Source: Chromatiales bacterium
GTDB taxonomy: Bacteria > Pseudomonadota > Gammaproteobacteria > Steroidobacterales > Woeseiaceae
Direction of reading: 5' to 3'
NCBI GenBank assembly: GCA_004282875.1
Contig: SHLT01000001.1
Span: forward strand, 85,366-149,365
DNA length: 64,000 nt
In this document: positions 1 to 64,000 of the stretch, piece after piece
Numbering within the stretch: the stretch's first letter is position 1
How the letters are laid out: each line of letters starts with the position of its first letter
The notes under the pieces: generated by a model
What the model saw: the letters and a program-made list of their open reading frames with translations, nothing else
Told to the model about the DNA's origin: nothing
Database searches by the model: none
Program-made: the position numbers and the translations under genes

Positions 1-126
1 CTGGCCGGCGCAGTGCTCGGGTCGCCAGTAAGCGAGGCCGAAGCCAGTCTTGGCATGGTCATCGTCGGCAACGTCGCCGAGATAGAGCAGGTAAGGCGGT
101 TCGAGGCTGACCGTGGTGAGTGACAT
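1..126 (-). CDS. DUF1611 / DgcN-like protein, N-terminal fragment (cut by window edge)
   Basis: Minus-strand translation from the ATG at 126: MSLTTVSLEPPYLLYLGDVADDDHAKTGFGLAYWRPEHCAGQ. It resembles the 'YLL-LGDV-D---AKT-FGLA-WRPE-C-GQ' N-terminus of DUF1611 (DgcN-type) proteins. Not in the ORF track because it is truncated. Confidence 0.7.
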   Translation of the reverse strand, partial: MSLTTVSLEPPYLLYLGDVADDDHAKTGFGLAYWRPEHCAGQ

Positions 127-134
127 GCTGCCGA

Positions 135-1379
135 TTATGGCAGGAAAATCGTCGCCGGGTGCTCGAGCATCTCCTTAATGCACTGGACCATCGCCGCTGC
201 GTCGTAGCCATCGACGAAGCGATGGTCGAACGACGTCGACAGGTTCATCATGAGTCGCACGGTCACCTGGCCGTTGACAACCATCGGTCGTTCCACTGCG
301 CGGTTGACGCCAATAATGCCGACCTCGGGCGAGTTGATGACCGGCGTGGAAACGATGCCGCCCAGTTTGCCCAGGCTCGTGATCGTAATCGTCGACCCTG
401 TCAGCTCGCTCTTCCTGGCCTTGTTCGTGCGAGCCGCTTCGGACAGCCGGCGGATTTCCGCGGCCAGATCATCGAGCGAGCGCATCTCTGCGTGCTTCAC
501 GACCGGGACCTTGAGGCCGTCCGGCGTCTGCGTGGCGACTCCGAGGTGTACGGCCTCATGCTGCAGCAGCAGATTGCGGTCCTTGTCGTGCGTGACGTTG
601 CACTGTGGGAACTTCCGCAGCGCCTTGATGAGCGCAAGCCCAAGGAAGGGCAGTACCGTCAGGCGCTCGGCCGCGTCCTTTTGCGAGTTCAAATGCTTGC
701 GCAAGGCCTCCAGTTCGGTGATGTCGATTTCCTCGACATACGCGAAGTGCGGAATCTCACGTTTGGCCGCCTGCATGCGCTCGGCAATGATACGCCGCAA
801 GCCGATGATCTTGATTTCCTTGACCGCCGTTGAAGGGGTTTGGTCGAATGTGACAGCCGTGCCCGTGGCGCGTGCTTTCAGGTAGCGATCGAAGTCTTTG
901 CGCACGATGCGCCCGCCCGGCCCCGTGCCCGGAACCAGTGCGAGATCAACACCCGCTTCTCTCGCTCGCATACGAATAGCGGGCGAGGTCATGACGCGTG
1001 CGCGATCGACCGGCGCGTCCGCAGCAGGGACGTCAGTCGCGGCAGGTTGCGGCGCAGGCTCATCGGTCGCAACGGGTGCGGGCGGCGCTTCTTCAGGTTG
1101 CTCTTCGGCCCCTGTCGTGCGCCCCTCATCCGGTGTGCCTTCGGTGTCAAAGGTGACCAGTGCCGCGCCCACGGCAATGATGTCGCCAGGCTCACCAGCG
1201 AGCTTGACGATCTTTCCTGTAACGGGACTCGAGAGTTCGACGGCCGCCTTGTCCGTCATCATCGTGCCGACGACATCCTCTTCGTTGACCATGTCGCCGA
1301 CCGCCACAAACCACTCGCCGATTTCCGACTCGACGGTGCCTTCGCCGAGGTCCGGCAGTTTGAAAATGTATTCGCTCAT
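135..1379 (-). CDS. bkdB: Branched-chain 2-oxoacid dehydrogenase E2, dihydrolipoamide acyltransferase
   Basis: N-terminal lipoyl domain (MTDKAAVE), peripheral subunit-binding motif, C-terminal catalytic SFDHRFVDGYDAA; follows E1 genes. Confidence 0.93.
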   Translation of the reverse strand: MSEYIFKLPDLGEGTVESEIGEWFVAVGDMVNEEDVVGTMMTDKAAVELSSPVTGKIVKLAGEPGDIIAVGAALVTFDTEGTPDEGRTTGAEEQPEEAPPAPVATDEPAPQPAATDVPAADAPVDRARVMTSPAIRMRAREAGVDLALVPGTGPGGRIVRKDFDRYLKARATGTAVTFDQTPSTAVKEIKIIGLRRIIAERMQAAKREIPHFAYVEEIDITELEALRKHLNSQKDAAERLTVLPFLGLALIKALRKFPQCNVTHDKDRNLLLQHEAVHLGVATQTPDGLKVPVVKHAEMRSLDDLAAEIRRLSEAARTNKARKSELTGSTITITSLGKLGGIVSTPVINSPEVGIIGVNRAVERPMVVNGQVTVRLMMNLSTSFDHRFVDGYDAAAMVQCIKEMLEHPATIFLP

Positions 1380-2392
1380 TCTGCCTCCATGACTCGTCGT
1401 ATGCTGGCCGACACACGTTTAAGACCGGGAAAGTACTGCCACTCGAATGCGTGCGGGTAGGGTGTGTCCCAACCGGCCACGCGGCGAATAGGCGCTTCGA
1501 GGTGATAGAAACATTCTTTCTGGATGGTTGCCGCGAGCTCGGCGCCGTAGCCGCCAAAGCGCGTTGCTTCGTGTGCGATCAGGCAGCGCCCTGTCTTCTT
1601 GACCGAGTCGGCCAGCGTTTGCACGTCGAGCGGTGCCATCGTGCGTACGTCGATGACTTCGGCGTCGACACCGGTGGCCTGCGCGGCTGCGATCGAAACG
1701 TGCACCATGGTGCCGTAGGTGATGATCGTGAGCTCCTCGCCGGGCACGGCCACCTCGGCGCTGCCGAGCGGTACCGTGTAATAGCCCTCGGGAACCTCTC
1801 CCTTCGGATGCGAGGCCCAGGACACGCCCGGCTTATCCGGGTCGCCGTCGAAAGGTCCGTTGTAGATGCGCTTCGGCTCGAAGAAGACGACCGGGTCGTC
1901 CGATTCGATGGCTGCAATCAGGAGGCCCTTGGCGTCGTATGGGTTTGACGGCATGACCGTCTTGATCCCGCTAATGTGCGTGAAGATGCCTTCGGGTGAT
2001 TGCGAATGCGTCTGGCCGCCTCGGATGCCGCCGCCACACGGCGTGCGAATCGTGACCGGCGAAAAGAAGTCGCCGCAGGATCGATACCGCAGTCGCGCGA
2101 GTTCGGACACGATCTGGTCGAATCCGGGGTAGATGTAGTCGGCGAACTGGATCTCTGCGACGGGTCGCAAGCCATTGACGCCCATGCCGATCGCGGCAGC
2201 GACAATGCCACCCTCGGCAATCGGCGTATCGATAACCCGGTGTTCGCCGTATTTGCGTTGCAGGCCGTCCGTGCAGCGAAAGACCCCGCCGAAATAACCG
2301 ACGTCCTCGCCGAGCACAACGACGGTCGAATCCTTCTTCATCATCACGTCGTGAGCCGAGCGGATGGCTTCGATCATGTTCATCTGCGCCAT
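1376..2392 (-). CDS. bkdA2: Branched-chain 2-oxoacid dehydrogenase E1 beta subunit
   Basis: E1-beta motifs (VVLGEDVGYFGGVFRCTDGLQ, GGQTHSQSPE); 4-nt overlap with the E2 gene. Confidence 0.93.
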   Translation of the reverse strand: MAQMNMIEAIRSAHDVMMKKDSTVVVLGEDVGYFGGVFRCTDGLQRKYGEHRVIDTPIAEGGIVAAAIGMGVNGLRPVAEIQFADYIYPGFDQIVSELARLRYRSCGDFFSPVTIRTPCGGGIRGGQTHSQSPEGIFTHISGIKTVMPSNPYDAKGLLIAAIESDDPVVFFEPKRIYNGPFDGDPDKPGVSWASHPKGEVPEGYYTVPLGSAEVAVPGEELTIITYGTMVHVSIAAAQATGVDAEVIDVRTMAPLDVQTLADSVKKTGRCLIAHEATRFGGYGAELAATIQKECFYHLEAPIRRVAGWDTPYPHAFEWQYFPGLKRVSASIRRVMEAE

Positions 2393-2395
2393 GGT

Positions 2396-3637
2396 CTAGT
2401 CCTCCGCCAGGATTTCGAGAAGACGACGACGCTGCGACTCGAGGTGCTGCGGCATCTCGGCGTACACATCCTCGAACATCGTTGCGGGATCGAGCCAGGG
2501 ACCTTCGGTCATCGTTCCGTACTTCTGCGCTTCTTTCCACGCAGCCTGAACTTCTTCCTTCAGTTCTTTTTCGAGGCGCCCGTGTTTATCGTCAGACCAG
2601 TGGCCTTCCTTGATCAGGTGCTGCTTCAGGCGTTCGACCGGATCGCCGAGCGGAAACGAATCCCACTCGTCACGGGGCCGGTATTTTGTAGGGTCGTCAC
2701 TCGTTGAGTGTGCGCCGCCACGGTAGGTCACGTGTTCGATCAGGGTCGGGCCGTGGCCGCGCCTGGCGTGGTCGGCAGCCCACAGCGTTGCCGCGTAAAT
2801 GGCGAGGAAGTCGTTGCCATCCACCCGGATACCCGGGATGCCAAGGCCGAGGCCGCGTGCCGCAAACGGTCGTCGCTGGCCGCCGGCAGTTCCCTGGAAC
2901 GACGAAATCGCCCACTGGTTATTGACGACATTGAGGATGACAGGTGCCTGGTAAACCGCGGCAAAGGTCAATGCGTGGTGGAAGTCGGCTTCAGCCGTGC
3001 TGCCGTCGCCAAGCCAGGTTGCCGCGATGTGGTCCTCGCCCTTGATCGCCGAGGCCATCGCCCAACCTACAGCATGCGGGACCTGCGTGGCGAGGTTACC
3101 CGAGATCGAGAAGACGTTGCCCTCTTTGCTGTGATACATCACCGGGAGTTGTCGGCCCTGGCACATGTCCTTTGTGTTGGAGAGACACTGGCACATCATG
3201 TCGATGAGCTTCATGCCGCGGAACATGTACAGGCCCTGGTTGCGGTATGACGGGAAGCACATGTCCCCGGCCCGCAGCGCCATGCCCTGAGCGATCGAGA
3301 TGGCTTCCTCACCCAGCGCCTGCATGTAGAAGGAGATGCGCCCCTGCCGCTGGATCTGCCACATACGTTCGTCAAAGGCGCGGTTGAGCATCATCCAGCG
3401 CAGTGCGACCTGCAGTTGAGTCGGGTCGAGTCCCGGGTCCCAGGGTCCCACGGCATCGTGGTTGTCGTCGAGAACGCGAACCAGGCCGCTGCTCAGGAAC
3501 TCCACGTTGCGAGTGCGTGAGCCGATAGGCGGCTTGTCGACCGCACCGGCCGGTGACAGGTCCAGGTAACTGAAGTCCGGCTCATCGCCGGGCCGAGCTG
3601 TAGGTCGCGGAATTTGTAATCGCGATTTCTCAATCAT
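2396..3637 (-). CDS. bkdA1: Branched-chain 2-oxoacid dehydrogenase E1 alpha subunit
   Basis: Thiamine-PP E1-alpha motifs (GDGSTAEADFHHALTFAAVYQAPVILNVVNNQWAIS). Confidence 0.93.
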   Translation of the reverse strand: MIEKSRLQIPRPTARPGDEPDFSYLDLSPAGAVDKPPIGSRTRNVEFLSSGLVRVLDDNHDAVGPWDPGLDPTQLQVALRWMMLNRAFDERMWQIQRQGRISFYMQALGEEAISIAQGMALRAGDMCFPSYRNQGLYMFRGMKLIDMMCQCLSNTKDMCQGRQLPVMYHSKEGNVFSISGNLATQVPHAVGWAMASAIKGEDHIAATWLGDGSTAEADFHHALTFAAVYQAPVILNVVNNQWAISSFQGTAGGQRRPFAARGLGLGIPGIRVDGNDFLAIYAATLWAADHARRGHGPTLIEHVTYRGGAHSTSDDPTKYRPRDEWDSFPLGDPVERLKQHLIKEGHWSDDKHGRLEKELKEEVQAAWKEAQKYGTMTEGPWLDPATMFEDVYAEMPQHLESQRRRLLEILAED

Positions 3638-3655
3638 GTTGTAACCCTAGTGTTG

Positions 3656-4708
3656 TTACTGTCGGGCTGCTGCAACGATGCTGCGAGCCAGTTCGTCGGC
3701 GAGTTCGTGTGTCGGCCGTCCTGTCTCTCTGGCCTGTTCGAATATCTTCTTCAGGCGGTCCTTGATGCGGCCGACGTCGGTCCGAACATCTTCCTCGGAG
3801 CCGTTGCCATAGTATTCGGCAGCGACACTAATAATACCCCCGGCATTAATCACATAGTCCGGTGCATAGAGAATGTCACGTTCGGCAAGGCCTACGCCGT
3901 CGGCCGGGGTTGATAGCTGGTTGTTCGCGCCACCGGCGATGACCTTCGCGCGAATTTTCGGGATTGTCGCGGACGTCAGGATATTCCCGAGTGCGCAGGG
4001 GGCCAGAACGTCAACGTCGGCAAACAACAGGTCGGCCGGAGGAACGACCGTGACCGGCATTTCGGCCTCGACCTGCTTTAGGCAGTCGGAACTCACATCC
4101 GACACGAATAATTCGGCGCCGGCCTCGTGCAGGTGTCGGCACAGGTACAGTCCGACGTGACCGACGCCCTGCACGGCGACGCGCAGCCCCTTGACAGAAT
4201 CGACACCCAGGCGCGCCTGTACAGCCGCTTCGATACCCTGGAAACATCCCAGCGCGGTCCAGGGAGACGGGTCGCCACCGGCGTCGCCGCCAGACTGCGG
4301 CAGTCCGGAAACGAACTCCGTTTCCTCGTGTACGTAACGCATGTCCTCGACGGAACAGCCAACGTCCTCGGCCGTGATGTACTTGCCACCCAGCGTGTTG
4401 ACGCTACGGCCAAAGGCCCTGAACAGCTCGGGAGACTTTGGCGAGCCGTCGTCCGCGAGGATGACGGCCTTGCCGCCACCAAACTTGAGGCCGGCAACGG
4501 CGTTCTTGTAGGTCATGCCGCGAGAGAGACGGAGCACATCGGTCAGCGCGTCGGCATCATTATTGTAGACCCAGCGGCGGGTGCCACCGGCGGCCGGTCC
4601 AAGGGCCGTCGAATGGACGGCGACAATGGCCTTGAGCCCGGTTGCTACGTCGTGGAAGTAATGCAGAGATTCGTGGTTGTCGAATTCAGCGTGGTCGAAG
4701 ACGCCCAT
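3656..4708 (-). CDS. Leucine dehydrogenase (Glu/Leu/Phe/Val dehydrogenase family)
   Basis: MGVFDHAEFDNHESLHYFHDVATGLKAIVAVHSTALGPAAGGTRRW, MTYKNAVAGLKFGGGKAV. ATG at 4708 preferred over the longer ORF start at 4837. Confidence 0.92.
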   Translation of the reverse strand: MGVFDHAEFDNHESLHYFHDVATGLKAIVAVHSTALGPAAGGTRRWVYNNDADALTDVLRLSRGMTYKNAVAGLKFGGGKAVILADDGSPKSPELFRAFGRSVNTLGGKYITAEDVGCSVEDMRYVHEETEFVSGLPQSGGDAGGDPSPWTALGCFQGIEAAVQARLGVDSVKGLRVAVQGVGHVGLYLCRHLHEAGAELFVSDVSSDCLKQVEAEMPVTVVPPADLLFADVDVLAPCALGNILTSATIPKIRAKVIAGGANNQLSTPADGVGLAERDILYAPDYVINAGGIISVAAEYYGNGSEEDVRTDVGRIKDRLKKIFEQARETGRPTHELADELARSIVAAARQ

Positions 4709-4842
4709 TATTATCCCCTGAGACAGGCTGCATATTCTGACTAATATACAGCGACTAAACCCGATAAAACTTGCAAAACCTTCTACGTAAGTTAAAAAGA
4801 GTGCATAATCTATGCGAGATTTGTAGAAAAGGCACATTTTTA

Positions 4843-5310
4843 ATGCAGTCTATTTCCATCGATCACGTGGACCGCAAGATTCTCGACCTTTTGCAGACCG
4901 AGTCGGGCATCAATGCCTCGGCGATCGGCGAGCGCATCGGCCTGTCCCAATCGGCCTGCTGGCGCCGCATCCAGCGACTTCGCGAGGAGGGTGTGATCAA
5001 GGATCGGCCCGTTGTTCTCGACCGTGAAAAGGTCGGCTTGACGACCATGGTCTTCGCGCACGTCAAGCTTACGTCGCACGGTCGCAGCAACCTGTCCGCG
5101 TTTGCCGATGCGGTCAAAAGCTATCCCGAGGTTATGGATTGCTACGTGCTGCTGGGCAACGTCGATTTCCTGCTGCGCATCGTGGCGGCGGATATCAAGG
5201 CCTACGAACAGTTCTTCTTCGAGAAGCTCTCGCAGCTACCGGGCATTCAGGAAGTCACCTCGAGTATCGTTCTCTCCGATACCAAGCATACGACGGCCCT
5301 GCCTATCTAG
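4843..5310 (+). CDS. Lrp/AsnC family transcriptional regulator
   Basis: AsnC-type HTH (DHVDRKILDLLQTESGINASAIGERIGLSQSACWRRIQRL) plus ligand-binding domain; divergent from the LeuDH/bkd operon. Confidence 0.93.
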   Translation: MQSISIDHVDRKILDLLQTESGINASAIGERIGLSQSACWRRIQRLREEGVIKDRPVVLDREKVGLTTMVFAHVKLTSHGRSNLSAFADAVKSYPEVMDCYVLLGNVDFLLRIVAADIKAYEQFFFEKLSQLPGIQEVTSSIVLSDTKHTTALPI

Positions 5311-5369
5311 TTAGCCGGGAGCGAGCGTTCGAGGTGCAGGCGGACACCGTAGCTTCCGCGACCGACGGA

Positions 5370-6425
5370 TTACCACTTGCCGTCGATATCACCGACGCGA
5401 TTGAACTGTTCGCCGATCAGGACACCGAGTTCTCGACGCTCGCCCGGACCGGGATGAACGCCGGGGCGCCCGTGTGCCCAGCGCCAGTTACAAACGACGA
5501 CAACGTCGCCGCTGCTCCAGTTGATCGGCATGCCGAAGCGGTCGTAAATATCGACAAACAGCGCCTTCTCGGCGCGCGTCATTTCGCTCAGGTCGCCGAA
5601 GGTCAGTTTCAGCGGACGTTGCTCGTAGGGCAGGTGCCGGACTTTCGGCCAGGTATCAAACCACATGCCGTCGTCGGCAATGCTGCTGAACAGGACGTTG
5701 CGATCTAGCGGTGGGTAGTACTCGAAGGCCGACACGTAGTAGCGCGTCTTGAGGAGGCGATTCGGGCCCCACTCGGTCTCGAGGCCGCGTTCGCGGGCGC
5801 GTTGCTCCGCCTGGTTGGCATCCTCGGTCATCATCGACTTTTGCCAATGATTGTAGACGCCGATCTCCTCGGTGCCGGCAAACGCGTCGCGGTCAGTCAG
5901 GTCGCGGTGGTAGCACAGCCCGAGTTCTTTCAGTTTCTGGCCGAAATCCGTTTCGAGTATCGCATCGGTGGCGCTCAGGTTGTCCGATACGAACGTAGGG
6001 CCCCTGTCGCCAATGGCGTGCTTGGCAAGAAAAGCCAGCATCGTCGTGCTCGTGCCCACGTAAGCCATCTCATGGTGGTAATGCAGCCAGGCCGGTAACG
6101 GCGCACCGACTTCATAGACATTGGGTTCAAGATTGTCGCGAGGGTTTGCGCCGGCCTCGTAGCGCATTTCGTTCTCGATGACGAGCTTCGCGGCGCGTCG
6201 CATATCAGCAAGCTCGGAAAGACCCGTGTTGGTCAGGTATACCAGCCCCACATCACCGAACAGCGTGTTCATGCGATCGCCGAGTTCACTGCCCGGCGTG
6301 AGCATCGCCCCGTCAAGAGTGTAGTCCGAGCAGTCGATCGTGAATGCTTCGGACGCAATGGGAGGACTGCCGGTCCACCACCTCGGCTCGATGATACTTG
6401 GCTGTGGCAGCATGTTTGCACTCAT
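5370..6425 (-). CDS. TauD/TfdA family Fe(II)/2-oxoglutarate dioxygenase (SyrP-like)
   Basis: HHEMAYVGTSTTMLAFLAKHAI metal-binding region, distal WRWAHGRPGVHPGPGERREL; ATG at 6425 overlaps the upstream stop by 4 nt. Confidence 0.85.
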   Translation of the reverse strand: MSANMLPQPSIIEPRWWTGSPPIASEAFTIDCSDYTLDGAMLTPGSELGDRMNTLFGDVGLVYLTNTGLSELADMRRAAKLVIENEMRYEAGANPRDNLEPNVYEVGAPLPAWLHYHHEMAYVGTSTTMLAFLAKHAIGDRGPTFVSDNLSATDAILETDFGQKLKELGLCYHRDLTDRDAFAGTEEIGVYNHWQKSMMTEDANQAEQRARERGLETEWGPNRLLKTRYYVSAFEYYPPLDRNVLFSSIADDGMWFDTWPKVRHLPYEQRPLKLTFGDLSEMTRAEKALFVDIYDRFGMPINWSSGDVVVVCNWRWAHGRPGVHPGPGERRELGVLIGEQFNRVGDIDGKW

Positions 6426-6844
6426 ACGAAATCGGCCTTTACGTGTTGCTGCGCCGTCGTGCGGAGATCGTCGGGAATCGCCACGGCGCATCGCTCTTCG
6501 AGATCGAACAATACTACGACACTCTCGAGATTTGCCGCTACTTCTCCGCTGCCCAGATTGATCATTTCATAGGCAACTGTCATCGACTTGCCGCCCACCT
6601 TGAGCAACTCGGCCCGCACTTCAACGAGATCGCCGCTATTGACCTCGGCTGCGAAGTTGGTGGTGTGGCGGACATCGACCCAGCCGAGACGGCCATCCGG
6701 ACTCTGCGCGCTATTCCAGCCGAACAGGTGATGCAGGAAGTGGTACGACGAGTCGTCGAACATCGCCGTGTAAAAGCGCGTCGTCATATGCCCCATGATG
6801 TCGCATTGCCAGGGGTGCGCGACACTCTTGTGGACGGAGATCAT
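6422..6844 (-). CDS. Acyl-CoA thioesterase, hotdog/4HBT fold
   Basis: [34 protein letters not shown] hotdog signature; about 140 aa. Confidence 0.82.
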
Positions 6845-7728
6845 GGGCTCCTTAGTCCCAGCGTCCGGCGCGCCTCCGCCGGCGATTGCACGGAGCCTCC
6901 CATTGCTTCGATGATCAAACGGGCGCGGTCGACCAACTGGGCATTCGACGCTAGCACGCCTTTCTCGAGATAGAGGTTGTCTTCGAGCCCGACACGCACA
7001 TGGCCGCCGAGTACCAGCGATTGCGCGACCATCGGCATCTCCATCGCACCGATGGCAAAGCCCGTCCAGTTACAACCGGCGGGCAGTTCATTGACCATCG
7101 CCTGGAATACGCCGGGTGTCGCGGGCGCGCCCCAGGGAATGCCAAGGCAGATCTGGAACAGCGGTGGTGCCTCGATGAGGCCCTGGTCGATCATGTGTTT
7201 CGCGAACCAGATCTGGCCCGCGTCAAAGACCTCGAGCTCGGGTTTGACGCCGATCTCCTGCAGGCGCCTGGTGCCGAGTTCGAGCATCGTCTGGGTGGAT
7301 ACGTAGACGTAGTTCTGACCCATGTAATTGAACGAACCGCAATCCAGCGAACAGATTTCCGGGAGCAGTGCCTCGACGTGGGCCATGCGTTCGATCTGCC
7401 CGACGCAGTCAGTGTCGTCCGTGAACGCAAGCGGATCGTCATCGGGGCCGAGATACAGGTCGCCGCCCATGCCTGTCGTCAGGTTGATAATGACGTCGGT
7501 ACTGCTGTCGCGAACGCGGTCGACCACCTCGCGATACAGGTCCACGTCACGACTGGGCTGGCCCGACTCCGGGTCACGTACGTGAATATGGGCGATTGCC
7601 GCGCCGGCCTTCGCCGCCTCGATGGCCGCCGTGGATATTTCAGCCGGCGACTTGGGCAGGTCCGGGTGTTTGCCCGCGGTATCGCCGGAGCCTGTGACGG
7701 CACAGGTAATGATGGGGTTGCGATTCAG
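6841..7728 (-). CDS. Beta-keto acid cleavage enzyme (BKACE, DUF849 family), apparent CTG start
   Basis: In-frame extension upstream of the listed ORF gives (M)[60 protein letters not shown], the expected BKACE N-terminus. The only start-like codon is CTG at 7728, overlapping the upstream TGA as CTGA. Confidence 0.88.
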
Positions 7729-8621
7729 AACGTCACCTCGTCTTCGAACGTCGCGATGAACAGGCCCGAACCGTCGGCAGCACTGGCTCGCTTCATGCCC
7801 TCCGAGTTATACGGCATGGCGATGTCACCTTCTCGCGTGACCGCGATCACGCCCGCGTCACCGCCCAGTCGCGCGACCTCGTCGAGCATCTCCTGCAGGG
7901 CCGCTGCGAGCGGTACGCCGGACTTGTAGCGAAATGCGACGGACGATGCGCCGCCCGACCGAATGATGTGCTCACCAATCCCCGTGCAGGAGATCGCGAT
8001 GTTTTCATCGGCCCACGTACCGGGGCCAATCAGCGGCGTGTCGCCGATACGGCCGTGTAATTTGCCAAAGGTGCCGCCGGTCGATGTGGCGGCAGCGAGT
8101 CCGCCTGTCGTATCGAGCGCCACTGCTCCGACCGTGCCGTGGGCAATATCGTGGATATCGGCACGCGTCACGCCGACAGGCAGCGTGTAGTAAGTCGTCG
8201 GGTCGGTGACTTCTTCATAGCCATGCTGGCGTGCGAATTCAACGGCACCGTTGCCTGCAAGCATGACGTGCGGTGTCTTCTCCATGACCCCGCGGGCGAC
8301 CCGGGTCGGGTTGACGAAATCCTGGAGTGCGGCGACCGCACCTGCTGCGCGCGAGCGGCCGTCCATGATGGATGCGTCAAGCTCCACGTGGCCGGCGCTG
8401 TTGGGTGCTGAACCGCGCCCGGCAACATAAAGTCCGCTGGCCTCAAGTTCCGTGACCGCATAGTCGACGACATCGAGTGCAGTGGCCCCTGCAGCCAGCC
8501 TGTCGCGGCACGTGGACGCGAGTTCTTTGAGGTGTTGCTCGGTTTCCGTATAGATGCGGCCCGCGACCGCTCCGGCACCACCGTGCAGGGCAAACGCCCA
8601 ATCAGGCTTTGGTTTTGACAT
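7725..8621 (-). CDS. Isoaspartyl peptidase / L-asparaginase (Ntn-hydrolase, IaaA-like)
   Basis: [11 protein letters not shown]-terminus and [23 protein letters not shown] nucleophile-Thr motif. Confidence 0.9.
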
Positions 8622-8775
8622 CCGGCCAATGTACACCAAATTCGCCCGAAATCACTGCGCCACAGGGCAAGGAGCTGCCGGCTGTTTTCTTGATCCCCGG
8701 TGCTGCTAGAATTGCGGCACTTTTCATATCGTCGGCCGCCAACGCGGTGTCCGGCGCACGAAGGACTCCTGACCG

Positions 8776-9546
8776 ATGACGAACGAACCGACCTCCAAAA
8801 CGGTGGAGCAGGCACCGGGTGCAGCCCGGGTTTTCTACAAGCAGCCGGAACTGCTCACGGTTGAGGAGCACAGCAAGCTTGGCCTGGACAGGTCGAATCG
8901 ACCTTTCGATTTCTGCAGCGCCGTCAGAGCCGTGCCATTGACCGCCGTGGAAATGAACATCATGCAGAGGCACTGCCCGATCATCTTCTCGTCGGTCGAG
9001 GAGCCGTCGCTGCTGGCCGTCGTCGGCGTCGTGGACGATGTAAACCTGTTTGTCGATGAGCAGGGACGCTGGGAGGCCGGCGTTTACATACCGGCCTATT
9101 TGCGATGCCATCCGTTTGCGCTGGTCACTCACACGGACGAGGATTTCGCCGTCGCAGTTGATATGGCCGCGACGACGGTGGCCGAGAATGGTCCGCAGCC
9201 GATCTTTGACGGCCAGGAGCTTTCCGCACCGGTAAAGGAAAGCGTCGAGCACTGCGCGCGCTTTGACGCGCAGGCGAAGCTGACGGCGGAGTTCTGCAAC
9301 CGCCTTGCGGAACTCGATCTGCTGATCGGCCAGGAGCTGAGTCTCGCCCCGGAAGCCGGCGCCGAGGAGACGGTTGTGGCCAAGTACGTGGCCGTCGACT
9401 TCAGGAAACTCGAGGCGCTGGACGCCGAAACGCTGCAGAAGCTGCACAGGGACGGCACGCTGGCCGCCATCTACGCGCACCGGTTTTCACTGGATACCTG
9501 GCGACACCTGCTGGAAAGGCGCATTCAGCGCAAAAAGAAGGCCTAG
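8776..9546 (+). CDS. SapC family protein
   Basis: SapC-like core (HCPIIFSS...GWEAGVYIPAYLRCHPFAL-type segment: RWEAGVYIPAYLRCHPFALV). Confidence 0.75.
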   Translation: MTNEPTSKTVEQAPGAARVFYKQPELLTVEEHSKLGLDRSNRPFDFCSAVRAVPLTAVEMNIMQRHCPIIFSSVEEPSLLAVVGVVDDVNLFVDEQGRWEAGVYIPAYLRCHPFALVTHTDEDFAVAVDMAATTVAENGPQPIFDGQELSAPVKESVEHCARFDAQAKLTAEFCNRLAELDLLIGQELSLAPEAGAEETVVAKYVAVDFRKLEALDAETLQKLHRDGTLAAIYAHRFSLDTWRHLLERRIQRKKKA

Positions 9547-9655
9547 TCAGCGGCTCCGCTGTTGCTCTTTTGCAACAGCGGAAAATCCGCCACGCCCAAG
9601 GGCTGCCGTTGCGCAGGATCATCCTGCAATCAACCCTTTATAACTATCTGTACTA

Positions 9656-9684
9656 TTGAAAACCCTATGGTTTCTGGGCATACT
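9656..9684 (+). promoter_or_regulatory. Sigma-70-like promoter upstream of the TonB receptor gene
   Basis: TTGAAA (9656-9661), 17-nt spacer, CATACT (9679-9684). Confidence 0.5.
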
Positions 9685-9795
9685 GCGTCGCTTGGAGACT
9701 ACGTGTGTCGAAAACACAACGAACCATCTGTGTCGAAAACGCAACGTTGAGTTTCTAACATTCACTATTACAGCAAAGCATGCGGGGATATCCAT

Positions 9796-12681
9796 ATGTA
9801 TAGACCAAAACCTTTGTCGAGGGCTGTGAAGTACGCTCTGGGCGCAAGTGCTGGTTCGCTCGCCTTGGGCTTGTCACCACAGGTGCTCGCACAAGACGAT
9901 GCGGAAGAGGTACTTGAAGAAATCGTCACGACGGGTTCTCGAATCCCGGTTGACCAGAACTTGCTTGCCACCAGCCCGGTTACAACGGTTGATGCCAGCG
10001 AGCTTCGGTTCAGTGGCGTAACGCGCGTCGAAGATCTGGTTAACGATCTTCCTCAGGTTGTGCCTGAGCTGACGTCTAACGACTCGAACGGTTCGACGGG
10101 TACAGCAACGCTTGACCTTCGTGGTCTCGGTTCTGACCGAACGCTGGTCCTGGTTAACGGCCACCGTATGGGCTTCGGCGATCCGTTTGCACTTGCTCCC
10201 GATATCAACCAGATCCCGGGTAACCTCGTCGAGCGCGTAGAGCTGCTGACGGGTGGTGCATCGTCAACCTACGGTTCCGACGCTGTATCTGGCGTTATCA
10301 ACTTCATCATGAAAGATGACTTTGAAGGCTTTCAGCTCGACTACCAGGTATCTGGCTACCGTCATGACAACGGTGCTGGCGATGCCCAGGCCGCAATTGC
10401 GGCAGCTGGCTACGACCAGGCTCCGGGCAGCGTAACCGACGGCGAGACGACCAACGTCAACGTCATCATCGGTGCCAACACGCCTGACGGTCGCGGCAAC
10501 GTAACCGGCTACCTCGGCTATCGTGACATCGAAGCTATCCGTCACTCCGAGCGTGATTACAGTGCCTGTGCACTGGGTGGTGACGGCGGTACGGTAGGTG
10601 ATTGCCGCGGTTCGTCTACGACGCCTGCTGGCTCGTTCCGTAACTTCGACGACATCGACCTGCGCCTCGACCTGACCACGGGTGACTTTGTTCCGCGTGC
10701 GGGCGAGACGTACAACTACGGTCCGTTGAACTACTTCCAGCGCCCGGATGAGCGTTGGACAGCCGGCATGTTCGGTCGCTATGAAGTCGCTGAAGGCTTC
10801 GAGGCTTATGCCGAATTCTCGTTCATGGACGATCGCAGCCTGGCTCAGATCGCTCCTTCCGGCACGTTCTTCAACAATAACTTCCTGAACTGCGACAACC
10901 CGCTCATGTCCGATCAGCAGACGACTGCGATTGGCTGCCCGGACCGCAACCCGGGAACGACGGTACCGATCTACGTCGGTCGTCGTAATGTTGAAGGTGG
11001 TCCGCGCTTTGACGACCTGCAGCATCAGTCCAGCCGTGCTCTCGTCGGTTTCCGTGGCGACATCAACGAGAACTGGCGTTTTGACATGTTCATCAACTAC
11101 GCGCGCCTGAACTACACCGAGGTCTACAACAACGATCTTTCGATCACGAACATCATTCGTTCTCTGAACGTTGTTGCTGATCCGGTAACCGGCGAGCCGG
11201 TTTGCCAGTCTGCCGTTGACGGTTCTGATCCTGCTTGTGTGCCTTACAACGTATTCCAGCCGGGTGGTTCGACGGCTGCGGCACGTTCCTACATCGATCT
11301 GCCGCTCTTCTCGAAGGGTGACCTCGATATGGGACAGGCTGTTGGTTACGTTGAAGGCGACCTCGGTATTGCGTTGCCGTCCGCTGGCGACAGCATTTCG
11401 GTCGTAATTGGTGCCGAGTACCGTGATGACGCATTGGTCTTTGACCTCGATCAGAACTACAACAACGGTAATGCTGCCGGTCAGGGTGGTGCCACCGCTG
11501 ACGTATCCGGTAGCGTATCGGTAACGGAGTTCTTCACGGAAGCACGTATTCCGCTCATCCAGGACAAGCAGTTCGCCGAAGATCTTTCTCTCGACCTTCG
11601 CTACCGCTTCTCTGACTACAACCTCGGCTTCGACGCCGACACGTGGTCTACGGGTGTTGCATGGTCACCGACCGAGATGTTCAAGGTTCGCGCGAGCCTC
11701 TCTCGCTCGGTACGCGCACCGAACATCAACGAGCTGTTCCAGCCGCAGACGATTGGTCTCTGGCAGGGTACGGATCCTTGTGCCGGCGCAACTCCGACGC
11801 TGACCGAAGCACAGTGTGCACGTACGGGTGTACCGGCTGGCTCCTACGGTTCCGTAGCGGCTAACCCGGCTGACCAGTACAACGGTCTGTTCGGCGGTAA
11901 CCCGGGTCTCGATCCTGAGACGTCTGACTCTCTCACGGTTGGCTTCGTTGTCCAGACGGACTTCGGCCTGGCCGTCAGTGTCGACTACTGGCAGGTTGAA
12001 GTTGAAGATGCAATCTCGACGATTGGTGCTGAGTTCATCATCGAAGAGTGCGCATTGGGCAACGACTCGCTGTGTAGCCTGATTCAGCGTAGCCCGGTCA
12101 ACGGCAACGTTTGGGTAGGTTCTGGTCCGGACGCACCGCGTGTCGAACTGACTGACGTCAACATCGGCTTCTTCGAAGTATCCGGTATCGATATCAACGG
12201 TACGTACTCGGCTGAATTCGGCGACCACGTTCTCGACTTCACGCTGCGCGGCACGGCTCTGACCACATGGGATGACCAGCCGCAGCCTGGTGGCGAAATC
12301 AACGACTGTAAGGGCACCTGGGGTGGCGACTGTGGCCGTCCGCGTCCTGAGTGGAAGCACACGTTCTCCACTCGCTGGGGTACGCCTGTTAGCGGTCTTG
12401 ACGTCGTAGGTACCTGGCGCTACGTCGGTGAAGTTGACGAGCATCGGAACGACCGTGTTTCGGCTGACGCACAGAACTACATTGATCTGTCGGCAGCTTA
12501 CGGATTCAGTCTCGGTGGTGGTGATGCCCAGATTACGTTCGGCATCAACAACATCTTCGACGAAGATCCTCCGTACCACGGCCTGTTCAACACAGCCGCG
12601 TACAGCAACGGTAATACGATTCCTGGCGCCTGGGACCCTCTCGGTCAGTACTGGTTCCTCGGTCTGAACTTCGCATACTAA
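9796..12681 (+). CDS. TonB-dependent outer membrane receptor
   Basis: Signal peptide, TonB-box-like EEIVTTGSRI, plug domain (LVNGHRMGFG, VERVELLTGGASSTYGSDAVSGVINFIMK), C-terminal aromatic LNFAY. Confidence 0.96.
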   Translation: MYRPKPLSRAVKYALGASAGSLALGLSPQVLAQDDAEEVLEEIVTTGSRIPVDQNLLATSPVTTVDASELRFSGVTRVEDLVNDLPQVVPELTSNDSNGSTGTATLDLRGLGSDRTLVLVNGHRMGFGDPFALAPDINQIPGNLVERVELLTGGASSTYGSDAVSGVINFIMKDDFEGFQLDYQVSGYRHDNGAGDAQAAIAAAGYDQAPGSVTDGETTNVNVIIGANTPDGRGNVTGYLGYRDIEAIRHSERDYSACALGGDGGTVGDCRGSSTTPAGSFRNFDDIDLRLDLTTGDFVPRAGETYNYGPLNYFQRPDERWTAGMFGRYEVAEGFEAYAEFSFMDDRSLAQIAPSGTFFNNNFLNCDNPLMSDQQTTAIGCPDRNPGTTVPIYVGRRNVEGGPRFDDLQHQSSRALVGFRGDINENWRFDMFINYARLNYTEVYNNDLSITNIIRSLNVVADPVTGEPVCQSAVDGSDPACVPYNVFQPGGSTAAARSYIDLPLFSKGDLDMGQAVGYVEGDLGIALPSAGDSISVVIGAEYRDDALVFDLDQNYNNGNAAGQGGATADVSGSVSVTEFFTEARIPLIQDKQFAEDLSLDLRYRFSDYNLGFDADTWSTGVAWSPTEMFKVRASLSRSVRAPNINELFQPQTIGLWQGTDPCAGATPTLTEAQCARTGVPAGSYGSVAANPADQYNGLFGGNPGLDPETSDSLTVGFVVQTDFGLAVSVDYWQVEVEDAISTIGAEFIIEECALGNDSLCSLIQRSPVNGNVWVGSGPDAPRVELTDVNIGFFEVSGIDINGTYSAEFGDHVLDFTLRGTALTTWDDQPQPGGEINDCKGTWGGDCGRPRPEWKHTFSTRWGTPVSGLDVVGTWRYVGEVDEHRNDRVSADAQNYIDLSAAYGFSLGGGDAQITFGINNIFDEDPPYHGLFNTAAYSNGNTIPGAWDPLGQYWFLGLNFAY

Positions 12682-12704
12682 GCGAGACCGTTTGCACTAC
12701 AATG

Positions 12705-12735
12705 ATCGGCGGGCTTCGGCCCGCCGATTTTTTTT
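12705..12735 (+). terminator. Rho-independent terminator after the TonB receptor gene
   Basis: ATCGGCGGGC-TTCG-GCCCGCCGAT, perfect 10-bp stem with TTCG loop, followed by a T run. Confidence 0.95.
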
Positions 12736-12750
12736 GTGAAGACTGTTTTC

Positions 12751-14592
12751 ATGAGCCGCAAGCAATCCGACGCGAACGACCCGCGCCATTCCCAACTGGT
12801 TGAACCGCTGCGTTCAGCCGTCATCGCCCACGAAGGCGGCGATCTCCAGAAGGCTTACCCGCTCTACCGGCAGTTCGTGGCCGATAATCCGAAGCACCCA
12901 ACCGCACTGCAGCTGTTCGGGCTGCTGCTGTCCCAGCTCGGCCAGCTCGAACCCGCGATCAACCTGATGCGTGAGTCGCTGCAACTGTTTCCGAAGCAAC
13001 CCGAAGTCGCGAACAACCTTGGCAATGCTCTGCTGCGTGCCGGCCTCATCGACGAGGCGATAGCCAGCTACGCCGAGGCGATCCGGCTGCACCCTGGCTA
13101 TGCCGACGCACAGCGCAACCTGGGCCTTGCCTGTTCGAAGGCCGGACGTCACGAGGAGGGGGTGGCCGTACTCGAGAAGTGCCTCGCTGCCAACCCGAAG
13201 GATGCTGCAGCCTGGATGGCGATAGGCAGTATCCACCTCAAGCTGGAACACATCGATCGGGCGACCGAGGCGTTCGAAAAGGCCGTCGAGCTGCGGCCAG
13301 ACTATGCGGATGCGCATCACAATCTCGGTCTCTGCAAACGACTGCGGCATTTCCCCGAGGAGGCGCTGGAGCACTACAAGAAGGCTCAGGAGCTGGGTCT
13401 CGACCGGCCAGAGCTGCACCACAACATGGGAAACGCCTATATCGATATCCAGTTGGCCGATCCCGCGATCGATGCGTATCGCGAAGCACTCAGACGCAAT
13501 CCCGCCGACATCGACACGCACAAGAACCTGAACTCCCTGCTCTGGCAGCAGGACCAGCTCGACGAGTACCTGGAGTCTTACCGGGACGTCCTGGCACAAG
13601 ACCCGGAAGCCGAGCTTCTGCGAATCTCGTATGCGGCTGCGCTGAACCAGAGTGATTCGCACGAGACCGCGGAGGCGGTTCTCAGGGAGGGCTTGCAGTA
13701 CTCGCAGTCCAGCGAGATCAAGAGCCAGCTTGCCTACACGCTGGAAGAACAGGGCCGCTGGGACGAAGCGCTGTTGCTCCACGAGGGAGCCGTCAAGACG
13801 CCCGGCGCTCGGCCCAATCATCTCATCAGCTACGGACGTGCCCTGCTCGCATGCCGGAAACCGGACGAGGCACTTGAGCAGATAAAGCAGGGTGCCGCAT
13901 CGACGCCGTTCAATCAGCGTTCGCTGGCGTACCTGGGGCTGTGCTGGCGCATGCTGGATGACGAGCGCGATGACTACCTGAACGATTACGAATCGATGAT
14001 CGTTCCTTATGACCTGCCGCTGCCGGATGGCTATGCCAGCGTGGAAGAGTTCAACGAGCGCCTGCGCAAGGCGCTGGAACCGCTGCATATTGGCCTGCGT
14101 CACCCGGCGGAGCAGACGCTGCGTGGCGGCAGCCAGACGAGTGGCAACCTGTTTGACCGGCGGGATCCGGAAATCCAGGCGCTGGTCGCCTCACTGCGAC
14201 CCTGCATCGAAGACTATATCGGCCGCTTCCCGCAGATTTCGGAGCATCCGTTGTTTATGCGGAAGACCGGCAACTACGATTTCAATGCGTCGTGGTCGGT
14301 GCGTCTTGTCGACTGCGGTTTTCACACGATGCACACGCACCCGCTGGGTTGGATCAGTTCGGCCTATTACGTTCAGGTCCCGGCCGTTGTCTCCGAAGAC
14401 GACAAGCACGGGGGTGGCATCAAGTTTGGCCAACCGGATATCGATATCGGCGAGGCCGGCGCTGCGCGGCGGCAAATCCAGCCGACCGCCGGGCGGCTAG
14501 TGCTGTTTCCGTCTTACATGTGGCACGGCACGGTGCCGTTCGATTCGGACGAACCGAGAATGACAGCGCCGTTCGACGTGGTTCCCGTATAG
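12751..14592 (+). CDS. TPR protein with C-terminal putative 2OG-Fe(II) oxygenase domain
   Basis: Multiple TPR units (NNLGNALLRAGLIDEAIASYAEAIRLHPGYADAQ) and C-terminal HTHPLGWISSAYYVQVP...GRLVLFPSYMWHGTVPF. ATG at 12751; GTG at 12736 is an alternative. Confidence 0.87.
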   Translation: MSRKQSDANDPRHSQLVEPLRSAVIAHEGGDLQKAYPLYRQFVADNPKHPTALQLFGLLLSQLGQLEPAINLMRESLQLFPKQPEVANNLGNALLRAGLIDEAIASYAEAIRLHPGYADAQRNLGLACSKAGRHEEGVAVLEKCLAANPKDAAAWMAIGSIHLKLEHIDRATEAFEKAVELRPDYADAHHNLGLCKRLRHFPEEALEHYKKAQELGLDRPELHHNMGNAYIDIQLADPAIDAYREALRRNPADIDTHKNLNSLLWQQDQLDEYLESYRDVLAQDPEAELLRISYAAALNQSDSHETAEAVLREGLQYSQSSEIKSQLAYTLEEQGRWDEALLLHEGAVKTPGARPNHLISYGRALLACRKPDEALEQIKQGAASTPFNQRSLAYLGLCWRMLDDERDDYLNDYESMIVPYDLPLPDGYASVEEFNERLRKALEPLHIGLRHPAEQTLRGGSQTSGNLFDRRDPEIQALVASLRPCIEDYIGRFPQISEHPLFMRKTGNYDFNASWSVRLVDCGFHTMHTHPLGWISSAYYVQVPAVVSEDDKHGGGIKFGQPDIDIGEAGAARRQIQPTAGRLVLFPSYMWHGTVPFDSDEPRMTAPFDVVPV

Positions 14593-14596
14593 CGGC

Positions 14597-15568
14597 CTAG
14601 GGCCGCGCAGCGACGATTGCCCAGGCGAGCGGTGGAGCATCGTCTGCGTGCGCGAGCGTATCGGCACGCTGCATCTCGAACCCGCTCTTCTCGAGATCCT
14701 CGATCACCTTGTTGAATTGCGCTGCATCGATCGCAACGTCCAGCATCGACGCCATGCGACCCTCGTAGGCATCAATAGCATCGCCCATTTTTTCGAGCCA
14801 GCCGACGACAGAGGCACCGTCATAATGTTGCATGCGCTGGTGAATCGTCCGGACGTCGCGATAGACCCTCATGATGGTGTCGGCGGCGACATCACGGCCA
14901 TAGCGAGCCATGATGTCCTCCAGCGCCTTGATAGCCGGCGCGAACTTCCGTCCGGCCTCCTGGTAGGCGGCCTTGTCGCCGCCCTTGAGGACCGCGTAGG
15001 CTGCTTCGAACATGGCGATACAACGAGGGATAAACTCCGCCTTCTTCATATCCTGGATCGCAAGGAGGCTGGCCTCGCATTGTTCATGGATCAGGCCGTT
15101 GCGGTGATGGACGAGCAGGATGAGCTCGCCACCCGGGGCGACCAGCCTGGAAATCGCGCTGATCGCGTCGATGCCTGCGTACTCGACGCCGTACTGGCTA
15201 ACGACGATGTCGAAGCTCCCGGCGTCAAACGGACTGTTGGCCGCATCGGCCACGACCCCGCGGACGCCGGAGAAGCGCTCTTCCAGCATTCGAATCGCGG
15301 AATCGGATATATCGAGACAGGTGAAATCCGGCAAGTTCTCGCCGTAGACGCGCGATGCTGACTCGATGACCGCGCCGTTGCCGCTGGCGATGTCGATAAT
15401 CCGGGCTGACTCGCGATGCTCTCGGATACCGCGAAAGATGTCGTCCCAGAATGACAGCACCAACGGGTCTGTCGTGCCGCCACCGGAAAACGCCGCACTC
15501 GATTGCGCCCCCGCCCAATAGGTGTCCCAACTTTCGATTACCGGGCGTGTTTCAGATTCTTCATTCAT
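14597..15568 (-). CDS. Class I SAM-dependent methyltransferase
   Basis: Motif I RIIDIASGNGAVI, later DIVVSQYGVEYA; ATG at 15568 is the likely start. Confidence 0.82.
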   Translation of the reverse strand: MNEESETRPVIESWDTYWAGAQSSAAFSGGGTTDPLVLSFWDDIFRGIREHRESARIIDIASGNGAVIESASRVYGENLPDFTCLDISDSAIRMLEERFSGVRGVVADAANSPFDAGSFDIVVSQYGVEYAGIDAISAISRLVAPGGELILLVHHRNGLIHEQCEASLLAIQDMKKAEFIPRCIAMFEAAYAVLKGGDKAAYQEAGRKFAPAIKALEDIMARYGRDVAADTIMRVYRDVRTIHQRMQHYDGASVVGWLEKMGDAIDAYEGRMASMLDVAIDAAQFNKVIEDLEKSGFEMQRADTLAHADDAPPLAWAIVAARP

Positions 15569-15646
15569 CGGTTTCACGGTACTATAAACTCTCAATCCTA
15601 CGTTAATAAGAGGCCGGGCTATGCCCGTGCAAATGGGTGGAGTTCT

Positions 15647-16111
15647 ATGCCACAGAAGACCGGGGTGGTGCTGTTTCTTGCCGGAGTGATGACGGCCAGC
15701 AGTGTGGCCGCCGACGATGATACGGCCTTGGCGCGATGCGTGTCTATTGATGATGCGGGACAAAGGCTTGCGTGCTATGACGAGATTGCCGGCAGGGTAT
15801 CGAGCGCGGATGAGAGTGCTGTGACGCCCGCCCCGATTTCAGAGGACTACGGTGCGGAGCAGTTAAGCCAGGACAATCCTGCCAGGAAGGTCGAGAAGCC
15901 CGTGCTCGTCAAAGTCACATCGTGCCGCAAGGATAGCCGCAGGCGATACTACTTTTATCTCGAGAACGGCCAGGTCTGGCGACAGAATGACGACGACCGC
16001 CTGCGTTTCAAGGAATGCGATTTCAATGCCACGATCGTCAGGGACGGCTTCGGCTACAAGCTGCAGGTCGAAGGGCAAAAGCAGCGCACACGCGTGAAGC
16101 GCGTACAATAA
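15647..16111 (+). CDS. Secreted hypothetical protein
   Basis: Signal peptide (GVVLFLAGVMTASSVAA) followed by ALARCVSIDDAGQRLACYDEIAG and GQVWRQ motifs. Confidence 0.65.
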   Translation: MPQKTGVVLFLAGVMTASSVAADDDTALARCVSIDDAGQRLACYDEIAGRVSSADESAVTPAPISEDYGAEQLSQDNPARKVEKPVLVKVTSCRKDSRRRYYFYLENGQVWRQNDDDRLRFKECDFNATIVRDGFGYKLQVEGQKQRTRVKRVQ

Positions 16112-16140
16112 GCGCGACCAGAAAACGGGAATTACAATCT

Positions 16141-17691
16141 ATGTCTTCCGACGTCAACGCCCTGGAAGGGCAGGTGGCCAGCGCCATGCAGCAGCAGCGT
16201 TGGGACGACGCGCTCGATGCTCTGCGACAGTTAATCGAAATCGATCCGGATCGCCTGAACTACACAGCCAGGTTTGCTCATCTTCTCGACGGTCTGGGTC
16301 ATACACAACACGCAGTCGATATCTATCGGCGCTTTCTCGACAGGAACCCGGATGCGGCGACCGCGCACTTCAACGTGGCGGGTTTGTACAAGAAGTTGCA
16401 GCAGGATGATCTCGCTCTGGCGGCGCTCGATGAGGCGATCCGGCTCCGAATCGATCGTGTCGAAGAGGTCTACTTGAACAAGGGCGTCCTGTATGCGGAA
16501 ACGCACCGGCCGGAGAAGGCCAGGGCATGTTACGAGAAGGCGTTGAGCCTGGCACCGGACTATGTGTCCGCCTTGTTCAACCTGGCGGGTTTGCTCGAGG
16601 AAGAGGGCGACCGGCAGCGGGCCGTGGATATCTACAATCGTATCCTCGAGATACAGCCGGATTATTGCGAAGCCCTATCGCGGCTGGCCTACGCCGAGAA
16701 GATGAGCACGGACCACGCAGAGCTCGTAGAGCGCCTGGAGAAGGCCGTTGCAGACACGAAGTCTGACGCTTATGCGCAGCAGACACTCAACTTTGCCCTG
16801 GGCAAGGCTCGCGACGACCTGCAGCAGTACGATGAGGCCGCCGCTGCCTACACGGCAGCCAACAAGGCGGCCAGGATGACGGCAGTGCCCTACGATCGCG
16901 CGCAGACCGAGCAGGCCTTTGACCAGCTTATCGAGATCTATGATCCGGAATGGATCGCAAGCACATCCACCGGCTCCGACGCGGAACCGATCTTCATCTG
17001 CGGCATGTATCGGTCGGGCTCTACGCTGCTCGAGCACAGGCTGGCGGGCCATCCGGCAATCGTTGCAGGCGGCGAGCTTGACGTGCTGCCATGGATGATC
17101 GGGCGCAACTTCGCACCGTATCCGCAGGGCGTCAGGGCAGCCTCGGCGGAACGTCTGCGCGAGATGGCGGCGTACTACCAGTCACGCGTGCAGTCCTTTT
17201 TTCCAGGCGAGCACCGCGTCACCGACAAGCGTCCGACGAACTTCATGGACCTCGGCCTGATCAAGGTGTTGTTCCCGAAAGCCAAGATCATCCATACAAC
17301 GCGCCACATTGCGGATAATTGCCTGTCGGTTTTCTTCCAGCAGATGGGCCCGGGCTTCGGCTATGCGACCGACCTCGGTGACGCTGCACACTATTACCGG
17401 CAGCAGGAGCGGCTCAAGGCGCACTGGCAGGCCTGTTTCGGTGACGACCTGCACACGGTCCGCTATGAAGAATTGATAGCGGACCCGGAAGCGGTACTGC
17501 GGGGCGTGCTTAATTACCTGGCGCTCGACTGGGATGATGGCGTGCTCGAGCCCGAGCAAGACGGTACGCGCGTCAGGACCGCCAGTATCTGGCAGGTGCG
17601 CCAGCCGTTACATTCCGGTTCGCAAGGGCGCTGGGCAAACTACCGGTCCCTCGTCGAGGCCGTCCCGGAACTTGCGGACGCGACGCGCTAG
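16141..17691 (+). CDS. TPR-repeat sulfotransferase family protein
   Basis: N-terminal TPRs, then a PAPS-binding loop EPIFICGMYRSGSTLLEHRLAGHPAI and DKRPTNFMDLGLI. Confidence 0.88.
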   Translation: MSSDVNALEGQVASAMQQQRWDDALDALRQLIEIDPDRLNYTARFAHLLDGLGHTQHAVDIYRRFLDRNPDAATAHFNVAGLYKKLQQDDLALAALDEAIRLRIDRVEEVYLNKGVLYAETHRPEKARACYEKALSLAPDYVSALFNLAGLLEEEGDRQRAVDIYNRILEIQPDYCEALSRLAYAEKMSTDHAELVERLEKAVADTKSDAYAQQTLNFALGKARDDLQQYDEAAAAYTAANKAARMTAVPYDRAQTEQAFDQLIEIYDPEWIASTSTGSDAEPIFICGMYRSGSTLLEHRLAGHPAIVAGGELDVLPWMIGRNFAPYPQGVRAASAERLREMAAYYQSRVQSFFPGEHRVTDKRPTNFMDLGLIKVLFPKAKIIHTTRHIADNCLSVFFQQMGPGFGYATDLGDAAHYYRQQERLKAHWQACFGDDLHTVRYEELIADPEAVLRGVLNYLALDWDDGVLEPEQDGTRVRTASIWQVRQPLHSGSQGRWANYRSLVEAVPELADATR

Positions 17692-17717
17692 ACGATCAGC
17701 CTGCTTCGGTTGCCGCG

Positions 17718-19502
17718 CTATTCGCCGCGGCGCGGAATGTCCTCCCCGAGCATCAGGGCGCGCACGAAACGAACTGGCGGCGAACCATAGGACAGCACCT
17801 GGTCGTGGTAGCGGCGCAGCGTAAACTCGTCACCCCAGAGTTCCTCGACGGCCGCACGCATCTCGAGGTGCTCCTGGTAACCGACGAAATAAGTGGAGAG
17901 CTGTGCTGAAGTCAGCTGCGCACGTACCCACTTACCCGCGGCTTCGCGTTCTTCCTGGAAGCCGCCTTCGACCATTAGCTTCATGGCGGCGTCCCGCGTC
18001 ATACCATCGACGTGAATGGCCGAGTCGATAATCGCATTGGTGATGGCGCGCAGGTACCACTTCAGGTTGATCAGCTTCATCAATGGATCGTGGTTCTGGT
18101 AGCCGGCCTCGATCATCATTTGCTCGGCATACACGCCCCAACCTTCGACAAACGGTCCCGACCACAGGACGCTGCGCAGCGTCGACGGGTAGCGATTGCT
18201 CAAAGCCAGTTGCAGGTAGTGCCCCGGCACGCCCTCGTGAATGGTCAGGTCCTGAATCGAGTACAGGTTGTACTCGCGCAGAAACGATTCAACCTGCTCT
18301 TCGGTCCAGTCATCGGGCAACGGGGCCACGGCATAGAATGCCGGCTGGTCCCGGTCGAGAGGGCCGGGCGGGTCCAGGTAAGCAACCGTTACGCCACGCT
18401 GGAATTCCGGCATGATGATGATCTCAACCGGTTCCTCGGGCATCGTGACGATGTTGTGTTCGATGACGAAGTCGATCGCTTCCTGCAACTGTTGTTTTGC
18501 AACGTCGACGATGCCGTCACGGGGTGGCAGCTTCCGGTAGGCTTCTTCGAGCGCAGCGCGGATGATGGCCTGCTTGTAGGCCTCGTCCGGACTGTCAGGA
18601 AACGTCGTCATCGGATGCGTCTTGAGATAGACGATCTTGGCGACCTCGAACATCTCGTTGCGGACCTTTTCGTACTCTTGCTCGGCGCGCGCCGTAATGT
18701 CCTTGCGGCTCAGGGGCGAATTCAGCGCGAACGCGAGCTTCGTGTCGTAGAGCGCCTCGCCGACGCGGAAATCGCCGTTGGCGCGCGGCAACAACTCTTC
18801 CTCGAGCCACGTCTGGTGATCGGCAACCGCATTCCTGGCCGTTTCGATCGCGGCGCTGAGTCGCGCCTGTTGTTCGCTCGTCAGCACATCCATGCGCGGG
18901 ATGATCATCGTGTCGATGATTGAATTCAGGCCGGGATTCTGGGCGATTGCCGTTTCGGCGTGAATTTTCGGAACACGGGACGGTTCGAGCGAGCCTCGTG
19001 CCTCTTCCAGGAAGCGCGGTATTTGTTCCAGCCGCGCGGTGGCCGACACGAGCCGCTGCTCAAGCGGGGCAAAATCGCGGGCCAGCAGCCCGTAAATAGC
19101 GCCGCCGGAAATATTGATGTAATAGAGAGGATTCCAGGCCCATTCGCGCAGCGTCTCTATCGACCAGGTGCTGGACTCGATTTCGTGCAACAGGAGCTCG
19201 GCATCAACCTGGTTGGCGCGTGAAAGCTCGTTGCGGTCCAGCGCCTCCAGCGCCGCCTGGTACTCGCGCAGCAGCTCCAATGATTCTGCCCGGGCCGCAT
19301 CGTCGACGCGATCGAGTTCGTCATCGGCACGGTGGTCGCCGATAATCGTTGCGGTGGCCGGCGAAAAGTTGGCCAGGTCGTTCAGGTACTCGTCAGCGAG
19401 ATTGCCGAATGCCTCGTCGGTCGGCGTGCCGGCGAAAGCGGCTGAAGCAAAAAGGCAGATGAGAGAAACAGGTACTAGTCGAATCACAGGGCGCCCTCGC
19501 AT
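17718..19502 (-). CDS. DUF885 family protein (exported)
   Basis: Signal peptide VIRLVPVSLICLFASAAFA; HEGVPGHYLQLALSNRY metallopeptidase-like motif typical of DUF885. Confidence 0.87.
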   Translation of the reverse strand: MRGRPVIRLVPVSLICLFASAAFAGTPTDEAFGNLADEYLNDLANFSPATATIIGDHRADDELDRVDDAARAESLELLREYQAALEALDRNELSRANQVDAELLLHEIESSTWSIETLREWAWNPLYYINISGGAIYGLLARDFAPLEQRLVSATARLEQIPRFLEEARGSLEPSRVPKIHAETAIAQNPGLNSIIDTMIIPRMDVLTSEQQARLSAAIETARNAVADHQTWLEEELLPRANGDFRVGEALYDTKLAFALNSPLSRKDITARAEQEYEKVRNEMFEVAKIVYLKTHPMTTFPDSPDEAYKQAIIRAALEEAYRKLPPRDGIVDVAKQQLQEAIDFVIEHNIVTMPEEPVEIIIMPEFQRGVTVAYLDPPGPLDRDQPAFYAVAPLPDDWTEEQVESFLREYNLYSIQDLTIHEGVPGHYLQLALSNRYPSTLRSVLWSGPFVEGWGVYAEQMMIEAGYQNHDPLMKLINLKWYLRAITNAIIDSAIHVDGMTRDAAMKLMVEGGFQEEREAAGKWVRAQLTSAQLSTYFVGYQEHLEMRAAVEELWGDEFTLRRYHDQVLSYGSPPVRFVRALMLGEDIPRRGE

Positions 19503-19557
19503 ATCGGGTTGTGCGGCCGACCTTAGCATGGTCTCCGCAGCCCTGTAAGATCGGCAT

Positions 19558-20454
19558 ATGCCAAGAATTCTTGCCGTACTGAACCTGCTCTGCATCGCGA
19601 ATCTTTCGTGGTCGGAGCCGGTACCGGCCTGGCTGGTGCGCCTGCCCGAAAGCACTCCGACGGTGTTCGTGGCAGAAACTAAAGAATCGGCATTCCATCG
19701 CTTCGATCGAACGGCAAATGGCGTGACCAGGGGGCGGCAGGAGTACATGTCCATCGGTCAGGCCGGGGCCGGCAAGCAACGTGCAGGTGACCAGCGCACG
19801 CCGCTGGGTATCTACTTTGTCACAGAGCAACTTGACACGTCGCGCCTCCACGAAAAATACGGCGTCACGGCCTTTCCGCTCGATTACCCGAACGCGTGGG
19901 ATCGGCGCCTCGGGCGCACGGGTGACGGCATCTGGGTGCACGGGGTTGATGCAAACGGCGGAAACCGTCCACCGCTCGATACCGACGGCTGTATCGCGCT
20001 GCCTAATGATCGCCTGCTTGCGTTGGAGGACCTGTTCGCCCCGAACGTGACGCCGGTCCTTATTGCGCAGGAACTCGCGTGGAGCGAGCCCAGCGTTGTT
20101 GCGGCGCTACGCGTCGCGCTCGAGGAGGCGGTGACGGGCTGGGCCGGGAGTCTCGAGAGGGGCGATATGGCGACCTGGCTCGACTACTACGACGAGTCCT
20201 TCGAGCACTGGGGCATGAGCAAACCCGAGTGGGTGGCATTCAGCCTGCAGACGACAGGCCAGCGGCCTATAGAGAGCGTCACGGTCAGTGAGCTGCTGTT
20301 GCTGGGGGATCCGGTGGAGGAGGGTCTCTACCTCAGCCGCTTCAGGCTCGAAGTCAGGGAGGCGGACGTGGGCAGCGTCGTTTCCATGCGCCGAATGTAC
20401 TGGCGCCGCTCAGGGAGCGGCGCCTTTAGAATCGTTGCTGAGGACAGCGGCTAG
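19558..20454 (+). CDS. L,D-transpeptidase (YkuD) family protein
   Basis: RTPLGIYFVTEQ... and GIWVHGVDANGGNRPPLDTDGCIALPN (variant HG-x(n)-S/TxGCI/V motif). Confidence 0.82.
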   Translation: MPRILAVLNLLCIANLSWSEPVPAWLVRLPESTPTVFVAETKESAFHRFDRTANGVTRGRQEYMSIGQAGAGKQRAGDQRTPLGIYFVTEQLDTSRLHEKYGVTAFPLDYPNAWDRRLGRTGDGIWVHGVDANGGNRPPLDTDGCIALPNDRLLALEDLFAPNVTPVLIAQELAWSEPSVVAALRVALEEAVTGWAGSLERGDMATWLDYYDESFEHWGMSKPEWVAFSLQTTGQRPIESVTVSELLLLGDPVEEGLYLSRFRLEVREADVGSVVSMRRMYWRRSGSGAFRIVAEDSG

Positions 20455-21290
20455 CGAATGCCCTCGCGGACAGTGAGTTCCTCAATGAGTTCGATCAACT
20501 CGTCGTAGCCGCCGGCCTGTGCCGCGCTCGTGCGGTACTTGCCATTGACCACGACTGTCGGCACCGACGTGATGCCGTAGCGACGGATCAGGTCGCCACC
20601 CTTGCGCATTCTCGTGTTCACCTCGAACGAACTCCAGGTCCTGTTGAAGTCCTCGGAGGAAACGCCGAAGCGCGCGAACAGGCGCTCCACTGCGTCTTTC
20701 GACAACAGTTGATTGCCGCGATCGTGAAACTCGCTGAACACAGCCATGTGGAATGCGTCTGGATCTTCGAGAGTGCCGTTTTCCCCGAGGATGCTTTGCG
20801 TGTAATAGATCTGTGCGTGCAAAATGCCAGCCTGGTTCCAGGGCGCAGGGATGCGCACAAAACGAATCCCGGGATCCTTGTCGGCCTCCCAGCGATTCAG
20901 GAACGGATCGAGCGTGCGGCAATGCGGGCAGCTGTACATGAACGCTTCGGAGACTTCGATCTTGTCGGCGCCGCCGAACGTCGTCTGGGCGGGCACCAGG
21001 CGAGTGTAATGCTGACCTTCCTTGAATTTCCACTCGCGGTTCAGGGCTTCGTTCGTGTCGGCAACGGCCAGCAGGATAGGCTCGTCCTCGGAATCTTCGA
21101 CGGCGTCGGATTCTTCGACCAGCTCGATCTCTTCGTCAGCGGCCTCTTCGAGCGCAGCTTGGGTCGCGACCTCAGCTGCGGGCGCCTCCTCGACCGCGAC
21201 GGCTTCCTGTGCGGCCGGTGCCGGCTGTTCTTCCTTGCTGCAGGCCCCGAGAACAAGGGCCATGACGGCAATCCAGACAATATGCTTCAT
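20451..21290 (-). CDS. DsbA-like thiol:disulfide oxidoreductase, predicted lipoprotein with acidic linker
   Basis: Lipobox-like LVLGAC, long Ala/Glu-rich linker, thioredoxin-fold active site MYSCPHCRTLDP, cis-Pro SVPTVVVNGKY. Confidence 0.87.
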   Translation of the reverse strand: MKHIVWIAVMALVLGACSKEEQPAPAAQEAVAVEEAPAAEVATQAALEEAADEEIELVEESDAVEDSEDEPILLAVADTNEALNREWKFKEGQHYTRLVPAQTTFGGADKIEVSEAFMYSCPHCRTLDPFLNRWEADKDPGIRFVRIPAPWNQAGILHAQIYYTQSILGENGTLEDPDAFHMAVFSEFHDRGNQLLSKDAVERLFARFGVSSEDFNRTWSSFEVNTRMRKGGDLIRRYGITSVPTVVVNGKYRTSAAQAGGYDELIELIEELTVREGIR

Positions 21291-21318
21291 AGTAACTTCC
21301 TGCCTCTCTCTGCGATGT

Positions 21319-21972
21319 CTATCTCAGACCCTGAACATAGGAAGAAAGTGCCTCAATATCTTCCTTGCTGAGACGCACAGCGATGTCACGCATGATTTTC
21401 GTCTTGCCATCGGTCCGGCGCGTGCCGGCGGCGTAATCGTTCAATTGCTTGGCGGTGTAGGCGGCGTGTTGTCCCTGCAGCGCCGGATACTTCGCCGCAG
21501 GGTTGCCACGCCCGGTCGGGCCATGGCATGCGATGCAGGCGGCTGCACCCGATTCAGGATCACCACCCCGGTACAGTGCTTCGCCGTGATCGACCAGCGA
21601 GGCGTCAGCGACAGCTTGTGCCGCAGCCGGCAGACTCTCGAAATAAACGGCGAGGTCGGCAATATCCTCGTCCGATAGCGACATGGCCTGGCTCGACATC
21701 AGCGGGTCGTTGCGCGGAGCGACCCCTTCGGCGGGCACCATGCTGGCCCGGAAAGCGTGGAGCTGGGCCTGCACATACGGTGCATTCTGACCGGCGATGT
21801 TGGGCCACAAGGCGTTGGCGCTGTTGCCTTCGGCACCATGACAGGCCGTGCATGTCAGTGCCTTGGCATTGCCGTCTTCAGCCGAGCCGTCAACAAGGCT
21901 GTCTGCCAGACCTGGGGTTGCGACGAGCGCCAGACCGGCTGTCGCGATAAGCGTAGCGAGCTTGATTTTCAT
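21319..21972 (-). CDS. Diheme cytochrome c4-type protein
   Basis: Two CxxCH haem sites (CTACHG, CIACHG), signal peptide, position beside dsbA and engB. Confidence 0.92.
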   Translation of the reverse strand: MKIKLATLIATAGLALVATPGLADSLVDGSAEDGNAKALTCTACHGAEGNSANALWPNIAGQNAPYVQAQLHAFRASMVPAEGVAPRNDPLMSSQAMSLSDEDIADLAVYFESLPAAAQAVADASLVDHGEALYRGGDPESGAAACIACHGPTGRGNPAAKYPALQGQHAAYTAKQLNDYAAGTRRTDGKTKIMRDIAVRLSKEDIEALSSYVQGLR

Positions 21973-22131
21973 AGTGTCTAACCGTTACTTTCCTGCGCCG
22001 GCGCGGGCCAACGCTGCGATAATGTCCATAGAGCCAGATTTGTCCTCTGAGTCGCACCGGATTCGGTGCCGGGATTCGATGCCTCGGACTCAGCAAGCGC
22101 GAATTATACACACAATCCACGGGGCATACCC

Positions 22132-22728
22132 ATGTCGCAGTACCCACAAGCAGCCTTCATTAAGAGCGCCAACGCGCCCTCCCAGTTTGTCCAGGATGAG
22201 GGCGCCGAAGTGGCGTTTGCGGGCCGCTCGAATGCCGGTAAGTCCAGCGCGATCAACGTCATCGTGAACCGTCGCCAGTTTGCCCGCACGAGCAAGACCC
22301 CGGGCCGGACGCAGCTCGTGAACTTCTTTACGCTGGCGGACGGCAAGCGCCTCGTGGACCTGCCGGGCTACGGATTTGCCAAAGTGGCCAGCAGCATGCG
22401 CAACCACTGGGCGGATCTCATGGCCGACTATTTTGAGACCCGCAAGAGCCTCGCCGGCATGTTCCTGATCGTGGATATCCGGCGCCAGCTGACCGACTTC
22501 GACCGCCAGATGCTGGCCTTCGCCGAAGCGGTGGGCTTGCCCACGCACGTGCTGCTGACCAAGGCCGACAAACTGAAACGGGGGCAGGCGGCCAAAGCGC
22601 TGCTCGAGGTCCGTCGGGATCTCGGCGAGGTGGCGACGGTGCAGCACTTTTCGGCGCTGACGCGGCAGGGAGAGGGGGAAGCCCGGGCGAAGCTCGAGGA
22701 ATTCCTTGCCCAGGATCGCGAGCAATAA
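22132..22728 (+). CDS. engB: Ribosome biogenesis GTPase YihA/EngB
   Basis: GRSNAGKSSAINVI, TPGRTQLVNFF, VDLPGYGFAKV, TKADKLKRGQ. Confidence 0.96.
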   Translation: MSQYPQAAFIKSANAPSQFVQDEGAEVAFAGRSNAGKSSAINVIVNRRQFARTSKTPGRTQLVNFFTLADGKRLVDLPGYGFAKVASSMRNHWADLMADYFETRKSLAGMFLIVDIRRQLTDFDRQMLAFAEAVGLPTHVLLTKADKLKRGQAAKALLEVRRDLGEVATVQHFSALTRQGEGEARAKLEEFLAQDREQ

Positions 22729-22759
22729 AAAGCCCCGAAGCACGTCCGTGCCCCGGGGC
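22727..22759 (-). terminator. Rho-independent terminator of the candidate sRNA
   Basis: Minus strand GCCCCG-GG-GCAC-GGAC-GTGC-TT-CGGGGC followed by TTTTT; the T tract abuts or overlaps the engB stop codon. Confidence 0.85.
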
Positions 22760-22840
22760 CGAAGAAGCAACAGGCTTGGGGTTACCTTGTTGCACGCCTG
22801 CTTAGGGAGGTAAACAGGCGAGTGACTTACGCACTCAGAA
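22727..22840 (-). ncRNA. Candidate structured small RNA at the Spot 42/ErsA position (between polA and engB)
   Basis: On the minus strand, four successive hairpins: GAGTG/CACTC, GCCTG/CAGGC, GCAACA/TGTTGC, then GCCCCG/CGGGGC with a T tract. No convincing ORF. The 5' end is approximate. Confidence 0.6.
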
Positions 22841-23064
22841 TAATTAGAGCGTCGCGTTTCAGCAGAGTTCCCCAATCGCCGTAACATCATGATTTTCAGC
22901 GGAATTTAGTTTGGAGTGATTCTAATCCACCTGTTGTGTGGGCACCGATAACACCCGTGATTCCCGTCTCTTGTCCTAGTGTGACGCACTCGTCGCAATT
23001 TTCAGGATGCCCAACGTAGTATGGCGATTCCTGAAGAATGGCATAACGACAAGAAAGGTCTTCA

Positions 23065-26000
23065 ATGTCCAAGTCCAAGATAGTCCGATTCGGAATCCTG
23101 TTGTTCGTGCTGGGCGGGCTGGTCGTCTTCAAGCTTACCTACGAGCCGCCCTACGATGCGCAGGACGAGCCGTACGACGTCATCTACGGGGAAATGGCTG
23201 GGAACGGACGCCCGAATACTGAACGCAAGCCCCTCGAACCTGCGCAGGTGCACGGGGTTGGCAGGGACCGTTGGAAGGCTCCGCCATCCGCCTGGTTGCA
23301 AAACGAACGGGCTCTGGCCGAGACGACACTTGCACGATCGGATATCGATCTCCTGATTCTGCCACTTCAGGGCGACAAGAACGCATTCGATCCTATTGAG
23401 CGTGCTTTGATAACGCGGCTTGTCAGTCAGAGTGTCGCAGCAAGCGAGCGCTTTGCAGTCGCCAACCCGACAGCCGTCATGCGCTACCTGGGCATGAATC
23501 GAACGCAGTACCCAAGCAAGGAAGTGAACGATCTCGCGCGGCTGGCGCGGGCGAAACGTGTTCTGATCATGGAGTCTGAACACGACCGGCAAGGCCATTG
23601 GTATCTGAGCGCGAACCTGTACGACCCGAGCGTCAACGAAAACACGGCGACGAAGGTGTGGACCAAGCTCGAGTATTCAGCGGAGCGCCCGCCGGTGTTT
23701 GCGCTGGCAGAAATCCTTGATGAAGTGGCGGAGTTTGCGAGTGGTAGAGGATCACGAATAACGGCACGCCGCGCTCGCTTCGACCCCGCCGAATTTCAGT
23801 TTCCGGTGTCTGTCGAGAAGGCCAGAGAGCAATCGCGTATGTCTTCTATCCATGCGGCAGCCCACTTGCAGCTCTTAGCCATGTTGCATCCCGCAGGCGA
23901 ATACAACGATGCGCGGCTCCAGTTGCTCGAGCGATCGTTTGTCGAGTTGGCTAAAGCATCCCCAACTTCTGCCTATCACCGGTATTTCAAGGCACGTGCG
24001 CTGGCTTACCTTGGCCGAAGAAAAGCGGCGGTCAACATGCTCACTGAGCCGCGGAACCGGCATGAGGCAGCTCTTCTTGATGCCCTGAACGGCAATCTCC
24101 CAGCGTTGAGAGATTACGTAGTGGACTCCGGGACAACCCCGTTGGACTTCATGGTGTTGAAGGATATGCAATTTGTTGAGTCGCGGTATTGGGACAGGCT
24201 GGATCGTGATTACGTGGAGCAGTTCGCAATCGACAATCTGCCCTGGGCGCCGATAATCTACCGCTCTCTTATGGAATATGAAGGATGGGGGAGCCCCACC
24301 ACCGCGTATATCAAGGTCGGTCTGGAGGAGCTCGCTCCCGTTGATGGCGACTCACTCGAGGCATACATCGATGGTCAGACCGTTATTGGGAAATACCCGG
24401 ATGAGCTGGACCTACTACGTCAATTGTGGCGCCACATTGACGCAATCCAGACGCCGGAGCAATTGCAGAGCCTGAGAGAAGTCGAAAATCACACGACCGT
24501 CACCGCAGTTGACGTTGCTGAGATTGCAAAGGCGATCGCCGTCTCTGATCACATACGAGAAATACACGAGGATCTTACAAGGCGTGGGCTTCCCGAGTCC
24601 GCACTGCGGACGATCGCCGAGTTCGAGCCCATCTTCTCTGGGCATCCGGAAGTCACTCTGATGATGGCGGAGGCGCTTCGACAGCAGGCACAGGATGTCC
24701 AGGGTGCAGAGATGCAAACTCTGACACGAAAATACCTTGAAGCCAGACTGAATGGTTTCTCCTGGTCGACAAACCTGTCGCCCAGAGCGATCGATGTGGC
24801 TCGTCGGTATTCAAATGCGCTCTCGAGAGTATCCCCAACTTCCATCCAAGGCTATTCGAGGACAGCGTTTGCGGGATATTCGCGCCGATACTTTGAATGG
24901 CCCAGAGGAGAGGGCTGGTTTCACGAGGTTGTTCCCCGGGAAATCCAAAGCGGTGCTCTGGACGAGTGCCTGGATGTCACGTGGACCAGCTTCTGGTGCC
25001 TGGGAGCGAAGATCGAAGAGGAAGCCAAGTCCGGCGGTGAGCCACAAGAGATTCGTGACGAGTTGCTTGCCGAACATTCCGACCGGTTTATTGGAAATCC
25101 ACGGCGAGCTGAGTTCAACGTCATGTTTGCAAGGAAGTTTGGCGACGGTGACGTTGACCTCCGAGTTCTTCAGGAGCAGGTGGACGCCGGGTCTCCATCC
25201 TGGAATATTTATGAAGCGCTCGGCCGTATCTACAAACGTCGAGGAGACTACGTAGCAGCACAGCAAACATGGTTGTCCTATCCGGACTTCAATACCGGCG
25301 ATGGGCGAGTTTCTGTCGGTGACTCCCAGAACGCAGACTTTGCTGCGTCACAGTTCTTCTGGATTGGGCAACATGAACTCGCTCTGCCTCTTCTTTACAT
25401 AGCCGCGGAAAGCGGTACCGGCTCCAGCGGGAGCATGGCCTCCGCGCAACGGTTGGCGCTTATCGCCGGCGACCTGGAACTGGCCAGGGGATGGGCCGCG
25501 GAGCGCGTTCGCAGGTACCAGAGCAAACATGGCGCTCGAGATCTAATGGAACTACTTCACGTTACAGGGGAGTCGACTCGCGCATGGACCCTCTTCGAAC
25601 AGATGCATGTGTCATGGCGAGAGCCGGAGATTTGGTCGAGCGCATTGGTAGGGCATCGACTGGAGTCGGCTAGCACCGGGTCGATCGCCGAGTGGATTGC
25701 CGAGTCCACGTTCCTAGACGATTCCGACTCCGGAGCTCGAAGGTCCGGGGGCGCAATGGATTTGGCACCACGCTATCTGTTACTGGCGGGACAGATGGAC
25801 AGGACTCCCAGCCCTGATTTCCCGGCATTGGTATCTGACGCCTACTCGCGGCCAGGGTCTCAAAGGCGACCGCAGAACGATCCGAAGTTCGTGGCCGGCA
25901 ACCCCGATCTCGAAAAAGCGAAGGCTGCCTACGCGGACACAGGATTCGAACACGTCTACCCGAGGCTCGCAGCTGCAATGTCAGCATTCCTGAATGGTGA

Positions 26001-26640
26001 CTACGAACGTGCCCACAATGCGTTTCTTAATGCTGCTTCTTACAGGGACCTGGGTGAATACACGTCATACTACGCAATCAGTGCTGCAGAGTTGGGGCGC
26101 GAAGAGCATGTGGCGGCAGCGCTCGGTGTCAGGTTCTCAGAGTATCAAGAGCGGCTTAGAAATGAGCGAGTCGGAGGCGAAGGTCTCGGGGAGTTTTTTG
26201 ACGACTATCTGGCATTCGCTGTGCTCGCAGCGTTCGACGGGCAGCACGACGAGGCGCTTCGCTACTTGAAGCTTGCGCTAAATGATCGCCCGTTCCTCGG
26301 GCGCCGCACGATCTACCCGATGTACCAGTTGGTTGACGTGGCTGACAGGCTGTTTGAAGAGACAGGGGCCCAGGAGTATAGAGAGTTCGCGTTCGACCTC
26401 AGCCGCCGACATACGGTTATTTTGCCAATGCATGGCTGGGCCTATTTCGTCGTGGCCAAATACAGCGAAGTGCATGTAGAGCGAATCAAGGCCGCAGCAT
26501 CCGGGTTGCACCTGGATCCGTTATCAGAACGCGGTAGCAAGTTGCCGAGAGACGTTCTGGACGATGCGAGAGAATTACTCGATAGATCCGGTCCGCCGTT
26601 TCTGCGACGCGCAGAAACAGGACTGCCCCAGTCGACTTGA
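23065..26640 (+). CDS. Large membrane-anchored protein: N-terminal TM helix, possible TolB/FlgO-like domain, TPR-like solenoid (1191 aa)
   Basis: TM helix IVRFGILLFVLGGLVVFKL; ILPLQGDKNAFDPIERALITRLVSQSVAASERFAVANPTAVMRYLG...LARAKRVLIMESE-YLSANLYD resembles TolB-like domains; helical-repeat C-terminal region. Function not recognised. Confidence 0.75.
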   Translation: MSKSKIVRFGILLFVLGGLVVFKLTYEPPYDAQDEPYDVIYGEMAGNGRPNTERKPLEPAQVHGVGRDRWKAPPSAWLQNERALAETTLARSDIDLLILPLQGDKNAFDPIERALITRLVSQSVAASERFAVANPTAVMRYLGMNRTQYPSKEVNDLARLARAKRVLIMESEHDRQGHWYLSANLYDPSVNENTATKVWTKLEYSAERPPVFALAEILDEVAEFASGRGSRITARRARFDPAEFQFPVSVEKAREQSRMSSIHAAAHLQLLAMLHPAGEYNDARLQLLERSFVELAKASPTSAYHRYFKARALAYLGRRKAAVNMLTEPRNRHEAALLDALNGNLPALRDYVVDSGTTPLDFMVLKDMQFVESRYWDRLDRDYVEQFAIDNLPWAPIIYRSLMEYEGWGSPTTAYIKVGLEELAPVDGDSLEAYIDGQTVIGKYPDELDLLRQLWRHIDAIQTPEQLQSLREVENHTTVTAVDVAEIAKAIAVSDHIREIHEDLTRRGLPESALRTIAEFEPIFSGHPEVTLMMAEALRQQAQDVQGAEMQTLTRKYLEARLNGFSWSTNLSPRAIDVARRYSNALSRVSPTSIQGYSRTAFAGYSRRYFEWPRGEGWFHEVVPREIQSGALDECLDVTWTSFWCLGAKIEEEAKSGGEPQEIRDELLAEHSDRFIGNPRRAEFNVMFARKFGDGDVDLRVLQEQVDAGSPSWNIYEALGRIYKRRGDYVAAQQTWLSYPDFNTGDGRVSVGDSQNADFAASQFFWIGQHELALPLLYIAAESGTGSSGSMASAQRLALIAGDLELARGWAAERVRRYQSKHGARDLMELLHVTGESTRAWTLFEQMHVSWREPEIWSSALVGHRLESASTGSIAEWIAESTFLDDSDSGARRSGGAMDLAPRYLLLAGQMDRTPSPDFPALVSDAYSRPGSQRRPQNDPKFVAGNPDLEKAKAAYADTGFEHVYPRLAAAMSAFLNGDYERAHNAFLNAASYRDLGEYTSYYAISAAELGREEHVAAALGVRFSEYQERLRNERVGGEGLGEFFDDYLAFAVLAAFDGQHDEALRYLKLALNDRPFLGRRTIYPMYQLVDVADRLFEETGAQEYREFAFDLSRRHTVILPMHGWAYFVVAKYSEVHVERIKAAASGLHLDPLSERGSKLPRDVLDDARELLDRSGPPFLRRAETGLPQST

Positions 26641-26656
26641 CCCTGCGTCGCTGGAT

Positions 26657-29359
26657 CTAGTGCGCCTCGTCCCAGTTGTCGCCGACGCCGACATCGACTT
26701 TTAGTGGTGCTGCCAGTTTCGCCGCGCCATTCATGAGTTCGGTAACTTTGGCAGACACGGCATCGACTTCGGCGTTCTTCACCTCGAAGACGAGTTCATC
26801 GTGGACCTGCATGATCATGCGGGCCCCGGGCTGCTCTTCCTGCAGCCATCCATGGACCGTGATCATGGCCCGCTTGATGATGTCCGCCGCGGTTCCCTGC
26901 ATCGGCGCGTTGATGGCGCTGCGCTCCGCGTACTGGCGGCGCTGTGCGTTGCGCGCATTGATTTCGGGCAGGTACAACCGTCGCCCGAATACTGTTTCGA
27001 CAAAGCCCTTTTCGCTGGCCGTGGTCCGAATGTCATCCATGTACTTCTTGACCCCCGGATAGCGCTCGAAATAGAGGTCCGTGTACTCCTGGGCTTCGCC
27101 GCGGCTGATGCCGAGCTGCTTGGCGAGGCCAAACGCCGACATGCCGTACATCAGGCCGAAGTTGATGGCCTTGGCCGAGCGGCGCTGGTCGTCGGTGACG
27201 TCCTCGAGCGCCACTTCGAAAACTTCGGCTGCCGTTGCGCGATGGACGTCCAGCTCTTTTTCGAACGCCTTGAGCAGACCCTTGTCCGCTGACAGGTGCG
27301 CCATGATGCGCAGTTCGATCTGCGAGTAGTCGGCGGCGAGCAGGATGTGGCCCTTGGGCGCAACGAAAGCCTGGCGTATGCGCCGACCTTCCTCGGTGCG
27401 AATCGGGATGTTCTGCAGGTTGGGATCAGTTGACGACAGGCGTCCTGTTGCAGCGACGGCCTGGTGGTAGGACGTATGGATACGGCCCGTACGCTCATTG
27501 ATCTGCAGCGGCAGCTTGTCCGTATAGGTGCTCTTCAGTTTGCTCACGCTGCGGTAGTCGATAATGACCGCGGGCAGCTCGTAGTCGTTCGCCAGTTCGA
27601 CCAGGACATCTTCCGCGGTGGAAGGCTGGCCCTTCGGTGTCTTGCGGATTACAGGCAGCTCCTGCTGCTCGAACAGGATCTGCTGAAGCTGCTTCGGTGA
27701 TCCGAGGTTGAACGGTCCGCCGGCGAGTTCGTGTGCTTTCGCCTCGAGCTTCGCCATCTTTTTGGCGAGCTCGCCGCTTTGCTTCTGCAGCATCTTGCGG
27801 TCAACGAGTACCCCGGTTTCTTCCATGTCGAGGAGGACGGGAACCAGCGGCTGCTCGATCTCTTCGTAGACTTTCTTCAAGGGCGGTTCGTCGCCGAGCT
27901 GCTGCCACAGGGTCTCGTGCAGCTGCAGCGTGATGTCGGCGTCTTCGGCGGCGTAGGGCGCGGCCGTCTCGAGGTCGATCTGGTTAAAAGTCAGCTGCTT
28001 GGCGCCCTTGCCCGCGACGTCTTCGTAATGAATGGTTTCCTTGCCAAGGTACTGGCGCGCTACCGAGTCCATATCGTGGCGCGTCGCGACGCTGTTGAGC
28101 ACATACGATTCGAGCATCGAATCGTATGCCATGCCGGCCAGCGCTATGTCATAGCGCGCGAGGATGTGTGCGTCGTACTTGAGGTGGTGCCCGACCTTCT
28201 TCCTGGCGCTGCTCTCCAGCCAGGGCTTGAGCTTCGCGAGCACCTCGTCACGCGGCAGCTGGTCGGGCGCACCCGGGTAGTCATGCGCAACGGGCACGTA
28301 GCAGGCTTCGCCAGGTTTCGTGGTCATGGAGAGGCCGACGATCTCGGCATTCATGTAGTCGAGACTATTGGTTTCCGTGTCGAACGCGGTCAGTTTCGCC
28401 TTGTTGAGCTTCTTCAGCCAGGCGTCGAAGGCCTTCCACGTCAGCACCGTTTCATAGTCTGCAGGATCGTCTTCGACAGGTGCATCGACAGGCTGTTCGC
28501 CTGCGGCGACGCCCGCCTCATTGAGCTGCCGCAGTAACGAGCGCAGCTCGTAGTGGCTGTAAAGCTCACGCAACGTGTCGGTATCGCCGTCGGTCGCCTT
28601 GAGGTCATCGACACCCACATCGAGATCGACGTCGGTCTTGATCGTCGCGAGTTCACGTGACAGTTCCATTTGCGCCACGTTGTCGCGCAGGCTTTCTCCG
28701 ACCTTGCCCTTGATCTCGTCACCGTGTTCCACGATGCCGTCGGCGCTTTCATACAGATTTAGCCACTTGGCCGCCGTCTTGGGGCCAACCTTCGGCACAC
28801 CTGGAATGTTGTCGGAACTGTCGCCGACCAGCGCGAGGTAGTCGATGATTTGCTCCGGGTAGACGTCGAACTTCGCCTTGACGGCATCGCGATCCAGTCG
28901 CGAATCGTTCATCGTATTGATCAGCGTGACCTTGTCGGTCACGAGCTGTGCCAGGTCCTTGTCGCCCGTTGAGACCAGCACGTTCAGCCCGGCTTTACCC
29001 GCCTCCGCACACAGCGTGCCGATGACGTCGTCCGCCTCCACGCCGCTAACCTGCAACAGCGGCAGGCCCATGGCCCCGACGGCATCGAGGATCGGCTGTA
29101 CCTGGGAGCGCAGATCGTCCGGCATCGGTGGGCGGGTCGCCTTGTACTCGGCGAATAATTCATCGCGGAAGGTCTTGCCGGGCGCGTCGAACACGACGGC
29201 CACGTGGGCCGGCTGTTCTTCGCGCAGCAGTTTGAGGATCATCGTCAATACGCCGTGCAGTGCGCCCGTCGGTTCGCCCTGGGAGTTGGTCAGGGAGGGC
29301 AGCGCGTGAAAGGCGCGATACAAATACGATGACCCGTCGATCAGGACGAGATCAGTCAT
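26657..29359 (-). CDS. polA: DNA polymerase I
   Basis: 5' nuclease domain, 3'-5' exonuclease FDTETNSLDYM, polymerase motifs DYSQIELRIMAH, RRSAKAINFGLMYGMSAFGLA, QVHDELVFEV. Confidence 0.98.
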   Translation of the reverse strand: MTDLVLIDGSSYLYRAFHALPSLTNSQGEPTGALHGVLTMILKLLREEQPAHVAVVFDAPGKTFRDELFAEYKATRPPMPDDLRSQVQPILDAVGAMGLPLLQVSGVEADDVIGTLCAEAGKAGLNVLVSTGDKDLAQLVTDKVTLINTMNDSRLDRDAVKAKFDVYPEQIIDYLALVGDSSDNIPGVPKVGPKTAAKWLNLYESADGIVEHGDEIKGKVGESLRDNVAQMELSRELATIKTDVDLDVGVDDLKATDGDTDTLRELYSHYELRSLLRQLNEAGVAAGEQPVDAPVEDDPADYETVLTWKAFDAWLKKLNKAKLTAFDTETNSLDYMNAEIVGLSMTTKPGEACYVPVAHDYPGAPDQLPRDEVLAKLKPWLESSARKKVGHHLKYDAHILARYDIALAGMAYDSMLESYVLNSVATRHDMDSVARQYLGKETIHYEDVAGKGAKQLTFNQIDLETAAPYAAEDADITLQLHETLWQQLGDEPPLKKVYEEIEQPLVPVLLDMEETGVLVDRKMLQKQSGELAKKMAKLEAKAHELAGGPFNLGSPKQLQQILFEQQELPVIRKTPKGQPSTAEDVLVELANDYELPAVIIDYRSVSKLKSTYTDKLPLQINERTGRIHTSYHQAVAATGRLSSTDPNLQNIPIRTEEGRRIRQAFVAPKGHILLAADYSQIELRIMAHLSADKGLLKAFEKELDVHRATAAEVFEVALEDVTDDQRRSAKAINFGLMYGMSAFGLAKQLGISRGEAQEYTDLYFERYPGVKKYMDDIRTTASEKGFVETVFGRRLYLPEINARNAQRRQYAERSAINAPMQGTAADIIKRAMITVHGWLQEEQPGARMIMQVHDELVFEVKNAEVDAVSAKVTELMNGAAKLAAPLKVDVGVGDNWDEAH

Positions 29360-29373
29360 ACGGTCTGCTTACT

Positions 29374-29556
29374 CTATTTCTTTTCCGAGTCGTTCTCGTC
29401 TTCGCCTTCCTCACCTTCTTCGGCCTCATCGGCAGGCGGCGGCGGGTTAGAAATGCGGCTCGGGTTGCCCGGGACGTACAGGGGACCGCTCTGGCCACAG
29501 CCGGCGGCGACGAAAACAAACGAGAGTGCGACACATGCAAGGATCAGGCGTTTCAT
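29374..29556 (-). CDS. lptM: Small lipoprotein LptM (YifL)-like
   Basis: Lipobox plus conserved CGQSGPLYVP; about 60 aa, acidic tail. Confidence 0.85.
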   Translation of the reverse strand: MKRLILACVALSFVFVAAGCGQSGPLYVPGNPSRISNPPPPADEAEEGEEGEDENDSEKK

Positions 29557-29614
29557 AATCTCTGCCATCTAAGAAGGTTTCCCGATTATAGAGATCAGGC
29601 AGCGCTTGTGTGCG

Positions 29615-30799
29615 TCATTTTGCGTAACGGGCCGCCACTTTTCGGTACGCCTCTCGAAACGGCATGCCTTCCTCGGTGACCAGCCGGTAGGCCTCCTTCG
29701 TAGCAAAGATGCCTTCGTCCATCGTGATGTTACCCGGCAGGAACTCAAGGCCCTCCAGCACGTACGCCATGATGTCGACGCTGTCGATGGCAAGATCGAT
29801 CGACCGGAACACGGGCGATTTGAGGCGCTGCAGGTCACGGTGATAGCCGGACGGCAGCTTGGCGGTGATCATCAGTGTTTCGTCGAGACACGCCTGCGAG
29901 GTGGCCGACGAGGCGCGCAGCAGTTCGAGCACGTCGGGATTGCGCTTCTGCGGCATGATCGACGAGCCCGTCGTTACCTCGGGCGCGAGCGAGATATAAG
30001 CGAATTCCTGCGTATAGAAGAGCAGCAGGTCGCTCGCCATGCGCGAGAGGTCCTGCATCAGGAGTGTGATCTCGAATAGCAGGGCGCTTTCGGCCTTGCC
30101 GCGCGACAGCTGTGCCGCGGTTACCGGCGACTGGGTAACGGCGAAGCCAAGCCGCTTGGTGGTGAACTCGCGGTCCAGCGGCAGGCCCGGAGTCCCGTAG
30201 CCGGCGGCGCTGCCCAGCGGATTCTTGTTGATGCGCCGGTGTACGGCGCGCAGGCCTTCGACGGCATCGCCGAAGCCTTCTTCGAACCCGCCGCACCAGA
30301 GTTCGACGGATGACGGCATGGCGTGTTGCATGTGCGTGTAGCCAGGCAAGTCGACGTCGCCCTGGTTGTCCGCAAGATGCGTGATTGCGGAACGCAGGTG
30401 CTCGACCCGTCCCGCGAGGTCCAGGGCCGCGTCTCGCAAGTACAGGCGGAGTGCCGTCAGAACCTGGTCATTGCGCGAGCGCCCGAGATGCAGGCGACCA
30501 CCGGCCGGGCCGATGTTCTCGGTCAGGCGTGTCTCGAGCGCTGTGTGCACGTCCTCGTCTTCAAGTGTGATCTGCCATTCGCCCGTATCGAAGGCAGCCT
30601 CCAGGGCTCGAAGACCGTCGCAGATGGCGTGGCAGTCGTCGTGCGATATCAGCTCCTGCGCGGCAAGCATCTCGGCATGCGCGATTGAACCACGCACATC
30701 GTATTGAACGAGGCGGGCATCCAGCACGTGATCTTCGCCGGCCGTGTAGCGCAAGACGCGTTCGTCGAGTGGCAGGCCCTTTTCCCATAGTCTGTTCAT
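29615..30799 (-). CDS. argH: Argininosuccinate lyase
   Basis: GSSIMPQKRNPD signature, HLGRSRNDQV, GYTHMQHAMP. Confidence 0.94.
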   Translation of the reverse strand: MNRLWEKGLPLDERVLRYTAGEDHVLDARLVQYDVRGSIAHAEMLAAQELISHDDCHAICDGLRALEAAFDTGEWQITLEDEDVHTALETRLTENIGPAGGRLHLGRSRNDQVLTALRLYLRDAALDLAGRVEHLRSAITHLADNQGDVDLPGYTHMQHAMPSSVELWCGGFEEGFGDAVEGLRAVHRRINKNPLGSAAGYGTPGLPLDREFTTKRLGFAVTQSPVTAAQLSRGKAESALLFEITLLMQDLSRMASDLLLFYTQEFAYISLAPEVTTGSSIMPQKRNPDVLELLRASSATSQACLDETLMITAKLPSGYHRDLQRLKSPVFRSIDLAIDSVDIMAYVLEGLEFLPGNITMDEGIFATKEAYRLVTEEGMPFREAYRKVAARYAK

Positions 30800-31725
30800 G
30801 ATTCGTCACCCTGTTCCTCGGGAGACAGCGCCGCGATGTCATCGACAACCAGGGTGCCGGTGCCCTCATTGGTGAACACCTCGAGCAGGATGCTGTCTGG
30901 CAATTTGTACGAAATAACATGAACGCGCTGCACGCCGTTCTTGATGGCTGAATTGATCGCTGCGGCTTTCGGCAGCATGCCGTCAGCGAGTATGCCGTCG
31001 TCCTTGAGTTGCTGGAGATGGGTCCTGTCGATATAGCTGATTAGCGAGCTCGGATCGTCAACGTCCTCGAGGATCCCGGTGGCGCCCGTGACGAGAATGA
31101 GTTTCTCGGCGTTGAGTTCGGCTGCGATTGCCGCGGCGACCGTATCGGCATTGATGTTGAGCAACACGCCGGACTCGTCACATGAGAGCGGGCTGACGAC
31201 GGGCATCAGGCCGTTGTCGAGTTGTTTCCTGAGGATGTCGGCTTCCACCGAATCGATATCGCCGACAAAGCCATAGTCGATCGCCTCCTCGCCCTCACGC
31301 TCGACCGGCGGTCGTTTATGCGCGCGAATCAGGCCGGCATCAACCCCGCTGATTCCGACAGCGGGAATCTGCAGGTCGCGACAACAGGCGAGGATCTTGG
31401 TGTTGACCTGGCCGTTGAGAATCATCGTCGCGACATTGAGCGAGTCGCTGTTGGTTACGCGCCGTCCTTCGATGAACTGGGTGTCGAGCCCGAGCGCGGC
31501 CGCAAGCTCGGTCGATTGCGGACCACCGCCATGAATGAGCACGGTGCGAATACCGACCTGGTGCAGGATGCCGACCTGTTCGACCAGTGCTGTCGTGAGC
31601 GCCGGATCGGCGAAGACTTCGCCACCCACCTTGATCACGAAGACCTTGCCCTTGAAGAGCCGAATGTAGGGTGCAGCGTGTTTGAGCGCCGATACGACGA
31701 TCGCGCGATCTCTCTTGGTCGTCAT
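30796..31725 (-). CDS. argB: Acetylglutamate kinase-type enzyme without a GNAT domain
   Basis: FVIKVGGEVFADPALTTALVEQVGILHQVGIRTVLIHGGGPQ, LNINADTVAAAIAAEL; 309 aa, no C-terminal NAT domain. Confidence 0.93.
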   Translation of the reverse strand: MTTKRDRAIVVSALKHAAPYIRLFKGKVFVIKVGGEVFADPALTTALVEQVGILHQVGIRTVLIHGGGPQSTELAAALGLDTQFIEGRRVTNSDSLNVATMILNGQVNTKILACCRDLQIPAVGISGVDAGLIRAHKRPPVEREGEEAIDYGFVGDIDSVEADILRKQLDNGLMPVVSPLSCDESGVLLNINADTVAAAIAAELNAEKLILVTGATGILEDVDDPSSLISYIDRTHLQQLKDDGILADGMLPKAAAINSAIKNGVQRVHVISYKLPDSILLEVFTNEGTGTLVVDDIAALSPEEQGDES

Positions 31726-32729
31726 TTCCGGCCACCCAGCATCTGGTGCAGCACCGCCATCTGCGCCAGCATGCGATTACGCGCCTCGGGTATCACAATG
31801 CTGCGCGGGCCGTCGAGAATCTCGTCGGCCACGACGACGCCGCGGCGTACGGGCAGGCAATGCATGAAGCGGCAGTCGTCTTTTGCCGTCTCGAACCACG
31901 GCTCGTCAACACACCAGTCGAGATGCTGCTCGCGAAGTTTCTGATCGGCCAGCCGGTCGCCGTAGTGTCTCGTTGAAGACCATGACTTGGCGTAGATAAC
32001 ATGCGCGTCTTCCATAGCTTCGGCACGGTCAGCGGTCTCAACGACCGAACCGCCACTGGCTTCCGCCGCGAAGATGGCTTTCTGCATGACGGGCGCCGGC
32101 AGTTCGAAACCTTCGGGCCGTAATACCGTGACGTCCATCCCGCGCATGGCGGCCATGTGCAGCGTCGATGCAGGTACCGCGAGCGGTAGGGCCTTCGGGT
32201 GATACGCCCAGCTCAGGACGAACTTACCGCCATTGGCCGGCATCCGGAGGTCGTCCATGGTCTTCCAGTCAGCGAGGCTCTGGCACGGATGGTTTAGCGC
32301 TGATTCCATATTGATGTATGGCGTGTCGATCAATTCGGTCAGCGCACTGAAGCGGGTTTCGGCCAGATCGTTCTCTATCTTCTTGCGATCGGCAAATGCG
32401 CGTATGCCGATAGCGTCGCCATAGGATGCAATCACGGGGACCGCTTCACGAATATGTTCGGCGGCAACCCCGTCCATAACAATTCCGTCGCGCACCTCGA
32501 GCCCATGGATCGACATATCAGGTGAAATGACAAACGAACCGCCGCCCAGGCGCACCATCGCAGCCTGGAAGGACGCGAGTGTGCGCAGCGACGGGCTCAG
32601 GAATAGCAGTGACAGCACCTTGCCCTTCAGCGCTTCGGGTTCGGGACTGGCGTCGAGGCGCCCGGCCAGATCGACAAGAGCCCGGATCTCCTCCATCGAG
32701 AAATCGGCCAGATCGTTAAATGCTTTCAT
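31722..32729 (-). CDS. argF': N-acyl-L-ornithine carbamoyltransferase (argF'-type, AOTCase/SOTCase-like)
   Basis: Transcarbamylase motifs (SPSLRTLASF, HPCQSLAD, HCLPVRR) with VLSWAYHPKALPLAVP, like the AOTCase/SOTCase 'TW-(Y/P)HP-PLP-AV' segment rather than OTCase. Confidence 0.85.
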   Translation of the reverse strand: MKAFNDLADFSMEEIRALVDLAGRLDASPEPEALKGKVLSLLFLSPSLRTLASFQAAMVRLGGGSFVISPDMSIHGLEVRDGIVMDGVAAEHIREAVPVIASYGDAIGIRAFADRKKIENDLAETRFSALTELIDTPYINMESALNHPCQSLADWKTMDDLRMPANGGKFVLSWAYHPKALPLAVPASTLHMAAMRGMDVTVLRPEGFELPAPVMQKAIFAAEASGGSVVETADRAEAMEDAHVIYAKSWSSTRHYGDRLADQKLREQHLDWCVDEPWFETAKDDCRFMHCLPVRRGVVVADEILDGPRSIVIPEARNRMLAQMAVLHQMLGGRK

Positions 32730-32753
32730 TTCGTGTTCCTTGTTTCCTTAATC

Positions 32754-32796
32754 AGGTGTCAGTCACCTTATTCTCGGTCTAAGGTGACTGACACCT
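32754..32796. repeat. REPIN-like inverted repeat in the argD-argF' gap
   Basis: AGGTGTCAGTCACCTTA-ttctcggtc-TAAGGTGACTGACACCT; 17-bp perfect arms, each arm itself palindromic (AGGTG-tcagt-CACCT). Confidence 0.9.
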
Positions 32797-32805
32797 TTAG
32801 ACTGT

Positions 32806-33999
32806 CTATAGAGTGTCGGGTACCAGGTTGCTGAGCGCGTGTGCGAGGTGCTCCACGTGACTCTCCTGGAGCACGAGCGGCGCCAGTATGCGCAGTACGT
32901 TCGGGTCGCTGCTGGTGCCGGTCAGGATGTCGTGATCGAGTAGCGCATCGCGGACTTCGACAGCGGGCCGGTCGCACACGAGTCCCAGCAGCAGGCCCAT
33001 GCCCTGGATCTTGTACACGGGTCCGACGACACAATGCTCGCGAATCTGCGCTTCGCGCTCGCGGACGTTGGCCAAGAGGTGCTCCGCGAGAATGCCCTGG
33101 ATGGTCGCCGTGATCGCGGCAGCCGCGATTGGCCCGCCGCCGAATGTCGATCCGAGGGCACCAGCGCCGAAGTTCGAGGCAATGGACTCGGTGCACATCA
33201 CGGCCCCGCAAGGGATCCCCCCGCCCAGGGCCTTCGCGCTGGTGATGATGTCGGGCATTACGTCGTGTGTCTGAACGGCAAAAAACCGCCCCGAACGGCC
33301 CATGCCCGACTGCACTTCGTCGGCGATGAGCACAGCACCGTGGCGGCTGGTGGCGGAGCGCAAGGTCTCGATGAACTCGGTCGAGAGGTCGTAGGCACCC
33401 GCCACGCCCTGGACCGGTTCGAAGATAACGGCGGCCACTGAATCGTCGATCATGGACTGCGCTGCGGCAATGTCGTCGCGGGGTATGAAGTCCACGTCGA
33501 ACGGCCTGGCCGGAAAGCCGTACCACTGGTCAGCGTTCCAGGTGACCGCTGCAGCGGCTGCCGTCCTGCCATGGAATCCCTGCGTTAACGCAAGCACCTT
33601 CTTGCGGCCCGTCGCCATGAGCGCCATACGCAGGGCGTTTTCATTGGCTTCGGCACCGGAGTTCACGAAGAACACGCGCGTGATGTTCGCGGGTGCGATT
33701 CGCGTCAACTGTTCCGCCGCATCGGCCCGGACATCGAGCGCGACTGCGTTGCTCTGGAACAGGAGCTTGCTGCTCTGTTCCTGGATGGCCTGCACCAGCC
33801 GTGGATGACCGTAGCCAAGTGCCGCGACGGCATGCCCGCCGTACAGGTCCAGGATGCGCCTGCCATCCCGGGTAAAGATGTCGCAGCCGCTGGCGCGCTC
33901 GGGCACAAACGGCAGCTGCCCGTACACCGGGATGGTGAGCGCCGCTTCTCGGACCCGCGGGTCGTCGACGAACTTGTTCGCGGTTGCCATCATGTCCAC
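32806..33999 (-). CDS. argD: Acetyl(acyl)ornithine aminotransferase
   Basis: Class III PLP aminotransferase: FVNSGAEANENALRMAL, VLIADEVQSGMGRSG, ITSAKALGGGIPCGA. Confidence 0.94.
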   Translation of the reverse strand: MDMMATANKFVDDPRVREAALTIPVYGQLPFVPERASGCDIFTRDGRRILDLYGGHAVAALGYGHPRLVQAIQEQSSKLLFQSNAVALDVRADAAEQLTRIAPANITRVFFVNSGAEANENALRMALMATGRKKVLALTQGFHGRTAAAAAVTWNADQWYGFPARPFDVDFIPRDDIAAAQSMIDDSVAAVIFEPVQGVAGAYDLSTEFIETLRSATSRHGAVLIADEVQSGMGRSGRFFAVQTHDVMPDIITSAKALGGGIPCGAVMCTESIASNFGAGALGSTFGGGPIAAAAITATIQGILAEHLLANVREREAQIREHCVVGPVYKIQGMGLLLGLVCDRPAVEVRDALLDHDILTGTSSDPNVLRILAPLVLQESHVEHLAHALSNLVPDTL

Positions 34000-35051
34000 C
34001 CGGGTGCCGGCGTGTTGAGACCAGCCGTTTCAGGCAGCTTCCACAGGCGATTCATCCACTGCACCGCACCGCCAGCCGCACCTTTGACGAGGTTATCGAT
34101 GGCGGCCATGACCACGACCGTGTCGCCGTCCGCCGCAACACTGATATGACACTGGTTGCTTGCCACCACGTTCTTGAGTCGCGGCGTGCCGCTGACGACC
34201 TGCACGAACGGCGCATCCCGGTAGGCTTCTTCATACACGGCGCGTAATTGTTCGTCCGAAACTGGCGTACGCGCCTTTGCCTGCACCGTAACGTGAATAC
34301 CCCGGGCAAACGGGCCCGAGTGCGGCACAAAATGCACCCCGGTCTTCCGTCCGCTCGCTTTTTCCGCCAGTGCGGCCACCTCGGGAGCGTGCCGATGCGC
34401 CAGCGGCTTATAGGCGTAGAAATTACTGTTGCGCTCCGGGTGATGCGTCCCCGCGGACGGGCTTTTTCCAGACCCGGTGCTGCCCGTAATGCCGGTGATG
34501 AAGACCTCGGCTTCGGTCAGTCCGGACTGGATCAGGGGTACCGTGGCGAGGGTGGAGGCCGTGGCGAAGCACCCCGGGTGCCCCACATGCGCGACGTTGA
34601 TGCGATCGACATGTTCCGGCAGGGCACAGACGAATTTGTCGAGGAGCTGCGGCGCGCCGTGCTCTGCGTTGTATACGGACTCCCAGTCTTCCTGTCGTGC
34701 GAAACGGAAGTCGGCGGAGGAGTCCACGACGTGCACCTCGATGCCTTTCTTCTCGCAGGCGTCGATGGCGTTGGCGATGACGGCAGCCGAGTCACCGTGA
34801 GGGGCCGCCGAGAACAAGGCAAGTTGACTGTCCCGCGCGACATGGTCGAGCCAGTCCGCGTGTGCGACAAAGTGCTGTCCCTGGCACGCGACGGCCAGAT
34901 GGCCAAAGAGGTCACCGACGGGCTTGCCTGCTGCGCTGTCCGAGACGGCGGCCACGAGGTCGAGGTGTGGATGCCCGGCAATCAGCCGCAGCAACTCACC
35001 GCCCACGTAACCGCTGGCACCAATAATGACTGTCGGTATCGGTGTGCTCAC
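33990..35051 (-). CDS. argC: N-acyl-gamma-glutamyl-phosphate reductase
   Basis: IIGASGYVGGELLRLIAGHP, GHPGCFATAS active-site Cys. Confidence 0.94.
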   Translation of the reverse strand: MSTPIPTVIIGASGYVGGELLRLIAGHPHLDLVAAVSDSAAGKPVGDLFGHLAVACQGQHFVAHADWLDHVARDSQLALFSAAPHGDSAAVIANAIDACEKKGIEVHVVDSSADFRFARQEDWESVYNAEHGAPQLLDKFVCALPEHVDRINVAHVGHPGCFATASTLATVPLIQSGLTEAEVFITGITGSTGSGKSPSAGTHHPERNSNFYAYKPLAHRHAPEVAALAEKASGRKTGVHFVPHSGPFARGIHVTVQAKARTPVSDEQLRAVYEEAYRDAPFVQVVSGTPRLKNVVASNQCHISVAADGDTVVVMAAIDNLVKGAAGGAVQWMNRLWKLPETAGLNTPAPGWT

Positions 35052-36103
35052 GACGCTTCCTTTTTCAGCAGGTCGGCGATCATGTCGCCCAGCGCCACGC
35101 CGTTCGAAAGGGCATTCACGGCCGGCAGGTCACAGCGTTCATTGATTTGCTGGACACCGACGGCGTTGTCCGTTGCGGGACCGGTGACAACGGCGGGTTC
35201 AATTGAAAATTCCTTGCGCAGCAGTTCCGCGCCGCCCCAGGCAGACACGGGGTCGTTTGCGCAGAGGACCACGGTCGTCAGCGCTTCGCGAATAGTGGCA
35301 TCGGAGAGGATGGCGCCTACACCGTATGCCCCGAGCAGGCCATCGCCGAGTTCGAGGACGATGACGTCCGGGCGGTTTTTTGCCAGGCCCGAGAGCAGGG
35401 CGCGCGTCAGTTCGGGACCATTGGCTTCCGTCGTGGTGACGATGCCGAAGTCGGAGAAGATCATGGTTTCGCCCGCGCCCGCATCTTCCATGGCCAGCAC
35501 GTCACGTCGCAATGATACGCCCGTCGCCTTGCAGGCCGACACGTTGAAGCCGAGGTGCCGCAGGCGCCCGACGATCGCGCAGGCAGCCGCGGTCTTGCCC
35601 GAGTCCATGCAGGTACCCGAGAGTGCCACCACGGGTACGCCGTTCATAGTGAGTTCCGTGTCTTCGCCGAGCGAATCCGCCCCGACCCTGGCGGGTACAC
35701 CGATGCGCTCGCCGAGATAGGGAAAGCTCAGCACGGCGCCGAGCACTTCACAGTCGAACGGCGGGCCGACATCGGGATTGGCGGAATCGCAGATCCCAAG
35801 AACGCCACCGATATTCAGAATCTGAATAGTGTCGCCGGGCTTGAGCGATTTGGGCAAGTGTCCCGAGTAGCCGCGCAGGGCCTTGCGATGACCCAGAGCG
35901 CCGACGATGACGTCGCCCTGGTTGACCGTCGCCATGCGACCGGAAGTCAGTTCCAGCTGGTTGTAGCGTGACTTGTTATTCAGGATTCGCGCGGCAACGA
36001 GGATGCCTTCCTCGCACGGAATATCCTTTGACAGGCGCAGCTCCGACGCAAGGTCATTGTGCTGGGCGACGGACGCGATCTTGTCGACGACAACGCTTTT
36101 CAT
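35048..36103 (-). CDS. P-loop domain protein of unknown function inside the arg operon (possible remote DUF1611/DgcN relative)
   Basis: Walker-A-like LSGTCMDSGKTAAACAIVGRLRHLGFNVSACKATGV; ATG at 36103 lies 2 nt after argG and the stop overlaps the argC start (ATGA). The longer ORF start at 36346 lies within argG. Confidence 0.82.
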   Translation of the reverse strand: MKSVVVDKIASVAQHNDLASELRLSKDIPCEEGILVAARILNNKSRYNQLELTSGRMATVNQGDVIVGALGHRKALRGYSGHLPKSLKPGDTIQILNIGGVLGICDSANPDVGPPFDCEVLGAVLSFPYLGERIGVPARVGADSLGEDTELTMNGVPVVALSGTCMDSGKTAAACAIVGRLRHLGFNVSACKATGVSLRRDVLAMEDAGAGETMIFSDFGIVTTTEANGPELTRALLSGLAKNRPDVIVLELGDGLLGAYGVGAILSDATIREALTTVVLCANDPVSAWGGAELLRKEFSIEPAVVTGPATDNAVGVQQINERCDLPAVNALSNGVALGDMIADLLKKEAS

Positions 36104-36105
36104 GA

Positions 36106-37314
36106 TCAGTGTCCGGCGGCGCGGGTTTGCAGCGAACCCGGCAGAGACAGAATGCGCGCGTAGCCGAGCGCGTCGGAGGGCGTCCATTCGCCGGCCGACT
36201 CGCCGTAGACGCCCTTGGTGGCTGCCAGCAGGGAGTGATCGGACCCGACTCCGTCGATGAACAGTTGCCCCGGCCGCAGGGTGAAACTGACCGTGCCGCT
36301 GACGCGCCGCTGCGAGGAAACCAGCAGCGCTTCGATATCGTCGCACGCGAGATCCAGCTGCTTGCCCTCGTGCACGAGATCGCCGTAGACAGCGGCCACG
36401 CTGTCCTTGATGCGCATCTGCTGGGCGCTCAGCACCAGTTTTTCCAGTTCGCGATGCGCGGTGATCAGGCTGATTGCGGCAGGGGCTTCGAATGCAACGC
36501 GCCCCTTGGTGCCGAGCACCGTATCGCCGAGATGAATACCGCGCCCGATGCCATAGCTCCCGGCCAGCTGTTCAAGGGTTTCGATCAGCTTGACCGGCGG
36601 CAGCGCTTTGCCGTCGAGCGCGGCGGGAATGCCCTTGCTGAAGCGCAGCGTGTGCGTCGAGGGTTCCAGCGGCTCGGCAAAGGCATTGGCCGACAGGACC
36701 CAGGCCGATTCGGGGATGGAATTTTCGGAGGTCAGCGTTTCCTGGCCACCGATCGTAATGCCCCAGAGGCCGCGGTTGATCGAGTAGGCCGAGCCCTGTG
36801 CCGGCAGCGGCATGTCGTTCTGCTCGAGATAAGCCAGCTGCTCGTCGCGTACCCAGCTGTTGTCGCGTACCGGGGCGAGGACTTCAAGCCCCGGGTTCAG
36901 GGTGCGCAGTGCAACCTCGAAGCGCACCTGGTCGTTCCCGGCTGCCGTACAGCCGTGGGCAACGGTTGTGGCCCCTCGTTCCTGCGCCAGCCTGGCGAGT
37001 TTTTCCGCCTGCAGGCCGCGCTCGGCACCGACGCACAGCGGGTAGGCGTTGCCACGAAGGACATTGCCAGCGATGAGATGTCGAATGACCGTTTCGAAAA
37101 ACTCCTGCTTGGCATCGATAAGCAGATGCTCGACGGCGCCCAGCGCGAGTGCGCGTTTCTCGAGCGCGACCGCCGCTTCCTGGTCGATACCACCCGTGTC
37201 GACGCAGGCGGTGATGACCTCGCGCTTGTAATGTTCCTTGAGCCACGGCACGCAAAAGGAGGTATCGAGGCCGCCCGAGAAGGCGAGGATGATGGGGGAC
37301 TGGTCCTTGGTCAC
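36106..37314 (-). CDS. argG: Argininosuccinate synthase
   Basis: ILAFSGGLDTSFCVPWLKE PP-loop, TVAHGCTAAGNDQVRFE. Confidence 0.95.
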   Translation of the reverse strand: MTKDQSPIILAFSGGLDTSFCVPWLKEHYKREVITACVDTGGIDQEAAVALEKRALALGAVEHLLIDAKQEFFETVIRHLIAGNVLRGNAYPLCVGAERGLQAEKLARLAQERGATTVAHGCTAAGNDQVRFEVALRTLNPGLEVLAPVRDNSWVRDEQLAYLEQNDMPLPAQGSAYSINRGLWGITIGGQETLTSENSIPESAWVLSANAFAEPLEPSTHTLRFSKGIPAALDGKALPPVKLIETLEQLAGSYGIGRGIHLGDTVLGTKGRVAFEAPAAISLITAHRELEKLVLSAQQMRIKDSVAAVYGDLVHEGKQLDLACDDIEALLVSSQRRVSGTVSFTLRPGQLFIDGVGSDHSLLAATKGVYGESAGEWTPSDALGYARILSLPGSLQTRAAGH

Positions 37315-37328
37315 TGGTTTCTCCGGGA

Positions 37329-37781
37329 TCAGGAACGAGCGGCGCGCTCGATCCGTTTCATCAGGTTCTTTTGGGCCGCGGCGGAGTCCGTCGCGATGAA
37401 TACGGTGTCGTCACCGGCAATCGTGCCGGCAATGCCCGGCCAGGCGCAGCGATCGAGCGCAAGGCCGACGCGTTGCGCGGCGCCGACGGCCGTGTGCAGG
37501 ACCAGCAGATGTGGCCCGGCCGGTGTCGTCGTCCGCAACAGGTCTCTGACGCTCGAGACGTGCTCGTCCCCACCCCCGCTGCTGGCCGGCAATTCATAGC
37601 CTTGCGTCGTCTTGATCGCGCCGATTTCCCGAAGGTCGCGGCTGACGCTCGATTGCGTCGCCACGAATCCCCGGCCCTGCAGTGCGCTGACCAGCGAGGC
37701 CTGCGTTGCGGCAGGCCCCTGGCTGAGCAGTTCGCGGATTGCAGAGCGCCGCTGGATCTGGTCTTCCGTCGTCGGAGGCAT
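37329..37781 (-). CDS. argR: Arginine repressor ArgR
   Basis: N-terminal winged HTH (ATQSSVSRDLREIGAIKT) and C-terminal oligomerisation domain (GTIAGDDTVFIAT). Confidence 0.92.
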   Translation of the reverse strand: MPPTTEDQIQRRSAIRELLSQGPAATQASLVSALQGRGFVATQSSVSRDLREIGAIKTTQGYELPASSGGGDEHVSSVRDLLRTTTPAGPHLLVLHTAVGAAQRVGLALDRCAWPGIAGTIAGDDTVFIATDSAAAQKNLMKRIERAARS

Positions 37782-37807
37782 GAGCTTGTCATCTGGCTTT
37801 GAATAAA

Positions 37808-37839
37808 TATGCGCATAGTAGATAGAATTTGCGCATAAA
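37808..37839. promoter_or_regulatory. Candidate ArgR operator: two tandem TGCGCATA boxes
   Basis: TATGCGCATA (37808-37817) and TTTGCGCATAAA (37828-37839), cores spaced 20 nt apart, just upstream of argR. Confidence 0.6.
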
Positions 37840-37914
37840 TTGCAAGGCCTGCGTGCGCTTATTTTTACCCTGAATGGGTTACACTGCGCCGCTTCCGACT
37901 ATTGGAGCTCATTG

Positions 37915-38574
37915 GTGGCCTTACCTGAATGCGTAGAAGTGACTACGGGCGACAACCCGGTTGGCAGCGTGATCTGGCTGCACGGGCTGGGTGCCGACGG
38001 CCATGATTTTGAGCCAATCGTGCCCGAATTACAGTTGCCGGCCGACCTGCCACTGCGCTTCGTCTTTCCGCATGCACCCGCGCGGCCGGTCACGATCAAC
38101 GGCGGCATGGTCATGCGTGCCTGGTACGACATCGTCAGCCTTGATACCGAAGGGCGTGCGGATGCGGCCGGCGTTCATGAGAGTACGGCGATCCTCGAAG
38201 AGCTGATCGCACGCGAGAAAGCGCGCGGCATCGATGCCGACAGGATCGTCATTGCGGGATTCTCGATGGGTGGAGCGATCGCGATCAACACGGCACTGCA
38301 TACACAAGAGAAGCTTGCGGGCATGATGGCGCTCTCGACCTACCTGCCGCTGCCGGGTGAGATCGACGCTGCCAACGGTCATCGGGACCTGCCGGTCTTC
38401 ATGGCGCACGGCAGCTTTGACCCGATGTTGCCGATGCAGTGGGGCCAGCTATCGGCCGAGAAGCTCAAGGAAGCCGGGTTTGCGATCGAGTGGCACGAAT
38501 ACCCGATGGCGCACGCCGTATGTCCGGAGGAAATTCGGGATATCAGCGCGTGGCTGCTGAACGTCTATCGTTGA
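37915..38574 (+). CDS. Phospholipase/carboxylesterase family alpha/beta hydrolase
   Basis: IWLHGLGADGHDFEPIVPEL, GFSMGGAIAINTAL, catalytic His near HEYPMAHAVCPEE. GTG at 37915 is the probable start. Confidence 0.9.
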   Translation: MALPECVEVTTGDNPVGSVIWLHGLGADGHDFEPIVPELQLPADLPLRFVFPHAPARPVTINGGMVMRAWYDIVSLDTEGRADAAGVHESTAILEELIAREKARGIDADRIVIAGFSMGGAIAINTALHTQEKLAGMMALSTYLPLPGEIDAANGHRDLPVFMAHGSFDPMLPMQWGQLSAEKLKEAGFAIEWHEYPMAHAVCPEEIRDISAWLLNVYR

Positions 38575-38595
38575 GCAGCCGGCGGGTGGTTCGAT

Positions 38596-39948
38596 TCAAA
38601 AGGTGAGGCTGAAAGTCGCGCCGCCCACGTCGTTGTTACCAACCCGAATGAAGCCGCCGTGCGCGATCATGACCTGCCGCGCCAGCGCGAGTCCCACACC
38701 TGAGCCGCTATCCTTCGTCGTATAGAACGGTACGAAGATCCTGTTGGCAAGATTGGCGGGCACGCCGTCACCGTTGTCACAAACCTCAATCACGACATTG
38801 TGGCGGCGGTTCAGCCGCCCCCTGATTTTCACGGTCGCATCGTCGACCGATGCCGTCGCCTGCCAGGCATTGCGCAGCAGGTTGATGAGCACCGGCTCGA
38901 GCAAATCCCGGTCCGCATAGACGTCGAGTTCGCTGGGGCTGACATCGACCAGGAACGCAACGTCGTCGCGCGGACACTCTGCCCTGGCCAGCCGGATGAC
39001 GGCCTCGAACAGGTCGGCGAGGCGAATGCGCTTTTTCTCCGGGGGCGCCAGGCGCGTCACCTGGCGGTAGCTGTCGACAAACTGCATGAGGCTGTCAGAC
39101 CGCCGCGCAACCGTGCCGATCGCATTCTGGAGGTCTTCGAGGTCGTCGTCGACCCTTTCTTTATCGCGCACTTTGTCGACGACGTCGCCGACCACGTCGG
39201 CCGCGGTCTTCGCCAGCGAGGTCACTGGCGTGATCGAGTTCATGATCTCATGGGTGAGCACGCGCACGAGGTCCTCCCAGGCTTCAGCCTGGGTCGCATC
39301 CAGTTCTGACTGGATGTCCTGCAGTGAAATCAAACGTTCCCTCTCGCCCGCAACCACCAGCTCCGTAGTTGCGAGTGTGAGTTTGTATTCAATACCCTCG
39401 ACCGTGAACGTGACCAGCTGCCGGACACCCGGAACCGCGGTGGCCACAGATTCCGCGAAGCTGAAACCGAACCGTCGCAGGTCGCGCAGTTGGGTGACGT
39501 GCTCCGCTCCGAACAGGCGTCGAGCCGCGTTGTTGCGCAGCGTAACGGACTCGTCGGAATGCAGCGTCAGCAACGGCACCGGGATGTGATCGATCAGCGC
39601 GGTTGCTCGCCGCAGCGCCGCTTCCTGCTCGCTGCCACGTTCTCGCATGCGGGCGAGGATATCCGTGAAGGCCTCGCCGAGCGGCTGAAATCCCGAGCCA
39701 TCGCGGCTGAAATCAAACCGCTGCGAATAGTCTGCATAGCGCGCGGCGTCGAGAAAACGCGCCACCTCGCGGTTGGTGCGACTGACAAACCGCCATAATT
39801 CCGCGACGAGCGCGCCCAGCAACACAGCCGCGATTCCCATCGAGATGTGGTAGCCGGGAATGAGCAACAGCCAGACCACGAGCGCCATTGCTGCACCCGT
39901 GAGGACCAGGCGGACGATGAGCGCGACAACGAAGCGCCTAAAGATCAT
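38596..39948 (-). CDS. Sensor histidine kinase (NtrY-like)
   Basis: Two N-terminal TM segments, HAMP-like region, LVRVLTHEIMNSITPVTSL H-box, N/G boxes (LRNAWQATA, DNGDGVPANL, GSGVGLALARQVM). Confidence 0.92.
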   Translation of the reverse strand: MIFRRFVVALIVRLVLTGAAMALVVWLLLIPGYHISMGIAAVLLGALVAELWRFVSRTNREVARFLDAARYADYSQRFDFSRDGSGFQPLGEAFTDILARMRERGSEQEAALRRATALIDHIPVPLLTLHSDESVTLRNNAARRLFGAEHVTQLRDLRRFGFSFAESVATAVPGVRQLVTFTVEGIEYKLTLATTELVVAGERERLISLQDIQSELDATQAEAWEDLVRVLTHEIMNSITPVTSLAKTAADVVGDVVDKVRDKERVDDDLEDLQNAIGTVARRSDSLMQFVDSYRQVTRLAPPEKKRIRLADLFEAVIRLARAECPRDDVAFLVDVSPSELDVYADRDLLEPVLINLLRNAWQATASVDDATVKIRGRLNRRHNVVIEVCDNGDGVPANLANRIFVPFYTTKDSGSGVGLALARQVMIAHGGFIRVGNNDVGGATFSLTF

Positions 39949-41320
39949 GCTTTTCCATACGGCGATAGAGCGATGCGCGTGTGAGACCGAGTTCGGCGGC
40001 AGCGCGCGATATGTTGAAACCATGCTTGCGCAGCGCTTTGGAGATGGTCTCTTTCTCGAGGTGGTCGAGATTGTAAATCGTTGGCATGACGGACGTTTCC
40101 GCCGGCGCAGAGTCGCCGGAATAGTCGAGCTGCAGGTCACGCGGGCCGATGACGTCCGCTTCGGCGAGGATCACAGCGCGCTCGACGGCATGGCGCAATG
40201 CCCGGACATTGCCCGGCCACGGATAGTCGATGAGGGCCGTTTCAGCGGCGGGCGAGAACGCTCGCTCCGCGCCGCCGTATTTGCGCGAAAATTTTTCGAG
40301 GTAATGCCGTGCAATCGGCATGATGTCATCAACGCGTTCCCGCAGCGGCGGAATTTCGATCTCGACGGTGTTTAGGCGGAACAGCAGGTCATTGCGAAAG
40401 TGATCCGGGTTGCGCAGCTGGTTCGCGGGCAGGTTGGTCGCCGCAATGATGCGCACGTCGAAGGGCTGGGCCTGGTGCGAGCCGACGGCGGTTACCTGTC
40501 GTTGCTCCAGCACACTCAGCAGTTTCGCCTGCAGGTGCAGCGGCAGATTGCCGATCTCGTCCAGGAACAGGGTGCCGCCGTTCGCCGCCTGAATGCGGCC
40601 GATACGATCCTCGTTGGCATCCGTAAACGCGCCCTTGCGGTGACCAAAGAGTTCCGACTCAAACAATGACTCACTGATCGATCCCATGTCGATAGAGAGA
40701 AAGACCTCCTCCGCACGCGTCGAGTGCCGATGCAGTTCGCGGGCAATCAGCTCCTTGCCGGTACCGTTTTCTCCAAGAATGAGAACGTTCGCATCGGTTG
40801 GTCCGGCACGCCGCACAAGATCCAGTACATCGCGCAGCGCGGACGACTCGCCAATGATGTCGTTGTCGTGAATTGCCGCATCGCGCACGAGGGCCTGGTT
40901 GGTCTGCCGCAATGCCTGCGATTCGATACGGCTCTGCCGCAATTTCAGCGCAGCAGATATCGTCGCCACGACTTTCTCGTTTTGCCAGGGCTTGGCGATG
41001 AAGTCCGTTGCACCCTCCTTCATCGCGTCGACTGCGGTATTGACGCTGCCGTGGGCCGTGATCATTACGACGACCGCCTCCGGGTCGATATCCAGGATGG
41101 ACTTGAGCCAATGCAGTCCCTGCTTCCCGGACGATTCGCCGGGGCCGAAATTCATATCGAGCAGCACGACGTCGATGTCGTTGTCCGCCATTTGTTCCGG
41201 AATGCGTTCGGGATTCCCGCAGGTCGTGACCGAGCCGAACTGGCGACGGAGCAGCAGGCGCCCGGCCGTCAGAATGTCCTCGTCATCGTCGACGATGAGT
41301 ATGTTGCCTGGTGTGCTCAT
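39938..41320 (-). CDS. Sigma-54-dependent response regulator (NtrC family)
   Basis: Receiver (NILIVDDDEDILTAG), AAA+ domain with GAFTDA motif (HRKGAFTDANEDRIG), ENGTGKELIAREL, Fis-type HTH C-terminus. Confidence 0.96.
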   Translation of the reverse strand: MSTPGNILIVDDDEDILTAGRLLLRRQFGSVTTCGNPERIPEQMADNDIDVVLLDMNFGPGESSGKQGLHWLKSILDIDPEAVVVMITAHGSVNTAVDAMKEGATDFIAKPWQNEKVVATISAALKLRQSRIESQALRQTNQALVRDAAIHDNDIIGESSALRDVLDLVRRAGPTDANVLILGENGTGKELIARELHRHSTRAEEVFLSIDMGSISESLFESELFGHRKGAFTDANEDRIGRIQAANGGTLFLDEIGNLPLHLQAKLLSVLEQRQVTAVGSHQAQPFDVRIIAATNLPANQLRNPDHFRNDLLFRLNTVEIEIPPLRERVDDIMPIARHYLEKFSRKYGGAERAFSPAAETALIDYPWPGNVRALRHAVERAVILAEADVIGPRDLQLDYSGDSAPAETSVMPTIYNLDHLEKETISKALRKHGFNISRAAAELGLTRASLYRRMEKHDL

Positions 41321-41356
41321 GACGCTCCGCCCGAAGTGTTCGAAATCGTACACTGA

Positions 41357-41374
41357 CTGTCCGCAAGCGTACAG
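41357..41374. promoter_or_regulatory. Candidate enhancer/activator dyad upstream of the sigma-54 promoter
   Basis: CTGTCCGC-AA-GCGTACAG, 7 of 8 positions inverted, about 50 bp upstream of the -24 element. Confidence 0.5.
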
Positions 41375-41424
41375 TTTTGTGCATCCCTCGCGAGCACACT
41401 CATATAAAAACAATGACTTACGCG

Positions 41425-41440
41425 TTGGCACGCTCCTTGC
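41425..41440 (+). promoter_or_regulatory. Sigma-54 (RpoN) -24/-12 promoter
   Basis: TTGGCACGCTCCTTGC fits the TGGCAC-N5-TTGC consensus exactly. Confidence 0.93.
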
Positions 41441-41487
41441 TATCTATACAGGTAGTCGCAACAAGCGGGCGAGGACGAAAGGACGTC

Positions 41488-42807
41488 GTGGACAAAATCA
41501 GGAAACTTCGAGAAGCCAGGGAGCCGGCCGGTCTGGGCGTGTCGGGACAGGCCATGGACCGCCGGGTTGAGAAGAAGGCGCCCTACGGTCGCTACGCGGC
41601 TTACGCCGCCGGTGGGATAGCCGCCCTGGCCTTTGCCTGGTGGTTCGTCGACACGCTTATGGGCGGTCGCAGCCTGAGCGTGAATGCGGAGCGCATCACG
41701 GTTTCCGCAGTGAGCGTGGGCACCTACGAGGACTTTATTCCCCTGCGCGGCCGGCTGGTGCCTCGCAGCACCGTGTTCCTCGATGCCATCGAAGGTGGTC
41801 GTGTCGAGGAGATCCTCGTCGAGGACGGCGCGTCGGTCGCGGCCGGCGACCTGATTGCCGTGCTGTCGAATACGAATCTGCAGCTGGAGGTTCTGGGGCG
41901 CGAAGCGGCCGTGACGGAGCAGCTCAACAACATGCGCACGATCGAGCTGCAGCTGGAGCAAAATCGTCTCGCCCACAAACGCAACCTCGTCGAAATTGAC
42001 TACCAGATCACGCGGCTGACCCGTGAGATCAGTCGCCAGCGGGAGCTGATCTCCAAGAACCTCGTCTCACAATCGACGATCGACGAACTCGATGACGAGC
42101 TCACCTACTATAAGAATCGCCGCGACGTGACGCTCGAAAGCCAGGAAACCGATGCGCGTATGCAGGAGCAGCAGCTCGTCCAGCTACGCGACGCCGGGCA
42201 GCAGCTGCAGGCGGGTCTCGGCTTCGCGCGCAAGAACCTCGACGATCTCAGCGTGCGTGCGCCGGTGGCCGGCAAACTGTCCGGATTCAACATCGAAGTC
42301 GGACAGTCGATCACGCGCGGTGGCCGGCTTGGCCAGATTGACGATCCGGACGCCTACAAGCTCAATGTCGAGATCAGTGAGTACTATCTGAGTCGCGTCG
42401 ACCTGCAACAGCTAGCGCTCGCCGAGCACAACGGTAAGGACCTCGGCCTGCGGATCTCGAAAATTTACCCGGACGTTAGCGAAGGGCAGTTCAAGGTCGA
42501 CATGCTCTTTGAAGAAGACCCCGTGGGTCTACGCCGGGGGCAAACCCTGCAGGTTCGGCTGACGCTCGGTGACGACACCGATGCCGTTCTCATACCGAAT
42601 GGTTCTTTCTACCAGGATACCGGCGGTAGCTGGATCTTTGTCGTTTCACCTGGCGGCAGAGAAGCGATCAAACGAACGGTCAGCCTTGGACGCCGCAACG
42701 AAAGTTTCATCGAAGTACTCGATGGGCTGGAGCCCGGCGAGCAGGTCATTACATCACCGTACACGAGCTTCATCGGCATGGATCGATTGAACCTCGACGA
42801 CGAATAG
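41488..42807 (+). CDS. HlyD/RND-type periplasmic adaptor (membrane fusion) protein
   Basis: Single TM, lipoyl-like GGRVEEILVEDGASVAAGDLIAVLSNT, coiled-coil, VRAPVAGKLSGFNIEVGQSI. GTG at 41488 preferred. Confidence 0.9.
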   Translation: MDKIRKLREAREPAGLGVSGQAMDRRVEKKAPYGRYAAYAAGGIAALAFAWWFVDTLMGGRSLSVNAERITVSAVSVGTYEDFIPLRGRLVPRSTVFLDAIEGGRVEEILVEDGASVAAGDLIAVLSNTNLQLEVLGREAAVTEQLNNMRTIELQLEQNRLAHKRNLVEIDYQITRLTREISRQRELISKNLVSQSTIDELDDELTYYKNRRDVTLESQETDARMQEQQLVQLRDAGQQLQAGLGFARKNLDDLSVRAPVAGKLSGFNIEVGQSITRGGRLGQIDDPDAYKLNVEISEYYLSRVDLQQLALAEHNGKDLGLRISKIYPDVSEGQFKVDMLFEEDPVGLRRGQTLQVRLTLGDDTDAVLIPNGSFYQDTGGSWIFVVSPGGREAIKRTVSLGRRNESFIEVLDGLEPGEQVITSPYTSFIGMDRLNLDDE

Positions 42808-42832
42808 AAACAACAACCCCAGGAAATCAGAC

Positions 42833-43513
42833 ATGCTGAAACTGCATAACTTGTACAAGGTCTACCACACCGACGAAGTTGAAACCGTGGCGCTAAACGG
42901 CGTCAACCTCGAAATCGAGCAGGGTGATTTCGTAGCCATCATGGGTCCATCCGGCTGCGGCAAATCGACGCTGCTCAATGTAGTTGGCATGCTGGATAAC
43001 CCGTCTGATGGGGAGTACTTCTTTTTTGACGAGAACGTTGCGCCGTACTCGGAGTCGCAGCGCAGCGAAATCAGGAAGCAGAATATCGGCTTCATTTTCC
43101 AGAGCTTCAACCTGATCGACGAGCTCAACGTCGCGGAAAATATCGAGCTGGCGCTGCTGTATCACAACATGCCTGCCGCCGAGCGCAAGCGACGCGTAAC
43201 GGAAGTCATGGATCGGATGGGTATTGCGCACCGCGCCAACCATATGCCGGGGCAGCTGTCCGGCGGCCAGCAGCAGCGTGTCGCCGTCGCGCGCGCCGTG
43301 GTTGGCGACCAGCCGCTGATCCTCGCGGACGAGCCAACGGGCAACCTCGACTCGGTCCACGGCCAGGAGGTCATGGAGCTGCTCCGCTCGCTCAATAAGG
43401 AGGGCACGACGATCGTCATGGTGACGCACTCGCCGTCGCATGCGGACTACGCGCATCGCATCGTCAACCTGTTCGATGGCCATATCGTCACAGAGAACAC
43501 GCGCGCGGCCTGA
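42833..43513 (+). CDS. ABC transporter ATPase (MacB/LolD type)
   Basis: [44 protein letters not shown]. Confidence 0.96.
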
Positions 43514-43545
43514 GCTGCGCCGCAAGCATTCCAGCGGGGAATACC

Positions 43546-45972
43546 ATGTTTTGGAACAACGTAAAGATCGCCCTCCGTAACCTGCGCAAGAACAAGGTGT
43601 TCGCGCTGGTCAACATCCTGGGGCTCGCGCTGGGCCTCACGATCTATGTGTTTGGTGGCTTGCTCGTCAAGTACGAAAGCACCCATGACATGTTTTTCAA
43701 GAATGCGGCGAACATCTATACGATCGGGTCCATAGCGGCACCCGACCTCAATGTCGGCGTGGACAAGTTCAACGCGACATTTACAACCGTCGGGCCGATC
43801 ATCGAAGCTGAGCTGCAGGACGTAGAGCTGACGGCCCGCACCGTTAACAGCGAATACCTGTTGGCGGTCGGGGACAGGTCCTTTTATGAAGGCATCAGCT
43901 TTGCCGACGCTGCGCTGCTGGAAATCTTTGATTTCGAGTACATCCGCGGAGATGCAACGGCCTTGCAGGACCCGTCCGGTCTCGTGCTCACCGAGTCGTC
44001 AGCGATCAAGTACTTCGGTAATACCGACGTCATGGGCGAGACGGTCACGTTTGACAACGAGTTCGATTTTCACGTCACGGCCGTGATCGAAGATATGCCG
44101 CTTAACTCGCACTTTGCTTCGTCGGTAATCTCCGACGGGGCGCCGGGGTTCCTGGTACCAATCGACGGTCTCAACCGGATGCGCGACTGGGACCTCGCGG
44201 GCAACTGGAACAACCTTTCAATCAACAACATGACGTACGTACTGCTGCCCGACGCGCTCGACGAGGCGTGGCTGAACACACAGATGGATGGCATCTACGA
44301 ACGCATGGTGCCTGATGACCAGAAGCAGGTTATCGCGGATCTGACCGTTGCCCCGTTGCAGCGCGCGAATCTTGCCATCTGGGACATGATCGGCATGCCG
44401 GTCGTTGCCGTGGTATCGCTTCTCAGCTTTCTTGTGCTGCTTGTCGCCTGTGTCAACTATACGAACCTGGCGACGGCGCAATCGCTCGGTCGCAGCCGCG
44501 AAGTCGGCATGCGCAAGACCATGGGCGCCAGCCAGCGCCAGTTGCTCGCGCAATTCCTGATCGAAAGCCTGGTGATCGCGGCCATCTCGATGCTGGTGGC
44601 CATTGCCGCGCTGGAGATGATCATCCCGCTGTTTAATAACGCGGCCGGCAAGAGCCTGACGCTCGACTACCTGGGGACGCTCCCCTGGCTGCTTGTCACG
44701 ACCGTGCTCGTCGGCCTGTTCGCGGGCATGTACCCGGCGTGGCTGATTACCCGGGCAAGCCCGATTGATGCACTGCGGGACATGGCTCGTAAAGGCAAGA
44801 AGGGTGCCCGTATGCGCTCCGTGATGATCGGTGCGCAGTTCGCGATTTCCGCGTTCATGCTGGCGATCGTTTCGATTGTCTACATGCAAAACGAGAAGGT
44901 GAAGGAGTCGAGCTATGTCTTCCCGCGGTCTGAAATCTACACGATGGATCGCCTGTTCGTGGAGGGCATCAAGGACCGGCTGGATACGCTGAAATTCGAG
45001 CTGGAATCTCTGCCCAACGTGGCGGCGGTTTCCTACTCGTCACAGGTGCCGTTCGAGCAAAACAACTCGCAGAGCGGAGTTTCACTGCAGCCCGGTGATG
45101 CGGCAGGGCAGATCAACCTGCACACGATGGACCTGTCGCCGGACTTCTTCGCGACCTATGATATTCCGTTGCTGGCCGGTCGTCCGCTGGACAGGAACAT
45201 TGCGAACGACATCCAGACGGAAGACTCCGAGAGTATCAACGTGGTCATCAACGAGCTGGCGCTCGAGAAGCTGCAGTTCGGCACGCCGGAGAACGCTATC
45301 AACCAGCGGTTCTTCCGGCTGGACGATGACGGTGGGGCCACCGAGTACCTTGTTGTCGGCGTCGTACCAACACAGAACATCGTGGGTCTTTTCAATGAAG
45401 TGAAGCCCTGGATGTTCTCCTACGATCCGTCCAATCTGCGTATCGGCTCGATTCGCATTACCGGTGGCAGCATCATGGACACGGTCGAGCAGATCGAAGA
45501 TGCGTGGGATCGCGTCATTCCGGAGTACCCGCTTCAGGGCCGCTTCCTCGACGACGTATTCGATGACGTCTACCAGATTCTGAAATTCATGAACATGGCA
45601 CTGGCCGGTTTCGCCTTCATTGCGCTGGCGCTGGCCATGGTAGGCCTATTCGGGCTGGCAGCTTTCATGGCAGCGCAACGAACCAAGGAAATCGGGATGC
45701 GCAAGGTCCTCGGCGCAAGCACGATGCAGATCGCCCGACTGCTGGTGTGGCAGTTCTCTACGCCGGTGTTGTGGGCGCTGGCTGTAGCGCTTCCCGCGGC
45801 CTATTTCGCCACGACGACCTACCTGAACTTCTTCGCGGAGCGCATTGACTCGCCAGTACTGATACTCGTCCTGGCCGGCGCATTGGCGGTGATGCTGGCG
45901 TGGGGTACGGTGGCCGGACACGCAATACGCATCGCGCGTTCGAACCCGATCGTGGCGTTGCGTTACGAGTAA
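43546..45972 (+). CDS. ABC transporter permease, FtsX/MacB_PCD type
   Basis: MFWNNVKIALRNLRKNKVFALVNILGLALGL; two FtsX-like modules with RSREVGMRKTMGAS and RTKEIGMRKVLGAS. Confidence 0.94.
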   Translation: MFWNNVKIALRNLRKNKVFALVNILGLALGLTIYVFGGLLVKYESTHDMFFKNAANIYTIGSIAAPDLNVGVDKFNATFTTVGPIIEAELQDVELTARTVNSEYLLAVGDRSFYEGISFADAALLEIFDFEYIRGDATALQDPSGLVLTESSAIKYFGNTDVMGETVTFDNEFDFHVTAVIEDMPLNSHFASSVISDGAPGFLVPIDGLNRMRDWDLAGNWNNLSINNMTYVLLPDALDEAWLNTQMDGIYERMVPDDQKQVIADLTVAPLQRANLAIWDMIGMPVVAVVSLLSFLVLLVACVNYTNLATAQSLGRSREVGMRKTMGASQRQLLAQFLIESLVIAAISMLVAIAALEMIIPLFNNAAGKSLTLDYLGTLPWLLVTTVLVGLFAGMYPAWLITRASPIDALRDMARKGKKGARMRSVMIGAQFAISAFMLAIVSIVYMQNEKVKESSYVFPRSEIYTMDRLFVEGIKDRLDTLKFELESLPNVAAVSYSSQVPFEQNNSQSGVSLQPGDAAGQINLHTMDLSPDFFATYDIPLLAGRPLDRNIANDIQTEDSESINVVINELALEKLQFGTPENAINQRFFRLDDDGGATEYLVVGVVPTQNIVGLFNEVKPWMFSYDPSNLRIGSIRITGGSIMDTVEQIEDAWDRVIPEYPLQGRFLDDVFDDVYQILKFMNMALAGFAFIALALAMVGLFGLAAFMAAQRTKEIGMRKVLGASTMQIARLLVWQFSTPVLWALAVALPAAYFATTTYLNFFAERIDSPVLILVLAGALAVMLAWGTVAGHAIRIARSNPIVALRYE

Positions 45973-45975
45973 GCG

Positions 45976-46731
45976 TCAGGGACCAAACGAGAATTTCGAC
46001 TCGCCGGCCTGGCGGCCGGTGGGGTCGAAGCGCCGCTCTGTAAAACGCCAGTTGCCGTTCTTGTCGGCCAGGACGATCGTGGTGCAGCGGGTTCCGTAGT
46101 CGGGCGTGACTATAAAAGGCGCAGTGATCGCGTGAGCTTTTTCGAAGTCGAGATGACCGGTCTCGACTTCAGCAACCGGCGCCTTACCGCGATCGTCCAT
46201 CATGCGCAGCAAGCGGCTCTCATCGATCTCGCGCCTGGTTACCAGAGACGCGAGCTCCGCCTTGCTGCGTTCCACCTTGTGCCAGGGTCCGTCGAGCAGC
46301 GCATTGCTCAGACCGTAAGTGCCTGGTGCCAATGCACGAGTCCCTTCCTCTCGATTCGACAGGTAGGCAACTTCGTTGATCGTGCCGACGATGAGGTTGA
46401 AGCCCGCGTATGCGCTCCCCCTGATAGTCTCCAGGTAGTCGCGAGGTTCCATCCGGCTCTCGAGAAAACCGGTAACGAGGTGACCGCGAGACAGGAGCAT
46501 CGGCGAAGAGCGCGCTGCATCGCGAAAGTTGGTCACGGTCGCGAAGCGTCCATTTCTGTGCAGCGCGAGCCACGCTCCACCCGCCTGCAGGTCTCGTCCG
46601 CCCAGGATGTCGGGTTTGTCGGGCCACCAGTGCGCGGCCTGGGTCGGACGCGCGTGAAATTCGTCGCGATTGGCGGCCAGGATCAGGGGGTAATCCGGAT
46701 GCTGGCCGATGTTAAGAGCGATCAGGCACAT
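45976..46731 (-). CDS. NRDE (TANGO2-like) family protein
   Basis: MCLIALNIGQHPDYPLILAANRDEFHARPT. Confidence 0.92.
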   Translation of the reverse strand: MCLIALNIGQHPDYPLILAANRDEFHARPTQAAHWWPDKPDILGGRDLQAGGAWLALHRNGRFATVTNFRDAARSSPMLLSRGHLVTGFLESRMEPRDYLETIRGSAYAGFNLIVGTINEVAYLSNREEGTRALAPGTYGLSNALLDGPWHKVERSKAELASLVTRREIDESRLLRMMDDRGKAPVAEVETGHLDFEKAHAITAPFIVTPDYGTRCTTIVLADKNGNWRFTERRFDPTGRQAGESKFSFGP

Positions 46732-46744
46732 GGGAAAGCCGCCC

Positions 46745-47629
46745 TCAGCCCGTGCCGAGCCAGTGATTGACGAGGCGGCGGGCGATCGAAATCCGAAAAG
46801 GCAGACCCGTTTCCCCCGAGCCCAGCTGTTCACGCGTGAACCAGCGAGCGTCATCAAGTTCACCGTCGTTAAGACGAATGTCCGTCGAGGTCGCCTCCGC
46901 GACAAAGCCGAGCATCAACGACGACGGGAAGGGCCAGGGTTGGGAGCTGTGATAGCTGACCCGGCCTACGCGAATGTTGGTTTCCTCGTACACTTCGCGT
47001 CGCACCGCGTCTTCGAGGCTTTCACCGGGCTCCACGAAGCCGGCGATCGTTGAGTATCGACCTTCCGGCCAGTCGGCCTGGCGACCCAGCAGGCACCGGT
47101 CGCCATCGGCAACGAGCACGATAATGGCCGGGTCGGTGCGTGGAAAAAGTTCGGTGTTGCAGACTGGATTGCAGCAACGCCGCGTGTTGCCCCCCGCTTC
47201 CGGCTGCGACGCCGAGCCGCACTTGCTGCAGAACAAGCTTGCGTTGTGCCAGAGTACGATGGCCCGAGCATGCGCGACCAGGTTCGCCTCGTCGGGTGGC
47301 AATACGGTGCCGAGAAAACGCAGATCCTTGAATTCGCCGAGATCCGCGAAGGGTGCTTCCTGCCTGCGGTCGATGGACACGGCAAACGCCGGATGGTTGC
47401 GGAACAGGCCGAGGAAAATAACGTTCTGTTCGTCGATAAACGCTTCGACCTGCGCGTGCTCGAGGAGGACCGCGCCGGGTGGATCGCCGCCTGCCAGGCA
47501 GCGATCACCCCAGACTGGCACGAAGCGAGTGCCGTGCGCCGACATCGCTTCGGCCAGCCAGTCAGGGTCCTTGCGGCGCTCGCCGCTGCGGTCGACAAAG
47601 GCGCCCGCGAAGACGTTATGGTCTTCCAT
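46745..47629 (-). CDS. nudC: NADH/NAD-capped RNA pyrophosphatase, Nudix family
   Basis: Zinc ribbon (CSKCGSASQPEAGGNTRRCCNPVC) and Nudix box GFVEPGESLEDAVRREVYEETNI. Confidence 0.94.
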   Translation of the reverse strand: MEDHNVFAGAFVDRSGERRKDPDWLAEAMSAHGTRFVPVWGDRCLAGGDPPGAVLLEHAQVEAFIDEQNVIFLGLFRNHPAFAVSIDRRQEAPFADLGEFKDLRFLGTVLPPDEANLVAHARAIVLWHNASLFCSKCGSASQPEAGGNTRRCCNPVCNTELFPRTDPAIIVLVADGDRCLLGRQADWPEGRYSTIAGFVEPGESLEDAVRREVYEETNIRVGRVSYHSSQPWPFPSSLMLGFVAEATSTDIRLNDGELDDARWFTREQLGSGETGLPFRISIARRLVNHWLGTG

Positions 47630-47661
47630 CGTAGGAGCTGTCCGACCCTGGCGGGCGTTGA

Positions 47662-48048
47662 TCAGTTCTTTGCGAGCAGATCGCGGATTTCTGTGAGCAG
47701 CGTTTCTTCCGCCGACGGCTTGGGCGGCTCAGCAGGCTTCTCTTCTTCCTTCTTCTTCATCGAGTTCATGCCCTTGATCAACATGAAGATCGCGAACGCG
47801 ACAATCAGGAAGCTGATGACGGTGTCGATGAAAATGCCGTAATTGATCGTTGCTGCGTTTTCGCCTTCCCCGAGTGCGATAGCGAGTTCGCTGAAGCTTA
47901 TGCCCCCCATCATCATGCCAATCGGCGGCATGATGACGTCAGATACCAACGACGAAACGATTTTGCCGAACGCGGCGCCGATAATGATACCGACAGCCAT
48001 ATCGACAACGTTGCCCCTCATCGCAAAGTCTTTGAATTCTTTTAGCAT
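47662..48048 (-). CDS. mscL: Large-conductance mechanosensitive channel
   Basis: [44 protein letters not shown]. Confidence 0.97.
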
Positions 48049-48075
48049 TTGGTCTAACTCCCATATGAATCGTTT

Positions 48076-48669
48076 TTATTCTGGTACGGCTGGGCCGCGT
48101 GGCAACAGTGTACCGGAAGTCGCCGAAATCTCGCAGTTGGGGCAGGTCTTGTTGTCCAGTGCGAAGGCGTCCTGAACGTAGCGCGCATCGCACTGGCCAC
48201 AAGCCGCGAGGTAGAGTTCGTCGTTGTAGCCAATGCAATGCAGCAGGTTCCAGGCCCACTCGAAATTGAGCTTTACCTCGTCGTGCAGTAACAGGTAGGT
48301 CTCGTAGGCGCGGCAGAGGCGGTGCCCGAATTCCACGTCGGGGCGGGGCCAGCGCGGATGTACGGCATCGTTTTCATCGATCCGCACCAGCAGCCCGGCA
48401 CAAAACAACGCGACCAGCGTTGTCGCCTGCAGCTGGCTTTCCGGGTTTTTCACGTAGCGCTGCACCTGGCGCGGCGATTTTCCGCGTCGACGCTTGATGT
48501 CGGCCCGGCCGCTATTGCGAAAATAGGTCGAGTACAGCTTGCGAATCCTGTCGTCGGACAGACCCGTACACTCCCGGATAGTGCGGGTCCGGGCCTCGTG
48601 CCGGATCATTCTGAGGGCCAGCTCGAACTGGCTGCGTTCCCCTGCGTAGCGATCATCTGTCAGTCTCAT
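48076..48669 (-). CDS. FlhC-like zinc-binding transcriptional regulator
   Basis: FELALRMIRHEARTRTIRECTGLSDDRIRKLYSTYFR...AYETYLLL...CGQCDARYVQDAFALDNKTCPNC follows the FlhC layout, with a four-Cys site. Confidence 0.7.
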   Translation of the reverse strand: MRLTDDRYAGERSQFELALRMIRHEARTRTIRECTGLSDDRIRKLYSTYFRNSGRADIKRRRGKSPRQVQRYVKNPESQLQATTLVALFCAGLLVRIDENDAVHPRWPRPDVEFGHRLCRAYETYLLLHDEVKLNFEWAWNLLHCIGYNDELYLAACGQCDARYVQDAFALDNKTCPNCEISATSGTLLPRGPAVPE

Positions 48670-48693
48670 TATTTACTCTTTGTGATAGAAAAA

Positions 48694-48738
48694 GACCATA
48701 TATAGAGTTACGATACCCTATATCATCCATACATGGTC
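48694..48738. promoter_or_regulatory. AT-rich interrupted inverted repeat in a divergent intergenic region
   Basis: GACCAT-ATATAG-agttacgatacc-CTATAT-catccatac-ATGGTC. Confidence 0.5.
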
Positions 48739-48810
48739 CGACAATCAAATATATAGAAACTAAAAAAACGCACGAAAAAGGGGCCGACGACGTGCGACAC
48801 GGGAGGTTGT

Positions 48811-49428
48811 ATGGAATACGAGGGGTTAACGCAGGATGACCTTGCCAACGTCAGGGCGCTGAATCGGCGCTGGCTGCGGCTGCGACAGAACGACGCACGC
48901 TGCGGTGCGCCGTTGGCCGACAAACAAGTCGAGCACCTGGCGGCTGCGCCGTTCTTGTTGTTCTCGTTCCAGGAACAGGATCAACGGCTGTGGCAGGCAT
49001 TGCTCCGCGCTGACGGGCAGCAGGACCTGCTCACTAGGACAGCAACGTCTTCGGCCGAACTACGCGCCCTGCAGGCGGCCGGCCTGGCATTCCTCTGGGA
49101 ACTCGTGCGACGTAATCCCTACGCGGCGCGCGTCGTGAGCGGCGCACCGCTGAGCTGGTGCGAGCAGCTTGCGTCGTTGACCCTTGTGCGGCTGCTGGAG
49201 AGCACCGCGGACGGCATCGTGCTCGAATCGCGCTTCGACGACGAGTCGTCCCTGTATCGGCGCCTGTTGCAGAGAGGAAGCAGCGCTCGGCAGGAGACCC
49301 GTGTCTTTGCGCAGATCGGCGCTCTCCAGGCGATGTTGACGAGCGCGACACTCGTTCCCTATCGACGGTTCCCGGCCGCAGCCTGTGGCATGCCGCAACC
49401 GGCCGAACAGGTGGCCGATAAGGTGTGA
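48811..49428 (+). CDS. Hypothetical protein
   Basis: 205-aa ORF divergent from the FlhC-like gene and just upstream of an ABC transporter pair; no family recognised. Confidence 0.6.
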   Translation: MEYEGLTQDDLANVRALNRRWLRLRQNDARCGAPLADKQVEHLAAAPFLLFSFQEQDQRLWQALLRADGQQDLLTRTATSSAELRALQAAGLAFLWELVRRNPYAARVVSGAPLSWCEQLASLTLVRLLESTADGIVLESRFDDESSLYRRLLQRGSSARQETRVFAQIGALQAMLTSATLVPYRRFPAAACGMPQPAEQVADKV

Positions 49429-49462
49429 TCGGTACCGGCACGCGGTTACAATACGCGGCCTC

Positions 49463-50386
49463 ATGAAAGCCCTGTCGATCAAAAACCTGACCAAGACCTA
49501 TGCCAACGGCAACCAGGCGCTCAAAGGTATCGACCTGGCGGTCGACGCGGGCGACTTTTATGCGCTACTCGGGCCCAATGGGGCCGGCAAGACCACGGCC
49601 ATCGGCATTATCAGTTCCCTGGTCAACAAGTCAGGCGGCGAAGTCGAGATTTTCGGCCACAGCATCGATTCGGAGCTCGAAGCGGCCAAGGCGTGCCTGG
49701 GCATCGTGCCGCAGGAGATCAACCTCAATCTCTGGGAGACCGTCGGCAATACGGTCATGAACCAGGCCGGGTATTACGGACTGAGCGGCAAGCTGCGCAA
49801 GGAGCGCGTCGAGAAGTATCTGCGAGCTCTGCGTCTGTGGGATCGACGCGACGATACGGCTCGCAGCCTTTCCGGTGGCATGAAACGGCGACTCATGATC
49901 GCGCGTGCGCTCGTGCACGAACCGAAGCTCCTGATCCTCGATGAGCCGACGGCAGGGGTCGATATCGAGATTCGCCGCTCGATGTGGGAGTTTCTGCGCG
50001 AGATCAACGCTGCGGGTACGACGATCATCCTGACGACACACTACCTGGAAGAGGCGGAGTCGCTATGCCGGCACATCGCGATCATCGATGAAGGGACCAT
50101 TATTGAAGACGCGCGTATGAGCCAGGTCCTGCGCAAGTTGCAGCGCGAGGTGTTCGTGCTGAGCCTGTCGGAACAACTTGAGGAGGCGCCGACCCTAACC
50201 GGCTTCGAGACGCGCCTGCGCGAAGACTGCGAGCTCGAAGTCGAAAAAGGGCCTGAAAGCGATCTCAATGAGTTGTTCGAGCAACTGAATGCGCAGGGAA
50301 TTCGCGTGGTCAGTCTGCGCAATAAAGCGAACCGACTGGAAGAGATGTTCATGCACCTCGTTGAGAACAAGGGGGCCGCTGCATGA
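49463..50386 (+). CDS. ABC-2 type transporter ATP-binding protein
   Basis: GPNGAGKTTAIGIISSL, LSGGMKRRLMIARALVHEPKLLILDEPTAGVD. Confidence 0.96.
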   Translation: MKALSIKNLTKTYANGNQALKGIDLAVDAGDFYALLGPNGAGKTTAIGIISSLVNKSGGEVEIFGHSIDSELEAAKACLGIVPQEINLNLWETVGNTVMNQAGYYGLSGKLRKERVEKYLRALRLWDRRDDTARSLSGGMKRRLMIARALVHEPKLLILDEPTAGVDIEIRRSMWEFLREINAAGTTIILTTHYLEEAESLCRHIAIIDEGTIIEDARMSQVLRKLQREVFVLSLSEQLEEAPTLTGFETRLREDCELEVEKGPESDLNELFEQLNAQGIRVVSLRNKANRLEEMFMHLVENKGAAA

Positions 50387-51156
50387 ACATCGCGCTGAAT
50401 CTCGTTGCGGCGAAAACCATCATCCGTAAGGAAATGGTGCGTGTACTGCGCATCTGGATCCAGACGATCGTGCCGCCCGCGATTACGATGACGCTCTACT
50501 TTATTATTTTTGGCAACCTGATCGGGCGTCGAATCGGCGTCATGGATGGCTTCGATTACATGCAGTACATTGCGCCGGGCCTGATCATGATGTCGGTCAT
50601 TACGAATTCCTACGGCAACGTGGTGTCGTCATTCTTCGGCGCGAAATTCGGCCGGCACGTCGAGGAAATGCTGGTTGCGCCGATGTCCTACGCGACGATC
50701 ATCATTGGTCACGTAGCGGGCGGCGTGCTGCGCGGACTGCTCGTCGGCGCGCTGGTTACCGTCGTCGCGCTGTTTTTCACGAAGCTGCAGGTTGCACACC
50801 CGTTCATCATGATCTCGATCGTATTGTTGTCGTCGATCGTGTTCTCACTGGCGGGGTTCATCAACGCGGTCTTTGCCAGGAAGTTTGACGACATCTCGAT
50901 TATTCCGACGTTTGTATTGACGCCATTGACGTATCTCGGGGGCGTTTTCTACTCGATCTCACTGCTGCCCGAGTTCTGGCAGAACGCGTCGAAACTGAAT
51001 CCGATTCTCTACATGGTCAACGCATTCCGCTACGGCATCCTTGGGACATCCGACATCAGCATCGGTCATGCCTACGCGATTCTCCTCGTGTTCGTCGTGG
51101 TGCTGTTCTCAGGATGCATGTTCCTCATGCGCCGAGGTATCGGGATTCGTGAGTAA
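50383..51156 (+). CDS. ABC-2 type transporter permease
   Basis: Six-TM protein with ABC-2 features; ATGA overlap with the ATPase gene. Confidence 0.94.
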   Translation: MNIALNLVAAKTIIRKEMVRVLRIWIQTIVPPAITMTLYFIIFGNLIGRRIGVMDGFDYMQYIAPGLIMMSVITNSYGNVVSSFFGAKFGRHVEEMLVAPMSYATIIIGHVAGGVLRGLLVGALVTVVALFFTKLQVAHPFIMISIVLLSSIVFSLAGFINAVFARKFDDISIIPTFVLTPLTYLGGVFYSISLLPEFWQNASKLNPILYMVNAFRYGILGTSDISIGHAYAILLVFVVVLFSGCMFLMRRGIGIRE

Positions 51157-51167
51157 CGGCTCCTGAC

Positions 51168-51839
51168 ATGTGTGGTCGTTTCGCGTTCTATTCACCGAGC
51201 GAAGCCGCTGCAGCCCTGTTCGGCGTTTCGGCCTCATCCGAAGTACAGCCACGCTACAATATTGCTCCCACACAGTTTATCGCCGCGGTACGCGATGCCG
51301 AGGACGACGGGCGCGAACTTGTCATGCTGCGCTGGGGGCTCGTCCCGTTCTGGGCCAAGGATCCCGCGATCGGGAACCGCATGATCAACGCGCGCGCTGA
51401 AACCGTGGCCGAGAAGCCTGCCTACCGCGCAGCGTACAAGCACCGGCGCTGCATCGTCCTCGCCGACGGGTTCTATGAGTGGCGCAAGACAGGAGATGGC
51501 AAAACCCCGTATTACATTTCGCTGGCGAGCGATGAGCCGTTCGCACTCGCCGGGTTATGGGAAAACTGGAATGACAAGCAAACGGGCGACTCGCTGCAGT
51601 CAGCGACATTGATTACGACGGCCGCCAACGACTTCATGACGCCGCTGCACCATCGCATGCCCGTGATCCTCGAGGCCGGAACGGCGGGCGACTGGCTGGC
51701 CGGATCGAATGACCTTCTCGACGATGTTGCTGCCATTACGCCGCCCTTGCAGGCGTGGCCGGTCGACCGGCGCGTCAACAACGCGCGCAATGAAGGCGAG
51801 GAGCTAATCGCCGCGGCTGGCGACGTCCTGAGGGGATAA
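51168..51839 (+). CDS. SOS response-associated peptidase (SRAP/YedK/HMCES family)
   Basis: MCGRFAFYS with catalytic Cys2, PRYNIAPTQ, MINARAETVAEKPAYR, CIVLADGFYEW. Confidence 0.96.
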   Translation: MCGRFAFYSPSEAAAALFGVSASSEVQPRYNIAPTQFIAAVRDAEDDGRELVMLRWGLVPFWAKDPAIGNRMINARAETVAEKPAYRAAYKHRRCIVLADGFYEWRKTGDGKTPYYISLASDEPFALAGLWENWNDKQTGDSLQSATLITTAANDFMTPLHHRMPVILEAGTAGDWLAGSNDLLDDVAAITPPLQAWPVDRRVNNARNEGEELIAAAGDVLRG

Positions 51840-53651
51840 GAAGGGTTTTATCGCAACAAGCAGGGCGTTCGGACCGGCGTGAACACCAATCGCCGGGCTG
51901 ATGCCGGTGATCCCGGAGCGCCTGATATCCGGTATCAGTGCGTGCAGCTGGCGCTCCAGTTCTCTCGCGTCGTCTTCGCACACGGCGTGACCGACGCCGA
52001 TTTCAACGGGACCGGCGGGTGCCCGCTTTGCCACGTGGCGCGCGAAGCGTCGTATCACGTTGCGGCGACCGATCAGTCCGCCGCTCAGACGCAGCTTGCC
52101 TTCCTGGCTCGAGTAGATAATAGGCGTCAGGCGCAGTGCCTCGGCCATCGTCTTGACCCATAGCGGCAGGCGGCCGCCGCGAGCCGCGAATCGCAGATCA
52201 TTGAGCACGACATAGCTCGTCGTCACCAGCGTCTGCTCTTCAATCAAGTCTACGGTACGTTGCGCATCCAGGCCGGCTTCCGCACATTCCGCGGCCAAAA
52301 CGGCGAGCTGACCCTGTGCCAGCGAGCCGTTACGTGAATCAACGACGTGAATTTTGCCGCGCGCGTTGGTTCGCGACGCGGCTAGGCACGCTGCATCGTA
52401 AGTGCCGCTCGAGCCGCTCATGACGTTGATTGAAACGACATCATCGAAATGGCTCGCCAGGAACTGGAACTGGCGGCGAAAGTCTCCAGGCGATGGTTGC
52501 GACGTCGTCGGATGATGAGGATTGTTCTCAAGTTCGTGATAGAACTCGTCGATCGTGATGCCGACCTTGTCGAGATAACCGTGCTCGCCAAACTGCACCC
52601 TGCACGGGACCATGTGAATATCCAGGCGCTCCATATCTGCATCGCTCATATCGGCCGCCGAGTCGACAATGACGGCAAAGCGCTTCTTGCGGCCGTGCGT
52701 CGCGTGTTGTTGCCGATGCATGTCGTCAGCTTTTTCGCCGCTGACCGAACCGAACTTGCGGGCCGTTTCGAAGACCTCCTCGGGCTCGTCGACGTGGATA
52801 TGTACTTTCGCCTTGCGCTTGGAGCCGGCCAGCACCAGGGAGTCGCCGAGTTCGGTCAGCGCTTCGCGGAGCTTGCGGCGGTTGATGTCGGTGCCCGTTA
52901 CCATGCATTCCGTGCAGAAGCGAAAGCGGGACTCGTTGTCGGCCTCGAGAAAGTCCGGCGGGGGTTCGATGTCCTGGGCGATAGAGATATCGGGCAGGGG
53001 CGCAATCGTGCCATCCCGCAAATAGCCGGCGATCCCGGCGACAAGCACTGCGAAGCCCTTGGCGCCGGCGTCGACGACGCCTGCTTTCCTCAGTACATCG
53101 AGCTGGTTCGGGGTATTGGCAAGTGCTTCCTCCACGCGCTCCAGCGCCTTGCCAATGACGTGTGGAAACTCGCCTTCTCTTACAGTCTGCACCTGGTGAG
53201 CAATGCTGTCCGCAAACGCAGCGATCACCGACAGGATAGTGCCTTCGCGGGGGTTCGATAGAGCATCGTGCGCGTAGGTGCTGCCTGCACTGACTGCTTT
53301 GCCAAAGGTGTACGTTGTGAAGCGCGTGATCTCGCCCGCCGAGTCGCTCATGCCCTGAAAAAACTGCGCGATGATTGCGCCGGAATTGCCGCGCGCGCCG
53401 TCCAGCAGCGCATCAGCCACGGCAGCCAGCATCGTGCCCAGGTGCTTCTCGCCGGACGCATTCAACGGTCCCAGCGCGGAACCGAGCGACAGGCTGAGAT
53501 TCGTGCCGGTATCGCTGTCCGCGACCGGAAATACGTTGATCCGGTTGAGGAGTTCTTGCTCTGCAAGTACGCGGTGAATTCCGGAGGTGAGCGCTGCTGC
53601 CAGCGCCTTGCCGTCCATGTGCTTTGAAATTTCAGCCACAACAGTGTTCAT
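51804..53651 (-). CDS. DAK2-DegV fusion protein (predicted single-chain fatty acid kinase, FakA-FakB-like)
   Basis: N-terminal DAK2 (INVFPVADSDTGTNLSLSL, DALLDGARGNSGAIIAQFFQG), middle CTECMVTG, C-terminal DegV (FAVIVDSAADM, HPTTSQPSPGDF, SSGTYDAA). Confidence 0.88.
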   Translation of the reverse strand: MNTVVAEISKHMDGKALAAALTSGIHRVLAEQELLNRINVFPVADSDTGTNLSLSLGSALGPLNASGEKHLGTMLAAVADALLDGARGNSGAIIAQFFQGMSDSAGEITRFTTYTFGKAVSAGSTYAHDALSNPREGTILSVIAAFADSIAHQVQTVREGEFPHVIGKALERVEEALANTPNQLDVLRKAGVVDAGAKGFAVLVAGIAGYLRDGTIAPLPDISIAQDIEPPPDFLEADNESRFRFCTECMVTGTDINRRKLREALTELGDSLVLAGSKRKAKVHIHVDEPEEVFETARKFGSVSGEKADDMHRQQHATHGRKKRFAVIVDSAADMSDADMERLDIHMVPCRVQFGEHGYLDKVGITIDEFYHELENNPHHPTTSQPSPGDFRRQFQFLASHFDDVVSINVMSGSSGTYDAACLAASRTNARGKIHVVDSRNGSLAQGQLAVLAAECAEAGLDAQRTVDLIEEQTLVTTSYVVLNDLRFAARGGRLPLWVKTMAEALRLTPIIYSSQEGKLRLSGGLIGRRNVIRRFARHVAKRAPAGPVEIGVGHAVCEDDARELERQLHALIPDIRRSGITGISPAIGVHAGPNALLVAIKPFLSPQDVASRGD

Positions 53652-53676
53652 CCAGCTCGTGTTAGCAGGCCCCAGC

Positions 53677-54318
53677 CTAGTCGCGCGGTAGCAGGAAGGT
53701 TGTGCCGTTCTGGCTCAGGACTACGCCGCCGGGTGTGATTTCCCGGACCAGCGGACCTTCGGCAAGCCGGGAGCCTTCCTTATGCTTGTTCATGTTGATG
53801 AACACAAAGCGGTCCTCAGCGACCTCGCTGTACACGTGAATGTCGACGTGAAGTTCGGGCAGCGAAACCAGGCCGTTGGCCTGCACTTCATGGATAGTCG
53901 GCAGTGCGGCCGTGTTGGTCGTCTCCGGAGTTGAGAGAATCGTCGGTGCAGGTGGATCGTCACGCACTGTCTCTACAGCGACCGGGCGCGGTTCGGCGCG
54001 TGCCGGTGCGTTTTGCCTGGCGGCCGCAACCTGTTGCGCAAATTCGTTAGTGCCCGCAGCGATGGGCTCTTCGCTGGCGACCGTGGCGGCTGGTTCTTCG
54101 AGCAGCACGCTATTCGCCGCCACCGCGGGCGGGGAGTTGGGTCTCAACAGCAGGCCGAGCAAAACGGCGAGGTTGATGGCTAACAAGGCGCCAAGGACCC
54201 AGAGCCAGCGCGGCGCGCTTTCGCGGCGGTCACTGGTCGGCACACCCGAAAATTCCGCCGACCCTTGTTGCTGCCGGTCCGTTTCCGATTTCTTCAAGGC
54301 GTCGAGTATGAATGACAT
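53677..54318 (-). CDS. gspB: General secretion pathway protein B-like
   Basis: MSFILDALKKSE N-terminus, single TM, C-terminal domain LDVDIHVYSEVAEDRFVFINMNKHKEG. Confidence 0.82.
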   Translation of the reverse strand: MSFILDALKKSETDRQQQGSAEFSGVPTSDRRESAPRWLWVLGALLAINLAVLLGLLLRPNSPPAVAANSVLLEEPAATVASEEPIAAGTNEFAQQVAAARQNAPARAEPRPVAVETVRDDPPAPTILSTPETTNTAALPTIHEVQANGLVSLPELHVDIHVYSEVAEDRFVFINMNKHKEGSRLAEGPLVREITPGGVVLSQNGTTFLLPRD

Positions 54319-54321
54319 CTC

Positions 54322-56001
54322 TTATTCCTGTGCCAGCCGCGGTGACGAGAGACGCGGCGTACCTTCCACCGCGAGCAACGAGTTGATAATAATCTGGGTC
54401 TGCTGTCCCGCAAGTCCGTCGACGTCGAGCCGATGGTCGCGTTGAAACGTCTGCACGATTTGCTCGAGCCCAGCGTCGAACAGGTCGGATTCCGGGTCTT
54501 CGCTCGCATAGCGGCCGTCGATAGCCGTCAGGCTGTTGCGGAGCCAGGTCACGTCGGCGCCCTGGGAGCCGCGCCCGAGTGAGGTTGCCGCGCCAGTTGG
54601 CGGTCGCCACAGCAGCATGAAGTTGCCAAACCAGGCCTGCGTAATGTCAGCGACCGGATGCACGACGCGAACGCCGCCGATGGAGAGTTCGGCACTGTCG
54701 TCGATGATCGCGGTCAGGACGACTTCATGGCTGTTGCCGCTGTTGTCGACCAGCGTGAGAATCGCGGGGCGATCCATCTGGCGCAAGCCGGCCCAGGAAC
54801 CCCGCTGGTAAAGGCAGGTCAGTCCGGCGTCAGCTGCCTGGCTACACCCGCTGCGCCCGCCGGCTCGGAATTCGAGACCCCAGGTCTCGAACAATGCCGC
54901 CAGTGCGTAGTCGGTGTTCGTCAGGTCAGCTGCGAGCTGCAGCTGTTCGTCGAGTGTCGGCACGGGCTCTGGTTCCGGCTCCAGCGCCGGTTCCGGTTCT
55001 GTGGCAGCTACCTCTACCACAACCGGTTGCGGTTCTGGCTGCACCTCGATTGTCTCGGGTTCTGCGGCAACAATTTCGGGTCGTGCGGACTTCTCCTGCT
55101 GCAGTACCGACCAGGCGCTGGCCGCGAGTAATGCGGCGCCGACCAGCCCGGCGGCGATCGCTGTTCGCCCGACCCAGCGTGATCGTTCCAGCTGGCCTTT
55201 GACTTCCGCGGCAGCCTGGCGGATCAGGCGCGCATTGATACGGCGTGATTCCTTCGCGTAGCCACCCAGGAGCGCCCGATCGCATATGACATTGATGAGC
55301 CGTGGTACGCCGTGTGACAAGCGAAACACTTCTTTCTTCGCGCCTGCATCGAAGACCTCACCGACCGCGCCTGCGACCTTGAGGCGATGCTCGATGTAGC
55401 TGGAGGTCTCCTCGCTCGTCAGTGGTTCGAGGTGGTAGCGCCCGGTTATGCGTTGCGCCAGCTGGCGCAGGTCATTGCGCGCCAGAAGCTCGCGCAATTC
55501 GGGCTGGCCAATCAGGATGATCTGCAGCAATTTCTGCTTCGCCGTTTCCAGGTTGGTAAGCAGGCGCACCTGCTCGAGTACGGCGGGGGAAAGATTCTGG
55601 GCTTCGTCGACAACGAGTATCGTGCGTCGTCCTTCCGCGTGGGCTTTGAGCAAATGCCGGTTGAGCGCGTCGGTAAGGGCCTTGACGCTACCCCTGTTGT
55701 GCAACACCTCGATATGCAGTTCCTCGCAGATCGTGGCGAGAAACTCGACGACCGACAATTGCGGATTCAGGACCACGGCAACGTCGGCGTTGTCTGGCAT
55801 GCGATTGAGAAGCAGGGAACGGACGAGCGTTGTCTTGCCGGTGCCAACTTCGCCAGTCAGCTGAATGAAACCGCCACTCTCGGTAACGCCATAGACCAGG
55901 TGCGCGAGTGCTTCTCCGTGGCGCTCGCTCAGAAACAGGTAACGCGGATCGGGCGTTATCGAAAACGGTTTCTCATTCAGTCCATAAAAACTGGTGTACA
56001 T
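54322..56001 (-). CDS. gspA: ExeA/GspA-type AAA ATPase with peptidoglycan-binding domain
   Basis: MYTSFYGLNEKPFSITPDPRYLFLSERHGEALAHLVYGV, GEVGTGKTTLVRSLL, C-terminal PG-binding-like TFQRDHRLDVDGLAGQQT. Confidence 0.9.
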   Translation of the reverse strand: MYTSFYGLNEKPFSITPDPRYLFLSERHGEALAHLVYGVTESGGFIQLTGEVGTGKTTLVRSLLLNRMPDNADVAVVLNPQLSVVEFLATICEELHIEVLHNRGSVKALTDALNRHLLKAHAEGRRTILVVDEAQNLSPAVLEQVRLLTNLETAKQKLLQIILIGQPELRELLARNDLRQLAQRITGRYHLEPLTSEETSSYIEHRLKVAGAVGEVFDAGAKKEVFRLSHGVPRLINVICDRALLGGYAKESRRINARLIRQAAAEVKGQLERSRWVGRTAIAAGLVGAALLAASAWSVLQQEKSARPEIVAAEPETIEVQPEPQPVVVEVAATEPEPALEPEPEPVPTLDEQLQLAADLTNTDYALAALFETWGLEFRAGGRSGCSQAADAGLTCLYQRGSWAGLRQMDRPAILTLVDNSGNSHEVVLTAIIDDSAELSIGGVRVVHPVADITQAWFGNFMLLWRPPTGAATSLGRGSQGADVTWLRNSLTAIDGRYASEDPESDLFDAGLEQIVQTFQRDHRLDVDGLAGQQTQIIINSLLAVEGTPRLSSPRLAQE

Positions 56002-56066
56002 GGATTGGTCTCATTTCCTTGCTGGTAGCCAGCCGGACCGCTGATTCTACCCTAAGGAGCCGCTCA

Positions 56067-57233
56067 TCAGCGACGGTCGAGTGTCCGGGCGCGACCGAGC
56101 ACGTCGGCACCAAAGCGGTCGCGGATGGCGTCCACCGTCTTGTCGACACCGGTTGCGGCGCTCTCGGCTGCGAACAGGTCGGGCTGCGTGGCCGGTGCAA
56201 GGTCGCTGCCGCCGACGCCGAGCAGGCGGATTTTCGCCCCGGGGTTGCGGGCGAGCCAGGCGCTTAGCAGGTCACGTGCAACGGCATAAATCGAGTCGGT
56301 CCCGCTCACGGCCGGCTGTGCCTTTCGCTGGCGTGTAAAGGTCTTGAAGTCCGACTGTCGAATCTTGATCTGCACGGTGCCCGCAGCCAGCCCGGCCTTT
56401 CGCAAGCGGCTTGCGGTGCGTTCCGTCAGGCGCAATAGCTCGCGCTCCATGGCATCGATCCTGGTGAGGTCCTCATCGTAGGTTTCCTCGGCGCTGATCG
56501 ACTTTTCGGCGCGCGAGGGTACGACCGGGCGATCGTCGATGCCCGAAGCGCGTTCGCGAGTCTTGCGCGTAAAACGCCCGAATACGGGCTCGAGTACGCG
56601 GTCTTCGGCCAGCCTGAGATCCCGGACCGTGCTGATCGCGGTGCCCTCGAGGCGCTTTAGCGTCTCGCGGCCGATTCCCGGAATGACGGCAACCGGCAGC
56701 GGATCGAGCCTGGCCGAGTAGTCGTCCGGCAAGACGACCGTCAGTCCATCGGGCTTGTCGAGATCGGACGCGATCTTGGCCACCAGCTTGTTCTGCGCAA
56801 CGCCGACGGAGGCGGTCAGGCAGGTTTCGGTCTGGATTTTTTCCTTTATTGCCCGCGCAATGTCGAGCGGAGTACCGAACAGGGCGACGCTGGCGGTGAC
56901 GTCGAGAAACGCCTCGTCCAGCGAAAGCCCTTCGACCAGCGGCGTGAAGCTGTGAAAGATCTCAAATATCTGCCGGGATACGGACTTGTAGTGCGCCATG
57001 CGCGGCCGCACGCGAAGCAACCCGGGACACCGCCGGAGCGCGTCGCGCATCGGCATCGCCGAGTGGATACCAAACTCGCGTGATTCGTAGCTTGCTGCCG
57101 CGACAACACCGCGGTTGGTCGTGCCGCCAACAACGAGCGGCTTGCCGCGCAACTCCGGGTTGTCGCGCTGTTCGACGGACGCATAGAACGCGTCCATATC
57201 AACATGCAGAATGCTGCGTGCTGATGCAGCCAC
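56067..57233 (-). CDS. dinB: DNA polymerase IV
   Basis: ILHVDMDAFYASVEQRDNPELRGKPLVVGG, SLDEAFLDVT, GIGRETLKRL. GTG at 57233 just after the ispA stop; the ORF extends to 57272. Confidence 0.94.
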   Translation of the reverse strand: MAASARSILHVDMDAFYASVEQRDNPELRGKPLVVGGTTNRGVVAAASYESREFGIHSAMPMRDALRRCPGLLRVRPRMAHYKSVSRQIFEIFHSFTPLVEGLSLDEAFLDVTASVALFGTPLDIARAIKEKIQTETCLTASVGVAQNKLVAKIASDLDKPDGLTVVLPDDYSARLDPLPVAVIPGIGRETLKRLEGTAISTVRDLRLAEDRVLEPVFGRFTRKTRERASGIDDRPVVPSRAEKSISAEETYDEDLTRIDAMERELLRLTERTASRLRKAGLAAGTVQIKIRQSDFKTFTRQRKAQPAVSGTDSIYAVARDLLSAWLARNPGAKIRLLGVGGSDLAPATQPDLFAAESAATGVDKTVDAIRDRFGADVLGRARTLDRR

Positions 57234-57235
57234 GA

Positions 57236-58126
57236 TTACTTGCCGCGTTCGACGATGTACCGCGCCAGCCACACGAGCGGCGCCGCCGTTTCGCCGAAGA
57301 TGCCAAGGTTCGCGATGGCGCTTTGCAGTAGCTCCTCGCAGCGTTTGCGGGACGCATCAATGCCGAACAGGGCGGGATAAGTAGCCTTGGCGAGCCTCGC
57401 ATCCGAACCGGACGGCTTGCCGATGACGTGGGTTTCGCCTTCGATATCCAGAATGTCATCCTGGATTTGAAAGGCCACGCCAATGTCCTTCCCGAAGTCG
57501 TCCAGGGCTGCAGCCTGCGCACGGTCGAGGCCTTCCCGCAGCAGGCATGCCGATACGATGGCGGCATGAATCAACGCGCCGGTTTTCAGGGAATACATGT
57601 GTTCGAGTTCAGCGGCGCTCAGCGTCTTGCCTTCCGCGGCCAGGTCGATCGACTGGCCACCGGTCATGCCGACCGAACCGCAGGCGCCGGCGATCAGGCG
57701 GACGAGCGCAGCCCTGGCGTCCGCGCTTGCCTGATCGATGCCCGTGAGCACGGCAAACGCCAGTGGCTGCAGCGCGTCGGCAGCAAGAATTGCCGTCGCT
57801 TCATCGTACTGGATATGAACCGTCGGCTGGCCGCGGCGCAGGTCGTCGTCATCCATCGCCGGCAGGTCGTCATGCACCAGGGAAAAGGCGTGGATCAGTT
57901 CGATGGCGACGGCCGGCCCGTCGAGAAGGTCAGGGGCAACGCCCAGGCATTCGCCGGTTGCGTAGACGAGCAATGGACGCACGCGTTTACCGCCGTTGAA
58001 CACCGCATAGCGCATTGCATCGTGCAGGCGCTGAGGCGCGACCGCCGGCGGCGGCAGTGCCGCATCCAGCCGGGCATCGACGCGTTCCTGGTAAGCGGCT
58101 ATGCGCTGGCTGAAATCCTGGGACAA
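57236..58126 (-). CDS. ispA: Farnesyl diphosphate synthase / polyprenyl synthetase
   Basis: First Asp-rich motif DDLPAMDDDDLRRG, second motif QIQDDILDIEG. Confidence 0.94.
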   Translation of the reverse strand: MSQDFSQRIAAYQERVDARLDAALPPPAVAPQRLHDAMRYAVFNGGKRVRPLLVYATGECLGVAPDLLDGPAVAIELIHAFSLVHDDLPAMDDDDLRRGQPTVHIQYDEATAILAADALQPLAFAVLTGIDQASADARAALVRLIAGACGSVGMTGGQSIDLAAEGKTLSAAELEHMYSLKTGALIHAAIVSACLLREGLDRAQAAALDDFGKDIGVAFQIQDDILDIEGETHVIGKPSGSDARLAKATYPALFGIDASRKRCEELLQSAIANLGIFGETAAPLVWLARYIVERGK

Positions 58127-58199
58127 CGTGCTGATTCCTGCTTCATCGGGGCATGTAGCCTACACGGAAACGAGGCTCTGTGCGCGTGCCGGGCTGGGC

Positions 58200-58205
58200 T
58201 ATAAT
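58200..58205 (+). promoter_or_regulatory. Putative -10 box of the mevalonate operon
   Basis: TATAAT 39 nt upstream of the mvaD ATG; -35 not convincing. Confidence 0.4.
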
Positions 58206-58243
58206 TCGCGTCCTTTGCACACATTTCGAAGGACCATCCGGCA

Positions 58244-59206
58244 ATGCAGGGAACGGCGATCGCACAGCCGAATATCGCGCTGATCAAATACTGGGGCAAG
58301 CGCAACACGAAGCGCAATCTGCCTGCGGTAGGCTCGATTTCGATTACGCTACGTGAGCTGTTTACGCGGATGCACGTCAAGTTCGATGCGTCACTGGCGG
58401 CCGACACACTCATCGTAAACGGCACGCCGGACAACGCGATGTTGCCGCGGCTGGCGTCCTGCCTCGATCGTATTGCAGGGCCCGATCGCCATCGTGCACG
58501 CATTGCAAGCGACTGCAATTTTCCGATCGCGGCCGGCCTTGCCTCGTCCGCATCGGCATTCGCTGCCATTACGGTGGCCGCTGCTGCGGCTGCGGGCAAG
58601 GAGTTCGGCCAGGACTCCCTGGCAAGCCTTGCCGGACAAGGGTCGGGATCGGCGGCGCGTTCACTTTTCGGCGGATTCGTCGAATTGAAAAACATGGACG
58701 ACGATATTCGCTGTGCCACGATACTGGACGCGGCTGCCTGGCCGTTATCGGTGATTGTTGCGATTACCGAGAAAGGGCCGAAGGCGGTCGGGTCGACCGA
58801 GGCCATGGACATCAGTCGCAGGACATCGCCGTTCTATTCGGCCTGGATAGAGCAACAGGACGAGGATCTCGCAACGGCGCGCGCTGCTATCGCCCGGCGC
58901 GACTTCGAACAGCTCGCCGCTATCAGTGAACACAACTGTCTCAAGATGCACTCGATTATGTGGGCGTCCCGGCCACCGCTCGTCTACTGGAACGCAGCGA
59001 CCCTTCGGTGCCTGGAAACGCTGCGGCATTTGCAGCGTCAGGGTCTCGGCGTGTTCTTCACGATTGATGCCGGGCCGCAGGTAAAAGCCGTATGTCTGCC
59101 CGAGCATGCAGGAGAGGTGGCGGATGCGTTACGGGGGACCGCAGGTGTCACCGAGCTGATGACCACCGGGCTCGGTGAGGGCGCGCGCCTGGAGAACACT
59201 GCGTGA
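58244..59206 (+). CDS. mvaD: Diphosphomevalonate decarboxylase
   Basis: AIAQPNIALIKYWGKRNTKRNLPAVGSISITL, FPIAAGLASSASAFAAIT. Confidence 0.95.
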   Translation: MQGTAIAQPNIALIKYWGKRNTKRNLPAVGSISITLRELFTRMHVKFDASLAADTLIVNGTPDNAMLPRLASCLDRIAGPDRHRARIASDCNFPIAAGLASSASAFAAITVAAAAAAGKEFGQDSLASLAGQGSGSAARSLFGGFVELKNMDDDIRCATILDAAAWPLSVIVAITEKGPKAVGSTEAMDISRRTSPFYSAWIEQQDEDLATARAAIARRDFEQLAAISEHNCLKMHSIMWASRPPLVYWNAATLRCLETLRHLQRQGLGVFFTIDAGPQVKAVCLPEHAGEVADALRGTAGVTELMTTGLGEGARLENTA

Positions 59207-60108
59207 CGACTGTTGCGAGTGCCCCGGGAAAGATCGTGTTGTCGGGCGAGTACGCAGTGCTGTCCGGCGCACCGGCGATCTGTATGGCGGTACAACGCCG
59301 GGCCATTGTGACCATTACCGACAGTCCGGGTGCGGAGGGAGCCATAACCACACCGGGGTACGCTGGTGTCGACGCCACTGCGATTATCGACACAGTCGGC
59401 ACCAAGTGGCGGCAGGCCCGGAACGTCGAACTCGACACGCGTGCGTTTTCGGAGCAAGGGAACAAGATCGGACTGGGTTCGAGTGCGGCACTCGTCGTCG
59501 CGCTCCTGGCCGCACTGGAAAACTCGAGCGATGTCTTTGCCGCCGCGCTCGAGGCGCACCGCAGATTTCAAGGCGGGGCGGGAAGTGGTGTTGATGTCGC
59601 GGCCGCCGTGCACGGCGGGCTGATCGAATATGAGATGCAATCCGCGAACGTACGATCGCTTGGCTGGCCCGAGGGCCTGGCGATGCGCGTTCTGTGGACA
59701 GGCGTTGCAGCCAGTACCAGTGCCAAGCTGGACAAGCTGGCGGCCACCCGGGAGCGACCGTCACGCGCGGCCCTCGGGGAGAGTGCGGAACACATGGCGA
59801 AGGCCTGGCGTCGCCGCAATGCCGAGGACATACTGGCCGGGTATGCCGCTTACATTGACGTGCTGCGGCAGTTCAGCCTTGACCACGATCTCGGCATATT
59901 TGATGCTGGTCATGATGAATTGACGGATGCAGCACTTGTCGAAAACCTCGTTTACAAACCTGCCGGCGCCGGAGGCGGCGATATCGGTGTGCTGTTTGGC
60001 CTGGACCCGGCAGCGCTGGATACCTTTATCGAGGAACACAGACACTTGATACACGACGTCGTCGCTTGCGAGCTGGATCCCGCCGGCGTGCGCCTGGAAT
60101 CCGCATGA
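59203..60108 (+). CDS. GHMP kinase, probable phosphomevalonate kinase
   Basis: SAPGKIVLSGEYAVLSGAPAI, GLGSSAALVVALL, GSGVDVAAAVHGG; mevalonate kinase is supplied by the next gene. Confidence 0.8.
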   Translation: MTTVASAPGKIVLSGEYAVLSGAPAICMAVQRRAIVTITDSPGAEGAITTPGYAGVDATAIIDTVGTKWRQARNVELDTRAFSEQGNKIGLGSSAALVVALLAALENSSDVFAAALEAHRRFQGGAGSGVDVAAAVHGGLIEYEMQSANVRSLGWPEGLAMRVLWTGVAASTSAKLDKLAATRERPSRAALGESAEHMAKAWRRRNAEDILAGYAAYIDVLRQFSLDHDLGIFDAGHDELTDAALVENLVYKPAGAGGGDIGVLFGLDPAALDTFIEEHRHLIHDVVACELDPAGVRLESA

Positions 60109-62249
60109 ACGATTCCCGAATTTCCGGCCTGTATCGGCTCGGTGTTGCGGAACGCATCGCGAAGCTCGAAGAGCTGGGATGGTTGACCCCTGCCGACGCG
60201 GCGCGCCTGCGAGATGGCCGTCATATCCTGTCGACAGCCGCGGCCGACCACATGATCGAGAACGTGATCGGCGTATTCGGCCTGCCACTGGCCATTGCCC
60301 CGAACTTCATCGTCAACGGCCGCGAGCATATCGTGCCGCTGGTCGTCGAAGAGCCATCGATTACGGCCGGTCTGAGCGCGGCGGCGGCGATGGCGCGCAA
60401 GTCCGGCGGTTTCGACGTCACCAGCGACAGCTCGCTGCTCATCGGGCAGGTGCATGTGACCGACATGGCTGATGTTGACCACGCGATTGGCGCGGTGCGT
60501 GGCGCGAAGGCCACGCTGATCGAAGCGGCAAACGCCGTGCATCCGCGCCTTGTGGAGCGCGGTGGCGGCGTGCGCGATATCGAGGTGCGTCTGTTTGCGC
60601 TAAGCGACGGCAGGCCGCTGCTTGCGGTTCATGTGGTCGTTGATACCTGCGATGCCATGGGTGCCAACCTTGTGAACTCTGTCTGTGAAGCGATTGCGCC
60701 CGAAGTGGCCGACCTGTGCAATGGTCGTGTCGCACTGCGGATTATTTCCAACCTCGCGGACCGATCCTTATTCACTGCGCGCGTACGCTACACGCTGTCG
60801 GCCGAAGAGCGCGATGCCATTGTCACGGCAAACGACATTGCCTGCGTTGACCCGTACCGGGCCGCCACGCACAACAAAGGTGTGATGAACGGCGTCGACG
60901 CCCTCGCCATCGCGACGGGGAACGACTGGCGGGCCATCGAGGCCGGGGTCCATGCCCATGCTGCCGCTGCGGGCCGCTACGAGGCGCTGACCCGTTGGCA
61001 GGTCGATGCGGACGGCATGCTCGTCGGCGAAATCAAGCTACCGCTCAAGGTCGGCACGGTCGGCGGTACGCTGGCGAACAATCCAGCCGCAGCCCTCGGT
61101 CTTGCGTTGACGGGCGTGGAGAATGCGCGGGAGCTCGCCGAACTGATGGCGGCGGTCGGCCTGGCCCAGAACTTCGCTGCCTTGCGCGCGCTCGCGACCA
61201 GCGGTATCCAGGCCGGTCACATGAAACTGCATGCGCGGAGTCTGGCCGCATCTGCCGGCGCACCCGACGCGCTTTTTGATGTCGTTGTCGAACAGCTCAT
61301 CGACAGTGGCGAGGTCAAGGCGTGGAAGGCTCGGGAAATCATCGCGGCGCTGCAGGCTGACGACACCGGGCACGAGGCGGCGGGTGCAAGCGCAGCGGGC
61401 AAGGTTATTCTGCTGGGCGAGCATGGTGTCGTGTACGGTCGGCATGCGCTGGCACTGCCGATTCCCGATGCCGTGCGCGTGACGCTGGTCGAAGCGGATG
61501 CACTTATCCATGATTTGCCCGAAGAGTTTGTCGACTGCCTGTTGCAGGAACTCGGCACGCAAGATGTCGGGGTTCGCATCGTGGTTGACTCGCAGTTGCC
61601 GTTCGGCAAAGGACTGGGTTCGTCAGCCGCGATTGCCGTGGCGATCGCGAGGGCGTTCAATGCCCATCTGGATTTGGGTCTCGATGACGAACGCATCAAC
61701 GAAGTCGCGTTTGCGAGCGAGAAGCTCGCTCACGGAACGCCGTCGGGGATCGACAATACACTGTCCACCTATGCGCAGCCGATGCTGTTCAGCAAACGTG
61801 ACGGGCTGCAAATAGAATTCCTCGAACTCGACCAACTGCCGCCGCTGCTCATCGCCTGGGGAGAGGAGACCGGGAAGACGAGTGACCTGGTGGCCGCGGT
61901 ACGTGCAGGGCGCGAGCGATCACCGGCGCAGTTCGACAGCGTGTTCGATCAGATGGATGCGCTGAGTCGTACCGGCGCGGATGCGTTGCGTACTGGAAAC
62001 TGGGGGGAACTTGGGGTGGCGATGAATCTCTGCCACGGTTTGCTGAACGCAATCGGTGTATCGACGCCGGACCTCGAACGCATGGTTGCGCTCGCGCGGC
62101 AGAGCGGCGCCGTGGGTGCGAAACTCACGGGCGCAGGCGGTGGCGGATCGATTGTTGCCCTGTGTCCGCAAGGAACCAGCGAGGTCAGGGCTGCAATGCG
62201 CGCCGCCGGTTACCAGACACTGGTGCTGACGAATGAGGACACTAATTGA
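60105..62249 (+). CDS. HMG-CoA reductase (class II-like)-mevalonate kinase fusion protein, 714 aa
   Basis: N-terminal HMGR (ENVIGVFGLPLAIAPNFIVNG, DTCDAMGANLVNSVCEA, GTVGGTLANNPAA) followed in frame by GHMP kinase (GKVILLGEHGVVYGRHALALPI, PFGKGLGSSAAIAVAI, GTPSGIDNTLSTYAQ, KLTGAGGGGSIVALC). Confidence 0.93.
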   Translation: MNDSRISGLYRLGVAERIAKLEELGWLTPADAARLRDGRHILSTAAADHMIENVIGVFGLPLAIAPNFIVNGREHIVPLVVEEPSITAGLSAAAAMARKSGGFDVTSDSSLLIGQVHVTDMADVDHAIGAVRGAKATLIEAANAVHPRLVERGGGVRDIEVRLFALSDGRPLLAVHVVVDTCDAMGANLVNSVCEAIAPEVADLCNGRVALRIISNLADRSLFTARVRYTLSAEERDAIVTANDIACVDPYRAATHNKGVMNGVDALAIATGNDWRAIEAGVHAHAAAAGRYEALTRWQVDADGMLVGEIKLPLKVGTVGGTLANNPAAALGLALTGVENARELAELMAAVGLAQNFAALRALATSGIQAGHMKLHARSLAASAGAPDALFDVVVEQLIDSGEVKAWKAREIIAALQADDTGHEAAGASAAGKVILLGEHGVVYGRHALALPIPDAVRVTLVEADALIHDLPEEFVDCLLQELGTQDVGVRIVVDSQLPFGKGLGSSAAIAVAIARAFNAHLDLGLDDERINEVAFASEKLAHGTPSGIDNTLSTYAQPMLFSKRDGLQIEFLELDQLPPLLIAWGEETGKTSDLVAAVRAGRERSPAQFDSVFDQMDALSRTGADALRTGNWGELGVAMNLCHGLLNAIGVSTPDLERMVALARQSGAVGAKLTGAGGGGSIVALCPQGTSEVRAAMRAAGYQTLVLTNEDTN

Positions 62250-62818
62250 ACGACCAGCACAGAATCGTCTCGTCGGAAAGCGAAGAACTAATTCTCGTCG
62301 ACAGGGACGACAACGAGATAGGCTATGCGTCAAAGGCCGACGCGCATGACGGCGCGGGAATCCTGCACCGCGCCTTTTCCCTGTTCCTTTTTAATGAGGC
62401 AGGAGAGTTGTTACTGCAACAACGCGCTCCGTCGAAACGCTTGTGGGGCGGATTCTGGTCGAATAGCTGTTGCAGCCATCCGCGGCGCGGTGAATCGCTG
62501 GCCGTGGCCACCTCGAGACGGCTGCTTGATGAGCTAAATTTCGAAGCCGAACTCGAATATGTTTATCGATTCTGCTACGTCGCGCCGTTCGGCGATGCCG
62601 GGTCGGAAAACGAGCTGTGTCATGTTTTCCTGGGCCGAGCCGGCAGCGAGATTCGCCCCAACGACAGCGAAATAGCCGGTATTCGATACCTGACCGGGAC
62701 TGCGCTAGCAGAGGAGTTCGAACGGTATCCGGACCGATTTACGCCCTGGTTCAAACAGGAGTGGCAGGAGCTGAACAGGAATTACGCGGAGCAGCTGGCT
62801 CGCTACTGCGCGCCTTAG
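62246..62818 (+). CDS. idi: Isopentenyl-diphosphate delta-isomerase, type I
   Basis: EELILVDRDDNEIGYASKADAHDGAGILHRAFSLFLFN, LWGGFWSNSCCSHPRRGE; TTG start overlapping the upstream stop (TTGA). Confidence 0.92.
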   Translation: MNDQHRIVSSESEELILVDRDDNEIGYASKADAHDGAGILHRAFSLFLFNEAGELLLQQRAPSKRLWGGFWSNSCCSHPRRGESLAVATSRRLLDELNFEAELEYVYRFCYVAPFGDAGSENELCHVFLGRAGSEIRPNDSEIAGIRYLTGTALAEEFERYPDRFTPWFKQEWQELNRNYAEQLARYCAP

Positions 62819-64000
62819 GCGATGTACTTGTAGTACTCGATGCCGAGGTCGGCGAAGTGGCGCTCGTCGCAGCCACCGACCCGTTCGATAACAAACTCGT
62901 TGTTCGGCACGTAGTCGAGACCGGCAACGCGCCGCCCGTCGTGCAGGGCTTTGTACTGGTCAAAGGAAAGATCGACTGCAAACTGCATGGCCTCGCCAAA
63001 GCGAATCTTGCGGGTCGCTTCCTGCCAGCCCTCGGCCATGAAGAACGGAATGACTTCGGCTGCGTCGCCGCTGCCGTAACCAAGCGTCAGCACCTCCTGG
63101 CCCACTTCGAGCGAGTTCTCGTCCAGTGCCTGCTCGAATCCGGCTGCCATCCATGCGGGTAGCGCCGCCGTGTAAAGATTGCCGAGATCCAGCATGGTGT
63201 CGCTGCCGAGCTTCATCTTGTCGAGAATTTCGCGACGGAAGTGGCGCGATGCGCGGAACGCACGCAGTGCCGCCATCGTCATCGGGTAAGCCTCATAACT
63301 CAGCGTGTCGGGCTGGGCGAGACGAGCCACTTCGGGCTTGGACGTCATTTCCTTGAGCATTAGCTCAACATCAATGCCGGCTTCATAGCAATAGGATGCG
63401 AGTTCTGCCTTGTCCTCGCCATTGCCATGGCCCAGTGCGAAAAGGTACGAAACCGCCCAGCCTGTTTCCGGCATGCGGCGATACGGACGATGCATGAATA
63501 CAGCGCGCAGTGACCGCAAGTACTTGCTCGGGTTGAGTTCGCGCTTGTCATACATGTCCTGCAGCGCGTGCAGCGTCTCGTCGATATAGCAGGTTGTCGA
63601 GTACTTGCCGTTGAATACCGGAAAGTCCTGGACCTGGTGCGTCTCGGAGCGGTCCTGCCCGCAGAAACGCGCCATCGGCTTGCGGAAGTCCATGATGCGG
63701 TAATCAGATGCCGAGCCCGAACCAACCAGGTCGACGACGGCCAGTTTCGGATCTTCCTCGAGCAGCATCGCAACGGCGCCGGCTCCCTGGGTAGGTTCAC
63801 CCGAGCTGCCCCGCGCGTATTCGGCGATATCGGCGCAGACAACGATCGCCTGGCTGCCGGCACCATCGAGCGCAAGGTGTCGGATGGCGCCCTTCATACC
63901 GTAGACGCCGCCGAGGCAGGCGTGCTTGAACTCCGGGACCTCGCAGCTGCGAGAAATGGGCGGTTTGCCGCGTGAGACCAGTGCCTCATCGACCATGCCC
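62815..64000 (-). CDS. mvaS: Hydroxymethylglutaryl-CoA synthase (N-terminus outside window)
   Basis: CEVPEFKHACLGGVYGMKGAIRHLALDG (active-site Cys region), GAGAVAMLLEEDPKL; convergent with idi. Confidence 0.85.
   Translation of the reverse strand, partial: GMVDEALVSRGKPPISRSCEVPEFKHACLGGVYGMKGAIRHLALDGAGSQAIVVCADIAEYARGSSGEPTQGAGAVAMLLEEDPKLAVVDLVGSGSASDYRIMDFRKPMARFCGQDRSETHQVQDFPVFNGKYSTTCYIDETLHALQDMYDKRELNPSKYLRSLRAVFMHRPYRRMPETGWAVSYLFALGHGNGEDKAELASYCYEAGIDVELMLKEMTSKPEVARLAQPDTLSYEAYPMTMAALRAFRASRHFRREILDKMKLGSDTMLDLGNLYTAALPAWMAAGFEQALDENSLEVGQEVLTLGYGSGDAAEVIPFFMAEGWQEATRKIRFGEAMQFAVDLSFDQYKALHDGRRVAGLDYVPNNEFVIERVGGCDERHFADLGIEYYKYIA

Follow-up and report, generated by a model that had tools for sequence, protein, structure and literature searches.

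The predicted small RNA (sRNA) gene described here belongs to a marine-sediment Woeseiaceae bacterium and has the gene for DNA polymerase I (polA) as a neighbour. Within the 64,000-nt stretch of DNA that was analysed (the window), the gene order is engB(+), sRNA(-), an open reading frame (ORF) of 1191 amino acids(+) and polA(-):

22132..22728, plus strand: engB/yihA, encoding a ribosome-biogenesis GTPase (Pfam MMR_HSR1); convergent with the sRNA gene
22726..22836, minus strand: sRNA gene of about 111 nt, its 5' end inferred near 22836; recognized by fold, conservation, covariation and the match to covariance model R2
23065-26640, plus strand: 1191-aa ORF between polA and the sRNA gene; its Pfam match, to RecO_C, is sub-threshold only
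26657..29359, minus strand: polA, on the same strand as the sRNA; recognized by its ORF and by tblastn matches in relatives

The best EngB relatives of this engB belong to Woeseiaceae. A previous reading of this DNA from its letters alone (the sequence-only reading) had pointed to synteny with E. coli, and the orientation is indeed equivalent to the E. coli order polA(+)-spf(+)-yihA/engB(-), but the 1191-aa ORF separates polA from the sRNA here. In relatives polA lies directly upstream of the sRNA, and in a sister species (G030) the ORF is absent at the same place, the polA stop codon being about 124 nt from the sRNA.

Fold, conservation and covariation

The RNA is encoded on the minus strand and is composed of three hairpins followed by an intrinsic terminator:

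22820..22836, minus strand: hairpin 1, GAGTG/CACTC, at the extreme 5' end of the sRNA
22795..22819, minus strand: hairpin 2, with stem GCCTGTTTA/TAAGCAGGC and loop (A)CCUCCC
22766..22793, minus strand: hairpin 3, GCAAC..GG/CC..GTTGC, with the second C-rich loop UAACCCCAAG
22727..22760, minus strand: intrinsic terminator with a 13-bp stem followed by T5; its end coincides with the engB stop codon

The minimum free energy of 22727-22845 on the minus strand is -55.7 kcal/mol compared with -35.3 +/- 3.5 kcal/mol in shuffled sequences (z = -5.8), and 0 of 200 shuffles folded as well. The hairpin 2 loop, with an unpaired probability of about 0.9, is the complement of the Shine-Dalgarno sequence GGGAGG(U). 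A small conserved ORF within the sRNA was ruled out: by eye, the window sequence is without an ATG, and the indels of relatives are not multiples of three.

Searching by DNA alone, we found a conserved block (about 22720-22850) in 36 of the 37 same-genus genomes, at 74-98% identity; outside its edges identity usually decays. Two alignments were used to assess covariation. Alignment A3, mainly at genus level (39 sequences in the loop counts), was aligned without structure, the structure itself being drawn from the window sequence. Alignment A5 is class-wide (57 sequences in the loop counts) and was fitted to the model structure, so its figures are inflated. In A3, 90.9% of cells are paired versus 34-48% when the partners are slid, and 19 of the 35 pairs show change on both sides. 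The structure-fitted A5 gives two-sided change in 33 of 35 pairs and a covariation score of 0.550 versus 0.04-0.10 with slid partners. Hairpin 1 has 95% of its cells paired in A3 and 96% in the structure-fitted A5, in which all 5 of its pairs changed on both sides. The stem of hairpin 3 covaries, and the positions of the terminator stem vary with compensation, in both alignments. While the surrounding stems vary, the CTCCC of the hairpin 2 loop is kept in every sequence (39/39 in A3, 57/57 in A5); the CCCCA of hairpin 3 is found in 38/39 and 47/57 sequences, respectively.

Because terminator length varies, the RNAalifold consensus of the first alignment lacked the terminator and contained a false long-range helix; the structure given above was used instead. 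Hairpin 3 was misaligned by MAFFT when genus and order sequences were mixed, and a model-based alignment replaced that one. The proposal of the sequence-only reading, a gene for a structured sRNA that carries its own terminator, is supported by fold, conservation and covariation: the four hairpins and T5 terminator it had described all lie where it placed them, and the compensatory covariation in relatives that it had named as a test is present in both A3 and A5.

Covariance model R1 was built from A3, and R2 from genus, order and class sequences. The sole R2 match within the window is 22725-22836 (97.1 bits). Of the 274 class genomes sampled, 112 contain an R1 match. EngB or PolA lies within about 1.5 kb of 27 of the 30 best class matches (25/28 outside the genus) and near 10 of 20 weaker ones; another three of these have the neighbouring cytochrome c4 gene alone. 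Because covariance models see no flanking genes, the locus association constitutes independent support.

Other arrangements were seen among the relatives. L153 and L161 carry sRNA copies at the same locus on the engB strand, not the polA strand. Tandem sRNA arrays stand beside polA, with five copies in L261 (2562-3301), downstream of polA, and four in L175 (1500-2251); L170 likewise has a four-copy array. Apparent tandem duplicates in the Woeseiaceae genomes L038 and L039 may be assembly artefacts since runs of N interrupt them.

Promoter and stress regulators

Four elements lie upstream of the sRNA:

22843..22848, minus strand: -10 element TCTAAT, with a 17-nt spacer to the -35 element
22866..22871, minus strand: -35 element GGAACT of a sigma-E/AlgU-like promoter; the motif is conserved upstream in relatives
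22880..22892, minus strand: conserved box TCA-N5-TTAC, upstream of the -35 element, seen in nearly all genus sequences
22910..22925, minus strand: upstream dyad in degenerate form; relatives have TTTAGAC-N-GTCTAAA

The promoter, GGAACT-N17-TCTAAT, ends 6 nt before hairpin 1 and matches the consensus of the sigma-E/AlgU class. Upstream of the sRNA, the strict pattern GAACY-N14-18-TCYNA occurs in 30 of 34 genus and 15 of 20 order sequences (about 0.1-0.2 in shuffles) and a relaxed motif in 23 of 32 class sequences (0.3 in shuffles); these patterns were written after viewing the sequences, so the genus counts describe the motif, not test it, and the order and class sets are the fairer test. The sequence-only reading had been right to suspect an ECF-type promoter here, but the GAAAC-N16-TCTGA it picked out does not correspond to the conserved boxes. 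Nor is the TAATTAT box that it listed a conserved element; the conserved ones are GGAACT and TCTAAT.

RpoE is encoded in the genome (300 bits), and its gene is followed by RseA_N and MucB_RseB genes, giving the arrangement rpoE-rseA-rseB; hfq is also present (98.8 bits). The upstream dyad and the TCA-N5-TTAC box may be bound by another regulator. The dyad TTTAGAC-N-GTCTAAA overlaps the stop codon of polA in some relatives.

Proposed function

We propose, with a probability of roughly three in four, that the locus encodes a single-copy, sigma-E (RpoE/AlgU-type)-dependent sRNA between polA and engB whose C-rich loops repress mRNAs and which is of the same superfamily as anti-hemB, sX13 and ErsA. 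Computed for this sRNA were its structure, conservation, covariation, locus, promoter motif, the accompanying rpoE-rseA-rseB and hfq genes and its model kinship; transcription, RpoE control, mRNA repression and any need for Hfq are inferences. Upon envelope stress, RpoE would be freed from RseA and, acting at GGAACT-N17-TCTAAT, would produce an RNA of ~111 nt that stops at the gene's own terminator. Base pairing of the loops ACCUCCC and AACCCCAA with G-rich sites, Shine-Dalgarno-like or other, close to the start codons of several mRNAs would then repress translation of these mRNAs. In the Xanthomonas sRNA sX13, both C-rich loops and the G-rich mRNA sites are needed for target repression (PMC3771888); by analogy, the RNA is most likely a stress-induced trans-acting translational repressor. 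ErsA has been reported to be sigma-22-dependent (PMC7565897, PMC8395346).

A search of four genus genomes for strict AGGGAGGT-N3-9-ATG sites returned 19 (7 in the reversed control), none in a shared orthologue, and therefore no conserved target was found. The hfq gene, a candidate target by analogy with sX13, was rejected: the sequence in its 5' region is AAGGAGA instead of GGGAGG.

The lack of a conserved strict target in these four genomes and the shortness of the loops (6-8 nt) would also fit the same RNA and promoter with C-rich loops acting mainly as a sponge or protein-binding decoy instead of pairing with mRNA. We regard this as unlikely given that sX13, with similar loops, depends on the loops and the mRNA sites together (PMC3771888), and that CsrA/RsmA decoys require GGA in their loops, which is absent from these.

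Very unlikely, in our judgement, is a role in cis, in which the element would be a 3'-end terminator of engB/polA or exert antisense control of engB. Both the convergence of the RNA with engB and the position of the terminator's end, on the engB stop codon, would fit this, but termination needs neither three hairpins with constrained loops nor a conserved promoter, and the engB strand is without a T-run. Moreover, some relatives of the RNA sit elsewhere, lie on the engB strand (L153, L161) or form tandem arrays of 4-5 copies.

Kinship to named RNA families

For the trans-acting, sigma-E-dependent sRNA that we favour, an Rfam scan of the window at gathering thresholds gave no match. Rfam holds ErsA, sX13 and anti-hemB as separate families with no clan. 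The reference loci of all three are in neither R1 nor R2. Rfam models had found or ranked some A5 members (for example L189, L190, L196, L198, L202 and L203 by RF01719; L043-L061 by RF02837), which leaves R2 partly dependent on those models; R1 includes five rows found by RF02837.

By score, the closest Rfam family to the window RNA is anti-hemB (RF02837; Burkholderia ncS04), followed by sX13 (RF02232), neither of which the sequence-only reading had named. The anti-hemB model scores the window RNA at 34.4 bits (E 1.9e-6), below its gathering threshold of 49.5, and R2 in turn scores L206, an RF02837 locus (65.7 bits), at 39.2 bits (E 9e-7). This reciprocal model search supports common descent. 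Like anti-hemB, the window RNA has a hairpin with a CCUCCC loop, then another hairpin and a CCCCG terminator; unlike it, the Burkholderiales-type locus L206 is not by engB or polA within 1.5 kb and is without the sigma-E motif. Matches to RF02837 occur in 101 of 147 order genomes, the best 20 all adjoining engB and/or polA. Its cut-off is exceeded in 6 of the 147, at the polA/engB locus, L048 of the same family among them; one relative from the same family, also at this locus, scores 50.3 bits (gathering 49.5).

The sX13 model (Xanthomonadaceae) gives the window RNA 23.8 bits, below the gathering threshold of 50, while two sX13 loci score 45.6 and 42.3 bits with R2. In other class genomes, sub-threshold matches of the sX13 model often coincide with R1 matches. 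Both RNAs lie at the polA locus and have hairpins with C-rich loops; sX13 differs in that the two loci examined lack the sigma-E motif and in its reported independence of Hfq (PMC3771888).

ErsA is far diverged from the window RNA in sequence, and its model (ErsA / Pseudomon-1, RF01719; gathering 50 bits) has no match on the window RNA up to E = 5. At the ErsA locus, R2 gives a modest match of 28.7 bits (E 1.4e-4) and R1 one of 15.6 bits (E 0.015), at the correct place and on the correct strand; sub-threshold RF01719 matches in class genomes fall largely on R1 matches. As at the ErsA locus (L186), the window RNA is downstream of polA on the same strand, though an extra ORF intervenes here, and its predicted sigma-E/AlgU-type promoter has the same layout as that of the Pseudomonas-type locus (GAACTT-N-GTCATA). 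ErsA represses its targets with help from Hfq, and hfq is present in this genome. Because R2 is partly Rfam-recruited and R1 has five RF02837-found rows, we consider the ErsA link no more than probable. The promoter type is not universal since the examined sX13 and Burkholderia-type anti-hemB loci lack it.

The sequence-only reading had assigned the RNA to a diverged Spot 42/ErsA class, of which kinship to ErsA is supported as probable and kinship to Spot 42 is not supported. We give least credence to a diverged Spot 42, that is, a CRP-controlled, Hfq-dependent regulator of carbon metabolism that stayed beside polA: gene order and orientation are those of E. coli polA-spf-yihA and a review describes ErsA as functionally orthologous to Spot 42 (PMC8395346), but the Spot 42 model RF00021 has no match in the whole genome, R2 gives E. 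coli spf 15.9 bits (E = 0.07) and R1 a partial 17.4, the promoter looks sigma-E-like and there is constraint on both C-rich loops. On account of the RF00021 and R2 results, the link to Spot 42 is one of gene position, the shared polA-sRNA-engB order and orientation; common descent may be too old for detection.

Returning to the sigma-E-dependent repressor, we think it likely that a single ancestral sRNA gene next to polA/engB, its loops C-rich and complementary to the Shine-Dalgarno sequence and its promoter often of sigma-E type, underlies these RNAs across much of Gammaproteobacteria (in the GTDB sense), ErsA, sX13 and anti-hemB being lineage branches and the window RNA the Woeseiaceae branch. 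The question of whether the polA locus elsewhere also encodes sRNAs with C-rich loops was raised in 2013 by the authors of the sX13 study (PMC3771888). For many families of the class the answer given here is yes, and three sRNAs studied apart in Pseudomonas, Xanthomonas and Burkholderia seem to form a single family. In the literature searched, whose scope excluded most subscription journals, we found no paper naming ErsA together with sX13 or anti-hemB, nor any that traces the three Rfam entries to one family sharing a locus and often also a promoter class, although this may be noted elsewhere. If the kinship is true, results on regulation and targets would be transferable among these organisms, and the sigma-E link would be a simple test in many of them.

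The alphaproteobacterial RNA ar14 (RF02344), which has C-rich loops, was undetected on the window RNA. Sub-threshold ar14 matches (38-40 bits) fall at the same places as the sRNA on some relatives (L175, L178 and L174), and on L174 Atu_C7 matches there too, hinting at a still wider family.
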